Positions 1 to 52,048 of a stretch of DNA of 52,048 nucleotides are shown here, in pieces. Under the pieces are notes generated by a model. The model searched no databases and was not told where the DNA came from. It saw nothing but the letters and a program-made list of their open reading frames with translations. Numbering within the stretch: the first letter of the stretch is position 1; each line of letters opens with the position of its first letter. Position numbers and translations under genes: made by a program. The stretch comes from an uncultured Lachnospiraceae bacterium (GTDB taxonomy: Bacteria; Bacillota; Clostridia; Lachnospirales; Lachnospiraceae): positions 1-52,048 of the forward strand of contig CAJOLA010000003.1 in NCBI GenBank assembly GCA_905235275.1. The letters run 5' to 3'.

Positions 1-49
1 CGGTAAACTTCCACCTGCCACATTCTTCATGTTGATTAATTCGGAACAT
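1..49 (-). CDS. Possible partial ORF at the left edge, N-terminus only
   Basis: On the minus strand an ATG at 47-49 opens a frame that stays open to the window edge, giving 16 residues that begin MFRINQHEECGRW. An AGGTG lies five bases before the ATG and could be a ribosome binding site. Nothing in these few residues identifies a family, and the frame may be chance. The proC terminator lies upstream, so if real this gene needs its own promoter. Confidence 0.22.
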   Translation of the reverse strand, partial: MFRINQHEECGRWKFT

Positions 50-140
50 GGTGACACCTAAAGCCGCCAAAAACCGCCCGGGGGATAGCTCACAAAAGCC
101 GCCAAAGGAATCGTCCGGGTGGCAATCCCGATAGCAAACT
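50..140. repeat. Imperfect tandem element with a 12-bp direct repeat
   Basis: AAAGCCGCCAAA occurs at 60-71 and again at 95-106. Read on the minus strand, each copy is preceded by a GCTATC block and a CCCGG block, so two related units follow each other. The GC-rich arms could fold. I do not recognise a known riboswitch or small RNA here. It lies between the proC terminator and a possible gene at the edge. Confidence 0.4.
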
Positions 141-178
141 AAAAATACCCCCTTCCCCGGGAGTCCGGAAAAGAGGGT
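141..178 (-). terminator. Intrinsic terminator after proC
   Basis: An imperfect GC-rich hairpin (arms about 148-160 and 165-177, loop GAGT) is followed on the minus strand by ATTTTTAG. It sits 25 bases past the proC stop codon and fits a rho-independent terminator for the aminotransferase-proC run. Confidence 0.75.
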
Positions 179-202
179 GCGTAAAGCCTTGGCGCTTAAT
201 TT

Positions 203-1000
203 TTAATTATTTTCTTCGCATTTTTCGTAGCATGCTTTAGTGGCTTTGAATATTGCATTTCTAAAGCCGTTTTCTTCGAGGGCTTCTACTGCCCTGATTG
301 TTGTTCCTCCCGGTGAGCATACTTTGTCTTTAAGTGCTGCAGGATTCTCGCCGGATTCCAAAACCATCTTTGCGGAACCGTATACTGCCTGTGCGGCAAA
401 TTCATAAGCGTCTGCTCTGCTCATGCCATACTTAACGCATGAATCGGCAAGAGCCTCAATAAACATATAAACGTATGCAGGTGAAGAACCGCTGGCACAG
501 ACAACGGCACTCATAACAGTCTCAGATACGAATTTGCATTTTCCGAACGAAGAAAAGAACTTCTCAACCATCTCAAGCTCTTCTTCGGTAAATGTATTAT
601 CCCTTGCGCAAAGACCTGTCATACCCTCTCCGATAAGTGCAGGCGTGTTAGGCATTGCTCTTACTATTCTGGCATTAATATCAAGCATCTCTGAAAGCTG
701 CTTGATGGTTATGGTAGGAGCAAGAGATATTACAACGTGACTGCTTGTAAGTACTTCTTTAATCTTTGAGGTTGCTTCCTTATATGCCTGAGGCTTAATG
801 GCAAGAACTATATATTTACAGTCCTTAACACATTCAGTGATGCTGCCCGCTGAAAGCACGTGTGTCTCTTTTGTAATCTCATCACACTTTTCATCATTAA
901 TATCATAAAAAATCATATCTCCGGCTGAGAAAATATTCAAAGCGCCTTTAAGCATTGCGCTTCCCATATTACCCATTCCGATAAAACCGATTCTGTCCAT
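203..1000 (-). CDS. proC: Pyrroline-5-carboxylate reductase
   Basis: ProC makes proline by reducing 1-pyrroline-5-carboxylate with NAD(P)H in the cytosol. The protein is about 265 residues, the normal length. An N-terminal Rossmann loop, GFIGMGNMGSAM, binds the nucleotide. Near the C-terminus is the family signature CSPGGTTIRAVEALEENGF. The ATG at 1000 is chosen over a TTG two codons earlier because AAGGGGG lies seven bases before the ATG. The gene starts 21 bases after the aminotransferase stop, so the two are probably co-transcribed. A terminator follows. No proA or proB is in the window, so the glutamate branch of proline synthesis must be encoded elsewhere or be absent. Confidence 0.96.
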   Translation of the reverse strand: MDRIGFIGMGNMGSAMLKGALNIFSAGDMIFYDINDEKCDEITKETHVLSAGSITECVKDCKYIVLAIKPQAYKEATSKIKEVLTSSHVVISLAPTITIKQLSEMLDINARIVRAMPNTPALIGEGMTGLCARDNTFTEEELEMVEKFFSSFGKCKFVSETVMSAVVCASGSSPAYVYMFIEALADSCVKYGMSRADAYEFAAQAVYGSAKMVLESGENPAALKDKVCSPGGTTIRAVEALEENGFRNAIFKATKACYEKCEENN

Positions 1001-1021
1001 AACCAATCCCCCTTAATCAAA

Positions 1022-2293
1022 TCATTTTAAAAGAGTTTCAACTGATGCAAGCTTAACCGCTAATGCAAAAAGCCTTGTTGCCGTATCAAGTTCCTCAACG
1101 GTAGGAAATGTCGGAGCAATTCTAAGATTGGAATTATCCGGATCCTTACCGTAAGGATAAGTCGCTCCCACATTAGTAAGCGTAACACCCGCCTCCTTGC
1201 ACAGTTCATATATTCTGTCAGCGCAGTGAAGCGTTGAATCAAACGAAATAAAGTAGCCGCCCTTCGGGTCCGTCCACTCTCCGATTCCAAGACCGTCAAG
1301 CTCCCCGGATAATATCTCAAGAACCTTTTCAAACTTTGGACGAATGAATTCGGCATGCTTTTTCATGTGTTCTCTTATTCCGTCCGCATCCTTAAAATAT
1401 CTTGCATGGCTGAGCTGATTTATCTTATCGTGTCCGATAGTCTGGAACTTTAAATGTCCCTTTATATCCTTTAAGTTGGCTTCGGAAGCCGCAACCGCAG
1501 CTATACCGCCGCCCGGAAAGCTGATCTTGGAGGTTGATGAAAATTCAAAAACCATATCAGGATTACCGCTCTCTTTACACAAAGATAAAATATCAGGCAA
1601 TCTGCATTCATCATAAAGATCGTGAACGCAATAAGCGTTATCATAAAAAATTCTAAAATCAGGCGCCTTTGGCTTAAGTGCTGCAAGTCGTTTAAGCGTC
1701 TCATCCGAATAAACATAACCTGTCGGATTGGAATACTTCGGTACGCACCATATACCTTTAATTGCTTCGTCCTGTTCAACAAGCTTTTCAACCACGTCCA
1801 TGTCCGGACCTGTAGGAGTCATTGGAACGTTTATCATCTCAACACCAAAATGTTCGGTAACCATAAAGTGTCTGTCATAACCGGGAACGGGACATAAAAA
1901 CTTAACCTTATCCAACTGCGACCATGGTTTATTACCGAGATATCCGTGCGTAAATCCGCGTGATACCTGGTCAAACATTATGTTAAGGCTGGAATTACCC
2001 ATTACGATAACGTTTTCTGCTTCAGTATCCATAATCCCTGCCATTAAACGTCTTGCTTCAATAATACCGTCGATATTACCGTAATTCGAGCAATCCGTAC
2101 CGTCCTCGGAAATCAAATCACTTGAGGAATCAACGGCATCAAGAAGCGGAAAACATATCTTTAACTGACTTGGCGCAGGCTTTCCTCTTGCCATGTTAAG
2201 CTGAAGATTCTCGGCTTTAATTTTATTATATTCGGATTCTAAATCCTTCTTTAAATCGTTTAATTTGTCAGATGACAAACTCTCATACAACAT
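1022..2293 (-). CDS. PLP-dependent aminotransferase, MocR-type class I family
   Basis: A cytosolic pyridoxal-phosphate aminotransferase of 423 residues. The early LNMARGKPAPSQL motif is typical of the Aminotran_MocR family, many of which are annotated as aspartate-type aminotransferases. SNPTGYVYSDETL (about 189-200) is the usual cofactor-site loop, and Lys256 in STSKISFPGGG is the likely Schiff-base lysine. No GntR-type DNA-binding domain is fused at the N-terminus, so this is an enzyme and not a regulator. The ATG at 2293 is chosen over an earlier in-frame start because AAAGGAG lies just upstream. It precedes proC closely. The substrate cannot be read from sequence; aspartate or another dicarboxylic amino acid is a guess from the family. 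Confidence 0.9.
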   Translation of the reverse strand: MLYESLSSDKLNDLKKDLESEYNKIKAENLQLNMARGKPAPSQLKICFPLLDAVDSSSDLISEDGTDCSNYGNIDGIIEARRLMAGIMDTEAENVIVMGNSSLNIMFDQVSRGFTHGYLGNKPWSQLDKVKFLCPVPGYDRHFMVTEHFGVEMINVPMTPTGPDMDVVEKLVEQDEAIKGIWCVPKYSNPTGYVYSDETLKRLAALKPKAPDFRIFYDNAYCVHDLYDECRLPDILSLCKESGNPDMVFEFSSTSKISFPGGGIAAVAASEANLKDIKGHLKFQTIGHDKINQLSHARYFKDADGIREHMKKHAEFIRPKFEKVLEILSGELDGLGIGEWTDPKGGYFISFDSTLHCADRIYELCKEAGVTLTNVGATYPYGKDPDNSNLRIAPTFPTVEELDTATRLFALAVKLASVETLLK

Positions 2294-2343
2294 GAAAATG
2301 ACTCCTTTTTTCATAGTTTCAGTAAATAATGTCACATTTATAT

Positions 2344-2372
2344 ATAATACACTCACATGTTTTCAAAATCAA
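2344..2372 (-). promoter_or_regulatory. Sigma-A-type promoter for the aminotransferase-proC run
   Basis: TTGATT (2367-2372) and TATTAT (2344-2349) are separated by 17 bases on the minus strand, about 50 bases before the aminotransferase ATG. An alternative -35, TTGAAA, lies slightly downstream. Confidence 0.55.
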
Positions 2373-2387
2373 TAAAAACATACAAAA

Positions 2388-2416
2388 AAGACAGACGCTT
2401 TAAAAGTGTCTGTCTT
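2388..2416 (-). terminator. Intrinsic terminator after rny
   Basis: A 9-bp perfect stem, AAGACAGAC/GTCTGTCTT, with a TTTTTT run following on the minus strand. It lies directly after the rny stop codon. Confidence 0.88.
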
Positions 2417-2419
2417 AAA

Positions 2420-3967
2420 TTATTTCGCATAGTCAATTGCTCTTGATTCCCTGACGATATTAACCTTAATCTGTCCGGGATATTGCAATTCTTCTTCGAT
2501 CTGTTTGGAAATGTTTCGCGCCATGATTACCATATCCGCATCGGATACTTCTTCAGGCACAACCATAACTCTGATCTCACGACCTGCCTGTATGGCAAAA
2601 GATTTTTCAACGCCGGTGTAGGCATCTGCAATCTCTTCAAGCCGCTTCAATCTGTTAATGTACACTTCCATGTCCTCACGTCTCGCACCCGGCCTTGCGG
2701 CTGAGATAGCGTCGGCGCATTGAACCAAAACGGAAATAAGATTGTCCGGTTCAACATCACCGTGATGTGATTCCACTGCATTTATAACAACATCGGATTC
2801 TTTGCATTTGCGACAAATCTCGGAACCGATCTGTACGTGTGTTCCTTCCATCTCGAAATCAACGGCTTTACCGATATCATGAAGAAGACCCGCTCTTTTT
2901 GCAAGCTTCTCATCCTCACCGACTTCAACGGCAAGAAGTCCCGATAAAAGTGCAACCTCTATGGAATGACTAAGAACATTCTGACCGTAGCTCGTTCTGT
3001 AATGTAACCTGCCCAGATACTTGACTATCTCAGGATGTACGCCATGCAGGCCGACATCCATTACAGCCTCTTCACCCTTTTGCTTAATGGTGGCATCCAC
3101 TTCCTTTGTGGCCTTCTGAACCATCTCCTCAATCCTTGCCGGATGGATTCGACCGTCCACGATAAGCTTCTCAAGCGCCAATTTTGCTATCTGGCGTCTG
3201 ATAGGGTTAAAGCAGGATAATACAACTGCTTCCGGTGTATCATCCACAATCAGCTCGACTCCCGTAAGTGTCTCAAATGTACGTATGTTACGTCCTTCTC
3301 TTCCGATAATTCTTCCCTTCATATCATCGCCGGGGAGTTCCACAACAGATACCGTCGTCGCAGATACCTGATCGACATCACAACGTGATATCGCACTTAT
3401 AATGATATCTTTGGCTTTCTTGTCGGCTTCCTCGCGTGTTTCTGTTTCGACCTGCTTAATGATACGTGCGGATTCTTCCTTTACGTCATCCTCGACATCC
3501 TTAAGCAATGTCTGTCTGGCTTCATCAGCCGTCAAACCTGATATTTCTTCAAGCGCTTTTAACTGATTGTTCTTAATCTCTTCAATCTCCTTCTCCTCAG
3601 TGGCAAGCTTTTCTTCCCTTTGAGTGAGTTCTTCGTTGCGCTTTTCAATGGTTTCCGACTTTTTATCTATAGCCTCTTCTTTGGCAATAACACGCTTCTC
3701 ATACTGTTGTACTTCGTTACGTTGTTCTTTAACTTCATTTTCCATTTCTTTTTTCAACTGAATAGCAGCTTCCTTAGCGGAAATCTCTGCTTCCTTGTAG
3801 ACCGTATCGGCCTTCAACTGAGCATTCTCAACAATCTCTTTGGCTCTGTCTTCAGCAGTGCCAATGGTTTTTTTGTTCGTGCTCTCAATTGTTTTAAGGG
3901 AAATAAACCAGGTGAACAACGCGACAACTCCTCCGGTAATTAAACTGGAGACAATAGTTATTATCAC
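2420..3967 (-). CDS. rny: Ribonuclease Y
   Basis: RNase Y is the membrane-anchored endoribonuclease that starts mRNA decay in many Firmicutes. The 515-residue protein has the full family order: an N-terminal membrane helix (about 2-24), a long charged coiled coil (about 35-195), a KH RNA-binding domain with [15 protein letters not shown], and an HD phosphohydrolase domain whose metal site includes [11 protein letters not shown]. The start is GTG at 3967, with AAGGAGG seven bases upstream. recX lies upstream in the same direction, but rny appears to have its own promoter inside the end of recX, and the predicted transcript begins with a hairpin. A terminator follows the gene. Confidence 0.97.
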
Positions 3968-4001
3968 GAAAGCACCTCCTTATTCAGTTTTCATTGTGCA
4001 A

Positions 4002-4022
4002 GTTGTAAAAATTGATTACAAC
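4002..4022 (-). promoter_or_regulatory. Inverted repeat at the predicted 5' end of rny mRNA
   Basis: GTTGTAA and TTACAAC form a perfect 7-bp inverted repeat with a 7-base AT-rich loop. With the promoter called just upstream, transcription would begin at or one base before this repeat, so the rny mRNA would start with a stem-loop. It could protect the 5' end or be a site of autoregulation; both are inference. Confidence 0.5.
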
Positions 4023-4028
4023 ATTGTT

Positions 4029-4058
4029 ATAGTACCATTATCAAGAGCTAAATGTCAA
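4029..4058 (-). promoter_or_regulatory. Sigma-A-type promoter for rny
   Basis: TTGACA (4053-4058, within the last codons of recX) and TACTAT (4029-4034) are spaced by 18 bases on the minus strand. Confidence 0.6.
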
Positions 4059-4668
4059 AGAATTCTTTAGTCGCGCAGTCTGCCGCATCAAAGGAAAAGC
4101 CCCTGCCTGCCAGATATTTTTTTGCCTTATTTACGGTAATGTAATCGGCATCGTCTTTTTGACGCAAATACTTCCTCTCAAGGAGATCTAAGCATAATTT
4201 CTTTTCGTAATCCGGATTTTCATCCATATAAATGTCAAAAGCTTCATCAATCGTATTTTTATCGATTCCTTTAAGCATTAATGCGGATGTAATTGCCTGA
4301 CGCGACTTATTCATCGTATGATACGCAATATATTCCTGCGTATATCTTTTATCGTCAATGAATCTCATTTTAATAAGTTCATCAATAACCGAATTAATAA
4401 TATCCTCCGGGTAATCGCCACTGCCAAGCTTTTGAGCAATCTCTTTTTTTGAATATTCTTTTGCCTTTATAAGATAAAGCGACCTGTTTAATGCAGTCGG
4501 ATAAAGTATGTCATTTTTTATATGATCCAGCGCATCGTCAGTTAAATCAATGCCCTGCTCTATCTTTAATTTTTTTAATTCAGACTTATATAAGGGAAAA
4601 GAATAATCATCCTCAAGAATGACTTTAACCTTTTTGGCCGTTAAATCCTTAATCTCAGTAACAATCAT
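4048..4668 (-). CDS. recX: RecX family regulator of RecA
   Basis: RecX binds RecA filaments and modulates recombination and the SOS response. The 206-residue protein is all-helical with the three tandem three-helix repeats of the family. Typical elements are AKEYSKKEIAQKLGSGDYPE and the MRFIDDKRYTQEYIAYH segment in the middle. The size fits the longer Firmicute versions. recA is in the window (8970-7921) but not adjacent. The gene stands between the PcsB-like gene's terminator and rny, with no clear promoter seen in the 40 bases before it apart from AT-rich DNA. The ATG at 4668 is preceded by AAAGAGAG-like purines. Confidence 0.88.
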   Translation of the reverse strand: MIVTEIKDLTAKKVKVILEDDYSFPLYKSELKKLKIEQGIDLTDDALDHIKNDILYPTALNRSLYLIKAKEYSKKEIAQKLGSGDYPEDIINSVIDELIKMRFIDDKRYTQEYIAYHTMNKSRQAITSALMLKGIDKNTIDEAFDIYMDENPDYEKKLCLDLLERKYLRQKDDADYITVNKAKKYLAGRGFSFDAADCATKEFFDI

Positions 4669-4708
4669 AAAACTCTCTTTTCCTTAAAAATAAAAAATAT
4701 AAAAATAA

Positions 4709-4731
4709 AAGACGGCTTAAACTGCCGTCTT
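4709..4731 (-). terminator. Intrinsic terminator after the PcsB-like gene
   Basis: A perfect 8-bp stem, AAGACGGC/GCCGTCTT, with loop TTAAACT, followed on the minus strand by a T-rich tract. It starts about 10 bases after the CHAP hydrolase stop. Confidence 0.85.
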
Positions 4732-4741
4732 AAGGTCATCA

Positions 4742-6019
4742 TTAATTGAGCGGCTGTCCGTTAGGCCATACCCAACCGACATAAGCTCCACCCGTCCAGT
4801 TGGCGACCGTCTGAATATCCTGAATTCTTACGCCGCCACCGTTGTGGGCAATCATATTACCGCCAACATATATACCGATATGACCGTATCCGCCGTTGGC
4901 AGCGGACGGAGCAAAGATTACGCAGGATCCGATAGGAATTGAAGTTCCGGCCGGTCCTCCCGAATAACTCCATTTAACCCAATACTGATAAGCATCTCCA
5001 TGCGGAGGTGTAACACCGGCCATTGCATAAACTCCGGAAACCCATGCCGCACACCAGCCGTATGTTGCCGGGTGAGAACTGATTCCTCTGCTTGCGTAAT
5101 CGGCAACTCTTGCAGCAGTTCCTGAGCCATAAGATGACTCCAACGATACTGAACCGCCTGAAGATGAACCGCCTGATGAAGATCCTCCCGAATAAGAACG
5201 TCCGGATGAACTTGCAGCGGCAACTCTTGCTGCAGCTTCCTCAGCGGCACGACGCTGTCTTTCGAGCTCTGCCTGTCTTATACGCTCTTCCTCTTCAGCA
5301 ATTGCTGCGGAATTCTTATCTATCTCGCTCTGCGCATCTGCAATTCTGCCGGCATTATTTGCAAGATCTGAATTAATGGAAGACAGATAATCCTCTTTCT
5401 GGCTAACCAGCTCTGCAACCTCAGCCCTTCGCTGATTCATCTCTTCTTCGGCTTTTTTTATCTCTTCAAGCTCTACCTCAAGTCTGCCCTTGAGATCTTC
5501 AATCTCGCGCCTTGTGGCCTCTATCTCATCAAGCTTACCACGGTCATAGTCATAAATTTTCTGATAATATTCCATGGAATTAAGAAGATCCGCCATGCTT
5601 CCGGAAGAAATAAAGGTTTCGGCAACATCAGCATTCTGGTTCTCATACATGTACTGTATGCGCAGCTTCATCTCGTTATACTGTCTGTTTTGGATGGCAA
5701 TCTGCTCATCGAGCTTCTGGTTGGTTTCAAAAATCTGTGCCGTAAGCTCGGAAGCCTGCACATCAAGCTCATTAATCTTATCGAGCAATTCTTTAAGCTG
5801 CTTCTCTAAAGCATCTATCTCTTCCTGAGTCACGTCCTTTTTATTCTGAAGATCATCGGATTTCTTTTCCAATTCTTCCTGTTCCCTGCGCAACTCTTCC
5901 TGCTTTTCTTTAAGATCATCAAGAGTATCAGCGTAAAGCGTCGGAACGGTAGCCGTCACCGCTGCGGCAGCAACAATTCCGCATATTACTCTGAAAAGTT
6001 TTGATTTTCTCTTTCTCAT
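4742..6019 (-). CDS. Secreted PcsB-like peptidoglycan hydrolase, coiled coil plus CHAP domain
   Basis: A likely exported cell-wall hydrolase of 425 residues. A basic start (MRKRKSK) and hydrophobic stretch form a signal peptide ending near TLYA. Residues about 32-265 are a long heptad-rich coiled coil, followed by a Ser/Gly-rich linker (about 268-300). The C-terminal CHAP domain carries the catalytic Cys323 in GWCAAWVSGVYA and His380 in GYGHIGIYVGG. This order is that of streptococcal PcsB, which is activated through FtsEX during division. The ATG at 6019 is preferred over a start ten codons earlier because GAGGGG lies five bases before it. A WalR-type direct repeat lies in the upstream region, and a terminator follows. 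No ftsEX is in the window. Confidence 0.9.
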   Translation of the reverse strand: MRKRKSKLFRVICGIVAAAAVTATVPTLYADTLDDLKEKQEELRREQEELEKKSDDLQNKKDVTQEEIDALEKQLKELLDKINELDVQASELTAQIFETNQKLDEQIAIQNRQYNEMKLRIQYMYENQNADVAETFISSGSMADLLNSMEYYQKIYDYDRGKLDEIEATRREIEDLKGRLEVELEEIKKAEEEMNQRRAEVAELVSQKEDYLSSINSDLANNAGRIADAQSEIDKNSAAIAEEEERIRQAELERQRRAAEEAAARVAAASSSGRSYSGGSSSGGSSSGGSVSLESSYGSGTAARVADYASRGISSHPATYGWCAAWVSGVYAMAGVTPPHGDAYQYWVKWSYSGGPAGTSIPIGSCVIFAPSAANGGYGHIGIYVGGNMIAHNGGGVRIQDIQTVANWTGGAYVGWVWPNGQPLN

Positions 6020-6053
6020 ATTACCCCTCGCATATGATAAATATTTCAAAATT

Positions 6054-6070
6054 ATTACAATAGTATTACA
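6054..6070 (-). promoter_or_regulatory. WalR (YycF/VicR)-type box upstream of the PcsB-like gene
   Basis: On the minus strand the sequence is TGTAAT, five bases, TGTAAT, a perfect match to the published WalR direct-repeat consensus TGTWAH-N5-TGTWAH. It lies 35-51 bases before the ATG of a wall hydrolase, the type of gene WalR controls in other Firmicutes. A possible -35/-10 pair, TTGCTT-17-TAATAT, has its -10 at 6074-6079, so the box would fall around the start site. That position would favour repression; the real promoter is not certain. Confidence 0.55.
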
Positions 6071-6144
6071 TCTATATTACCATACAAGTATAAATAAAGC
6101 AATAATGCACATCACGGACATCTCAGATGTAATTTTTTTTAAAT

Positions 6145-7839
6145 TCAACCGGGTTCTTCCAATCCTTTTGCAGCAACATCGCCTTCTCCCGCCCCCACTC
6201 TTCTAAGCCTGGTTTTAAGATTTAATCCGATGCCGAAAATCAGCGGTGAGGTATAGACGAGCGGCAATGCATACCTGATATGCGACAGCGGTGATGCCAA
6301 AAACAATACTACCGTCACCAGAATCGGAATGATAAAAATAATCTCATTTTTCTTTTTGCGTTTTATGCAACGAACTATGGCAAACAGCGGAATCCAAAAA
6401 GAATAAAACACATTATCAAACAAAAAAGATACGCCCGGTATCCCGGCAAGAAAATCATATACGCCAAGATAAAGCTCCCGAACCGGTCTTGTAGCATCGG
6501 AATTCTTCAACTCCTTAAAGTATGTCTGAGACGTTAAATCCCTGTGAAGCTCTATGGTTTTTACCGGCGCATAAAATCCGCCGCAGTTTCCTAATGTTGC
6601 TTTAATATAAGAATCGGGTTTTCTAAATCCTGTTCTTATCCATAATTGGGTAAATGCGCTGTTATCTTCAGACGTCGCATAAAAATTATACGTGTCTTTA
6701 ATGCCGTCACTGCAATCATATATGTAGTTGGTTTTTATATTTTCGTAATCAATGACATTGGAAAGAACTCTTTTTTCATCGTCATTATAATAATCAGGAT
6801 AATCAATATCTACCCTGGCAACCTCCTGAAACATAGGCCCAAGCCTTTCCTGTCTGCCCCCGGGGTAAATGTTGGCCATCGGAAATATAATATGCGGCAA
6901 AACAATCAGCATCATCACAATCGGTGCAGCCAGTGCCCCCAATATATATCCGCGCCATTTAAAATCAGACTTTACGGTTGCAAAAAGCAACGCAATATTA
7001 GACGGTATTACAATATAAAGCCCTAATTTTTTGGTAAGACAAAGAAGTACCGACAGGATTATAAATGCAATAAGTTGTTTCTTCGTAGTTTTTTTTGTAA
7101 GCAATATACTTGCAAATATGACAAAATACCATACAAAAACAATTGAGAAAACAGAGTCCTTAACCATCGAGAACGAATAAACGGCAATAACCGGATTTAT
7201 CAAAATAAATATTATTAAAATCGGCGTCGGTATTCTGATCTTAAGCTTATTCATGAAGCATATCATGTATGAAATCGCCGTCGATGTCGCCACCATGGAC
7301 AGTATGGAATAAATAAAAAAACCGATATTTATATTTCCAAAAAATCTTCCCACATAGAAAAAGAATGAAAAAATAAGTGTATCAAAAACAGGATGATGAT
7401 CATTTAAAAATACACTTATTTCCACCTGGCCCTGCTTCCAATCAAAAGGAAGCGGCTTTGTGCCCGTAACAAAATCGTTTATCTGGTTTATCGTATCCCA
7501 ACCGCAAACTCCGGGATAAAAAATAATCGCAACAGGAAGATAACACAGCGAAATCAATATAGTGCCTTTTAAGAGTCCTTTAAGGTTAGGCTCAAATATC
7601 TTTATGTCACGAACTGAAACGTTATATTTAGCTTCAAAAATATGTATGACAAAAATGAAAGCTAAAAATAATACGAAAAATAAAGCCGTCTCCAATACAA
7701 AAGCAACTGCATTGCCACCCGGAATTACGAACTCGTGATACTTGTAGACGTTATATGCACATGTCGTAAAAAGTGACAATACAGCAGAAAAAATAATATC
7801 GAATAAATTTATGCCTTTAAATTTCTCGCTTTTAGTCAT
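6145..7839 (-). CDS. Multi-pass membrane protein, DUF6020-like
   Basis: A 564-residue protein with roughly a dozen hydrophobic segments along its length and a soluble extracytoplasmic stretch around residues 335-440. It resembles the DUF6020 family that I associate with Lachnospiraceae. Conserved-looking motifs in the first loop are PGVCGWDTINQINDF and FLNDHHPVFDTLIF. This general plan, many membrane helices with acidic and His residues in an early loop, is like GT-C glycosyltransferases, so a role in cell-surface sugar transfer is possible but not shown. It follows recA in the same direction after a hairpin, and the ribosome binding site (AGGTC) is weak. The C-terminal 20 residues are charged and probably cytoplasmic. 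Confidence 0.75.
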   Translation of the reverse strand: MTKSEKFKGINLFDIIFSAVLSLFTTCAYNVYKYHEFVIPGGNAVAFVLETALFFVLFLAFIFVIHIFEAKYNVSVRDIKIFEPNLKGLLKGTILISLCYLPVAIIFYPGVCGWDTINQINDFVTGTKPLPFDWKQGQVEISVFLNDHHPVFDTLIFSFFFYVGRFFGNINIGFFIYSILSMVATSTAISYMICFMNKLKIRIPTPILIIFILINPVIAVYSFSMVKDSVFSIVFVWYFVIFASILLTKKTTKKQLIAFIILSVLLCLTKKLGLYIVIPSNIALLFATVKSDFKWRGYILGALAAPIVMMLIVLPHIIFPMANIYPGGRQERLGPMFQEVARVDIDYPDYYNDDEKRVLSNVIDYENIKTNYIYDCSDGIKDTYNFYATSEDNSAFTQLWIRTGFRKPDSYIKATLGNCGGFYAPVKTIELHRDLTSQTYFKELKNSDATRPVRELYLGVYDFLAGIPGVSFLFDNVFYSFWIPLFAIVRCIKRKKKNEIIFIIPILVTVVLFLASPLSHIRYALPLVYTSPLIFGIGLNLKTRLRRVGAGEGDVAAKGLEEPG

Positions 7840-7861
7840 GACCTGTTTTTGATATTAATAA

Positions 7862-7898
7862 GCATCAGCCCGAATCAATTAATTATCCGGGCTGATGC
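7862..7898 (-). terminator. Hairpin after recA, likely terminator or attenuator
   Basis: An 11-bp perfect stem, GCATCAGCCCG/CGGGCTGATGC, lies between recA and the DUF6020-like gene. The following minus-strand tract, TTATTAATATC, is only moderately U-rich, so some read-through into the membrane-protein gene is likely. Confidence 0.7.
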
Positions 7899-7920
7899 CA
7901 TTATTCTCCATTAATAAAAA

Positions 7921-8970
7921 TTATTCGTCGTCAGATTCAGGTATCTCTTCTTCAATACCCTCTCCGCCGATATTATAAGCTTCTCTGACCTGAGCTTCTA
8001 TCTCTTCCCTAAACTCGGGATGCTCAATCAGATACTGCTTGGCATTCTCTCTTCCCTGGCCGATCTTTTCTCCGTTATAGGCAAACCATGCACCGCTCTT
8101 TTGTATTATATCCTTGGCTGCGGCAAGATCGAGAAGATCTCCTTCTGAAGAAATACCCGTTCCGAACATAATGTCAAATTCAGCCTCTTTAAAAGGAGGG
8201 GCAACCTTATTCTTAACGACCTTTACGCATACGTGGTTTCCGACAACTTCACCGTTTTGTTTAAGAGCTTCTTTTCTTCTGACGTCGAGTCTTACCGATG
8301 AATAAAACTTCAGAGCTCTTCCTCCGGATGTGGTCTCGGGATTACCGAACATAACCCCGACCTTTTCTCTTAACTGATTAATAAAAACAACCGCACAATT
8401 ACTCTTGCTTGTAATCGGAGTAAGCTTTCTTAAAGCCTGTGACATAAGGCGCGCCTGAAGTGCAACGTGAGTCTCACCCATAACACCGTCTATCTCCTGC
8501 TTCGGTACTAAAGCTGCAACCGAATCGACAACAATGATGTCAATGGCACCTGAACGCACCATGGTTTCCGCAATCTCGAGAGCCTGCTCACCGCTGTCCG
8601 GCTGTGAAATATAGAGATTATCAATATCCACGCCTATATTCTTGGCATAAACGGGATCGAGCGCATGCTCGGCATCAATAAATCCCGCTATTCCGCCGAG
8701 CTTCTGGGCCTCAGCTACCATATGGAGCGCAACCGTTGTCTTACCGCTTGATTCAGGCCCGAAAACCTCAATTACTCTTCCCCGGGGGATACCTCCGACA
8801 CCAAGAGCAATATCAAGACTCATGCACCCTGTCGGAATAACGCTTACGTCAATATTATCTTCGGCATCTCCCAGTCTCATTACGGAGCCTTTTCCGAATT
8901 CTTTTTCGATGTTGGCAATGGCTGCATCAAGAGCCTTAAGCCTGTCATCCTTGTTCATGTTATCGTTCAT
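7921..8970 (-). CDS. recA: Recombinase RecA
   Basis: RecA polymerises on single-stranded DNA, carries out strand exchange and promotes LexA self-cleavage. The 349-residue protein is full length. The Walker A loop GPESSGKT is at about 71-78. EHALDPVYA, the [14 protein letters not shown] loop and the acidic C-terminal tail ([13 protein letters not shown]) are all present. The ATG at 8970 has AAAGGAG ten bases upstream; a second ATG four codons later is possible but less usual. A strong promoter with an SOS-like palindrome in its spacer lies just upstream, so SOS induction is likely. A hairpin follows. Confidence 0.99.
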
Positions 8971-9004
8971 AAAAACCGATCTCCTTTAATTATAATATGC
9001 CCAA

Positions 9005-9033
9005 ATTATAAAACACAAACATATGTTTGTAAA
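9005..9033 (-). promoter_or_regulatory. recA promoter
   Basis: TTTACA (9028-9033) and TATAAT (9005-9010) with exactly 17 bases between, on the minus strand, about 35 bases before the recA ATG. Confidence 0.8.
9015..9030. promoter_or_regulatory. Probable LexA operator (SOS box) in the recA promoter
   Basis: ACAAACATATGTTTGT is a perfect 16-bp palindrome sitting in the spacer of the recA promoter. It matches the Gram-positive SOS consensus CGAACATATGTTCG except for one symmetric change (G to A, C to T). The position would block RNA polymerase. LexA binding is inferred. Confidence 0.7.
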
Positions 9034-9055
9034 TACCAAAGATATAACTTTACAC

Positions 9056-9598
9056 TTATTTAATATCTGACAAAACGCCCCTGTTCTTTAGCAAATAATC
9101 AATAAGCGAAATGACCGTAAGCGCGAGTGCCACGTAAACCAAAATCTGAGTTATCACCCACATCGGTGTATTTTTGAAGTCGATTATTAAAAGCATCACG
9201 GCAAACATCTGCACTGCGGTTTTCCATTTGCCCCACCATCCCGCAGCGATAACATTTCCTTTTTCTGCGGCAATGAGTCTGAATCCGCTGATAATAAACT
9301 CACGCGCGATAATTATGATAACTATCCAGCCCTGAATTCGACCGAGCTCACAGAGTGCGATAAGCGCGGAATCAACAAGCAGCTTATCCGCAAGCGGATC
9401 CATAAACTTTCCGAAATTGGTAATCAGATTATATTTTCTTGCTATCTTTCCGTCGAGCATATCCGTAAAGGAGGCGGCAAGAAAGATTGCAAATGCTATC
9501 CAGTTATTGGCGCCGTTTCCGAAACTGCAGTACAGAAAGAAAAGAAACGGCGGTATCATACATACTCTGAGAATAGTAAGTTTATTGGGTAAATTCAT
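9056..9598 (-). CDS. pgsA: CDP-diacylglycerol--glycerol-3-phosphate 3-phosphatidyltransferase
   Basis: PgsA is the integral membrane enzyme that makes phosphatidylglycerol phosphate, the first step toward phosphatidylglycerol and cardiolipin. At 180 residues it is the usual size, with about five hydrophobic segments. The CDP-alcohol phosphotransferase signature is intact at about residues 45-70: DMLDGKIAR, then G, D and D at the expected spacing in NFGKFMDPLADKLL. GGAGG lies close before the ATG. It starts 12 bases after the rimO stop, so valS, rimO and pgsA probably share one transcript. The rimO-pgsA order is common in Firmicutes. Confidence 0.95.
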   Translation of the reverse strand: MNLPNKLTILRVCMIPPFLFFLYCSFGNGANNWIAFAIFLAASFTDMLDGKIARKYNLITNFGKFMDPLADKLLVDSALIALCELGRIQGWIVIIIIAREFIISGFRLIAAEKGNVIAAGWWGKWKTAVQMFAVMLLIIDFKNTPMWVITQILVYVALALTVISLIDYLLKNRGVLSDIK

Positions 9599-9610
9599 CT
9601 CGTCCTCCGT

Positions 9611-10951
9611 TTATTCAACAATGTCGCCTATAAGATCGTATTCCGTCGATCCCGTCACCTTCACCTTTACAAAGGTTCCGGAAACCATATCCCTGGAAGT
9701 ATCGGGACCGGGGTTGATAAATATGTTACCGTCAACGTCAGGTGCATCCCTGTAAGTTCTTGCAACATACACGTCATCCTCCGGTATAAATCCGTCAATG
9801 ATTGCAGTCATCGTCTTTCCGACAAAACGCTTTTGTATCTTCTCCGACACGGCCTGCTGCAGCTCCATAAGCTCCCCGCGTCTTTTTTCTTTTAAATCAT
9901 CCGGAATCTGTCCCGGAAACTTTGCGGCAGGCGTTCCTTCTTCGGCAGAATAAGTAAAAATACCGACCCTGTCGAGCTCGTTATATTTTATGAATTCCTT
10001 TAAGGTCTCGTGATCGTATGCGGTCTCACCCGGAAATCCGCTGATAAACGTTGTCCTTATGCAAATGTCCGGAACCTTATCACGCAGCTTCTTTATTATC
10101 TTCTCAATATGCTTTTTATCGGTCTTTCGCCCCATGTACTTAAGCACGGCGTCGGACGCATGTTGAATCGGCATATCAATATATTTGCAAAGCTTGGGTT
10201 CATTTTGCAAAAGAAAAATGAGATCGTCCGTTATCTCTTCGGGGTAACAGTACAAAAGTCTTATCCATTCAAGCCCCTGAATACCGGCAAGACCTTTTAT
10301 GAGCCTTGTAAGCATTTTATGTTTTCCGGGCAAATCGGTTCCGTACATCGTAACTTCCTGGGCAACAAGAATTATCTCCTTAGTGCCCGCAGCCACAAGG
10401 TCTCTTGCTCTTGCAAGAAGATAATCCATGGGATAGCTTCTGTATCTTCCCCTTATCTTCGGAATGATGCAATATGTACATTTCTTATCACAGCCTTCCG
10501 CAATCTTAAGATATTCATACCATCCGCCGGTAACGCTTACCCTGTCGGCTTTTACGACCGGCAGTCTGTCAGGCTGATCCATAAAATATTTTTCGCCGTC
10601 ACTAAGCGATGCCTTTACGGCATCAACAATCTTATCGATGGATGTCGTCCCGACAATGGCATCAATCTCCGGTATCTCGGTCAGTATCTCATCCTTATAG
10701 CGCTGGGCAAGACACCCCGTTACAATCAGAGACTTGCATGTCCCGTTTACCTTATATTCACTCATCTCAATGATGGTATTGATGCTTTCCTTTTTGGCAT
10801 CATCAATAAAGCAGCATGTATTAATGATAATAATGTCAGCCTGCATCTCATCATTGGTAAGCTCATATCCGTTGTCACCAAGCAGACCTATCATCTCTTC
10901 GGTATCAACGAGGTTTTTATCACATCCGAGCGAAACAAATAATATTTTCAT
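9611..10951 (-). CDS. rimO: Ribosomal protein S12 methylthiotransferase
   Basis: RimO is a radical-SAM enzyme that adds a methylthio group to an aspartate of ribosomal protein S12. The 446-residue protein has the three family parts. The N-terminal UPF0004 domain has its cluster cysteines in LGCDKNLVD, NTCCFIDDAKKES and TGCLAQRY. The radical-SAM core has EGCDKKCTYCIIPKIRGRYRS-like sequence with the CxxxCxxC motif at about 149-156. A TRAM domain forms the C-terminus. The related MiaB would carry a different N-terminal motif, and the S12-specific features favour RimO. Its ATG overlaps the valS stop by four bases, so translation is probably coupled. Confidence 0.95.
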   Translation of the reverse strand: MKILFVSLGCDKNLVDTEEMIGLLGDNGYELTNDEMQADIIIINTCCFIDDAKKESINTIIEMSEYKVNGTCKSLIVTGCLAQRYKDEILTEIPEIDAIVGTTSIDKIVDAVKASLSDGEKYFMDQPDRLPVVKADRVSVTGGWYEYLKIAEGCDKKCTYCIIPKIRGRYRSYPMDYLLARARDLVAAGTKEIILVAQEVTMYGTDLPGKHKMLTRLIKGLAGIQGLEWIRLLYCYPEEITDDLIFLLQNEPKLCKYIDMPIQHASDAVLKYMGRKTDKKHIEKIIKKLRDKVPDICIRTTFISGFPGETAYDHETLKEFIKYNELDRVGIFTYSAEEGTPAAKFPGQIPDDLKEKRRGELMELQQAVSEKIQKRFVGKTMTAIIDGFIPEDDVYVARTYRDAPDVDGNIFINPGPDTSRDMVSGTFVKVKVTGSTEYDLIGDIVE

Positions 10952-13578
10952 AGTTTCTCCAGGTTTTCTTTTACCTTCTCAAGCATCTGCCTGTATTTCT
11001 CAAGCTTTTCCCGCTCTTCATTTATCTTGGCTTCAGGCGCCTTCGCAACAAAGTTCTCATTGGAAAGCATACCCTCGCATCTTTTAACTTCACCCTCGAG
11101 TCTCTTCACCTCGGCGGTAAGCTTTTCTTTTTCCTGTTCAATGTCAACAAGGTCGCTTAACGGTATATATACGGTGGCATTCTCGATAACGGCAGTCACG
11201 CAGTCGGCATGCTCTTCTTTGTCATCACTTGAAAGCACAACTTCATTCGCGCCCGATAACAGTTTGAAAAATGCTTTTCCCTTTTCAAATATATCAAGAG
11301 TTTCGGCATTATTTGTCACCACATATATATCAAGCTTCTTGGAAGGAGGCACATCCTTATCGGCGCGAATATTACGAACGGCTTTAACTGCCTCACGGAT
11401 GTTTCCGGTTGCATATTCCTCTTTCGGGAAATTAAGCTCCTCGGAGTACCTCGGCCATTCGGAAATCACAATTGATTCCTCATCACTTTGCAGTGAGCAG
11501 AATATCTCCTCCGTAACAAAAGGCATGAACGGATGGAGCAGCTTTAAGATATTAAAGAGCACTTTTTTAAGCGTCCATACGGCCGCCTGCTTCGTGTCAT
11601 CCTTATCATCATAAAGACGCGCCTTTACCATCTCCACATACCAGTCGCAGAATTCATCCCATGCAAAGGCATCAATCTTATCATAAGCAATTCCAAGCTC
11701 ATACTTTTCAAGATTCTCGGTAACATCTTTAATAAGGGTATTCATCTTGGAAAGGATCCACTTGTCCGCATCCGTAAGATTCTCAGGCGCCGGTGCATTG
11801 TGATCTACAACAAGATCCTCATCGTTCATCATAATGAAACGTGCCGAGTTCCAGATCTTATTTGCAAAATTCCTTGATGCCTCAACTCTGGACATAAAGA
11901 ATCTCATGTCATTTCCGGGCGACGTATTGGAAATCAGAGATGCTCTGAGCGCATCTGCTCCGTACTGCTCAATCACGTCTATGGGATCGATACCGTTGCC
12001 CAGGGACTTACTCATCTTTCTACCCTGTTCATCACGAACAAGACCATGGAATAAAACGTCCTTAAACGGCGGCTTGCCCATGTGCTCATATCCTGAAAAT
12101 ATCATTCGGATAACCCAGAAAAATAAAATATCGTATCCCGTAACAAGTACCGACGTCGGATAGAAGAAATCAAGCTCCTTAGTATTTTCCGGCCAGCCAA
12201 GCGTCGAAAAAGGCCAAAGTGCTGACGAGAACCATGTATCAAGAGTATCCTCATCCTGTGTAAGCTTTCCGCCGCACTCAGGACAAACGCTTACATCCTC
12301 TGCCGATACCGTAATGTGATCGCACGAATCACAATAATAAGCGGGAATCCTGTGTCCCCACCAAAGCTGTCTTGAAATACACCAGTCACGGATATTGTCG
12401 GTCCAGTGATAATATGTCTTTTCAATGCTCGAAGGTATAAGACGTATCTCACCGCTCTTTACACCCTCAATTGCAGGCTTAATGAGATCGCCCATCTTAA
12501 CAAACCACTGTTCCTTAATCATCGGCTCAACAACGGTGGAGCATCTGTCATGAGTTCCGACGTTATGTATATGCTCTTTTATTCCGACAAGAAGGCCTTC
12601 ATCCTCAAGGTCCTTAACCACTGCCTTTCTTGCCTCATATCTGTCCATCCCCTGATATTTGCCGCCCTTTTCGTTAATCGTGGCGTCGTCGTTAAGAATA
12701 TTAATCTGGGGAAGTCCGTGTCTCTCACCGACCGCAAAGTCGTTAGGGTCATGCGCGGGAGTAATCTTAACAACACCCGTTCCGAACTCCATATCGACAT
12801 ATTCATCGGCAATAACGGGAATCTCACGTCCAACAAGAGGAAGCGTCACGGTCTTTCCGACAAGATCCTTATAGCGCTCATCTTCGGGATTAACTGCTAC
12901 CGCCGTATCACCGAGCATTGTCTCGGGTCTTGTTGTGGCAAGCTCCACAAACCTTCCCTCTTCACCGGTAACCGGATACTTAATATGGTAGAACTTACCC
13001 TGCTTTTCCTCGTACTCAACCTCGGCATCGGAAATAGAGGTCTTACATACCGGACACCAGTTAATGATACGTGCGCCCTTGTATATAAGTCCTTTTTCAT
13101 AAAGATTAATAAAAGAAGTCGTAACAGCGTCGGAGAGCCCTTCATCCATTGTGAAGCGCTCTCTTTCCCAATCACATGAGGAACCGATTTTTTTAAGCTG
13201 TGACGTAATGGTTCCTCCGTATTCCTCTTTCCATTCCCATGTTCTTTTAAGGAATGCCTCTCTGCCGATATCGTTTTTTTCTATCCCCTCTTCCTTTAAG
13301 GCGTTAATAACTTTAACCTCCGTGGAGATACTCGCATGATCCGTACCGGGAATCCAAAGAGCCGCATACCCTTGCATTCTTTTAAATCTTATGAGGATAT
13401 CCTGCATCGTGTTATCCAATGCATGCCCCATATGCAATTTACCGGTAACATTTGGCGGCGGCATTACAATCGTAAACGGTTTTTTGCTCTCATCTGCCTC
13501 CGCATGAAAATATCTGTTATCAAGCCATTTCTTATATAATCGTTCTTCTATGTCAGAAGGGGAATATTTTTTTTCCAA
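10948..13578 (-). CDS. valS: Valyl-tRNA synthetase
   Basis: ValS charges tRNA-Val in the cytosol. The 876-residue length is normal for the bacterial enzyme. The HIGH-type motif is in PPPNVTGKLHMGHAL (about 41-54) and the KMSKS motif in GRKMSKSLGNGIDP. A zinc-binding-like CxxC cluster (YYCDSCDH and CPECGGK) and the editing domain lie between them. The C-terminal 70 residues form the tRNA-binding coiled coil of ValRS. carD ends 24 bases upstream and rimO overlaps the end. I see no T-box leader in the short gap before the gene, so amino-acid control by T-box is not evident here. Confidence 0.98.
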   Translation of the reverse strand: MEKKYSPSDIEERLYKKWLDNRYFHAEADESKKPFTIVMPPPNVTGKLHMGHALDNTMQDILIRFKRMQGYAALWIPGTDHASISTEVKVINALKEEGIEKNDIGREAFLKRTWEWKEEYGGTITSQLKKIGSSCDWERERFTMDEGLSDAVTTSFINLYEKGLIYKGARIINWCPVCKTSISDAEVEYEEKQGKFYHIKYPVTGEEGRFVELATTRPETMLGDTAVAVNPEDERYKDLVGKTVTLPLVGREIPVIADEYVDMEFGTGVVKITPAHDPNDFAVGERHGLPQINILNDDATINEKGGKYQGMDRYEARKAVVKDLEDEGLLVGIKEHIHNVGTHDRCSTVVEPMIKEQWFVKMGDLIKPAIEGVKSGEIRLIPSSIEKTYYHWTDNIRDWCISRQLWWGHRIPAYYCDSCDHITVSAEDVSVCPECGGKLTQDEDTLDTWFSSALWPFSTLGWPENTKELDFFYPTSVLVTGYDILFFWVIRMIFSGYEHMGKPPFKDVLFHGLVRDEQGRKMSKSLGNGIDPIDVIEQYGADALRASLISNTSPGNDMRFFMSRVEASRNFANKIWNSARFIMMNDEDLVVDHNAPAPENLTDADKWILSKMNTLIKDVTENLEKYELGIAYDKIDAFAWDEFCDWYVEMVKARLYDDKDDTKQAAVWTLKKVLFNILKLLHPFMPFVTEEIFCSLQSDEESIVISEWPRYSEELNFPKEEYATGNIREAVKAVRNIRADKDVPPSKKLDIYVVTNNAETLDIFEKGKAFFKLLSGANEVVLSSDDKEEHADCVTAVIENATVYIPLSDLVDIEQEKEKLTAEVKRLEGEVKRCEGMLSNENFVAKAPEAKINEEREKLEKYRQMLEKVKENLEKL

Positions 13579-13602
13579 AACTAATACCTCTTGTTAATAT
13601 TT

Positions 13603-14097
13603 TTATCCGATGGACAAAAACGAATCCATCTCTTCGCTGATTGTGTCAAAATTACAATCCATGGCTACGGCCATCTCGCCGTATAAAAGCTTTCTTGCCG
13701 TTAAAAGCGTTCTGCTGTCAATAGACTTCATCTTACGGAGCTCTTTTGCTCTTTCATTTTTTATGTTGTATAAAAATCTGATCATATGAAGGAGCATTCC
13801 CGCATCCTGTGACTTAATAACGTTGTCATACTCCTTTGCGGAAAGATGCTTATTAAGATCCTCGTCGGTTTTACAATGCATCGCCTTGTGGCGAAGCTTA
13901 TCGCATTGTTGCTTTGAAATTATTCTACGCATAGGCACCTTATTATCCACGGGTGAATAAATAAAGCCTCTGTCATCAAAATACGGTTGCAAAAAATAAT
14001 AATCACCGCTTACATCCTTAATCGGCGGTGTGTCAATCTTGGAAACCGTACACACACCGATTACTCCGTACATTACCTTGTCGTCAACTTCAAACAC
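13603..14097 (-). CDS. CarD/CdnL family RNA polymerase-binding regulator
   Basis: CarD-family proteins bind the RNA polymerase beta subunit with an N-terminal Tudor-like domain and stabilise the open promoter complex with a helical C-terminal domain. The 164 residues fit this. The N-terminus MFEVDDKVMYGVIGVCTVSKID is the RNAP-interaction fold, and the rest is helical and basic, with RMIRFLYNIKNERAKELRKM-like content. The start is a GTG at 14097 with GGAG nine bases upstream. It has a good promoter and precedes valS by 24 bases, so it may be co-transcribed with valS-rimO-pgsA. The number of genes it affects cannot be told from sequence. Confidence 0.9.
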   Translation of the reverse strand: MFEVDDKVMYGVIGVCTVSKIDTPPIKDVSGDYYFLQPYFDDRGFIYSPVDNKVPMRRIISKQQCDKLRHKAMHCKTDEDLNKHLSAKEYDNVIKSQDAGMLLHMIRFLYNIKNERAKELRKMKSIDSRTLLTARKLLYGEMAVAMDCNFDTISEEMDSFLSIG

Positions 14098-14153
14098 TTA
14101 TATACACTCTCCTTTCTTAAAATTTAAACCATATTTTTGCGTATTTGTGTTAA

Positions 14154-14182
14154 ATTATAGCGTAAGTATGCCAAAAAATCAA
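14154..14182 (-). promoter_or_regulatory. Promoter for the carD-valS run
   Basis: TTGATT (14177-14182) and TATAAT (14154-14159) with a 17-base spacer on the minus strand, about 57 bases before the carD GTG. Confidence 0.72.
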
Positions 14183-14183
14183 A

Positions 14184-14220
14184 GAAATCCGCCTTACTTC
14201 CGATGAGTAAGACGGATTTC
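14184..14220 (-). terminator. Intrinsic terminator after the HPr-like gene
   Basis: An outer 8-bp stem GAAATCCG/CGGATTTC extends inward through CTTACT/AGTAAG with one mismatch. A T-rich tract ending in TTTTTT follows on the minus strand. The carD -35 overlaps this tract. Confidence 0.85.
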
Positions 14221-14242
14221 AAAAATTTCAAACAATTCAGTA

Positions 14243-14491
14243 TCAGGCTGAAAGGAACTCAGCTATTCCCTCAAGGGCACTTTCACAGTCTTCGCCCTCG
14301 GTAGATATATTAACTACCATGCCTTTTTTTAATCCGAAAGCCATAACCCCCATAAGACTTTTTGCATTGATATTCTTCCCATCACATTCAAGATCGATAT
14401 GTGATGAATATCCGCATGCTGTCTCCACGAGCTCGGCCACAGGATTGTCATATTTTTTGTTGATGTCTGATACTTCAATTGTTTTTTTCAT
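14243..14491 (-). CDS. HPr-like protein lacking the phosphorylatable histidine
   Basis: An 82-residue protein with the HPr fold pattern. Normal HPr carries phosphate from enzyme I to sugar permeases on His15 within GIHARPA. Here the aligned segment is KKYDNPVAEL, with Tyr14 at the histidine position and Asn16 replacing the partner arginine. The regulatory serine site is kept: NAKSLMGVMAFG, Ser45. This pattern resembles Bacillus Crh, which has lost the histidine but is phosphorylated on Ser46 by HPr kinase and acts in catabolite control with CcpA. A regulatory rather than transport role is therefore inferred. The ATG at 14491 is preferred over a TTG five codons earlier because GAGGTG lies seven bases before it. 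It has its own promoter and terminator. Confidence 0.85.
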   Translation of the reverse strand: MKKTIEVSDINKKYDNPVAELVETACGYSSHIDLECDGKNINAKSLMGVMAFGLKKGMVVNISTEGEDCESALEGIAEFLSA

Positions 14492-14526
14492 ATAATCACA
14501 CCTCAAAAATTAGTATATTTCTACTT

Positions 14527-14555
14527 TATATACAGCATGATTTAATGAAAGTCAA
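14527..14555 (-). promoter_or_regulatory. Promoter for the HPr-like gene
   Basis: TTGACT (14550-14555, overlapping the preceding stop codon) and TATATA (14527-14532) with a 17-base spacer, about 36 bases before the ATG. Confidence 0.75.
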
Positions 14556-15448
14556 CTTTTTTTTACCAGAATTTTTTTTGATTTTCTGTCATACACATAT
14601 ACACTGTCTGATAAAATCTCATCTTCCGCCACTCCTTTGGCGTTGATTTCCTGTACTATATCAGCAAGCTCAGTCGGCGAAATCTTCTCATCTTTAGGTA
14701 CTATTATAAGCTCATGTACCGACGACGGAAGGATATACAGATCTCTCTCAAGCCTGTCGCTGAAATCCTTTATTACACCGTCATACAGTATACAGCCTGC
14801 GCCGTTAATATGTGTTGTATTGGTCAAAACGTACATCGCCGGTTCATTATTATCATCATCCCGGTATATTTTTTCTCCGGATAACTCATTTAAGAAATAT
14901 GTTATTGGAGCAATTCTTGCTTCCAAAAGCTTCGGCGTATTTTTTTGTGCCACGGTAAAAATATCTTTGTCCGATACGTTCCATTTTTTAAGGTACTCGT
15001 TCTTTATAATCGTTGTGGCAATATTATCTTCAAAATGTTGCACTATACAGTAATATACGATTGCAAGATCGAGAAATTTTTTATGCGGCACATCCTTTAA
15101 CATCTCTTTGTTCTTCTCATAATTGACCACTTTGTAAATTATTCGGTTCTTAAGATTCTCATAATCATTAAAAAACTCAGGATCAAAACATACCGAATCC
15201 CGGTTTCTGTAGTAAACAGATAAAATATTGTTCATGATATCGTCAAGGTCTTTTCCCGCCTTAAAATCTTCGTAATAGTCGTTTAAATAAATTGCGGGTG
15301 CAACGCTATACCCTTCTTCGAGTATCACCAGTCCGTCCAATTGCTTTCCGTTGTTTTTGACGACTTTGTTGATAAAAACTTTTCCCCCTTCCCCGGCTGT
15401 GGTAACAGCGCGATTTTTGATGAATTCAATAAAATTATCGTACTCCAT
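14552..15448 (-). CDS. DUF5688-like protein of unknown function
   Basis: A soluble protein of 298 residues without signal peptide or membrane segments. I recognise the DUF5688 pattern, found mainly in Lachnospiraceae and often in several copies per genome. It opens with YDNFIEFIKNRAV, and a middle region has GLVILEEGYSVAPAIYLNDY. The C-terminus has HELIIVPKDE and a final SDSVYVYDRKSKKILV strand pair. No catalytic motif is evident, and its function is unknown. The ATG at 15448 is preferred over a start 21 codons upstream because GGAAGG lies six bases before it. Upstream DNA is extremely A/T-rich and contains the pepD terminator and a consensus-like promoter. Confidence 0.75.
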   Translation of the reverse strand: MEYDNFIEFIKNRAVTTAGEGGKVFINKVVKNNGKQLDGLVILEEGYSVAPAIYLNDYYEDFKAGKDLDDIMNNILSVYYRNRDSVCFDPEFFNDYENLKNRIIYKVVNYEKNKEMLKDVPHKKFLDLAIVYYCIVQHFEDNIATTIIKNEYLKKWNVSDKDIFTVAQKNTPKLLEARIAPITYFLNELSGEKIYRDDDNNEPAMYVLTNTTHINGAGCILYDGVIKDFSDRLERDLYILPSSVHELIIVPKDEKISPTELADIVQEINAKGVAEDEILSDSVYVYDRKSKKILVKKS

Positions 15449-15583
15449 CTCTCTGTCCTTCCATAAATTTATATTTTTATAGTTTGGTTTTTGATTTAGG
15501 GAAAATGTCAAAAAATTGAAAAAAATTAAAAAGAAAAAAATCAGATTAGAAAAAAATTTAATGAATTTTCGAAAAATAAAAAA

Positions 15584-15605
15584 CCGAACCCAAAGATGAG
15601 TTCGG
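15584..15605 (-). terminator. Intrinsic terminator after pepD
   Basis: CCGAAC/GTTCGG stem with a 10-base loop, followed on the minus strand by TTTTTTATTTTT. It is immediately downstream of a consensus-like promoter on the same strand. Confidence 0.82.
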
Positions 15606-15610
15606 GGGGT

Positions 15611-15639
15611 ATAATATTATACGTATATATTTTTGTCAA
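15611..15639 (-). promoter_or_regulatory. Consensus-like promoter directly before a terminator
   Basis: TTGACA (15634-15639) and TATTAT (15611-15616) with a 17-base spacer on the minus strand, in the pepD-DUF5688 gap. The predicted start falls on the edge of the terminator hairpin at 15584-15605, so transcripts would be very short unless they read through into the DUF5688-like gene. Confidence 0.6.
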
Positions 15640-15651
15640 GAACGAAAAGTA

Positions 15652-17097
15652 TTAAAATTTCATTAACACTTCTTTTATGATTTCCCAGTACATTTCAGCC
15701 GATTTAATATCGATTTTTTCGTTATAGGTATGGATATCATAAATGTCCGGACCAAATGACACACAGTCGAGCCCGGGTATATTCTTTGAAAAAATTCCGC
15801 ATTCCACACTCGCATGAATCACTTCAATTTGCGCCTTTTTCCCTGACTTTTCCTCGTAAACACGGGTGATCAAATCCCTCAACGAAGACTCCGGTCTGTA
15901 AGTCCAAATCTCCGTCTCGGCACCAAAAGAGATTTCTGCTCCCAACCGGTTAACAATATTTCTTACAACCTCTTTAAGAAAATCTCTTTGAGCTTCAACA
16001 TTGCTTCTTAAACAAATTGTCATTTTGATGTGATTTAAATCGGCTTTTACGATACCAAGATTAAGCGATGTCTCAGTCATCGGTTCTTCCTGTGCAAACA
16101 TCCTTACAACGCCGTCAGGAACCTCTGTTAAAAGCGCGGTAATCGTATTACTGTCATCCCCCGTGATAACCTGCTCATTTTCTTTAAAGCCTTCATCCAC
16201 ACATTCAATCTTCATATTCGGATCGGAAAGTTTAAATGCGTCGATAATTTTATCCGATTCCTCTTTAAAAATCCGCTCAAACTCCCGGGGTGCCGTTTCG
16301 GATGAGATAACAGCCTCACAGCTCTTTGCTATGGCATTATCCTTTCCGCCGCCGTCTATGCTTACAAAGCGCACACCGACGCCTTTCAAATTCATCATAA
16401 GCATCAGCCTTCCGAGAAGTCTGTACGCATTTCCCCTGTTTTTTATTATCTCAATACCGGAATGACCTCCCGTAAGATTACTAAACGTTATTTTATAAAA
16501 ATATCCGTCAGCCGGCTCGCTTTTAATATCTTTTTCTATAACACAAAGCGTAGAACCCGCACATCCGGCAGTAAAGATACCGTCATCCTCAGAATCGATA
16601 TTAAGCATGTAATTGCTGCGCAAATCGCTCATATCCATGGCGGCCGCGCCAAGCATGCCTATCTCTTCGTCCGTCGTAAATACGCCCTCGATATTCGGAT
16701 GATCAAAATCATTGTCGTCAAGCACCGCAAGCGTATACGCAACGCCTATTCCGTCATCCGCGCCAAGCGTAGTGCCGTTCGCCCTCAGATATTCACCGTC
16801 CAAAACAAGCTCTATACCCTCTTTTAAGAAATCTTTTTTCCCGTCCTTTGATACGGTTACCATATCCAAATGGCTTTGCAGCATCACGGTAATATCACTG
16901 TTGCCGTTTTTTGAAGCGTCTTTAAAGACAACAACGTTTCCGCTCTCGTCTTTTCTGTATTTAAGGCCGCGTTCCTTTGCGAAATCAACAATGTACTTAC
17001 TTGCGGCATCCGTATTTCCGGAACCGTGCGGAATTGCGGAAATTTCTTCGAAAAATTTCCAGAATTTATATTTTTCACTCAATTTTGAAATACTCAT
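15652..17097 (-). CDS. pepD: Aminoacyl-histidine dipeptidase (M20 family)
   Basis: A cytosolic zinc dipeptidase of 481 residues that cleaves Xaa-His and other dipeptides. The M20C family features are clear. The first metal histidine is in VMLQSHLDMVTV. The bridging aspartate is in GADDGIGVAY. The catalytic Glu pair is in FTTDEEIGMLGA. A C-terminal histidine in SVECGIFSKNIPG and DIHTYNE completes the site. The early EISAIPHGSGNT motif is typical of PepD. It is divergent from rpsT with a 130-base shared upstream region and ends in an intrinsic terminator. It probably works in peptide use for amino-acid supply. Confidence 0.93.
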   Translation of the reverse strand: MSISKLSEKYKFWKFFEEISAIPHGSGNTDAASKYIVDFAKERGLKYRKDESGNVVVFKDASKNGNSDITVMLQSHLDMVTVSKDGKKDFLKEGIELVLDGEYLRANGTTLGADDGIGVAYTLAVLDDNDFDHPNIEGVFTTDEEIGMLGAAAMDMSDLRSNYMLNIDSEDDGIFTAGCAGSTLCVIEKDIKSEPADGYFYKITFSNLTGGHSGIEIIKNRGNAYRLLGRLMLMMNLKGVGVRFVSIDGGGKDNAIAKSCEAVISSETAPREFERIFKEESDKIIDAFKLSDPNMKIECVDEGFKENEQVITGDDSNTITALLTEVPDGVVRMFAQEEPMTETSLNLGIVKADLNHIKMTICLRSNVEAQRDFLKEVVRNIVNRLGAEISFGAETEIWTYRPESSLRDLITRVYEEKSGKKAQIEVIHASVECGIFSKNIPGLDCVSFGPDIYDIHTYNEKIDIKSAEMYWEIIKEVLMKF

Positions 17098-17144
17098 AAT
17101 TTAAACCCCGTTTATTATTTATTTACATACCGATGGTATTTCGG

Positions 17145-17173
17145 TTGACATTTTCCGACTATATCTATAAAAT
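17145..17173 (+). promoter_or_regulatory. rpsT promoter
   Basis: TTGACA (17145-17150) and TAAAAT (17168-17173) with a 17-base spacer. The predicted leader is about 50 bases and carries AGGAGG at 17213-17218. Confidence 0.8.
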
Positions 17174-17228
17174 GGCAAGGTATGTTTAATGCAATGAATT
17201 AACAAATATATCAGGAGGAATTACTTTT

Positions 17229-17489
17229 ATGGCAAACATTAAGTCTGCAAAGAAAAGAATCAGAACCAACAATGCCAGAGCTGAGAGAAACAAGGCTCAG
17301 AAGAGCGCTGTTAAGACTGACATAAAGAAAGTTGAAGCTGCCATTGCCGCTAATGATAAGGCTGCTGCAAGCGAAGCTTTAACAGCTACCGTAAGTTCTA
17401 TTCAGAAAGCTGCCAACAACGGCATCTACCACAAGAACACGGCAGCAAGAAAGATTTCAAGACTTACAAAGGCAGTTAATGCTCTTTAA
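17229..17489 (+). CDS. rpsT: 30S ribosomal protein S20
   Basis: S20 binds 16S rRNA early in small-subunit assembly. The 86-residue protein is basic and helical, with the standard N-terminus MANIKSAKKRIRTNNA and the C-terminal HKNTAARKISRLTKAVNAL. AGGAGG lies ten bases before the ATG. It is a single-gene unit on the plus strand between two minus-strand genes, with its own promoter and terminator. In several bacteria S20 represses its own translation; the short leader here would allow that but I see no specific site. The rpsT-holA convergent arrangement is common in Firmicutes. Confidence 0.98.
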   Translation: MANIKSAKKRIRTNNARAERNKAQKSAVKTDIKKVEAAIAANDKAAASEALTATVSSIQKAANNGIYHKNTAARKISRLTKAVNAL

Positions 17490-17494
17490 TTTTT

Positions 17495-17521
17495 AACCCG
17501 CATGCAGCGGGTTATTTTTTT
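17495..17521 (+). terminator. Intrinsic terminator after rpsT
   Basis: AACCCGC/GCGGGTT stem with a five-base loop, then seven T residues. The T-run overlaps the holA stop codon on the other strand. Confidence 0.92.
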
Positions 17522-18482
17522 ATGCCATGGCTTTTGAAATGATTATCTCAAGACCGTTTCTGTCCGATATCAATCCTGATTTTATTTTATATTCCATATC
17601 CTCAAATAATTTTAACAGATTCTCAAGAGCCTCCTGAGAAAAATTGTCCGCCTGTGCACGGTATTTTTTTACGACAAAAGGCGCAACGCCCTTCATGCCG
17701 ATTTGTGACGCGTCAATATTAACGGAGCCCTTCACCTGTGCTATTCCCATAAACTGTCTCTCAAGAAGTATAAGAATCTTTATCGGCGGCTCTTTTAAGG
17801 CAATCAGGTCGTTGTAAAGCGCAATTGCTTTTTTGTTATCCTTTTTTCCGATTGCCTCAATCATTTCAAATATCTTATTCTCGATTGAAACGGCGCAGAC
17901 CTTATCCACATCTGCTGCCGTTATTTTTTTCTCATATGCACAATATGCCAAAAGCTTTTGGAGCTCGTTGGATATGTTATTTAAATCCCCGTTGGTGGCA
18001 TCTATAAGCTTTTCTACGGCAGCCGGCTCTATCGCAAAGCCTTCCTGCTCACATTTGCTCTTAATAAATGTTTTAAGATCCCCCTGCGACTGCTTTTTTA
18101 ATTCACATACGTATCCGTTTTTTTCAATCTCCTTATAAACTTTTTTTCGTTTATCGGCAGAGCTCTCAACGATTATCATATACAGGTAATCGGGCATGTC
18201 TTTTATGATATTGGCGATACCGTCAGACGCCCATGAGAAGAAATCGCACGAATCAAGTACAATGAGTCTCTTTTGAGCAAAAAAAGGCACGGTGAGTGCC
18301 AAATCACAGACCTCCTGCTCACTCACCTTATCTTTGAAAACAGCTTTATTCATTTCGTCATCGGCAATAATTGCGTCGGACAGATTATCCTTCATTTGCT
18401 TTTTAAGATAATCCTCTTCACCCAGCAGCAAATAGCAATGCTTTAATGTATTGTTGTTAATGTCATTTTGAATATTTTTCAT
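17520..18482 (-). CDS. holA: DNA polymerase III delta subunit
   Basis: The delta subunit opens the beta clamp in the clamp-loader complex of the replisome. At 320 residues it has the normal length. The N-terminus NIQNDINNNTLKHCYLLLGE gives the typical LLxGEE-like start, where the protein folds like an AAA domain without a working Walker A motif. The middle and C-terminal helices (DLNNISNELQKLLAYC and the final NGLEIIISKAM) match the family. The gene follows comEC by 55 bases, an order widely conserved in Firmicutes, and is probably the last gene of the comEA-to-holA run. Confidence 0.93.
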   Translation of the reverse strand: MKNIQNDINNNTLKHCYLLLGEEDYLKKQMKDNLSDAIIADDEMNKAVFKDKVSEQEVCDLALTVPFFAQKRLIVLDSCDFFSWASDGIANIIKDMPDYLYMIIVESSADKRKKVYKEIEKNGYVCELKKQSQGDLKTFIKSKCEQEGFAIEPAAVEKLIDATNGDLNNISNELQKLLAYCAYEKKITAADVDKVCAVSIENKIFEMIEAIGKKDNKKAIALYNDLIALKEPPIKILILLERQFMGIAQVKGSVNIDASQIGMKGVAPFVVKKYRAQADNFSQEALENLLKLFEDMEYKIKSGLISDRNGLEIIISKAMA

Positions 18483-18537
18483 TTTCTTATCCCGCTTTTT
18501 ATGGGCTATATTATAACATAAATTACATATTTAAAAT

Positions 18538-20928
18538 TTACTCCAAATAACTCTTTACTGAATATCCGGACGGCGAATAATTAATCGTCAAAGCTCCTGA
18601 TTCCGACGTAACCTTATATGGAATATTTTGACTGTTCAGTCTTTTAACGGTCTCACTCCCCGGATGATTATATCTGTTATTTACACCGCATGAAATCATC
18701 GCAAAATCGGGGGATGCCGCCTTTAAGAATTCTTCCGTACTCGAATAATTAGAACCGTGATGAGCAACCTTAAGTATATTTACATGTGACACTTTCCCTT
18801 TGGCAAGCATCTCCTCCTCTCCTTCCTTCGTTACGTCTCCGGTAAAGAGCAGTGAAAAATCATTATACTCAAATCTGTACACGGCACTGAGTGAATTAAT
18901 ATCGTCAAATGACGTATCCTTACCCGGATAGAGACATTTAATTTTGTATTTATTTCCGTTTAACGAAAATCCTTCAGATGCGTATGCCGTATTTATCCCC
19001 TTTTTCTTTGCTTCTCTTACGGTTTCAACATATGCTTCATTTTTTAAATCATTGTTTATTTCCGGCAATACAATATTTGAAATTTTAATATCCTCTTTTT
19101 GTATCATATCAGTCAACGCATTTATATGGTCCGCATCGGAATGACTTATAAATACGGCATCAAGCTTTTTAACGCCTTTTGATTTTAAAAACGGTTCCAC
19201 TCTTTTTGAATATACGTTGCTTATGTTACTTGAACCCGCATCAAACAAAAAATTCCTCCCGGAATCGGTATGTATAAAGATTGAATCACCCTGCCCCACA
19301 TCAAGCATTGTGCAGTAAAACCCGTCTTTTTTATGAGTAACCATTATTACATTTACCGCAAACAGTGCCACGCAGGCCATGACCACCGGGCTTATTCCTT
19401 TAAAGAATTTCTTTTTATCCGGTCCCGTAATAAGCATGCCTGTTTTAAATGCCCGGTCAAGCTTATCGGCCGCCTTCTTCCTTATCAGATAGTAAATGAC
19501 AAAAAGAATCAGATAATAAATAATTACTTTTAAGATTGTGGGACTTCCGCTGACAACGCTTCCCGAAAAAACATTTGAAAATTTATCACAAACGACATCA
19601 TAAAAATCAAAAATCCTCTCATCAATTGCAATAAGAAATCTTCCCGCCCCGGGAGCTATTCCTCCGATAAAGCCCGCAAAAAAAGCCATACCTATAAGAA
19701 TCCCCGACAGCGGAATGACCAAAAGATTTATAAGCACCGAATAAACAGGTGCTTCATTGTAAAATATCAGGTTAAGCGGCAACAGCCCGGCAAAAACCGA
19801 GAAAGACACCAAAAGATCCGAAGAAGCATATTTGACCAGCTTTGATTTTTTATATAAAACCCTGACGGAATTACCCAGATTTCCGAACAGTATGATTGAA
19901 AGCACGGACCCGTATGACATCAAAAAAGAGGATCCGAGCAAAGAAAAAGGATTAAGTAAAAGCGTTATCATACATTGCAAAGAAAGCGACGTCACAGGAT
20001 CATAAGACCTGCCGGGTATGTCCGCAAACACAGAGCATGCAAACATCACGGCCGCTCTTACCGCAGACACCGAACCGCCCGTCATTATTACATAGATCAT
20101 AATCACAAGCGTCCCGGAGAGCGCACTCGGGGCGAATGCCACCCCTGCCCTTCTCATGAATTTATAAAAAAACATTCCCGTAAGAGATATATGCAGACCG
20201 CTTATTGCAAGGAGGTGCCCTATACCGTTCTTTCTGTATTCGTCTTTAATATCCTCTTCCAACAGACTCTGATCTCCAAGCGTAATCGCCGACAATCTTC
20301 CCGCATATTCGGGAGAAATCCTCTGATAAGAGTCGCGCAAATAATTCTTTATGAGATTTGCAACACTGACTAAGGGATTTGCGTCATGAGAAATGACTCT
20401 GATATCTCCCCCGTTGCATTTGGAAAAAATTCTGATTGATTCGTAATAGCTTTTTTCGTCAAAGCATCCTTCCATACGGCTTTTCTCCAAGGGCTTTACT
20501 TTTCCCTGCCCCGTTATGACATCTCCAATCCGGATGTCGCTCGGATTGCAGTAAAGTAAAACACCTTTAAAGTTTTCTTTTTTGCCGTTGCTATAAACAT
20601 ACGTGTCTTTTAGCTGAACGCTCATATAATCTTCCTTTTTGGTAAAACGCGTAACACGTCCCGTAAATTCTGATTCTAAGGCCTCGCCTGAAGTATTCAG
20701 CCTTACAACGCCTGTCGGTATGGAAAAGTTATGTAAGATAAAGAAAAATGAAATGATTAAAATACATGAAAAACAATATGCAATTCTTTTGTTTTTTAAA
20801 ATGAAAAAATATAAAAAAATAGAAATAAGTAAAATTAATAATACAAAAATAAAGCCGGCTCTATAAAGGTTTCCCGCCAGGCACATTGCGATGACGGGAA
20901 GAGCCAGCCATAATATGGGTCGTTTCAT
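18538..20928 (-). CDS. comEC: DNA uptake channel protein ComEC/Rec2
   Basis: ComEC carries single-stranded DNA across the cytoplasmic membrane during natural transformation. The 796-residue protein has all three domains. N-terminal membrane segments and an extracellular DUF4131 region occupy about 1-200. The central Competence domain has GIGHLLAISGLHISLTGMF. A C-terminal metallo-beta-lactamase domain follows, with MLDVGQGDSIFIHT, the metal motif HSDADHI and a later HHGSNYSS. AAAGGAG precedes the ATG. It lies 25 bases after a GerMN lipoprotein gene, and comEA heads the same run. Full length and intact motifs suggest a working protein, though competence in this lineage is unproven. Confidence 0.95.
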   Translation of the reverse strand: MKRPILWLALPVIAMCLAGNLYRAGFIFVLLILLISIFLYFFILKNKRIAYCFSCILIISFFFILHNFSIPTGVVRLNTSGEALESEFTGRVTRFTKKEDYMSVQLKDTYVYSNGKKENFKGVLLYCNPSDIRIGDVITGQGKVKPLEKSRMEGCFDEKSYYESIRIFSKCNGGDIRVISHDANPLVSVANLIKNYLRDSYQRISPEYAGRLSAITLGDQSLLEEDIKDEYRKNGIGHLLAISGLHISLTGMFFYKFMRRAGVAFAPSALSGTLVIMIYVIMTGGSVSAVRAAVMFACSVFADIPGRSYDPVTSLSLQCMITLLLNPFSLLGSSFLMSYGSVLSIILFGNLGNSVRVLYKKSKLVKYASSDLLVSFSVFAGLLPLNLIFYNEAPVYSVLINLLVIPLSGILIGMAFFAGFIGGIAPGAGRFLIAIDERIFDFYDVVCDKFSNVFSGSVVSGSPTILKVIIYYLILFVIYYLIRKKAADKLDRAFKTGMLITGPDKKKFFKGISPVVMACVALFAVNVIMVTHKKDGFYCTMLDVGQGDSIFIHTDSGRNFLFDAGSSNISNVYSKRVEPFLKSKGVKKLDAVFISHSDADHINALTDMIQKEDIKISNIVLPEINNDLKNEAYVETVREAKKKGINTAYASEGFSLNGNKYKIKCLYPGKDTSFDDINSLSAVYRFEYNDFSLLFTGDVTKEGEEEMLAKGKVSHVNILKVAHHGSNYSSTEEFLKAASPDFAMISCGVNNRYNHPGSETVKRLNSQNIPYKVTSESGALTINYSPSGYSVKSYLE

Positions 20929-20953
20929 CTAACTCCTTTCATTGTTCAATTAT

Positions 20954-21865
20954 TTATTCAGAAATATTGGAATTATCGAAATCCAGATTTTGATTAAGAT
21001 TTAAGTTCTCTCTGTAATATATATCAGAGTTACCGTCTATCATTATACGAACGCTTTTTATTTCATTTAATTCGCAAAGTGAATTAACAACGGCATATAC
21101 GGGAAGATTCCCCGAAGCATTTACATTACCGTTTGCAAACATGGAATCAAAATTCACATAGCATACGCCTTCACGAACGGATACTCCAAGAAGCTTGGTG
21201 TCCTCAGGAATTACGGGGTAAAGCCCCGCCTCAACGGGACCGTCCACAAGCCTGGATACAATCATCTTCTCAATTGATTCGTTATTATTATAAGCAATAT
21301 TGGTATCGGTCCTTATAAGCTTATCACCGCTTTTATCGGTAAAATAAAGACCGACATTCTTCCACTGGGCATCAAAAAACAAATCATTGGATTCATCTAT
21401 GTAGTCTTCGCTCTTTAGATTCTCCAGCTTTACACCGGATGCAAGTTTAATGATTCCCTTGGAATCCCGAATATTTAAACCCTCAACGCCCTCTATCTGA
21501 TAAACGGTCTTTACAAGTGCCGTTCTGTACATGGCCTCAGTCGTTTTATCCATCTCATTGTAATTATCCGAAAAGGTTATGATTACAATGCCTTCCTGCA
21601 TGCTGACATTTTCCACTTTAACATCGTCAGGTTTAATGGCAACATTTAATTCATTCGATCCCGTCTTATCGGATTCGGCAAGCAGTTCCTTTACAAGCTC
21701 TACCGTATCTTTGGTTTGCGTTGAAAATTTACTTACCGTAAGCCTGGTACCGGTAACATCGGTATGATAGATCATATACGTACCGTCGGAGGGACCGCCG
21801 CAACCGGCAAGCACGGCGCATGATGCGACTGCTGCAATCATTAAATTCTTAAATGATTTTATCAT
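20954..21865 (-). CDS. GerMN-domain lipoprotein downstream of a two-component system
   Basis: A predicted surface lipoprotein of 303 residues. The signal peptide ends in the lipobox AVLAGC, so Cys22 would be lipidated. Two GerMN repeats follow: one about 55-145, with VENVSMQEGIVIITFSDNYN, and one about 195-290, with LLGVSVREGVCYVNFDSMF. GerMN domains occur in spore protein GerM and in actinobacterial LpqB. LpqB is encoded after the MtrA-MtrB two-component pair and modulates the sensor MtrB. Here the ATG overlaps the kinase stop by four bases (ATGA), so a similar link to the kinase is likely. A spore-related role is the alternative; no other sporulation gene is nearby. Confidence 0.88.
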   Translation of the reverse strand: MIKSFKNLMIAAVASCAVLAGCGGPSDGTYMIYHTDVTGTRLTVSKFSTQTKDTVELVKELLAESDKTGSNELNVAIKPDDVKVENVSMQEGIVIITFSDNYNEMDKTTEAMYRTALVKTVYQIEGVEGLNIRDSKGIIKLASGVKLENLKSEDYIDESNDLFFDAQWKNVGLYFTDKSGDKLIRTDTNIAYNNNESIEKMIVSRLVDGPVEAGLYPVIPEDTKLLGVSVREGVCYVNFDSMFANGNVNASGNLPVYAVVNSLCELNEIKSVRIMIDGNSDIYYRENLNLNQNLDFDNSNISE

Positions 21866-23376
21866 ACGTCCACAACCTCCGTTCTTTGAGAGCTTTTATT
21901 CTTAAGCGGAATCTTAACGGTAAATACGGTCATTCCGTCGTCCCCGTTCTCACTCTCGGGCTCACTGTAGAGCTTGATCTGTCCGTCATGCATAAGTACA
22001 ACACTCTTAACGATGGAAAGACCGAGTCCCGTACCTCCCGTCTCTCTGGATCTTGCTTTATCCACACGGTAAAATCTCTGGAATACATTCTTTTGCTCGT
22101 CTTCGGGAATACCGCATCCGTTATCCTCAATCCTCAAATAAAAGAATTCATAATCGGCATTAAGAGACACATGTACAAAGCCGTTTTCTTTGTTATATTT
22201 AATGGCATTCTCAATGAGATTCGTTGCAACCTGAGTGATTTTACTCTCATCAATCTCAGCCTCTACCGGTCTGATACTCTCGAAAACAAGCTCTATTTTC
22301 TTACGATCGGCAATCGGCGTAAGCTTCTTCATGACCTTTTCAATCAATTCGTTGATGTTTACAAGACTGAGATTCAGATTGGAAACGGAGTTATCCATCC
22401 TTACCAATGAGAGAAGATCTTCGATAATGTCATTCTCCCTGTCAATCTCATTAGCGATATCCTGCATGAATTCCCTGTAAAGCTCTACGGGTGCGTCGGG
22501 ATTTGCAAGAAGTGAATCGGCAAGAAGCTTAATAGAAGTCATCGGTGTCTTCAACTCATGAGATACATTCGATACGAATTCTTCCCTGGACTTATCGAGC
22601 TCGCTCGCATTATCCAAAATATCATTAAACTGTATTGAAAAATCCTCGAACTCGGTATAGCCGTCCGCATGAATACGGTTCTCGGTCTTTCCGCCGGCTA
22701 TATCATCAACCTCGCTTTTTACGTATCTGAACTGGTTACGGAACTTAACGGCAAGGAATCCTGCTATAACCGCAAGCGACAATACGACCGCTACCGTAAT
22801 AAGAGTTGAATATCCGTGAACATCGGCTATGGATGCATTAATTTTGGACATGTTACGTCCGATAAGTACCGTTCCGATATTCTCCCCGGCATTGTTTTTA
22901 ATGATTGATGCACTCTCTACTATCGTATTATCACGGACATATGTTGATACACCGGCGCCTGATTCCACGGCTTTTACGGCACTCTCATTAATAAGTGTCT
23001 TTCCGGCATCGAATCCGTAAGTATCAAGTACAATATTATAATTATTATCAAGAATCCTGATTCGAAGTTCATTAATGGAAGCAAAATGAGTATAGACATC
23101 AAACTGTCCGGAAACCTCCGCGGCTTCCAGCGATGCATAGCTTTTCATCTCATCCGCGATAACGGTAGTCTGCATACGGACACTCTCTGTCTCTGTATCG
23201 GAAATAATATTACCGAAGTAATAGTTATCGAGAATATTCATGACCGTAGCCGGAACTATCGCAAAAATCGCAAGATATAAAAAGATTCTGAATGCAAAGC
23301 TACGAAAAAAACGCTTCAGAATCGATAAAAATCCTGAAGTCTTTTTTTCTTCATTTGCTTCGTTAACATTAGGCAT
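21862..23376 (-). CDS. Membrane sensor histidine kinase, partner of the adjacent response regulator
   Basis: A 504-residue kinase. Membrane helix 1 is at about 29-48, followed by an extracellular sensor of about 135 residues, helix 2 at about 189-211 and a HAMP linker. The HisKA domain has His273 in NVSHELKTPMTSIKLL, and the ATPase domain has NLIENAIKYN, DNGCGIP and GTGLGLSIVK. No cytoplasmic PAS domain is seen, unlike typical WalK. It overlaps the regulator gene by eight bases and the GerMN lipoprotein gene by four, so the three proteins are likely made together. The external ligand is unknown; a cell-wall signal is inferred from the WalR-like regulator and lipoprotein. Confidence 0.93.
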   Translation of the reverse strand: MPNVNEANEEKKTSGFLSILKRFFRSFAFRIFLYLAIFAIVPATVMNILDNYYFGNIISDTETESVRMQTTVIADEMKSYASLEAAEVSGQFDVYTHFASINELRIRILDNNYNIVLDTYGFDAGKTLINESAVKAVESGAGVSTYVRDNTIVESASIIKNNAGENIGTVLIGRNMSKINASIADVHGYSTLITVAVVLSLAVIAGFLAVKFRNQFRYVKSEVDDIAGGKTENRIHADGYTEFEDFSIQFNDILDNASELDKSREEFVSNVSHELKTPMTSIKLLADSLLANPDAPVELYREFMQDIANEIDRENDIIEDLLSLVRMDNSVSNLNLSLVNINELIEKVMKKLTPIADRKKIELVFESIRPVEAEIDESKITQVATNLIENAIKYNKENGFVHVSLNADYEFFYLRIEDNGCGIPEDEQKNVFQRFYRVDKARSRETGGTGLGLSIVKSVVLMHDGQIKLYSEPESENGDDGMTVFTVKIPLKNKSSQRTEVVDV

Positions 23377-24061
23377 GGAAATAATATCCTACTCCCCACT
23401 TGGTATGAACAAAACGCGGATGAGCGGGATCCTCCTCAATCTTCTCACGCAAACGTCTGATATGTACATCAACGGTTCTTGCATCACCCGGGAATCTGCT
23501 TCCCCAGGCTTCCTTCAAAAGGCCTTCTCTGCTGTAGACCTTATTGGGATGCTTAGCCATAAGCTCAAGGAGGTTAAACTCTCTTGCGGTCAGATTAATC
23601 TCACGTTCATTTATATAAAGTGTTCTGCTTTCGGTATCAAGAACAAAATCTTTATAACGAAGAACCGTATCGCTGTCTTCGACCTTAACTTCCTTTTTGC
23701 TGTTCCTTCGCAAAATGGCCTTGATTCTTGCTTTTACCTCAAGTATGTTGTAAGGCTTTGTGATATAGTCGTCCGCTCCGTATTCAAGACCCATTATCTT
23801 ATCCATATCCTCACCCTTGGCGGTAAGCATGATAATCGGAACGTCGGAAAATTCTCTGATCTCACGACAAACCTGTAAGCCGTCAATCTTAGGCAGCATC
23901 AAATCCAAAAGTATAATATCGTATGAACCGGTCTTTACCTTGTTAAGGGCTTCTTCTCCGTCATAGGCGCCCGTCACTTCCATTCCGTCCTGCTCCAGGC
24001 TGAAAGTAAGCCCCTTAACAATAATCTTCTCGTCATCTACAACCAATACTTTTGTGGCCAT
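23369..24061 (-). CDS. OmpR-family response regulator, WalR/MtrA-like
   Basis: A 230-residue regulator with a receiver domain (about 1-120) and an OmpR-type winged helix. The acidic pocket is in VDDEK, the phosphorylated Asp in IILLDLMLPKIDG (about residue 52), and the conserved Lys in YITKPYN. The DNA-binding domain has NLTAREFNLLELMAKHPNKV and RTVDVHIRRLREKIE. Overall it looks most like WalR/YycF or MtrA, which control wall hydrolases. A perfect WalR-type repeat lies before the PcsB-like gene at 6054-6070, a plausible target. It starts 19 bases after comEA and overlaps the kinase gene. Confidence 0.93.
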   Translation of the reverse strand: MATKVLVVDDEKIIVKGLTFSLEQDGMEVTGAYDGEEALNKVKTGSYDIILLDLMLPKIDGLQVCREIREFSDVPIIMLTAKGEDMDKIMGLEYGADDYITKPYNILEVKARIKAILRRNSKKEVKVEDSDTVLRYKDFVLDTESRTLYINEREINLTAREFNLLELMAKHPNKVYSREGLLKEAWGSRFPGDARTVDVHIRRLREKIEEDPAHPRFVHTKWGVGYYFHA

Positions 24062-24080
24062 TCACGGTTCCCCCTGCAGT

Positions 24081-24686
24081 TTAAATTGTAATTAAGTCCT
24101 TAATTTTCTGAAACGAAGCATCCTTTATTCCGGATACCTTTTTTATGTCTTCAATAACTTTAAAGGAACCTTTTTCATCGCGATAGGAGATAATTGCCTC
24201 AGCCCTCACCTCACCGATTCCGGGAAGCGTCATAAGAGTGGCTTTATCGGCATAATTAATATTTATCAGTCCGTTTCCGGATACGGCGGGGGTAGCTCCT
24301 GCACCCTCCTGCGCATTAGCGGCCTCCTGCGCTTCGCCAACGGATGCAATTGTTATCTGCTCCGCATCGGTTAATTCTTTTGCGAGATTCACGCATTTAA
24401 GATCGGCATCCGCGGTTGCGCCTCCTGCCTTACCCAAAAGATCCGACACCCTGGAGCCCGTTTCCATTGTATACACCCCGGGGTTATTAACCTCTCCGCA
24501 AATATATACGACAATTTCCCGGGCCGGAGTATCTCCGGTTTCGGACTCTCCTTCGGAGCCTTCAGTCTCGCTTCCTATGACAAAATCGTCAGACTCTTCC
24601 GATGATGATGCCTTCGTGAATGCAAAAATACCTGCAATTACAATCAAAGCCGCTATTACTGATAGTTTAATTTGTTTTGTTTTCAA
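24081..24686 (-). CDS. comEA: Competence DNA receptor ComEA
   Basis: ComEA binds incoming double-stranded DNA outside the membrane and passes it to ComEC. The 201-residue protein has an N-terminal membrane anchor (about 8-24), an acidic linker, an SLBB domain (about 56-115, with VVYICGEVNNPGVYTM) and a C-terminal helix-hairpin-helix pair with ININYADKATLMTLPGIG. The start is a TTG at 24686 with AAGGAG six bases upstream. It heads a run with the response regulator, kinase, GerMN lipoprotein, comEC and holA. Separation of comEA from comEC by a two-component system is unusual compared with the Bacillus comEA-EB-EC operon. Confidence 0.93.
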   Translation of the reverse strand: MKTKQIKLSVIAALIVIAGIFAFTKASSSEESDDFVIGSETEGSEGESETGDTPAREIVVYICGEVNNPGVYTMETGSRVSDLLGKAGGATADADLKCVNLAKELTDAEQITIASVGEAQEAANAQEGAGATPAVSGNGLININYADKATLMTLPGIGEVRAEAIISYRDEKGSFKVIEDIKKVSGIKDASFQKIKDLITI

Positions 24687-24738
24687 TGTGCACTCCTTAA
24701 AATCCGCATTTTAAGGTCCCTTCAGTGCTATGTTCTAA

Positions 24739-24768
24739 ATAATACCCTATACAAGGGTAAAAATACAA
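24739..24768 (-). promoter_or_regulatory. Putative comEA promoter with an inverted repeat in the spacer
   Basis: TTGTAT (24763-24768) and TATTAT (24739-24744) with an 18-base spacer on the minus strand. The perfect inverted repeat TACCCT/AGGGTA (24743-24759) fills most of the spacer and could be an operator. The divergent yfhO promoter begins about 20 bases away. Confidence 0.45.
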
Positions 24769-24786
24769 GAGTTTTTTTGGTAAAAA

Positions 24787-24815
24787 TTGACTTTTATGCG
24801 CATAAAAACTATGAT
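24787..24815 (+). promoter_or_regulatory. yfhO promoter
   Basis: TTGACT (24787-24792) and TATGAT (24810-24815) with a 17-base spacer. The predicted start near 24822 lies upstream of the GTG at 24853 but downstream of an earlier TTG that would otherwise extend the frame, so it supports the GTG start. Confidence 0.8.
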
Positions 24816-24852
24816 AGTATGCTGTAATAAACATTATTGGGAGAAAGCATTC

Positions 24853-27402
24853 GTGACAAAGGGCAGATTTATAGAAAAATCAAAAAATAATATTCTTTCG
24901 GGCAACATTATTTATGTAATTGCGCCTGCAATTCCGCTGGTTATTTTCCTTATACTTTATGCTATCAAGGGAATAGCGCCGTTCGGACATTTTGTATATC
25001 TTTCATCGGATATGTATCACCAGTATTGTCCGTTTTTCTCCGAATTATCTAACAAATTTCATAACGGAGGAAGCCTTTTATATTCATGGAATATCGGACT
25101 GGGAACCAATTTTACGGCTCTGTATGCGTATTATCTTGCCAGTCCCTTGAATTTCATATTGGCTGCGGTTCCGCACTCTTTAACGGCGCCGTTTATGGAT
25201 ATCCTCATCATCGTTAAGATGATGTTTGCGTCACTCTTTTTTACGATTTACGCATCCAAAAAATTTAAAACCAAAAGTGTAACAATTTGCATTTTCGCCA
25301 TGTTTTATTGCATGTCCGGCTACATCGCCGCTTTCGCATGGAATATCATGTGGCTTGATTGTGTTGCCGTTTTCCCGCTTGTAATGCTTGGGCTTGAACG
25401 TCTTGTATATAAGAAAAAGCCTTTTCTTTTCATTATCTCGCTTGGCCTGAGCGTACTTTTTAACTACTATATCGCAATAATGATTGTAATGTTTTCAATC
25501 ATCTATTTCATCTGCCTTCTCTTCCTCGTTGACAGAAAGGGTGAGAAGCTTGCAATCATAAAAAGAATTATTCTTTTTGCGATTTCGGGAGCCATTGCCG
25601 CGGGGCTTGCAGCCGTACTGCTCTTACCGGAGATTTATGCCTTTCAGCTTTCGGCGTCGTCTTCATCGTCGTTCCCATCGACTCTTACGGCTTACCATTC
25701 CTTCCTGCAGGAATTCTCCCGTCACATGACTTATTCTCCGTCGTATACGTGGCTTAAGCATTATCCGAATATTTATTGCGGTGTATTTTGTGTTGCTCTT
25801 TTACCGCTTTACTTCCTTTGCACCAAGATTAAGACAAAGGAAAAGATTGTAAAGGGCGTTATTTTGGGTATCTTCCTGTTCTCGTTCATGTTTAACATAC
25901 CCGAATACATCTGGCACGGATTCCACATACCGAACTGTCTGCCGGCGCGTCAGTCGTTTATTTATATTTTCTTTGTTCTCATTATGGGATTCGAAGCGAT
26001 TACGCACTTCAAGAATACCAAGCTAAGAGACATAATCATTTCCGCCGAGATATGCGGTGCGTTCATTATATTATGCGCATTTGCTTATCACGGGACCAAG
26101 ACCGTTGCGGATGAGGATTCATTTTCTTACTCGACAACACTTCTTTTATTAAATGCCGTCTTCCTTGCCGCATATTTTACCCTGTTCATATTGGCAAGAA
26201 GGAAAGGTCCGGCTCGTACTGCCGCCTTTATCGGATTTTGTGCGGTTGCCGTTACGGAATGCTCGACTCATATGTTTAACACGGGACTCGGTCTTGTAAA
26301 CTATAACGAATATACAAAAAACGACGATAATTACGCTCAGATTTTAAAGCATCTCGAGAGCGAAAATGACCCGAATGACTTCTACAGAGTCGATCAGGAG
26401 GCTGCAAGAACCGCAAATGACGGATCCTGGTATAACTACAAATCCGTCAATGCATTCTCGTCAACCTCCACTGCCGGCGTATCCAACTTCTACAAATCAT
26501 TCGGAACGAAAGCCGCCATGAACTCATACCAGAGACTCGGAGCAACCAATCTTTTGGATATGATCGTTTCCACCAGATATACGGTTTCAACCCAGAAGCT
26601 CGGCGAAGATGACCCGATAAAGAAGCTTGACTTTGAAGAAAACGGTCTCTACGTTTATAAAAACGAATATACTCTCCCGCTCGGATTCCTTATTCCGACG
26701 GAGCTTGCAGAGACGGCACCGGAAAAAGGCTCAGCGGTAGCAATGGCCGCCAAGACTCAAAACGACTTCTTTGAGAAGGCAACCGGTATATCAAAGCTGT
26801 TTTCCGATGTTTACAAAATGGACGGGGTAAAGGAATATACATTTAATGCTCCGGCGTCCGGACATTACTACTTCGGCTTTACCGGCACTCTTCCGGAAAA
26901 GATTGAAGTCTGCATAAATGAAGGCGAAAAGGTTTCCTTTAAGGACATCAAGAAGCACAACAGATATATAGATATCGGTTACCTGCATGAAGGAGACTCC
27001 GTTGTAACCACCTCCGAAGATGATATGAAATGCAACATCTATTGCATGGATACCGAAAAATTAATTAACGGCTATAACATACTTAAGCCTTCAGGCTTTG
27101 AATTAACGTCGCTAAAGGATACCGAAGTTAAAGGTCGCTACACTGCCGACAAATCCGGAACATACATGTTCTCCATACCTTACGAAAAGGGCTGGACCGT
27201 TTATGTTGACGGAAAACAGGTTGAAACATCTCCTGCCATGGGAGCATTCCTGTCAATAAGTACAGATAAGGGCGAACATGAGGTAGAGATGAAATATATG
27301 CCTCAGGGACTTATGCCGGGTGTTGCGATAAGTCTTGTCAGTGTCGGAATATTAACGGCATGGATGATTGTTTATAAGAAAAAACATAAAGGAGATCAAT
27401 GA
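24853..27402 (+). CDS. YfhO-family polytopic membrane protein
   Basis: A very large membrane protein of 849 residues. About 13 hydrophobic segments fill residues 15-475, followed by an extracytoplasmic domain (about 480-815), which is beta-rich near its end, and a final membrane helix. The early loop GHFVYLSSDMYHQYCPFF and the IGLGTNFTALYAYYLASP motif are typical of the YfhO family, a GT-C-like group. Bacillus YfhO is linked to glycosylation of lipoteichoic acid, so a cell-envelope glycosyltransferase is the best inference. The GTG start has GGGAGA eight bases upstream, and the promoter lies just before it. argH begins two bases after the stop. Confidence 0.88.
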   Translation: MTKGRFIEKSKNNILSGNIIYVIAPAIPLVIFLILYAIKGIAPFGHFVYLSSDMYHQYCPFFSELSNKFHNGGSLLYSWNIGLGTNFTALYAYYLASPLNFILAAVPHSLTAPFMDILIIVKMMFASLFFTIYASKKFKTKSVTICIFAMFYCMSGYIAAFAWNIMWLDCVAVFPLVMLGLERLVYKKKPFLFIISLGLSVLFNYYIAIMIVMFSIIYFICLLFLVDRKGEKLAIIKRIILFAISGAIAAGLAAVLLLPEIYAFQLSASSSSSFPSTLTAYHSFLQEFSRHMTYSPSYTWLKHYPNIYCGVFCVALLPLYFLCTKIKTKEKIVKGVILGIFLFSFMFNIPEYIWHGFHIPNCLPARQSFIYIFFVLIMGFEAITHFKNTKLRDIIISAEICGAFIILCAFAYHGTKTVADEDSFSYSTTLLLLNAVFLAAYFTLFILARRKGPARTAAFIGFCAVAVTECSTHMFNTGLGLVNYNEYTKNDDNYAQILKHLESENDPNDFYRVDQEAARTANDGSWYNYKSVNAFSSTSTAGVSNFYKSFGTKAAMNSYQRLGATNLLDMIVSTRYTVSTQKLGEDDPIKKLDFEENGLYVYKNEYTLPLGFLIPTELAETAPEKGSAVAMAAKTQNDFFEKATGISKLFSDVYKMDGVKEYTFNAPASGHYYFGFTGTLPEKIEVCINEGEKVSFKDIKKHNRYIDIGYLHEGDSVVTTSEDDMKCNIYCMDTEKLINGYNILKPSGFELTSLKDTEVKGRYTADKSGTYMFSIPYEKGWTVYVDGKQVETSPAMGAFLSISTDKGEHEVEMKYMPQGLMPGVAISLVSVGILTAWMIVYKKKHKGDQ

Positions 27403-27403
27403 T

Positions 27404-28774
27404 ATGAAATTATGGGGCGGACGTTTTACGGGCGAGACTAACGAGCTTGTCAATGAATTTAATGCTTCCATTTCTTTTGATAAGAAGCTTTATAAGCATG
27501 ACATAACCGGAAGCATTGCACATGCGAAAATGCTCGGAAAACAAAATATTATCCCTATGGAAGAATCCGACAAAATCGTCGAAGGCTTAGAGGGTATTTT
27601 ATCCGACATCGAAAGCGGAAAGCTTGTTATCGACGATACGTATGAGGATATCCATACATTTGTTGAGGCCAATCTTATAGAGCGAATCGGTGATGCCGGA
27701 AAAAGACTTCATACGGGAAGAAGCCGAAACGATCAGGTGGCACTTGATACACGTATGTATGTCAGAGAGCAGATTGATGTTTTATCCGATAATATCAGGG
27801 ATTTCCAGGACATTTTACTTCGCATCATAAAGGAAAATACCGATACATATATGCCGGGATTTACTCATCTTCAGAAGGCTCAGCCGGTAACGGTCGCACA
27901 CCACTTCGGTGCATATTTTGAAATGCTTATCCGTGACAGAGACCGTCTTGCCGATTGTAAAAAGAGATTAAACTACTGTCCGCTCGGTGCCGGTGCCCTC
28001 GCGGGAACCACCTATCCGCTTGACCGTGAGTTTACGGCAAAAGAGCTTAAGTTTACCGGTCCGACACGTAATTCCATGGATTCCGTTTCAGATCGTGATT
28101 ATCTTATTGAATTCCTTGATGCCGTTGCAATCCTTATGATGCACCTGAGCCGTTTCTCGGAAGAGATCTGCATCTGGAATTCAAATGATTATAATTTCGT
28201 TGAGCTTGATGATGCATACAGTACCGGCAGTTCAATCATGCCGCAAAAAAAGAATCCGGATATCGCCGAGCTTGTTCGAGGCAAGACCGGTCGCGTATAC
28301 GGTGCGCTTATGTCCGTTCTTACTTCAATGAAGGCAATTCCTCTCGCATATAACAAGGATATGCAGGAGGATAAGGAACAGCTCTTTGATGTGGTATATA
28401 CTGCCAACATGTCAGTCGTTTTATTTGCCGGAATGATTGATACCATGAAGTTTAATAAAGACATAATGGAAAACAGCGCAAAGCTTGGATTTACCAATGC
28501 CACCGATGCCGCTGACTATCTTGTTAAAAAAGGAATGCCCTTCAGAGATGCACACGAAGTAATAGGTAAAATCGTTCTCTTTTGCATAGACAACAACAAG
28601 TCAATCGATGAATTAAGCATGACCGAGCTTCACGCTTTTTCAGAGGTCTTTGATGAAGACATATATGATGCAATAAGCCTTAAGACATGTGTTGATTCAC
28701 GTATCACTACAGGTGCTCCCGGTCGGGCAAGCATGAATAAGGCTATTGCCTATTATGAGGATTATCTCAGTTGA
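27404..28774 (+). CDS. argH: Argininosuccinate lyase
   Basis: ArgH splits argininosuccinate to arginine and fumarate, the last step of arginine synthesis, as a cytosolic homotetramer. The protein is about 456 residues. The fumarase/aspartase-superfamily signature GSSIMPQKKNPD is intact, as are KLWGGRFTGETNELV at the N-terminus and HTGRSRNDQVA. The ATG at 27404 has AAAGGAG upstream, within the end of yfhO; an earlier start inside yfhO would add 12 residues not found in the family. It is co-transcribed with yfhO, an odd partner. No argG or other arginine gene is present. A two-way terminator follows. Confidence 0.97.
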   Translation: MKLWGGRFTGETNELVNEFNASISFDKKLYKHDITGSIAHAKMLGKQNIIPMEESDKIVEGLEGILSDIESGKLVIDDTYEDIHTFVEANLIERIGDAGKRLHTGRSRNDQVALDTRMYVREQIDVLSDNIRDFQDILLRIIKENTDTYMPGFTHLQKAQPVTVAHHFGAYFEMLIRDRDRLADCKKRLNYCPLGAGALAGTTYPLDREFTAKELKFTGPTRNSMDSVSDRDYLIEFLDAVAILMMHLSRFSEEICIWNSNDYNFVELDDAYSTGSSIMPQKKNPDIAELVRGKTGRVYGALMSVLTSMKAIPLAYNKDMQEDKEQLFDVVYTANMSVVLFAGMIDTMKFNKDIMENSAKLGFTNATDAADYLVKKGMPFRDAHEVIGKIVLFCIDNNKSIDELSMTELHAFSEVFDEDIYDAISLKTCVDSRITTGAPGRASMNKAIAYYEDYLS

Positions 28775-28902
28775 AAGCCTGTGTACGATTCCCGGCAGGG
28801 GATATGCCATTTAATTTCCGTTTACGATAACTTTTTAAAAGCGGTCCCAACCAAAAATCATTAATGCATTTACTAATCCCCGGGACTCTACTGTCCCGCA
28901 AA

Positions 28903-28938
28903 AAAAGCCATGGTACCTTCACGGTAGCCATGGCTTTT
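28903..28938. terminator. Bidirectional terminator between argH and the topoisomerase subunit A gene
   Basis: An 11-bp perfect stem, AAAAGCCATGG/CCATGGCTTTT, with an inner TACC/GGTA pairing. T-rich DNA follows on the plus strand and seven T residues on the minus strand, so it serves both convergent genes. A second hairpin, CGGGAC/GTCCCG, is at 28881-28898. Confidence 0.88.
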
Positions 28939-28949
28939 AGTTTTATATT

Positions 28950-31244
28950 TTATTTTCTGCCTTTTGAATCTCTGTGTCCGACAGTTCCTTTTACTTTGCC
29001 TTTAATAACCTCGGCGCTCTTTAAGGTGTCTCCGTCGGAGAGCTTCATTCCCCGCACGCCTACAGCGCCCTTCTTCTTGGAAGGAACCTCTTCCAGCGGG
29101 AATTTTAATTTATATCCCTTTTTGGATTCAAGAAAGACCGTACGTGCCTCGCCGTCTCCCACGGTAAGTGACATCTGTCCGGACGCGTCACCACCGTCAA
29201 AGAGACTCTTGTGCTCATAGAGGTTAATTACGGTTAAAAGCTTATCGCCCTCGGCAAGCTTGGTTGCCGCAACCGTTCTCTTACTTACGACAAACTCACC
29301 GGCGCCCACTCTCTTAATCATTGCATTTTGCGTAATGAAAAGAAGTGAATCCTCCGTCGACATGGCTGCAGCTTCATCAAGATACTTCGCAAGACACATA
29401 TATACAATATCCTCATCGGAGGACTTGTAATTACTGATGTTATCAACGGGTATACCCTTATCTTTAAGCTTTGTCTGAGGCATGCTCTTTACGCTTACGC
29501 GGTGCATGTTACCGGCGCTTGTAAAGATGCATACCGAATCCGAGCTAAGAAGCGGCATTACTACCTTATTCTCAGCCTCTGCCGTATCCTTATTCTTCTC
29601 GTAAACGGACTTATCGATTGTCTTGATATAACCGAAACGATCCATAAGCATAACGAGCTCTTGAATCTCTTCCGGCTTTTCAGGAATTACGGCAGCCTCG
29701 GCATCCTCTATAACGGTGCGACGTTCCATACCGTATTCTTTTTTAATCGCTTCAAGGTCTTTAATTATAACCTTAAGCATTGTTTTTTTACTCTTTAAGA
29801 TCTTGGTATATTCTTTGATGGCCTTTAAGCATTTGTCATAGTCAGCCTGAAGCGCTTCAATCTCAAGACCGATCAATTTTGAAAGTCTCATTGCAAGGAT
29901 TGCATCCGCCTGCTTTTCGGTAAAGCAAAGCTTTGCCGCAGCCTTTTTGGAAGCCGGGCTCTTGAAGTTAATGTCCTTAACCTCTCCGTTTATGAGACAC
30001 CCCTTTGCCATCGCAAGATTCTTACTGCCGCGAAGAATCTCAATGATAAGATCGATAACGTCAACCGCCGCGATAAGGCCTTCCTTAATCTCACGGTTTT
30101 CTTCTTCCTTCTCAAGAAGGTTGGTATATTTTTTGGTATTAAGCTCAATCTGGAAATCACAGAAATGCTTAATGATATCCATCATTCCGAGAGTCTCGGG
30201 CTTGCCGTCAACTATGGCAAGCATGTTTACTCCGAATGTATCTTCAAGCTTTGTCTTCTTATAAAGCAGATTCTTAACGTAGTCTACGTCTGCGCCCTTC
30301 TTTAATTCAAGAACGATTCTGATACCGTCCTTTGAGGACTCATTTGAAATGTCGGTAATCTCGGTAAGCTGGCGGCTCTCAACGAGAGCATATACGTCCT
30401 GCATGAATTTAGCGATATTACCGCCGATCATCGTATACGGAATCTCAGTGATAACGAGTCTGTCCTTGGAGGACTTGGTCTTACCCTGCTCCAGCTCGAC
30501 CTTTCCTCTAAGCTTAATCTTTCCGATTCCCGAAGCGTAAATGTCATAGAGCTCCGACTTATTGATAACTATTCCGCCCGTCGGAAAATCCGGTCCCGGA
30601 CAAATCGACATAATCTCGGAAAGCTCCACTGCCTTTTTCTCAATAAGAGCATTTTCCATGTAGTAGATTACCGAATCGACAACCTCGGTCAGATTGTGAG
30701 TCGGAATATTCGTAACCATACCTACGGCAATACCGTCAGCACCGTTTACCAGGATATTCGGCACCTTTACCGGAAGCACCTCGGGCTCCGTATCGGAACC
30801 GTCGAAGTTCGGTATGAAATCAACGATATTCTTATCAAGGTCGGAAAGGAAAACCTCCTGCGTGAATTTTTTAAGCTTTGCCTCTGTATATCGCATGGCA
30901 GCGGCACCGTCTCCTTCGATTGAACCGAAGTTACCGTGACCGTCAACAAGCGCCATGCCCTTCTTAAAGTCCTGGGACATAACAACAAGTGTCTCGTAAA
31001 TGGAGCTGTCACCGTGCGGGTGATATTTACCCATTGCATCTCCGACGATTCTTGCCGATTTACGGTGCGGTTTATCCGCATTAAGACCCAGCTGGTCCAT
31101 TGCATAAAGAACTCTTCTCTGAACGGGTTTAAGACCGTCTCTGATGTCCGGAAGGGCTCTCGCGGTGATGACACTCATGGAATAATCTATATATGATTTT
31201 TGCATCACCTCTGAGTATTCGGTTTTTATTATCTGTTCAGCCAT
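28950..31244 (-). CDS. Type IIA topoisomerase subunit A, topoisomerase IV-like
   Basis: The DNA-cleaving subunit of an ATP-dependent type II topoisomerase, 764 residues. The catalytic Tyr119 is in AAAMRYTEAKL. The quinolone-resistance region HPHGDSSIYETLV has Ser80 and Glu84, the quinolone-sensitive residues at the E. coli ParC positions. The C-terminal beta-pinwheel domain lacks the QRRGGKG-type GyrA box needed for gyrase wrapping. With the shorter length, that points to a ParC-like decatenase over a true GyrA, although automatic annotation often calls such proteins GyrA. It follows the B subunit by 14 bases. A main gyrAB pair is probably elsewhere in the genome. Confidence 0.88.
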   Translation of the reverse strand: MAEQIIKTEYSEVMQKSYIDYSMSVITARALPDIRDGLKPVQRRVLYAMDQLGLNADKPHRKSARIVGDAMGKYHPHGDSSIYETLVVMSQDFKKGMALVDGHGNFGSIEGDGAAAMRYTEAKLKKFTQEVFLSDLDKNIVDFIPNFDGSDTEPEVLPVKVPNILVNGADGIAVGMVTNIPTHNLTEVVDSVIYYMENALIEKKAVELSEIMSICPGPDFPTGGIVINKSELYDIYASGIGKIKLRGKVELEQGKTKSSKDRLVITEIPYTMIGGNIAKFMQDVYALVESRQLTEITDISNESSKDGIRIVLELKKGADVDYVKNLLYKKTKLEDTFGVNMLAIVDGKPETLGMMDIIKHFCDFQIELNTKKYTNLLEKEEENREIKEGLIAAVDVIDLIIEILRGSKNLAMAKGCLINGEVKDINFKSPASKKAAAKLCFTEKQADAILAMRLSKLIGLEIEALQADYDKCLKAIKEYTKILKSKKTMLKVIIKDLEAIKKEYGMERRTVIEDAEAAVIPEKPEEIQELVMLMDRFGYIKTIDKSVYEKNKDTAEAENKVVMPLLSSDSVCIFTSAGNMHRVSVKSMPQTKLKDKGIPVDNISNYKSSDEDIVYMCLAKYLDEAAAMSTEDSLLFITQNAMIKRVGAGEFVVSKRTVAATKLAEGDKLLTVINLYEHKSLFDGGDASGQMSLTVGDGEARTVFLESKKGYKLKFPLEEVPSKKKGAVGVRGMKLSDGDTLKSAEVIKGKVKGTVGHRDSKGRK

Positions 31245-31258
31245 ATTTCACCTTCCCC

Positions 31259-33175
31259 TTACGCATCAATTACCGCTTCATCGGCATGTTCATAAATGAA
31301 TTCACGACGTGGAGGCACGTCACTTCCCATAAGCATCTCCGTCACGTGCGACGCAAGTATTGCATCCTCTATCTCGACCTGCTTTAAGATTCTCGTCTCG
31401 GGATTAAGCGTCGTCTCCCAAAGCTGTTCGGGATCCATCTCACCGAGACCCTTATATCTTTGAATCTCAAAATTCTCGCCTTCATGCTCTTTTCTGTAAA
31501 TCTCAAGAGCCCTGTCATCGTAGAGATACTGCCCCTCACCCTTTTTGGGTTTGGCAAGATAAAGAGGCGGCGTCGCTATATATACATGACCGTGCGTTAT
31601 AAGATCCGGCATGAATCTGTAGAAAAATGTAAGAAGCAACGTATCAATATGCGCTCCGTCCACGTCCGCATCGGTCATTATGACTATCTTGTCATATCTT
31701 AATTTACTGATGTCAAAATCATTTCCGTAGCCTTCAAGAAATCCGCATCCGAATGCAAGTATCATAGACTGAATCTCGGCATTCCCAAGCACCTTATCGA
31801 TTCCTGCTTTCTCTACATTAAGAATCTTTCCTCTGATCGGAAGAATCGCCTGAGTGGATCTGTTCCTTGCCGTCTTGGCAGAACCGCCCGCAGAGTCTCC
31901 CTCCACTATAAAGATCTCGCACTCCTCCGGCTTTCTGCTTTCGCAGTTTGCAAGCTTACCGTTACTGTCAAATGAAAACTTCGACTTGGAAAGCATGTTG
32001 GTCTTTGCCTTCTCTTCGGCTTTTCTGATCTTTGCCGATTTAACCGCGCAGTCTATCACGGCCTTAAGCTGTTCCGGATTCTTATCAAAGTAATGCGTCA
32101 CACCCGTACCGGTAATACCCGCAACGATATTTGCGGCATCAGGGTTATCAAGCTTGGTCTTTGTCTGGCCTTCAAATCTCGGGTCGGGATGCTTTATTGC
32201 CACTATCGCCGTCATTCCGTTTCGCACGTCGAATCCCGTGAAGTTGGCGTCCTTATCCTTTAACACGCCAAGCTCTCTGGCATATTGATTGATTATGGTC
32301 GTAAACTTTGTCTTAAATCCCGTAATATGAGTTCCGCCCTCCTGGGTAAAAATCGTATTACAAAATCCGAGGATATTCTCCTCGAATACATCAACGAACT
32401 GAAAAGCTATCTCGACTTCAACATTATCAACAGTATCAGAAAAACGTACGATATCGCATACCGCCTCTTTTCCCTTGTTAAGCTCTCTTACGTAAGCGCT
32501 TAACCCGTCCGGCTCGTAATAAACTTCCTTACATTCGCTGCCTTTTCTCTTATCCTCAAAATTAATCTTTAAATTCGGATTAAGATAAGCCGTCTCATGA
32601 AGTCTTGACTTAATTGCCTCCGACTTAAATACAATCTTTTCAAATATCTCATCATCCGGCATAAAGGTTACGGTTGTTCCCGTATCCTTCTTTGCACATG
32701 TGCCTGTCTCCTTTAAGGAATACAGAGGCTTACCCTGCTTGAATTCCTGTGTGTAGACTTTACCGTCTCTTTTTACGGTAACCTTTAACGTCTTGGAGAG
32801 TGCATTAACAACGGCAGATCCGACACCGTGCAGACCTCCCGATATCTTATACGTCTCATCGCCAAACTTTCCTCCGGAGTGAAGTATGGTAAATACGACC
32901 TCCACGGCCGACACGCCGGCACCCGGATGAATATTAACCGGGATTCCCCGTCCGTTATCCTCAATGGTTGCGGATCCGTCGGCATTAAGCGTCACGCTTA
33001 TCTCCTTACAAAAGCCCGCCAAATGCTCATCAACCGAGTTGTCCACTATCTCATATATCAGGTGGTTCAGTCCTCTCGTACCGACACTTCCGATATACAT
33101 ACCGGGTCTTTTTCTTACCGCTTCCAGACCTTCCAGAATCGATATATTTTCAGCACTGTATTTTTTTTCTGCCAT
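31259..33175 (-). CDS. Type IIA topoisomerase subunit B, topoisomerase IV-like
   Basis: The ATPase subunit partnered with the adjacent A subunit, 638 residues. The GHKL ATP site has EIVDNSVDEHLAG, IEDNGRGIPV and GGLHGVGSAVVNALS. The transducer domain follows. The TOPRIM metal site is in IVEGDSAGGSAKTARNR and IMTDADVDGAH, and the C-terminal QRYKGLGEMDPEQLWETTL is the family signature. The TARNR stretch departs from the QGRDR of standard GyrB and ParE. I take this as a paralogue, perhaps the decatenating enzyme. It starts 14 bases after a foldase-like gene. Confidence 0.9.
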   Translation of the reverse strand: MAEKKYSAENISILEGLEAVRKRPGMYIGSVGTRGLNHLIYEIVDNSVDEHLAGFCKEISVTLNADGSATIEDNGRGIPVNIHPGAGVSAVEVVFTILHSGGKFGDETYKISGGLHGVGSAVVNALSKTLKVTVKRDGKVYTQEFKQGKPLYSLKETGTCAKKDTGTTVTFMPDDEIFEKIVFKSEAIKSRLHETAYLNPNLKINFEDKRKGSECKEVYYEPDGLSAYVRELNKGKEAVCDIVRFSDTVDNVEVEIAFQFVDVFEENILGFCNTIFTQEGGTHITGFKTKFTTIINQYARELGVLKDKDANFTGFDVRNGMTAIVAIKHPDPRFEGQTKTKLDNPDAANIVAGITGTGVTHYFDKNPEQLKAVIDCAVKSAKIRKAEEKAKTNMLSKSKFSFDSNGKLANCESRKPEECEIFIVEGDSAGGSAKTARNRSTQAILPIRGKILNVEKAGIDKVLGNAEIQSMILAFGCGFLEGYGNDFDISKLRYDKIVIMTDADVDGAHIDTLLLTFFYRFMPDLITHGHVYIATPPLYLAKPKKGEGQYLYDDRALEIYRKEHEGENFEIQRYKGLGEMDPEQLWETTLNPETRILKQVEIEDAILASHVTEMLMGSDVPPRREFIYEHADEAVIDA

Positions 33176-33189
33176 TTTTTACCTCAACA

Positions 33190-34188
33190 TCAATCAATAT
33201 ATTGTCTGTAAATATCATCAAATAATACCGAAGTCACGGTAATATTCTCGACATTTATCTTTTCCCACTGGGAATTATTAATTTCAATGTATGTATCATT
33301 CTCATACGGTAAAAATACCTCTTCAAATGCTTCGTTTCGTTTCTTTTCAAGAAGATATTCTTTGTTGGCATCCGTCTTGGACTGCTCGTTATCGCTTGAG
33401 CACTTGATTATATAAAACTTACCGTCACAAGAAACTACGTCACTTACTTCTCCCGACTTAAGTGCATAAGCTGCATTCTCAAACTCCTCCTGCATATCGC
33501 CTCTTCTAAGCTCGGCAGTATAGGCTTCGTCGGAGTTGTAATTTGCCGCAACATCATAAAACGGCTTTCCTTCCTTTAACTCCTTTAACGCCTTATTTAT
33601 CTCTTCTTCCGAGTCGTTTACGATATAGAGAACGGAAATGACCCTTGCCTCATCCGTACTTACTTCAATCGAATCATCGGACAAAAGGTAGTTTTTCATC
33701 TCCTCCGCAATCTTAAACTGAGTAAACATCGTCGTGAGCTTATCCCGTGAAACCTGAAGATTATTCTTTTGTTCATCCGTTAATCCCTGAAGATATATGG
33801 AGGCGGCATTATCAACCTCTTCCTTTTGGACGTGTGATAATACGACTCCCTTTTTCTTCGCCATGGAATTAAGTGTGGCGACTCTCGACAAACGGCTCTT
33901 AACATTATTCTTTACGAATTCATCTACCGTCTCGCCGTTAACCGTCGAGGGCAAAAGCTTATCATCCGCAACATCCAAAAGCTTTGTCTTCTCATCGGCA
34001 ATCAAAACCCTTGCGGCCATAACCGACGTCGACTCGCCTCCCGCCTTCAGAGCCGTGGAAGACGACATTCCGAATGTGAAATAAAGTCCTTTCCCGTTAA
34101 AAAATATGGTAAACACAACTATACCGGCAATTATGATGCCGGCAATTACAAACCACTTCTTAGCTTTGTTCTTTTTCTTTGTATGCAT
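33190..34188 (-). CDS. Membrane-anchored PrsA/SurA-like peptidyl-prolyl isomerase
   Basis: An extracytoplasmic foldase candidate of 332 residues. A basic start (MHTKKKNKAKK) and one membrane helix (about 12-30) anchor it, with no lipobox. A SurA-N-like helical region (about 75-170) precedes a parvulin-like domain (about 175-265), with ELKEGKPFYDVAANYNSDE and FENAAYALKSGEVSDVV. PrsA-type proteins help secreted proteins fold at the membrane surface. The ATG at 34188 is preferred over a TTG four codons earlier because GGGGA lies upstream. It sits between a HAD phosphatase and the topoisomerase pair in a tightly spaced run. The isomerase activity is inferred; some such domains act only as chaperones. 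Confidence 0.82.
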   Translation of the reverse strand: MHTKKKNKAKKWFVIAGIIIAGIVVFTIFFNGKGLYFTFGMSSSTALKAGGESTSVMAARVLIADEKTKLLDVADDKLLPSTVNGETVDEFVKNNVKSRLSRVATLNSMAKKKGVVLSHVQKEEVDNAASIYLQGLTDEQKNNLQVSRDKLTTMFTQFKIAEEMKNYLLSDDSIEVSTDEARVISVLYIVNDSEEEINKALKELKEGKPFYDVAANYNSDEAYTAELRRGDMQEEFENAAYALKSGEVSDVVSCDGKFYIIKCSSDNEQSKTDANKEYLLEKKRNEAFEEVFLPYENDTYIEINNSQWEKINVENITVTSVLFDDIYRQYID

Positions 34189-34222
34189 AATATTCCCCAA
34201 AACAGGCTTTTTAAAATATAAC

Positions 34223-34999
34223 TTAAATATTATATAGTTTTCTTATTGTATCTTCAACATTTTCGGTCACATATCTTGTATGCGCTTTAACCTCATCATC
34301 GGCATGAGCCATTGAAAAAGCATTATTCGTTTTATCAAGCATTGAAATGTCGTTATAATTATCTCCGAATACAATGCAGTCATCAGGGCCGAGTCCGAAA
34401 TTATCAAGCACCTTTCCAAGCGCATTTCCTTTGCTTACCGACCGGTCCATAAAATCACAATACACGGCTCCGGACATGGTAACGGAAGCAAACTTCCCCC
34501 AGGATTCAGTAAAATACTTAACATTTTTATGAATCCCGTCGTAATTGCACGCCGTCACCTTATATACCTTTTCATTAATGTTAAATAAGTCATCCGTTAC
34601 CTGCAACCGGTAATTATGCCCCTTTTCCCGTTCACTGACAATTTTTTCCGCATTTTCTTCCAGGTAGACATATTTCCTCGTAGATACAACCGGATTACAT
34701 CCGGGCGTTTTCCCGATGTCTGCTACTATCTCCCTGACAAGCGATTTGCTCATTGCCGATTCATGCAAAGTCTCACCCTTATATTCGACATATGCCCCGT
34801 TCTCGGCAATGAACAAAATCTTATCCTTCACCCTCTCAAAAAGTAAATGGAGGCTCGGCATCTGCCTGCCGCTTGCAGCAACAAAAATAATACCCATACG
34901 GTCAAGCTCTTCAATAACCTCAAAGAAGCTTTGACTGATATGGGTATGACCATTTGGTAATAATGTTCCGTCTATGTCACTTGCAACTAACTTCTTCAT
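34223..34999 (-). CDS. Cof-type HAD-superfamily phosphatase
   Basis: A cytosolic phosphatase of 258 residues. Motif I is VASDIDGTLLPNG with the nucleophile Asp near residue 8, the motif II region has FVAASGRQ, and the motif IV region is VFGDNYNDISML. The large C2B cap, typical of Cof/YbiV proteins, lies between them. Family members remove phosphate from sugar phosphates and flavin precursors, and the exact substrate cannot be read from sequence. It follows leuA by 24 bases in a run with lrp, but no functional tie to leucine synthesis is evident. Confidence 0.9.
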   Translation of the reverse strand: MKKLVASDIDGTLLPNGHTHISQSFFEVIEELDRMGIIFVAASGRQMPSLHLLFERVKDKILFIAENGAYVEYKGETLHESAMSKSLVREIVADIGKTPGCNPVVSTRKYVYLEENAEKIVSEREKGHNYRLQVTDDLFNINEKVYKVTACNYDGIHKNVKYFTESWGKFASVTMSGAVYCDFMDRSVSKGNALGKVLDNFGLGPDDCIVFGDNYNDISMLDKTNNAFSMAHADDEVKAHTRYVTENVEDTIRKLYNI

Positions 35000-35023
35000 T
35001 AAACAAACAGCCCTTCAAATATC

Positions 35024-36691
35024 TTAGTGCTCAAGTTGTCTGTTCACAGCAGATTCCAATGCATCAATGGATGCTCTCATGATATCGGGGTCAATACCTG
35101 CTCCAAAAGATACATTATCTTTATCATCCGCAACGCCCACGTATGCGATGGCCGATGAGTCGGAGCCGTTCGTTAAGGCATGCTCCTCATAAAGAACCAC
35201 GTTGCAATTTATTTTAAAGAATGATTCAAGAGCCTTGGCAACCGCATTAAGTCTTCCGTTACCTTTCTTAGAAACTTCAGTTTCCTTTCCTTCATAAACG
35301 ATATTCACCTTTGCGGTGATTTCGTTGTTTTCTTCCTGTACGAAATGCGCTCCGTTAATCTTAAATACGGGATTATAATTAAGATAACGCTTCTTAAAAA
35401 TGTCATAAACCTCAGCCGGCGCAAGCTCTTTATGCCCCTCATCAGATACCTCTTTTACGGCATATCCGATATCCTCACGCATAATCTTAGGTATATCAAT
35501 TCCGTAATTCATCTCAAGAACATATGCAACACCGCCTTTTCCGGACTGTGAATTAATACGTATAACATCCGTATCATACGTCCTTCCTACATCCTCCGGG
35601 TTAATCGGCAGATACGGTACCGCCCAGATATCACTTTCTTTCTCGGTCTTATGGCGCATACCCTTCGCAATGGCATCCTGATGCGAACCTGAAAATGCGG
35701 CAAATACAAGCTTTCCGCAGTACGGTCTTCTGTCCTCGACTTTAAGCTGAGTACATCTCTCATAAACCCTTACGATTGACTTCATGTCCGAGAAGTCAAG
35801 CTCGGGGTCAATGCCCTGTGCGTACATATTCATTGCAAGCGTAATAATATCGGCATTACCGGTTCTCTCACCGTTTCCGAAAAGTGTTCCCTCAATACGG
35901 TCTCCTCCCGCAAGGATGGCAAGCTCGGCATCCGCCACGCCCGTTCCTCTGTCATTGTGCGGGTGAATGGAAATGAGTACGCTGTCTCTTCTGTGGAGGA
36001 ACTTACTCATATATTCCACCTGGGATGCGTATACATGCGGCATCGACATCTCCACCGTAACCGGCAGGTTAATGATGCACTTATTATCGGGAGTAGGCTC
36101 CCATACGTCTATTACGGCATTACAAACCTCGAGCGCATATTCGGGTTCCGTTCCCGTAAAACTTTCCGGAGAATATTCAAACATAATATTTCCGGGCTGA
36201 TCTGCAGCCAGCTCCTTAAGAAGCTTGGCACCCTCGATTGCAATATTTTTAATCTCTTCCTTGCTCTTGCCGAAAACCTGCTCTCTTTGAGCTACGGAAG
36301 TGGAATTATATACGTGCACGATTACATTCTTAGCGCCTTTAACTGCTTCGAATGTCTTTTTGATAATGTGCTCTCTTGCCTGTGTCAGCACCTGAATCGT
36401 CACATCATCGGGAATCATGTTATTGTCGATGAGCGTTCTTAAAAATTCATACTCGGTATCGGATGCCGCAGGGAATCCGACCTCAATCTGTTTAAAGCCG
36501 ACCTTTAAAAGAGTCTTGAAAAACTCAAGCTTTTCTTCCAGACCCATCGGCTCGATAAGCGCCTGATTACCATCTCTTAAATCCACTGAACACCAGATCG
36601 GTGCTTTGTCTATATATTCTTTTTTTACCCAGTCGTTACATTCAACGGGCGGCATATAATAGCCCCGTTTGTACTGTCTGAAATCAAACAT
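35024..36691 (-). CDS. leuA: 2-isopropylmalate synthase, type 2
   Basis: LeuA condenses acetyl-CoA with 2-oxoisovalerate, the first step specific to leucine. The 555-residue protein is of the longer type known from actinobacteria and fungi. The catalytic DLRDGNQALIEPM motif is at about 37-49 and the metal-binding HPHNDRGTG in the barrel domain. A C-terminal regulatory (LeuA dimer) domain occupies about the last 130 residues and usually gives leucine feedback control. AAGGAGG precedes the ATG. It follows an Lrp/AsnC regulator by 21 bases, so control by amino-acid level is plausible. leuB, leuC and leuD are not in the window. Confidence 0.96.
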   Translation of the reverse strand: MFDFRQYKRGYYMPPVECNDWVKKEYIDKAPIWCSVDLRDGNQALIEPMGLEEKLEFFKTLLKVGFKQIEVGFPAASDTEYEFLRTLIDNNMIPDDVTIQVLTQAREHIIKKTFEAVKGAKNVIVHVYNSTSVAQREQVFGKSKEEIKNIAIEGAKLLKELAADQPGNIMFEYSPESFTGTEPEYALEVCNAVIDVWEPTPDNKCIINLPVTVEMSMPHVYASQVEYMSKFLHRRDSVLISIHPHNDRGTGVADAELAILAGGDRIEGTLFGNGERTGNADIITLAMNMYAQGIDPELDFSDMKSIVRVYERCTQLKVEDRRPYCGKLVFAAFSGSHQDAIAKGMRHKTEKESDIWAVPYLPINPEDVGRTYDTDVIRINSQSGKGGVAYVLEMNYGIDIPKIMREDIGYAVKEVSDEGHKELAPAEVYDIFKKRYLNYNPVFKINGAHFVQEENNEITAKVNIVYEGKETEVSKKGNGRLNAVAKALESFFKINCNVVLYEEHALTNGSDSSAIAYVGVADDKDNVSFGAGIDPDIMRASIDALESAVNRQLEH

Positions 36692-36712
36692 GACTTTTTC
36701 CTCCTTATTTTT

Positions 36713-37186
36713 TTATTCTTCTTCCGATACACTGCCGATATCGTTTACGTCAACGTTAACGTCAATGCCTCTCGTCTGGACGGGCGTAGAGAATACAATC
36801 TGCGTACTCGTACGTCCGAACTGCTGAAGCTGACCGATAAATGCGTCAAGCTCCATTGTGCTTGGGAATACTACCTTTAGAAGCATGGAGTAGTTTCCCG
36901 TAACGCAATTACATTCAACAACACTGGGGCACCCCTGTATAAAGGGATAAAATTCCGGTTTTCTTGCAGGTGCAACCTCAAGGTTGATAAATGCGGTAAT
37001 ATGATAGCCGATTTTAAGCTGATTAATTTTGGCTTCATATCCCTGTATTATACCCTCTTCCTCCAAACGTTCAATACGTGCGGAAACGGCGGGTGAAGAC
37101 AGAAATACATGTTCAGCCAATGCCTTTAACGGCATTCTCGCATTCTCCTGCAAAAGTGTAACCAGTTTTTTATCAATTTTATCCAT
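36713..37186 (-). CDS. Lrp/AsnC-family transcriptional regulator
   Basis: A small DNA-binding regulator of 157 residues. The N-terminal helix-turn-helix covers about 1-60, with MDKIDKKLVTLLQENARMPL and EHVFLSSPAVSARIERLEEEG. The C-terminal RAM (ligand-binding) domain covers about 70-145, with AFINLEVAPARK and GNYSMLLKVVF. Proteins of this family sense amino acids and act locally or globally. It lies 21 bases upstream of leuA and shares its direction, so leucine synthesis is the obvious candidate target. GGAGG precedes the ATG, and a promoter overlaps the end of the upstream helicase gene. Confidence 0.93.
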   Translation of the reverse strand: MDKIDKKLVTLLQENARMPLKALAEHVFLSSPAVSARIERLEEEGIIQGYEAKINQLKIGYHITAFINLEVAPARKPEFYPFIQGCPSVVECNCVTGNYSMLLKVVFPSTMELDAFIGQLQQFGRTSTQIVFSTPVQTRGIDVNVDVNDIGSVSEEE

Positions 37187-37235
37187 GATATTCCTCCAGA
37201 TACATTAAAAAACTTTAAATAATTAACTATTATTT

Positions 37236-37264
37236 ATTTTACACTTAATTTTAGAAATTATCAA
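37236..37264 (-). promoter_or_regulatory. Promoter for the lrp-leuA run
   Basis: TTGATA (37259-37264) and TAAAAT (37236-37241) with a 17-base spacer on the minus strand. The -35 lies inside the last codons of the helicase gene. Confidence 0.7.
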
Positions 37265-39038
37265 GACGTTTTTTAATTTCCAACTCTTTAATAAATGACG
37301 ATTGCATTGCTTTTTTGTTAAGAAATGTTTCATGCCAGCTAAGCGTCAGAAACTTACGCGCTCTGGTCATTGCAACATACATGATTCGGCGCTCTTCTTC
37401 CTTTCCGTTCTCGGCAATTGCTCTTGCATACGGAATTACGCCTTCATTTACAAAAGGCACGAAAACCCTGTCAAACTCAAGCCCCTTGGACGAATGAATG
37501 GTGGACAGTATCACGGCGTTTTTGACATCTCTTTTTTCTCTGATTACCTCGTAATTTTCCTCAAGCTCAAATACACTCTCAATTGTGCTAAGACCGTGTA
37601 TGACTCCCCTGAATTCATCAAGTTTTCCTCTGTCGTACTCGGAAAGCCCTCTTTCAACTCCTATCACATTCCTTATGAATTCCAAAGCTGTCTCCGGCGA
37701 ATATTTTTTAAGTCTGATAATGTGGCGCTCCAGCTGTCTTATGCGTGCATCCGTGCACACTTCTTTAAGCAGACTCCAGCTTAAGTTTCCTGCCGTTGCA
37801 ATTCCCTCATTTACCTGAATGCCGGCGGATCTTAATATAACCACAAAATCCGAGGCTTCGGCTCTTCCTACTATCGCCTTAAAAAAGGACATAATCATTC
37901 GTACCTTCGGATGCTCAAATATATTCGTCAAATTATCCTTTAAACAAAATTTTATGTTTTCCTTTGTAAGCCTTGTCGCAACCTTCTCAAGTATGTTGCA
38001 GGTCCTTGCAAGCACCGCCACGGAATCCCCGCTCATCCGGGCTTTTCTTATCTCGGAAACAAGCTGATTCATCTCTTCAATCTCGTTATATGCAGAAATA
38101 ATTTTCAGTCCGTCACAATCACAGGCCGGTGACATTGAAACCATATTTTTGTTGTAGCGTTTTTTGTTTTTGCTTATAAGATTATTCGCACGCCTGACTA
38201 TGCTGTTTGTACTCCTGTAATTCTCGGGCAGGCTGTAAATTCTGCAATCGTCAAAATAGTCCTTAAAATTAATCATTATCTCGGGGCATGCACCCCTGAA
38301 TCCGTAAATCGACTGATCTTCATCTCCCACCGCATAAAAATTATCATTTTTGCATAATTTCTTAAGAAACTTAAATTGATCAACTCCTGTATCCTGAAAT
38401 TCATCAACCAGAACAAATTCGAATTTACCGGCAATAACTTCACTGCCGCCCGGCTCGGTCAAAAGTCTGTCCGACATTTTTGCCATATCATCAAAATCAA
38501 AATATCCGAACTTCTCCTTAAAGCTTTGCAGCGCCGTCTGCGCAAACTTAAAAAACTCCCGGTCACAATACTGCAGCCTGTAATCATCAAAGCTTAAGCC
38601 CGACCTCTCAAATGCCGCAGACTCCTTTAAAAATAAATTGATAAGACCGGGTATCCTGACAAATCCCCGATTGCGTTCCTGATATTTAATAATTGTCTTT
38701 TTTAGAAAGTCGATTTTTTCTTTTTCGGGTAATAAACGATAATTGGAATTAAGATTTCCTGAATTAAGAATCGAATAACATACTGAATGAATCGTAGAAA
38801 AAGTAACAGATGTATTATGCTCTGAAGTCGCTTTCAGATAGCGCTCCTTCATTTCCGCGGCGGCCGCCTTAGCGAAGGTAACGACAAGTATCCTTTCGGG
38901 ATCAACACTTCTTTTTTCTGTCAGATACTTTATCCTCTCAATGATTACCGTGGTCTTTCCGCTGCCGGGTCCCGCAAGGACAAGCGCCGGTCCCGTGTAA
39001 TGAGTTACGGCCTCCTGTTGATATTTTGAAAGTAAAAT
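37251..39038 (-). CDS. UvrD/PcrA-like superfamily 1 DNA helicase with an apparent ATT start
   Basis: An ATP-driven 3'-5' DNA helicase for repair or recombination, 595 residues, shorter than PcrA (about 740). The in-frame translation upstream of the first ATG (38852) gives the essential Q-motif KYQQEAVTH and Walker A LAGPGSGKTT, so the gene must start earlier. Walker B is in LVDEFQDTG. Later motifs are VGDEDQSIYGFRGA, STIHSSKGLEFD and AMTRARKFLTL. No ATG, GTG or TTG exists between the in-frame stop (39078-39080) and Walker A. The best start is ATT at 39036-39038, seven bases after AAGGGGGG, giving an N-terminus like family members. A sequence error or a weakly expressed gene is the alternative. 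Confidence 0.82.
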   Translation of the reverse strand: MLLSKYQQEAVTHYTGPALVLAGPGSGKTTVIIERIKYLTEKRSVDPERILVVTFAKAAAAEMKERYLKATSEHNTSVTFSTIHSVCYSILNSGNLNSNYRLLPEKEKIDFLKKTIIKYQERNRGFVRIPGLINLFLKESAAFERSGLSFDDYRLQYCDREFFKFAQTALQSFKEKFGYFDFDDMAKMSDRLLTEPGGSEVIAGKFEFVLVDEFQDTGVDQFKFLKKLCKNDNFYAVGDEDQSIYGFRGACPEIMINFKDYFDDCRIYSLPENYRSTNSIVRRANNLISKNKKRYNKNMVSMSPACDCDGLKIISAYNEIEEMNQLVSEIRKARMSGDSVAVLARTCNILEKVATRLTKENIKFCLKDNLTNIFEHPKVRMIMSFFKAIVGRAEASDFVVILRSAGIQVNEGIATAGNLSWSLLKEVCTDARIRQLERHIIRLKKYSPETALEFIRNVIGVERGLSEYDRGKLDEFRGVIHGLSTIESVFELEENYEVIREKRDVKNAVILSTIHSSKGLEFDRVFVPFVNEGVIPYARAIAENGKEEERRIMYVAMTRARKFLTLSWHETFLNKKAMQSSFIKELEIKKRLDNF

Positions 39039-39071
39039 AAAAAATCCCCCCTTAAAATCAATATGGAGGGA
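39039..39071 (-). terminator. Terminator-like hairpin after thiI that also holds the helicase ribosome binding site
   Basis: TCCCTCC (39065-39071) pairs with GGGGGGA (39045-39051) across a 13-base loop, followed on the minus strand by six T residues. It is well placed as the thiI terminator. The G-run is also the only candidate ribosome binding site for the helicase, so folding would hide it. Confidence 0.65.
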
Positions 39072-39100
39072 ATTATACTATCTGTTTCTTAAAAATACAA
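39072..39100 (-). promoter_or_regulatory. Possible helicase promoter
   Basis: TATAAT (39072-39077) with TTGTAT (39095-39100) 17 bases upstream on the minus strand, in the thiI-helicase gap. The -35 is a poor match (three of six). Confidence 0.4.
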
Positions 39101-39125
39101 TAAGTATTTTCATTAAATTTTAAAT

Positions 39126-40304
39126 TTATTCACACACGATAACCTCGGCCGTCTCTATAGCCTCATTTATCATGTCCTCGATATTATCCGGAAGCTTCTT
39201 CTCATCGCGCTCTATTATATCAAGCTTGGGCTTTGTGACCGGGTGCTTTGCAACAAATATCGTGCAGCAGTCCTCAAACGGCTGAATCGATGTCTCATAC
39301 GTTCCGATCCTTTGAGCGACGTCTATTATTTCCTGCTTGTCAAATCCGATAAGCGGACGATATACCGGCATCTCACATACGGCATTTGTGCAATAGAGCC
39401 CGTGCATCGTCTGACTTGCAACCTGCCCGATGCTCTCGCCCGTCACAAGCCCCATGCAGCCGTTCTTTTTGGCGATGGCTTCAGCGATTCGCATCATTAT
39501 GCGTCGCATGATAATCGTAAGCTCATCGTGAGGACAGGACTTATAAATCTCAAGCTGGATTGCCGTAAAATCAATCACGTTTAACGATATCGGTCCCGCA
39601 TACTCCGAAACTGTTTTTGCAAGATCGACAACCTTTTGCTTCGCACGCTCGCTCGTATACGGCGGAGCATGAAAATATGTCGCATGAATTCTTACACCGC
39701 GTTTTGAAATCATATATCCGGCAACAGGTGAATCGATTCCGCCCGACAGCAAAAGCATGGCACTTCCCGAAACGCCTGAAGGCATGCCGCCCGGTCCCGG
39801 TATCTCCTTTGAATAAATATTAATCTGCTTTCTTATCTCTATTGATATAAGAACATCCGGATTATGAACGTCTACTTTAAGACCCGGAAATGCTTCAAGA
39901 AGGACATGTCCCATCTCCCCGTTTATCTCCATTGAATTAAGCGGGAAATTCTTTCTTGCACGTCTGGCATCCACCTTGAACGTAAAATTCTTCTCCTTGT
40001 AGGCAGCGTCAATATATTCGACAAGCTTATTTGAAAGGTCCTCTACACCGTTGTCCTCAATCTGTATAACTGGGCATATCCAAACTATCCCGAATACCTT
40101 TTGAAGAATCCCGACCACCTCATCATAGTCAAACTCTTCTCTTGCCGTTGCATATATTCGACCGTTTTCTTTTGTCACGACAAAATCACCGTCTGTTTTC
40201 TTTAATGCTCTCGCAACACTGCTTACCAAAGCATCCTCGAAAAGATGGCGGTTATTTCCCTTTAAACCTATTTCTCCGTATTTTATTAAAAAAGCTTTGT
40301 ACAT
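39126..40304 (-). CDS. thiI: tRNA 4-thiouridine sulfurtransferase ThiI
   Basis: ThiI activates uridine 8 of tRNA with ATP and inserts sulfur; in many bacteria it also serves thiamine synthesis. The 392-residue protein has an N-terminal ferredoxin-like plus THUMP region (about 1-165) and a PP-loop ATPase domain with LLLSGGIDSPVAGY (about 184-197). The C-terminal rhodanese domain of E. coli ThiI is absent, as is usual in Firmicutes. The cysteine desulfurase gene 15 bases upstream fits as the direct sulfur donor, as in Bacillus nifZ-thiI. A terminator-like hairpin follows. Confidence 0.95.
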   Translation of the reverse strand: MYKAFLIKYGEIGLKGNNRHLFEDALVSSVARALKKTDGDFVVTKENGRIYATAREEFDYDEVVGILQKVFGIVWICPVIQIEDNGVEDLSNKLVEYIDAAYKEKNFTFKVDARRARKNFPLNSMEINGEMGHVLLEAFPGLKVDVHNPDVLISIEIRKQINIYSKEIPGPGGMPSGVSGSAMLLLSGGIDSPVAGYMISKRGVRIHATYFHAPPYTSERAKQKVVDLAKTVSEYAGPISLNVIDFTAIQLEIYKSCPHDELTIIMRRIMMRIAEAIAKKNGCMGLVTGESIGQVASQTMHGLYCTNAVCEMPVYRPLIGFDKQEIIDVAQRIGTYETSIQPFEDCCTIFVAKHPVTKPKLDIIERDEKKLPDNIEDMINEAIETAEVIVCE

Positions 40305-40319
40305 TTTTTACTCCGAAAA

Positions 40320-41477
40320 TCATTTTCTGACAAATTGTCTCAAGACGGGTATCAGCTCCTTCATGGCATCCACGCAGGCGTCAACCTCTGCAATTTCAGA
40401 CTCATACGAAAAGCTGAATCTCACCGTTGAATCCGCCGCGTCTTTTGATACACCCATCGCGGTGAGGGCGAAGCTGAGTCCCGGTTTATTTGAAGAACAT
40501 GCGGAGCCGGAAGATATGTAAATCCCCTTTTCTTCAAGCGCATGCAAAAGCACCTCACTCTTTACGCCGTTTACCGTTATGCTTACGACATGCGGTGCCT
40601 GGAACTCTCCGTCTGCTTCGTTGATAACAATATCATCAATCTCCGACACTCTTGATATGAAGTGACCTCTTAACTCGTTTAATTTGGCGATCCTTTCTTC
40701 AAAGTCACCGTCATAAACCATATCAGCCGCAACTCCAAGCCCGGCAATGCCCGGAACATTTTCGGTTCCCGATCTCAATTTATTTTGCTGACCGCCGCCT
40801 TCAAGTAAAGGAATAATCCTCACGCCTTCTTTTATGTATAAGAATCCGACACCTTTAGGTCCGTGAAACTTATGCGCGCTTGCGGAGAGCAAATCGGCTT
40901 TAAACCTCTTTGGCACAACCTCCATCTTTCCGAAGGCCTGAACACCGTCCACGTGATACAAAATATCTTCGTTATACCCTTTTACAATCTCACCGATTTC
41001 TTCAACCGGTTCAATCGCACCGGTCTCATTATTAACATACATGACAGAAACCAAAATCGTATCATCGCGCAAAGAACTTTTAAGGCTTTCCACATCCACC
41101 CGTCCCGATGCATCCACGGGAAGGAATGTCACCTCAAAGCCTTCCTCCTGCAGCTTTAAAAAAGGCTCTCTTACGGAAGCATGCTCGACGGATGAAGTAA
41201 TTATATGCTTACCTCTTCGCTGCTTTGCTTTAACGGCTCCGTAAATTGCCATGTTATTGGATTCCGTGGCCCCTGAAGTAAAAAAGATTTCTTTATCCTT
41301 ACACTTTAATATGCCGGATAAAATCTCACGTGTTTTTTTAATATGATTTTCAGCCTCAACACCCTTAATATGCTTCGAAGACGGATTCCCGTAATCATTT
41401 AAAGCAACCTCTGTCATCTTTTCCATGACTTCGGGAAAAGGTCTTGTCGTTGCGGCATTATCAAAATATATATCCAT
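40320..41477 (-). CDS. Cysteine desulfurase (IscS/NifS family), likely donor for ThiI
   Basis: A pyridoxal-phosphate enzyme of 385 residues that takes sulfur from cysteine as a persulfide. Lys203 in SASAHKFHGPKGVGF binds the cofactor. Cys327 in SSGSACSSNKPG carries the persulfide on a loop like that of group I (IscS/NifS) enzymes. Early His100 in SSVEHASV matches the family. It is placed between rsmE and thiI with gaps of 2 and 15 bases, so it most likely supplies tRNA thiolation, as Bacillus NifZ does. No IscU or SufU scaffold is adjacent, which argues against a main Fe-S role. Confidence 0.94.
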   Translation of the reverse strand: MDIYFDNAATTRPFPEVMEKMTEVALNDYGNPSSKHIKGVEAENHIKKTREILSGILKCKDKEIFFTSGATESNNMAIYGAVKAKQRRGKHIITSSVEHASVREPFLKLQEEGFEVTFLPVDASGRVDVESLKSSLRDDTILVSVMYVNNETGAIEPVEEIGEIVKGYNEDILYHVDGVQAFGKMEVVPKRFKADLLSASAHKFHGPKGVGFLYIKEGVRIIPLLEGGGQQNKLRSGTENVPGIAGLGVAADMVYDGDFEERIAKLNELRGHFISRVSEIDDIVINEADGEFQAPHVVSITVNGVKSEVLLHALEEKGIYISSGSACSSNKPGLSFALTAMGVSKDAADSTVRFSFSYESEIAEVDACVDAMKELIPVLRQFVRK

Positions 41478-41479
41478 AA

Positions 41480-42217
41480 TTATTCCTCAAACAGATAATT
41501 CATAACAGACATAAGCATCAGTGCGGCAGTCTCGGTTCTTAATATCCTTTTGCCAAGCGTAATCGAAACTGCTCCGGCTTCTGTTGCCATATTTGCTTCT
41601 TCATGCGATATACCGCCTTCCGGTCCTATAAGAACCGCTACGGTATCTCCCGGTTTAATGCCCGATAAAATCTTTTTCGTGTAACTAAAATCCTCGGCGC
41701 ACTCAAATGGCATCAGAAACACATCGGCATCTTTCGCCTTGTCAATCGCCTCTTTAAAATTACATACGGGCGAAATCTCAGGGATCATGCTTCTTTTGCT
41801 TTGCTTTGCGGCCGCCTCGGAAATTAATCTCCAGCGCTTCCGTCTGCTCTCGGCTTTTTTTGCATCAAGCCTGGTCACGCTTCGCTCCATGGCAACCGGC
41901 ACAATGCCTGCCGCACCCAACTCAACTGCCTTTTGAATAACGGTCTCCATTTTATCTGCCTTCGGCAATCCCTGATAGATAAAAACCTTTACCGGCAGCT
42001 CCGTGTTTTGCTGATATTCATTTTTAACATCACAAATCACCCTGTCGTCTTCAAACGTCCTGACACTGCACTCAAACACCCGGCTGTCTCCGGATTTTAC
42101 CTGTATCACATCACCGGGCTTTAGCCTTAATACGTTTTTTATATGATTGTAATCCGTTCCCTCAAGGATTATCTCATCTTCCGAAATATTGTGATGTTCG
42201 GCAAAAAACAAATGCAT
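41480..42217 (-). CDS. rsmE: 16S rRNA m3U1498 methyltransferase
   Basis: RsmE methylates U1498 at the decoding region of 16S rRNA using S-adenosylmethionine. The 245-residue protein has an N-terminal PUA-like RNA-binding part (MHLFFAEHH, HIKNVLRLKPGD) and a C-terminal SPOUT domain with the knotted cofactor site LIGPEGGIS and LGKRILRTETAAL. The ATG at 42217 is preferred over a start 14 codons earlier because AGGAG lies five bases before it. prmA ends 11 bases upstream; the prmA-rsmE pair is widely conserved in Firmicutes. Confidence 0.95.
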   Translation of the reverse strand: MHLFFAEHHNISEDEIILEGTDYNHIKNVLRLKPGDVIQVKSGDSRVFECSVRTFEDDRVICDVKNEYQQNTELPVKVFIYQGLPKADKMETVIQKAVELGAAGIVPVAMERSVTRLDAKKAESRRKRWRLISEAAAKQSKRSMIPEISPVCNFKEAIDKAKDADVFLMPFECAEDFSYTKKILSGIKPGDTVAVLIGPEGGISHEEANMATEAGAVSITLGKRILRTETAALMLMSVMNYLFEE

Positions 42218-42228
42218 ATTAACTCCTG

Positions 42229-43191
42229 TTATTTTTTGCGTGCCGTAACCGATGACCATTCACCGTCGCTTATTACATCAATCACTTCAAGTGCGCCGTT
42301 ACCTTCGATGGCACCGGTTACTTCTTCAACCTTTTCATTTAAAATCCCCGAATATATAAGACGGGCTCCCGGCTTCATGTGTCTGTCGACCGTTGCGGTA
42401 AGCGGCACAAGCACATCGGGAAGGATGTTGGCACATACAAGATCGTATTTAATAAGTCCGCATCTTTCCTTAAACTCATCATCCGAAATGATATCGCCCA
42501 TAAGAAAATCCACTTTACTCTCATCGATTCCGTTTTCTTTTATATTCTCATATGAAGCCGTTATCGCCATCTTATCGAGATCCACACCAAGCACTTCAGA
42601 CGCCCCGTACACCATCGCCACGATGGACAGAATCCCGCTCCCGCAACCGATATCAAGCACCTTATCTCCCGGCTTTATAATCTCCTGCATGCGTCCGATC
42701 ACAAGACGTGTGGTCTCGTGACTTCCCGTCCCGAATGCCCTGCCGGGATCCAGGCTTATTACTTTGGCATTTTGCATCTCGGGGGTTACTTCTTCCCACG
42801 TCGGCTTGATAAAGAGATCATTTATGCGAAATGTGTGCCAATATTTTTTCCAGTTGTTGGCCCAGTCGGCATCATCTGTCACCGATTCCTTAATGTCGCA
42901 TGAACCGGCATTAAAAGTCTCTTTTAATTCCGCAAGCTTTAATTTTAATTCGCTTAGTTTTAAAGAATTTTCTTCCGGTTCATCGGCGCTCAGATAAAAA
43001 GAAACAATCGCGCTTCCGTCATCCTCCGGGGCATCCGGAATAATATCGACGAACATCCCGTCCGCTTCTTCCTTTGTGATTCCCTTTTTGTCCTGTATCT
43101 CCACACCGTCTATTCCAAGCTCGGAAATAATCGCGCAAATCAAATCCGTCGCATCGGCCGTTGTTTCGATATCATATCTGTTCCATTTCAT
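42229..43191 (-). CDS. prmA: Ribosomal protein L11 methyltransferase
   Basis: PrmA trimethylates ribosomal protein L11. The 320-residue protein has an N-terminal substrate-binding domain (MKWNRYDIETTADATDL to about residue 120) and a Rossmann methyltransferase domain with KVLDIGCGSGILSIVA as the SAM site. LDPGRAFGTGSHETT and the catalytic-site CANILPDVL match the family. It lies between an M18 peptidase gene and rsmE at short spacing. Ribosome modification is a theme of this window, with rsmE next to it and rimO at 9.6 kb. Confidence 0.95.
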   Translation of the reverse strand: MKWNRYDIETTADATDLICAIISELGIDGVEIQDKKGITKEEADGMFVDIIPDAPEDDGSAIVSFYLSADEPEENSLKLSELKLKLAELKETFNAGSCDIKESVTDDADWANNWKKYWHTFRINDLFIKPTWEEVTPEMQNAKVISLDPGRAFGTGSHETTRLVIGRMQEIIKPGDKVLDIGCGSGILSIVAMVYGASEVLGVDLDKMAITASYENIKENGIDESKVDFLMGDIISDDEFKERCGLIKYDLVCANILPDVLVPLTATVDRHMKPGARLIYSGILNEKVEEVTGAIEGNGALEVIDVISDGEWSSVTARKK

Positions 43192-43205
43192 AAAAAGTTT
43201 CCTTT

Positions 43206-44591
43206 TCAGGCATTAACAAGAAAGGCTTTGTAGCAATTAAGTGCCTCATAAAGATCGACTTTACTTATCACTTCCATCGGAGCATGCATGTTAAGAACGG
43301 CAACTCCGCTGTCGATAACATTCATCCCGTATGTTGCAAGAATGTAAGCAATGGTTCCGCCGCCTCCGATATCAACCTTGCCAAGCTCAGCCGTCTGATA
43401 TGAGACCTTATTTTTATCCATGATGCTTCTAAGCTCTCCGATGTACTCGGCTGACGCATCGTTGGAACCGCTCTTTCCGCGTACACCCGTGAACTTGTTA
43501 AATACAACACCATGTCCAAGATATGCCGTATTCTTAAGCTCAAAAAATCCCGGATAGTTTGGATCGTATGCACTTGATACGTCTGAAGAGAGCATCTTGG
43601 AGGAAGCAAGCGCCCTGCGAAGCTTAAGCTCCGAATACTGACCGGTTCTTTCCATAACCTCGGCAACCGTATTCTCGAAGAATCTGGATGTCATACCCGT
43701 CGCTCCGACACTTCCTATCTCTTCTTTATCAACGAGAATGCATACGCCGGTTTTTTTCAGTCTTCCCGACTCGGTAAGCGCAATAAGTGAAGGATAAGAG
43801 CAAACCCTGTCGTCATGTCCGTATCCCATAATCATGCTCTCGTCAAAACCGCAATCTCTCGCCTCTCCCGCGGGAACCATCTCAAGCTCGGCCGATACGA
43901 AGTCTTCTTCTTCAAAGCCGTACTTTTTCTTAAGGATGGAGAGAACATTTTTCTTTACAAGCTCTTTTTCTTTTGCGGTTGTTGCGGCAGGCATGCTTCC
44001 CGCAAGCATATCAAGGTCCTCGCCCTCAACCACATGCTCACCGTTTTTCTTAAGCTGCTTTTCAGCAAGGTGTACGAGAATGTCCGTTATGCAAAAAACG
44101 GGATCTCCGGGATTGTCGCCTATGTTAATGTTAAGCACCTTGCCGTTCTTTAAAACAACCACACCGCGAAGCGCCATCTGTCTTGCAACCCACTGGTATT
44201 TTTTGATTCCGCCGTAATAATGAGTATCAAAAAGTACAAGATCCTTATCTTCATAGACGGGATTTTGCTTAATATCAATTCGCGGAGAATCAACATGCGC
44301 GCCCAGTATGTTAAGCCCCTCTTCAATCGGCTGCGTACCGATGTTAAAAAGCAGGATAGACTTTTTCATGTTAACGGCATATACCTTATCACCGGGTTTA
44401 AGCTTCTTATTCTCACTTTTAATCTTCTCAAGATTAACGTAACCCTTTTTTTCGGCAATCTTAACGGATTCCTCTATACACTCTCTTTCAGTCTTACAGT
44501 CGGAAATAAATTTTCTGTATTTTTCGGCAAACTGAAATATCTTCTTTTTATCGGTTGCAGAATATTTGGTCCATGCATTTTTAGTTTCCAT
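43206..44591 (-). CDS. M18 family aminopeptidase
   Basis: A cytosolic zinc aminopeptidase of 461 residues, likely a dodecameric shell as in other M18 enzymes. The metal motifs are LGAHVDSPRID, GYGHDDRVCSY, VDKEEIGSVGATGM and a late VLNMHAPMEV histidine. M18 enzymes remove acidic or other N-terminal residues from peptides; this one is longest-matched to the bacterial ApeB-like branch. Its start overlaps the end of scpB by 11 bases, and prmA follows by 14 bases. The link to the Scp proteins is probably only shared transcription. Confidence 0.93.
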   Translation of the reverse strand: METKNAWTKYSATDKKKIFQFAEKYRKFISDCKTERECIEESVKIAEKKGYVNLEKIKSENKKLKPGDKVYAVNMKKSILLFNIGTQPIEEGLNILGAHVDSPRIDIKQNPVYEDKDLVLFDTHYYGGIKKYQWVARQMALRGVVVLKNGKVLNINIGDNPGDPVFCITDILVHLAEKQLKKNGEHVVEGEDLDMLAGSMPAATTAKEKELVKKNVLSILKKKYGFEEEDFVSAELEMVPAGEARDCGFDESMIMGYGHDDRVCSYPSLIALTESGRLKKTGVCILVDKEEIGSVGATGMTSRFFENTVAEVMERTGQYSELKLRRALASSKMLSSDVSSAYDPNYPGFFELKNTAYLGHGVVFNKFTGVRGKSGSNDASAEYIGELRSIMDKNKVSYQTAELGKVDIGGGGTIAYILATYGMNVIDSGVAVLNMHAPMEVISKVDLYEALNCYKAFLVNA

Positions 44592-45495
44592 CTTCCGTCA
44601 CTCCTTTACTTTCTGTAGATTCGTTATTTTCGTTATCTTCGTTTTCACTTGCTTCGTTATCTTCGTTTTCGTCGTTTTCACTTACTTCGTTATCGTCGTC
44701 TTCGCCGTCAGCTGTGGCCGGTTTGTCATTTTCTTCAATCTCTTCAACTTCTTCAACGTATTTTTCGAACTCATCTGACACGTCAGCATCGTTTTCAACT
44801 TCATCTTCACTCACTTCGGCGTCATCACCGGATTCGGGTGAAATATTTCCCTCTAAGGCATCAGGTGATTCGTTCTCAACCTCATCTCCACTCACTTCGT
44901 CATCATCTCCGGATTCGGACGAAGTATTTTCCTTTAAGGCATCAGGTGATTCATTCTCAACCTCAAGCTTCATCTGCCCGATCAAATCTTCCGAAATCTC
45001 CGGAAGCTCGTCCGGACTGCTTATGTTGAATCTCCTTAGGAACTCATCCGTCGTTGAGAAAAGAAACGGTCTTCCGGGAGCATCAAGCCTTCCCGACTCA
45101 TATATGAGACCGAACTCAACCAGTCTGCTTATCTGATTGGAACAACCCACTCCTCTGATGTTTTCAACCTGCGTCCTTGTGACGGGCTGCCTGTAGGCAA
45201 TTATGGAGAGCGTCTCAAGCATTGCTTCGGTAAATTTATAACTGTTATCACGGCTCACCAATGAAGCGAGGACCGTATAAAATTCCTTTTTGGTAGCGAG
45301 CTCATATCGCCCGTTGATGTTTACGATATGAATACCTCTGTCAGAATTAAGATAATCGTCAGTTAATTCCGTAATATATTTAATTGTTTCGTCTCTGCTA
45401 AGTTCCAGAGCGGCAGCCATCTCGTCAGCACCAATCGGCTCTCCCTTCGCAAAAAGCATGGCTTCAATGGCAGCTTTAATGTTAACGGTTTCCAT
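44581..45495 (-). CDS. scpB: Segregation and condensation protein B with a long acidic tail
   Basis: ScpB binds ScpA and SMC in the bacterial condensin. The first 175 residues are a complete ScpB with two winged-helix domains (NIKAAIEAMLFAKGEPI and the IIAYRQPVTRTQVENIRG segment). Normal ScpB is about 180-200 residues. Here about 127 extra residues form a very acidic tail. It contains two near-identical 27-residue repeats (178-204 and 205-231, each with EVENESPDAL) and then Glu/Asn/Asp-rich sequence. The tail is probably disordered. The gene follows scpA by 18 bases and overlaps the M18 peptidase gene. Confidence 0.94.
   Translation of the reverse strand: METVNIKAAIEAMLFAKGEPIGADEMAAALELSRDETIKYITELTDDYLNSDRGIHIVNINGRYELATKKEFYTVLASLVSRDNSYKFTEAMLETLSIIAYRQPVTRTQVENIRGVGCSNQISRLVEFGLIYESGRLDAPGRPFLFSTTDEFLRRFNISSPDELPEISEDLIGQMKLEVENESPDALKENTSSESGDDDEVSGDEVENESPDALEGNISPESGDDAEVSEDEVENDADVSDEFEKYVEEVEEIEENDKPATADGEDDDNEVSENDENEDNEASENEDNENNESTESKGVTEDGN
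44803..44964 (-). repeat. Two 81-bp in-frame tandem repeats in the scpB tail
   Basis: Two adjacent 81-base units encode similar 27-residue segments with EVENESPDAL at the start and ESGDD in the middle. A degenerate third start (EVENDADVSDEF) follows. The units differ at several positions, so they are not a recent duplication. Confidence 0.8.
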
Positions 45496-45513
45496 GATAA
45501 CCTCCGTAAATAA

Positions 45514-46296
45514 TTATTGAAAGAATTCCCCTGATTCTCCGAACATTTCCACGTCCTTTTCTACCGTAATCGTGATCTCGTCCTTCGGCGTCTCCTGGAC
45601 AACCGTTACGAATCCGGACCTCATCATCTCAAGCAGTACAAGAAATGTAACTATCTCTGTCAGTACACCGCTTCCGCTTGGAAGAAGTGAGTTAAATCCC
45701 ATCTTCTTACCTCGCTTCATGGCAGTTTTCATACCGGTAATTGTCGCGGGTATATCAACCTGCTCGGCTTCTATTACTCCGAAACCGCTTCTTACCGGAT
45801 CTATCCTGTCGGCCGCACGGCGCAGGGCATCAATATAGGCTCTGTTAAGCACTTCGGTATCGATGCCGTAAAGCAGCTTGTCGAGATCGGGCTTCGGCCT
45901 GAATTTCAGTATATTCGACGGTATGGACTCATAACCGAAATACCTCTTCTGACCTTCCTCGGAATAATCACGAAGCTCCGTGGCAATGAATTTAAACATC
46001 TTCAGTTCAAGGAGCCTTGCGGTAAGTTCTTCCTTCATCTCCTCAGCGTCAGGACCTTCCTCCACGGGCTTAGGAAGCAGCATTTTGGACTTAATCATAA
46101 GAAGCCTTGCCGCCATGACCAGGAATTCGCTTGCAAGATCCAAGTCTTCCTCAGCCATCTGCCTTACGCATTCCAGATACTGGTCCGTAATCTCAACAAT
46201 CGGAATGTCATATATATCAAGTTTGTTTTTTTCTATCAAATGGAGCAACAGGTCCAAAGGACCCTCAAAAGCCTCCAATTTTACGTTTAAACTCAT
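45514..46296 (-). CDS. scpA: Segregation and condensation protein A (kleisin)
   Basis: ScpA is the kleisin that bridges the SMC heads and binds two ScpB. The 260-residue protein has the conserved N-terminus LEAFEGPLDLLLHLIEKNKLDIYDIPI, which binds SMC. The helical middle has ASEFLVMAARLLMIKSKMLLP and the C-terminal winged helix has VLTEIVTFLVLLEMMRSG. All parts are present. GAGGG precedes the ATG. It heads a run through scpB, the M18 peptidase, prmA, rsmE, the cysteine desulfurase and thiI. Its predicted promoter overlaps that of the divergent 6S RNA gene. Confidence 0.96.
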   Translation of the reverse strand: MSLNVKLEAFEGPLDLLLHLIEKNKLDIYDIPIVEITDQYLECVRQMAEEDLDLASEFLVMAARLLMIKSKMLLPKPVEEGPDAEEMKEELTARLLELKMFKFIATELRDYSEEGQKRYFGYESIPSNILKFRPKPDLDKLLYGIDTEVLNRAYIDALRRAADRIDPVRSGFGVIEAEQVDIPATITGMKTAMKRGKKMGFNSLLPSGSGVLTEIVTFLVLLEMMRSGFVTVVQETPKDEITITVEKDVEMFGESGEFFQ

Positions 46297-46326
46297 TTAT
46301 TTCCCTCAAAAACCTTTGAAAATTAA

Positions 46327-46355
46327 TTGTTTTTGCACATTTTACGATGTATAAT
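46327..46355 (+). promoter_or_regulatory. 6S RNA promoter
   Basis: TTGTTT (46327-46332) and TATAAT (46350-46355) with a 17-base spacer on the plus strand. The predicted start is near 46362. Confidence 0.7.
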
Positions 46356-46381
46356 ATAAGCAAATCTGGAATGTACGTCAG
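46353..46381 (-). promoter_or_regulatory. scpA promoter, overlapping the 6S RNA -10
   Basis: CTGACG (46376-46381) and TATATT (46353-46358) with a 17-base spacer on the minus strand. Its -10 shares three bases with the 6S RNA -10 on the other strand. Confidence 0.5.
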
Positions 46382-46543
46382 TTTACTTATTTTGATCCGA
46401 CATTTTTGATACGGGATTTTAATATCGGACTTTTCAAAGTCGGGCCGTCTTCGAACGGATGGCTGCGATAAGTTCTGCAAGAACCCACCTGGCGGTGTGC
46501 CGGGAGTCATACAAGTAAACAACGGCATTCCGGGTCTTTTTTT
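46362..46543 (+). ncRNA. ssrS: 6S RNA
   Basis: 6S RNA imitates an open promoter and binds sigma-A RNA polymerase in stationary phase. No gene fits this 250-base gap, but the plus strand shows a promoter, a transcript of about 180 bases and a T-run at 46537-46544. The 5' part (CTGGAATG, then GTTTACTTAT) pairs with the 3' part (ATACAAGTAAAC, then CATTCCGGG) to form the long closing stem. The internal GAATGTACG and ACGGCATTC positions match the conserved 6S bulge seen as GATGTTCG and GGCGGCATC in E. coli. A small central hairpin, GTTCT/AGAAC, lies at 46472-46484. Identification is by structure, not by database search. Confidence 0.8.
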
Positions 46544-47643
46544 TATGTCTTCCCGCCGACTTTTGCTTCTTCCTTTTCGAATTCCTTTTCTTTCCGATTT
46601 TCCCTTTTTTGTTCTATCTCGGATTTTTCATTTTCCTTTTTTTGCTCTTTTTCAGCCTGCTTTTCTTTTTTTGCTTCTTCTTTTTGCTTATTTTTCTCTT
46701 CTTTTTCTTCTGCTTTTTTCTTTTCTTCCAGCTCTTTATTGGTTTCTTTTTCACGCTTAAGCTTAATATGATGCTCTCTTAAATGACGTATTCCCGGATA
46801 TTCGGAAACCTTCATCCATTTTGAAAGAACCACCCAACCGTTCTCGATATAGGTATTAAACTCGGCACCGAAGTACAAAATCATAAACATGGCAAATATC
46901 CAGAAGAAAAGAAACAACAGATTCGCCATACTTCCGTACACGTCATTAAACGTCGGTGAGTTTGAAATAATCAGCGAGAATATCCACGAGAAAAACATTC
47001 CGCCCATCGCCGCAATAAATGCACCCGGAAGCTCCTTCCAGAATCCGCTTTTCCTGTCCGGAACATACACATAAATCAATGTAAACATAATTGTCAGCAC
47101 TATAGGCAGTATTATGTACCTTCTAAACACAATACTCTGCAAAATGGCAGCCAACACGGGCGAAGAATACTGCAATCCTTCAACAAACGAGGATCCGTAT
47201 ACATAAATCAACAAAAAAAAGATAATAACAAACATAAAAATAAAGGTGAATGCCGTGGATTTTAAACGTTTGGCTCCCCACTTTTTATTTGATTTTATGT
47301 TATATATTCTTTCAAAGGCCTTCATCATGCCCATGAATCCCTGTCCGGCGGCATATATCGCAAATATATACGCAAGTACCGTTATTACGTTATACCTGCT
47401 GTTATAAATCTCCGTAAGCACTTCTTCGGCAAGAGCGGTTATCTGCGGAGGCGCCACATCCGATATCGCCTTCATAATGTTATCAAGCTGAACCGGGAAA
47501 AATGTCAATATTTTAAAAAGAACCATAAGAAAAGGCAAAATACAGACAATAAGAAAAAAACTTGAAGCAGCCGCGTAATATACGCAGTTGTCAGCAAAGT
47601 ATTTTTTAACGCTTTTTTTAAATCTATCACCGTATTTTGACAT
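46543..47643 (-). CDS. YihY/UPF0761 (BrkB) family membrane protein with a charged tail
   Basis: A 366-residue membrane protein. Six hydrophobic segments lie at about 22-47, 85-105, 132-152, 176-193, 207-227 and 240-262, as in the YihY family. The family was once called RNase BN by mistake, and its function is unknown; transport across the membrane is suspected. Family motifs include YYAAASSFFLIVCILPFLM and AGQGFMGMMKAFERIYN. Residues from about 291 onward form a Lys/Glu-rich, low-complexity tail that is probably a coiled coil or disordered and cytoplasmic. It is the last gene of the prsW run. Its stop overlaps the T-run of the 6S RNA gene on the other strand. Confidence 0.9.
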   Translation of the reverse strand: MSKYGDRFKKSVKKYFADNCVYYAAASSFFLIVCILPFLMVLFKILTFFPVQLDNIMKAISDVAPPQITALAEEVLTEIYNSRYNVITVLAYIFAIYAAGQGFMGMMKAFERIYNIKSNKKWGAKRLKSTAFTFIFMFVIIFFLLIYVYGSSFVEGLQYSSPVLAAILQSIVFRRYIILPIVLTIMFTLIYVYVPDRKSGFWKELPGAFIAAMGGMFFSWIFSLIISNSPTFNDVYGSMANLLFLFFWIFAMFMILYFGAEFNTYIENGWVVLSKWMKVSEYPGIRHLREHHIKLKREKETNKELEEKKKAEEKEEKNKQKEEAKKEKQAEKEQKKENEKSEIEQKRENRKEKEFEKEEAKVGGKT

Positions 47644-47724
47644 GATTCTTCACTTTTCCGATATTTGTTTACAAGATGATATATTCTATCATATAAGCAC
47701 GGTTTTATCAAAAAAACGCCATAT

Positions 47725-48180
47725 TTACCCGTCTTTTTTATCCGGTGCGGGCGCGTCAAAATCAATCTCCGTTATCTCGTATCCGGACATCTGAATCGTA
47801 TCAAGAATATACTCTTCGGTTACCCCAAGGTAACTTGCAAGCTCGGCAGGTGTTGGCTTTACGAAAAAGTCCTCATTATACTTTATTGCCGCATCATTTA
47901 CTTTGTTTACGCGCTTCAAAATCTTATTTGCAAGGTCTTCCTGCGCTTTGTCTTCATCCATAAGCGCTGCTATCCTATCGTTAAATGACGCCTTAATTTC
48001 TTCCAATATCACGACTTCTTCTTTTCCTGCGTGACTGTTATCGTTTATGTATTCCGCAATCACGAGTGCTCTTTCCTGATGGAGATCCTCATCGGGAATA
48101 CCTTTATCCTGAAAAACAATGATGAAATCCTCGGTTCCTTCAAATAATTTTGCAAATAACTCTTCCTGTTCTTTATTCAT
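47725..48180 (-). CDS. Small protein resembling sigma-70 region 3, function unknown
   Basis: An acidic, helical protein of 151 residues with no signal peptide. Residues about 80-132 resemble region 3 of sigma-70 factors: a helix (LANKILKRVNKVNDAA), then KPTPAELASYLGVTEEYILD, which matches the PTPEEIAxxLGV pattern. Sigma regions 2 and 4, needed for promoter recognition, are absent. The first 75 residues are not recognised. It could bind RNA polymerase or DNA, or be a decayed sigma-like protein. The ATG has AGGTG upstream, and the gene starts four bases after a GNAT gene in the two-component run. Confidence 0.65.
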   Translation of the reverse strand: MNKEQEELFAKLFEGTEDFIIVFQDKGIPDEDLHQERALVIAEYINDNSHAGKEEVVILEEIKASFNDRIAALMDEDKAQEDLANKILKRVNKVNDAAIKYNEDFFVKPTPAELASYLGVTEEYILDTIQMSGYEITEIDFDAPAPDKKDG

Positions 48181-48184
48181 CTGC

Positions 48185-48610
48185 TCACCTGTCCTTATCG
48201 ATATGCATGATAAAACCGTTTCCGAATTGTTCGTTCGGTCTTTTTATGAATCCGCATTTCTCATAAAAATCCTCGGATCCCTTTTTGCTCATAAGACCAA
48301 GCATCATCTTCGTCCCCGGCAAAGTAATCTCTTTTGTATACTCTACAAGACGGTCCATTATATATCTTCCGATTCCGAGCCCCTGATACTCATCCCTGAT
48401 CATTATGTCCTGGATATAGCATATTACGGCTCCGTCTCCGACGAGACGCCCCATGCCGACAACTCTGTCGTCATCACAGGCCGCTACAATCTTTAATGCG
48501 TTTTTAAGCGCAAGCTCGCCCTGCTTCCTTGAAAGCTCGTGAAATCCCACGTCCTTTCGAAGTTCAAAATAATCGTCAATATTTAACTCATCTTCAACAT
48601 ATCTAATCAT
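48185..48610 (-). CDS. GNAT-family N-acetyltransferase
   Basis: A 141-residue acetyltransferase using acetyl-CoA. Motif A, the CoA pyrophosphate site, is in IQDIMIRDEYQGLGIGRYIM with the QGLGIG loop at about 75-80. The C-terminal YEKCGFIKRP is motif B-like. The substrate is unknown; many such short GNATs act on small amines or protein N-termini. It lies eight bases after a sensor kinase gene and four bases before the sigma-region-3-like gene. Nothing shows whether it works with either. Confidence 0.87.
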   Translation of the reverse strand: MIRYVEDELNIDDYFELRKDVGFHELSRKQGELALKNALKIVAACDDDRVVGMGRLVGDGAVICYIQDIMIRDEYQGLGIGRYIMDRLVEYTKEITLPGTKMMLGLMSKKGSEDFYEKCGFIKRPNEQFGNGFIMHIDKDR

Positions 48611-48618
48611 TAATACCT

Positions 48619-50142
48619 TTAAATCTCCTTGTCACAATCCAGATCAAACCAAAAATCCACTCCGTCTTCGGTATTTTTTACCCCGCAACCGGTTCCGTGC
48701 ATGTCCAGGATGGACTTTACAATCGAAAGACCGACGCCGTTTCCGCCGTACTCTCTGGTACGGGCTTTATCTACTTTAAAGAATTTGTCCCATATATTGC
48801 CAATCTGAGACTCAGGGATATTCTCACCGCTGTTCCATACGTGAACTCTGACGGTTTTATCCATTTTATCAATATCTATCCTGATGACATTTTGGCCGGA
48901 ACAATGATTAATCGCATTGGTTATATAGTTGGTAATAACCTGCTCAATGCTCATCTTGTCAGCCCATACTTCTATTTTTTCATTTTGCTTTTCAAATTCG
49001 ACTTTTATGCCTTTCTTTTCGAAATAAATGATATTGGCATTAAGTATGGCGGATAAAAGCTCAACAATATCAAATCTTTCAATAATCAACTCCAAATGCC
49101 CGCTTTCAAATTCACTCATTGCAAGCATTTGCTTTATAAATTTGTCCATCTTGTCGGACTCATCAATTATTATCTCGCAATATTCATTGATGCTTTCAGG
49201 ATCCTTGGCAATACCTTCCTTTAAAGCTTCCGCATAGCCTGATATAAGCGCAATCGGCGTCTTTAATTCATGTGACAGATCGGATATAAATTCTTTTTGG
49301 CGTTGCTGATAATCTTCTTTTAATTTTATATCGTTCTCAAGTGCGATATTCGCATTTTTAAACTTGGCAAGACTTTTCTCCAGCTCGCCTGAAAGCTCAT
49401 TCATGGTCTCACCGAGAAGTCCTATCTCACTTCTGTCCTTGCCTTCATACTTCACATCAAAATCAAGCTCTGACATCCTTCGCGAGAGTATTGTCAGATC
49501 TTTAATGGGCTTGGTAATAAACCTTGCCATAATAACCGATGCAATCAAAGCGCCGCCAAGCGCAATAAGAGCCGCAATCTGAATAATGTAGTTCATAACA
49601 TGAATACTGTTTTCAATGCTTGCGGCCGTAAAACGACAAAGAATAATATATTCGGAATCGGACACACCCCACAGCTCATAGGAATCCTCGGAATTAGAGG
49701 CTCCTTCAAGCTTTTGGAATACATAATCTCTTCCTTCTTCCAAAATCTCAACAGGTTCAACCGGTCCGTCAGTGGCATTGTTGCCAAGCACGCTCGCAAT
49801 CAGCCTTCCTTTAAGATAACGTTCGCCACGGGTATTCACATATATAACATTCCACTCATTATCGACAACTATGGCGCTGACATCATATTTTCCGGTTATT
49901 TTCTCCAAAGCACTGTCAATTTCCTCAGATGTTCTGCTTTGGTAAGAATCCTTTTCAAGGTCGCTTTCTATTTCATAATATGCGTTTTTCAGATTGTCTT
50001 TACGGCTGTTTAAATAAATCCGGGGGCCGACGGCATTGTTAAAAATCCACAAAAAAATAAGCATCCCCGCTATAATTATCGCGTAACTGATAAAAAGCCT
50101 TAACGCAATAGGAATTTTTACACGAAATTTTTCAGCAGACAT
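48619..50142 (-). CDS. Membrane sensor histidine kinase
   Basis: A 507-residue kinase. Membrane helix 1 is at about 10-32, followed by an extracellular sensor of about 145 residues, helix 2 at about 185-207 and HAMP (about 208-260). The HisKA domain has its His in ISDLSHELKTPIALISGY, and the ATPase domain has NYITNAINHC, WNSGENIP and GNGVGLSIVKS. The plan is like VanS and BaeS kinases. It follows its response regulator by 15 bases. The signal is not known; the nearby prsW and yihY genes suggest an envelope stress, which is inference. Confidence 0.93.
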   Translation of the reverse strand: MSAEKFRVKIPIALRLFISYAIIIAGMLIFLWIFNNAVGPRIYLNSRKDNLKNAYYEIESDLEKDSYQSRTSEEIDSALEKITGKYDVSAIVVDNEWNVIYVNTRGERYLKGRLIASVLGNNATDGPVEPVEILEEGRDYVFQKLEGASNSEDSYELWGVSDSEYIILCRFTAASIENSIHVMNYIIQIAALIALGGALIASVIMARFITKPIKDLTILSRRMSELDFDVKYEGKDRSEIGLLGETMNELSGELEKSLAKFKNANIALENDIKLKEDYQQRQKEFISDLSHELKTPIALISGYAEALKEGIAKDPESINEYCEIIIDESDKMDKFIKQMLAMSEFESGHLELIIERFDIVELLSAILNANIIYFEKKGIKVEFEKQNEKIEVWADKMSIEQVITNYITNAINHCSGQNVIRIDIDKMDKTVRVHVWNSGENIPESQIGNIWDKFFKVDKARTREYGGNGVGLSIVKSILDMHGTGCGVKNTEDGVDFWFDLDCDKEI

Positions 50143-50157
50143 ACTCCAACACCTTAT

Positions 50158-50844
50158 TTATTGTTCAGAAGAATCAAATTTATATCCCATTCCCCAAATG
50201 GTTTTAATATATGTTCCCTTATCGAGAAGCTTTTGTCTTAACTTCTTAACATGCGTATCAATCGTTCGTGCGTCACCGTAATAATCATAATTCCAAACGG
50301 TATCAAGAATCTTTTCACGAGACAAAGCAACTCCCTCATTCTCCATAAAGAAACAAAGGAGTTCGAATTCCTTATAGCTTAATTCCACAAGCTTACCGTC
50401 CACGGTAACGGTATGAGCATCTATATCAACCGTTATACCGCCCGCGTTTATCTTTCCGCTCTCTTCAGATTCCCCGTACGCTCTGCGCATAATCGCGGCG
50501 ACTCTTGCCATAAGAACCTTAGGACTTACCGGCTTGGAAATAAACTCATCGGCACCGCTGTCAAAGCTCTCCAACTCATCAGCTTCCCCCACTTTTGCGG
50601 TAAGCATGATAATCGGAACATTGGAAGACTCTCTTATATGCTTGCAGGCTTCCCAGCCGTCCATAACGGGCATCATGACATCAAGAATAATAAGTGCAAT
50701 GTCTCCGTTGCTCTGAAATGCTTCGACAGCCTCTTTTCCGTTGGCAACCTCTAATACTTCATATCCTTCATTTTCCAGAAAACCCCTTAAAAGCTTTCTC
50801 ATCCTGGACTCATCGTCCGCTATCAAAATAGTATTATCCGACAT
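50158..50844 (-). CDS. OmpR-family response regulator
   Basis: A 228-residue regulator paired with the kinase that follows. The receiver has ILIADDESRMRK, the phosphorylated Asp in LIILDVMMPVMDG (about 50) and Lys in FISKPVSP. The winged helix has ELSYKEFELLCFFMENEGV and ARTIDTHVKKLRQKL. The ATG at 50844 is chosen because GAGG lies six bases upstream; an ATG four codons earlier directly abuts the prsW stop and has no good site. Its own targets are unknown. It is distinct from the WalR-like regulator at 24 kb. Confidence 0.93.
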   Translation of the reverse strand: MSDNTILIADDESRMRKLLRGFLENEGYEVLEVANGKEAVEAFQSNGDIALIILDVMMPVMDGWEACKHIRESSNVPIIMLTAKVGEADELESFDSGADEFISKPVSPKVLMARVAAIMRRAYGESEESGKINAGGITVDIDAHTVTVDGKLVELSYKEFELLCFFMENEGVALSREKILDTVWNYDYYGDARTIDTHVKKLRQKLLDKGTYIKTIWGMGYKFDSSEQ

Positions 50845-50856
50845 TGTATACCTCAT

Positions 50857-51570
50857 CTACAAATGCATATCATTCTTAGCTTCATTATGTACAAGACTGA
50901 ATCCCAAAATATACATGGCCGTAACAAATGCAAAATAAAGAATGGTCGATTCAAGAGAATGCAACATAGCCGCCATATCATAAAATCCGTGCAGAAGCAT
51001 CGGAACAAACCATGCGGCAAACGCATTAAACCCGTAATTTACTCTTCGTCCGCGGTTGCGATACATCTTGGATCTGCTGTAGAAAATACCCATAAATATA
51101 GCAAATCCCACATGTGCAGGCACGGCAAGAACGGCCCTCTGTCCTGCCACTACAAGTCCGTATCTGATAATGTATCCGATATTTTCAAACCCTGCAAACC
51201 CCAGTGAAACCGCAACGGCATAAACGATACCGTCAAACTTATAGTCAAAATTCGGATTGCTCCATGTCCCGATTTTTAAGAAAATATATTTCACTCCCTC
51301 TTCCACAAATCCCACAACAAAGAAAGTGAAGAAGAATACATATCCGACCGTGTTCTCCGGATAAAATTTCTTTAATACGGTATCACCTATCTGTTCCAAT
51401 ATCAACGCGATAACAGCAGAAACAACACCTGCTATCAGAAGCTTGATTATAAGTGAAGCAGGTTCCGGATTCACATGGTCCTGACTGTACACATAAATCA
51501 AAAGAATAATCGCAGGCAAAGTCGCGGCAATAATATATACTAAAGATGTCAGTGTAAATGTCGCTAACAT
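50857..51570 (-). CDS. PrsW-type intramembrane metalloprotease
   Basis: A 237-residue polytopic membrane protease of the PrsW family (M82, CPBP-like fold). In Bacillus, PrsW makes the first cut in the anti-sigma factor RsiW, releasing SigW. The active-site pattern is present: Glu90-Glu91 in FVVGFVEEGVKY, the FAGFENIGY motif (Glu129), His153 in VPAHVGFAIFMG and His194 in LLHGFYDMA. About seven membrane helices are predicted. It is the first gene of a run with the response regulator and kinase. No anti-sigma factor is visible in the window, so its target may be elsewhere. Confidence 0.9.
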   Translation of the reverse strand: MLATFTLTSLVYIIAATLPAIILLIYVYSQDHVNPEPASLIIKLLIAGVVSAVIALILEQIGDTVLKKFYPENTVGYVFFFTFFVVGFVEEGVKYIFLKIGTWSNPNFDYKFDGIVYAVAVSLGFAGFENIGYIIRYGLVVAGQRAVLAVPAHVGFAIFMGIFYSRSKMYRNRGRRVNYGFNAFAAWFVPMLLHGFYDMAAMLHSLESTILYFAFVTAMYILGFSLVHNEAKNDMHL

Positions 51571-51607
51571 AAGTTATCATTCCCTTAATCGCAGTTTCTT
51601 GTGTTAA

Positions 51608-51636
51608 ATTTTATACAAAATAACGTCAAAAATCAA
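51608..51636 (-). promoter_or_regulatory. Putative promoter for the prsW run
   Basis: TTGATT (51631-51636) and TAAAAT (51608-51613) with a 17-base spacer on the minus strand, about 38 bases before the prsW ATG. An overlapping TTGACG is poorly spaced to any good -10. Confidence 0.5.
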
Positions 51637-51694
51637 TCCATACGCAAAAAATACACACAATTCTACGGCGTTCACCGGGATTTTCGCATACAAA

Positions 51695-51727
51695 AAGACC
51701 ACACCCCTAAATTCAAGGTGTGGTCTT
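51695..51727 (-). terminator. Intrinsic terminator after the surface-protein gene
   Basis: An 11-bp perfect stem, AAGACCACACC/GGTGTGGTCTT, followed by TTTTTG on the minus strand. It lies about 50 bases after the stop of the partial gene at the right edge. Confidence 0.88.
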
Positions 51728-51774
51728 AATACGCTAAATGGCGCGAATTTAGCATTACTTAAGGAACTTACCCG

Positions 51775-52048
51775 TTAATTGGTTTCATTCCATACCGCGT
51801 AAAGCTTCATTTCCGTATATCCGTAATCCGGACTTGTCGTGTCGGGGTCTGCGGTAAGCAATACCCTCTGACCCGGCGAATATGTCGCTGTTTCAGCATT
51901 CGGATCTGTCGCCCAGCCTCGGAATGTATATCCCTCGCGCTTCGGTGTACTGGTGCTGAGCATGAATTCATATCTGTTGTCTGACGTGTACGCATGTGCG
52001 AGCGGCGGAGCGTTGGAGCCGTTGTTCGCATCGTACTCCAGATAGAAC
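51775..52048 (-). CDS. C-terminal part of a surface protein with an InlB-type repeat (partial)
   Basis: The last 90 codons of a gene that enters from the right edge. The visible residues (FYLEYDANNGSN, then KREGYTFRGWATDPNAETATY and EMKLYAVW) fit one InlB B-repeat (Listeria-Bacteroides, Flg_new type), a small beta-grasp module found in secreted and wall-bound proteins. The YTFRGWATDP and LYAVW ends are the family signature. The protein stops three residues after the repeat, with no LPXTG sorting signal or membrane tail. Anchoring, if any, must therefore be in the missing part. Function cannot be told from this piece. Confidence 0.85.
   Translation of the reverse strand, partial: FYLEYDANNGSNAPPLAHAYTSDNRYEFMLSTSTPKREGYTFRGWATDPNAETATYSPGQRVLLTADPDTTSPDYGYTEMKLYAVWNETN

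Follow-up and report, generated by a model that had tools for sequence, protein, structure and literature searches.

The gene for a UvrD/Rep-like helicase in the stretch of DNA analysed here, 52,048 nucleotides of an uncultured Lachnospiraceae bacterium (hereafter the window; its genome is designated G000), almost certainly starts at an ATT codon, judging from sequence comparison, since the sister species G008 keeps ATT at the same codon and 116 other relatives have ATG, TTG or GTG. Taken together, we regard it as highly probable that initiation at AUU is driven by a strong Shine-Dalgarno (SD) sequence; an ancestral AUG was likely lost once, output is probably low and would be restrained by IF3, and in the window a hairpin and a possible promoter are overlaid on this arrangement. 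The features of the region, all on the minus strand, are as follows.

37251 to 39038, minus strand: coding sequence of the UvrD/Rep-like SF1A helicase, 595 amino acids as read from ATT, assigned from the open frame, Pfam and structure matches and motifs
39036 to 39038, minus strand: putative ATT start codon; no other start candidate has a strong SD, G008 carries ATT at the matching codon, and 116 of 118 scored orthologs have canonical starts
39046 to 39053, minus strand: Shine-Dalgarno sequence AAGGGGGG, with a 7-nt spacer to ATT and an anti-SD duplex of -11.7 kcal/mol
39039 to 39071, minus strand: intrinsic-terminator-like hairpin, arms at 39071-39065 and 39051-39045, six T at 39044-39039; its 3′ arm is also the SD
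39072 to 39100, minus strand: possible promoter, TTGTAT-N17-TATAAT, by consensus reading (-10 element perfect, -35 element 3/6)
39078 to 39113, minus strand: leader ORF of 11 codons, MKILIVFLRNR*, in frame with the helicase and ending at TAG just before TATAAT
39126 to 40304, minus strand: thiI, the gene upstream of the helicase (PF02568, 1.7e-67), 87% identical to its counterpart directly upstream of the helicase in G008

The helicase gene and its start region

The protein matches PF00580 (2e-56) and UvrD_C (3.7e-40) in Pfam, as well as the structure of PcrA (1pjr; 3.2e-54), and the motif residues GPGSGKT, DEFQDT, GDEDQSIYGFRGA, TIHSSKGLEFD and YVAMTRA are intact; the presence of the UvrD N- and C-terminal domains and of motifs I, II, III, V and VI places it in the UvrD/Rep group of SF1A helicases. 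The NCBIfam equivalog cut-offs were not reached, either for Rep (276 bits against 951) or for PcrA (271 against 911), and the score is also far under the UvrD cut-off, so that the protein appears to belong to a shorter branch of its own within the family.

The helicase frame is closed upstream by a TAG at 39080-39078 (minus strand), after which it reads YNSLHIDFKGGFF-ILLSKYQQEAVTHYTGPALVLAGPGSGKTT and remains open down to 37251. The original prediction, made from the letters of the window, held that no ATG, GTG or TTG precedes the ATG at 38852, and reading through the frame from the TAG bore this out; the ATG at 38852, the first canonical start, lies 3′ of Walker A (GPGSGKT). The codon proposed in its place, the ATT at 39036-39038, seven nucleotides after AAGGGGGG (spacer ATTTTTT), has likewise stood up to comparison with relatives, as detailed below. 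An ATG further upstream in the same frame (39113-39111) opens the leader ORF, which is closed by the TAG; no SD was seen for this ORF, and the corresponding gap in G008 is too short to hold one like it. Gene finders would truncate the window helicase behind Walker A, or miscall the N-terminus in G008.

The probable start codon in the sister species

Among ten other species of the genus that were compared, G008, which was assembled separately, is the closest for the helicase protein (50% identity), and the gene order nifS-thiI-helicase-lrp-leuA is common to both genomes. At the matching codon the G008 gene reads AAAGGAGG-AGATCACT-ATT-TTA-CTA, with a spacer of 8 nt between SD and ATT (L017:1501 / L058:9475). 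The whole junction with the preceding gene, thiI-TAA-AAAAGGAGGAGATCACT-ATT-TTA-CTA-ACT, separates ATT from the thiI stop by just 17 nt, and the G008 helicase frame lacks a canonical start before codon 12. Thus, the non-canonical codon and its SD are conserved in a related species, and in a single one. Codon 12 of the G008 frame is an ATG (L058:9508), probably the choice of a gene finder; a start there would keep Walker A and drop the glutamine of the Q-motif.

Over the first 62 codons the two proteins are 65% identical (40/62), as against 50% overall; nucleotide matches at codon positions 1, 2 and 3 amount to 77, 82 and 53%, and 13 of the 27 shared four-fold sites are identical. By this measure the N-terminal 62 codons are under selection at the protein level. 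Upstream of ATT no similarity was found between the two species (YNSLHIDFKGGFF in the window, KIKKEEIT in G008). Conservation of the N-terminal codons as protein, together with the lack of anything shared upstream, suggests that translation begins at, or very near, ATT. The helicase evolves fast amid conserved neighbours: its 50% identity between the two genomes compares with 87% for thiI, 95% for lrp and 90% for leuA.

Start codons of other orthologs and the origin of ATT

Orthologs were scored through an anchor formed by the Q-motif and Walker A, which made 118 of them readable. The start at or next to the ATT codon is ATG in 100, TTG in 13 and GTG in three, and the two that have none of these are those of G000 and G008. 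Within the genus, six species have ATG exactly at the ATT codon, one has TTG there, another member has GTG one codon downstream of the equivalent position, and G005 yielded only a paralog-like match. Nine loci were missed by the anchor; a looser match made six of the nine readable, all six with canonical codons upstream of Walker A. In a tree of the helicases, G000 and G008 are sisters (100/100 support), on branches of 0.88 and 0.6 changes per column, and group with relatives that start with ATG and GTG. Since the G000 and G008 genes form a pair surrounded by relatives that start canonically, a single change from AUG to AUU in their common ancestor is the simplest reading and a likely one. Such changes are rare: a reconstruction of start-codon evolution counted one AUG-to-AUU change per 61,358 ancestral AUG starts (PMC5622118).

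Near-cognate start candidates elsewhere in the two genomes

About 430 kb of G000, with 362 ORFs of at least 120 amino acids, was scanned for near-cognate codons preceded by a strong SD where the canonical alternatives have only weak ones. Seven ORFs were flagged. The two with the strongest SDs were infC, at ATT (-12.7 kcal/mol), and the helicase, at ATT (-11.7 kcal/mol); for the remaining sites the SD was weaker (-7.8 to -9.8 kcal/mol). The AUU start of infC, the gene for IF3, is established in E. coli and many other bacteria, and its recovery is a good internal control of the scan. In G000 infC reads GGGGAGG-TAAATACC-ATT (L083:8710-8712, contig 16); there and in relatives (L064, L062, L061) the ATT follows GGGAGG or GGGGAGG. 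The same scan in G008 did not flag the helicase, probably owing to SD-like bases before the ATG at codon 12. In a simpler scan, run on 310 ORFs of G008, however, two ATT sites stood out by a strong SD at a suitable distance, those of the helicase and infC. The other sites flagged in the two genomes, with their weaker SDs (-7.5 to -9.5 kcal/mol in G008), were read as chance and set aside.

The hairpin and a possible promoter

As originally predicted, the G-run of the SD can pair with an upstream TCCCTCC: in the RNA, UCCCUCC (39071-39065) would pair with GGGGGGA (39051-39045) in a stem of five GC, one AU and one GU pair (-11.5 kcal/mol), followed by six T (39044-39039). When the leader was dinucleotide-shuffled with the G-run fixed, a stem as good or better arose in 12 of 5000 shuffles; for the hairpin element as a whole the z-score was only -0.9. 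A terminator pattern (at least five GC pairs and at least 6 bp, a loop of 3-15 nt, and a T-run) searched on both strands of about 430 kb of sampled G000 stretches was found at 53 sites, as against two in shuffled sequence, and given this enrichment the hairpin probably serves thiI as a genuine intrinsic terminator. A more stringent scan for promoters and terminators, limited to loops of at most 8 nt and -35 elements of at least 4/6, returned nothing at the helicase start.

The TATAAT at 39077-39072 lies just before the 5′ arm of the hairpin, and its predicted +1, at about 39064, is past that arm; it is possible, from the sequence, that the helicase has a separate promoter. The predicted probability that the SD is unpaired is 0.16 in a read-through RNA and 0.30 in an RNA starting at 39064, a modest difference.

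In G008 no hairpin follows thiI. Of the two features whose conservation in close relatives was proposed as a check of the prediction, the ATT was thus found in G008 and the hairpin was not; the terminator and the ATT are separate matters, and only the ATT is common to both species. The idea that read-through of the thiI terminator sets helicase output fared similarly: the terminator itself is plausible, whereas its absence from G008 makes such control at most a lineage-specific addition.

Alternative explanations

An error in the consensus or the assembly, the true codon being ATG or an indel shifting the frame, might be suspected because the window assembly is fragmented (93 contigs, 86.5% complete) and T- and G-runs flank the ATT codon. 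However, the independent assembly of G008 (about ten contigs, 95% complete) shows ATT there as well, in a gene only 50% identical; that one and the same error should have arisen twice is very unlikely, a base error masking the ATG or TTG of relatives is effectively excluded, and we consider an artefact of this kind extremely improbable. A decaying gene, in which the start was lost by mutation and the N-terminus is untranslated or expressed through leakage only, would be in keeping with the fast evolution of the helicase and with in-frame stops reported in several more distant relatives, where the gene may be dispensable. Against this, the frame is open over 595 codons with its motif residues intact, the first 62 codons are conserved as protein, and SD and ATT persist in two species that lie far apart in the helicase tree (0.88 and 0.6 changes per column); a pseudogene is effectively excluded, and decay is in our view very unlikely. 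In the match tables, in-frame stops in the helicase occur in the family genomes G251, G169, G147, G282, G176, G138, G020 and others, and repeated loss is possible.

Translation might also start elsewhere, at the ATG of codon 12 in G008, which retains Walker A, or, in the window, at the leader ORF MKILIVFLRNR, which is in frame with the helicase and would be joined to it by read-through of the TAG or by ribosome sliding. Yet codon 12 of the window gene is ACT, a start at codon 12 drops the Q-motif, and both alternatives ignore the strong SD that in each species precedes ATT by 7-8 nt. Read-through of the TAG was rejected, as the leader ORF lacks an evident SD and would not fit into the G008 gap. 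We therefore judge a start elsewhere very unlikely. A tentative possibility, compatible with an AUU start, is that structural control dominates, the SD-covering hairpin and read-through of the thiI terminator together setting helicase output. The stability of the hairpin, the enrichment of its type and the predicted masking of the SD in read-through RNA speak for it; the absence of the hairpin in G008, with its 17-nt gap, the small predicted difference in SD exposure and the possible promoter, which would bypass the hairpin, speak against it. The preferred reading, initiation at ATT, could itself be limited by the facts that only two species carry ATT and that the G008 start is arguable in view of its codon-12 ATG, and, given how fast the helicase evolves, a weakly expressed gene under relaxed constraint would present a similar picture.

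Comparison with known systems and proposed mechanism

To our knowledge, very few bacterial genes with an AUU start have experimental support. The helicase resembles infC, including that of G000, in its AUU after a strong SD. In contrast to the helicase, infC is IF3's own gene and autoregulates, whereas the helicase would be only a passive reporter of the IF3 level and, unlike infC, appears to have changed recently from AUG. According to the citation of Binns and Masters 2002 in PMC13009471, pcnB of E. coli has an AUU start that was tested experimentally; as cited there, it is similar in being a single gene for a nucleic-acid enzyme kept low by AUU, and different in encoding another protein, in another phylum and gene neighbourhood, and in having been tested, where the helicase is known from sequence. 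In S. aureus, the AUU start of cvfC1 and the AUA start of ccpN were shown by ribosome profiling and reporters, the cvfC1 AUU, with an extended SD, having in RPMI, a poor medium, an output of about 10% of that from AUG (PMC13009471). These are also conserved non-canonical starts with an extended SD in a Gram-positive bacterium, but they belong to small or regulatory proteins and were demonstrated experimentally (PMC13009471). The GTC start of Streptomyces sigR is another conserved non-canonical start outside infC; there the codon differs and repression by IF3 was shown, whereas for the helicase it is inferred (PMC5472188). Our literature search found no ATT starts in Lachnospiraceae and, among the papers listed, no bacterial UvrD with a non-AUG start. 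On the comparative evidence, the helicase adds a new case to the few conserved genes that start at AUU; as an enzyme gene standing beside the infC control of the same genome, it indicates that comparative analysis is able to find starts of this kind.

In the mechanism that we propose, the strong SD would set the 30S subunit on the AUU at 39038-39036, which the initiator tRNA would decode as formyl-Met. Initiation would be far slower than at an AUG, giving low helicase output, and IF3, as for infC and pcnB, would hold it down, so that output would rise when IF3 activity falls. Since IF3 discriminates against AUU in these precedents, expression of the helicase is probably low-level, infC-like and IF3-sensitive. 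In the window species only, where the SD doubles as the 3′ arm of the thiI terminator-like hairpin, RNAs reading through from thiI would be subject to termination and to masking alike; the putative TATAAT promoter before the 5′ arm may give a hairpin-free message, and may be a simpler route to one than control by thiI read-through. A further idea, speculative and in our estimation improbable, is that the helicase level is tied to the fidelity of translation initiation, the AUU answering to IF3 while the SD-masking terminator and the abutting promoter allow only promoter-born messages to be translated; if true, repair or replication capacity would track the state of the ribosome pool.

IF3 (PF00707) is encoded in both G000 and G008, itself with an SD followed by ATT. 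As a minor observation, contig 88 of G003 (L069), a member of the genus, carries a second IF3-like gene, at the front of which stands TTAGGAGGTGTGAC-ATT; it is possibly a second IF3 with a near-cognate start.
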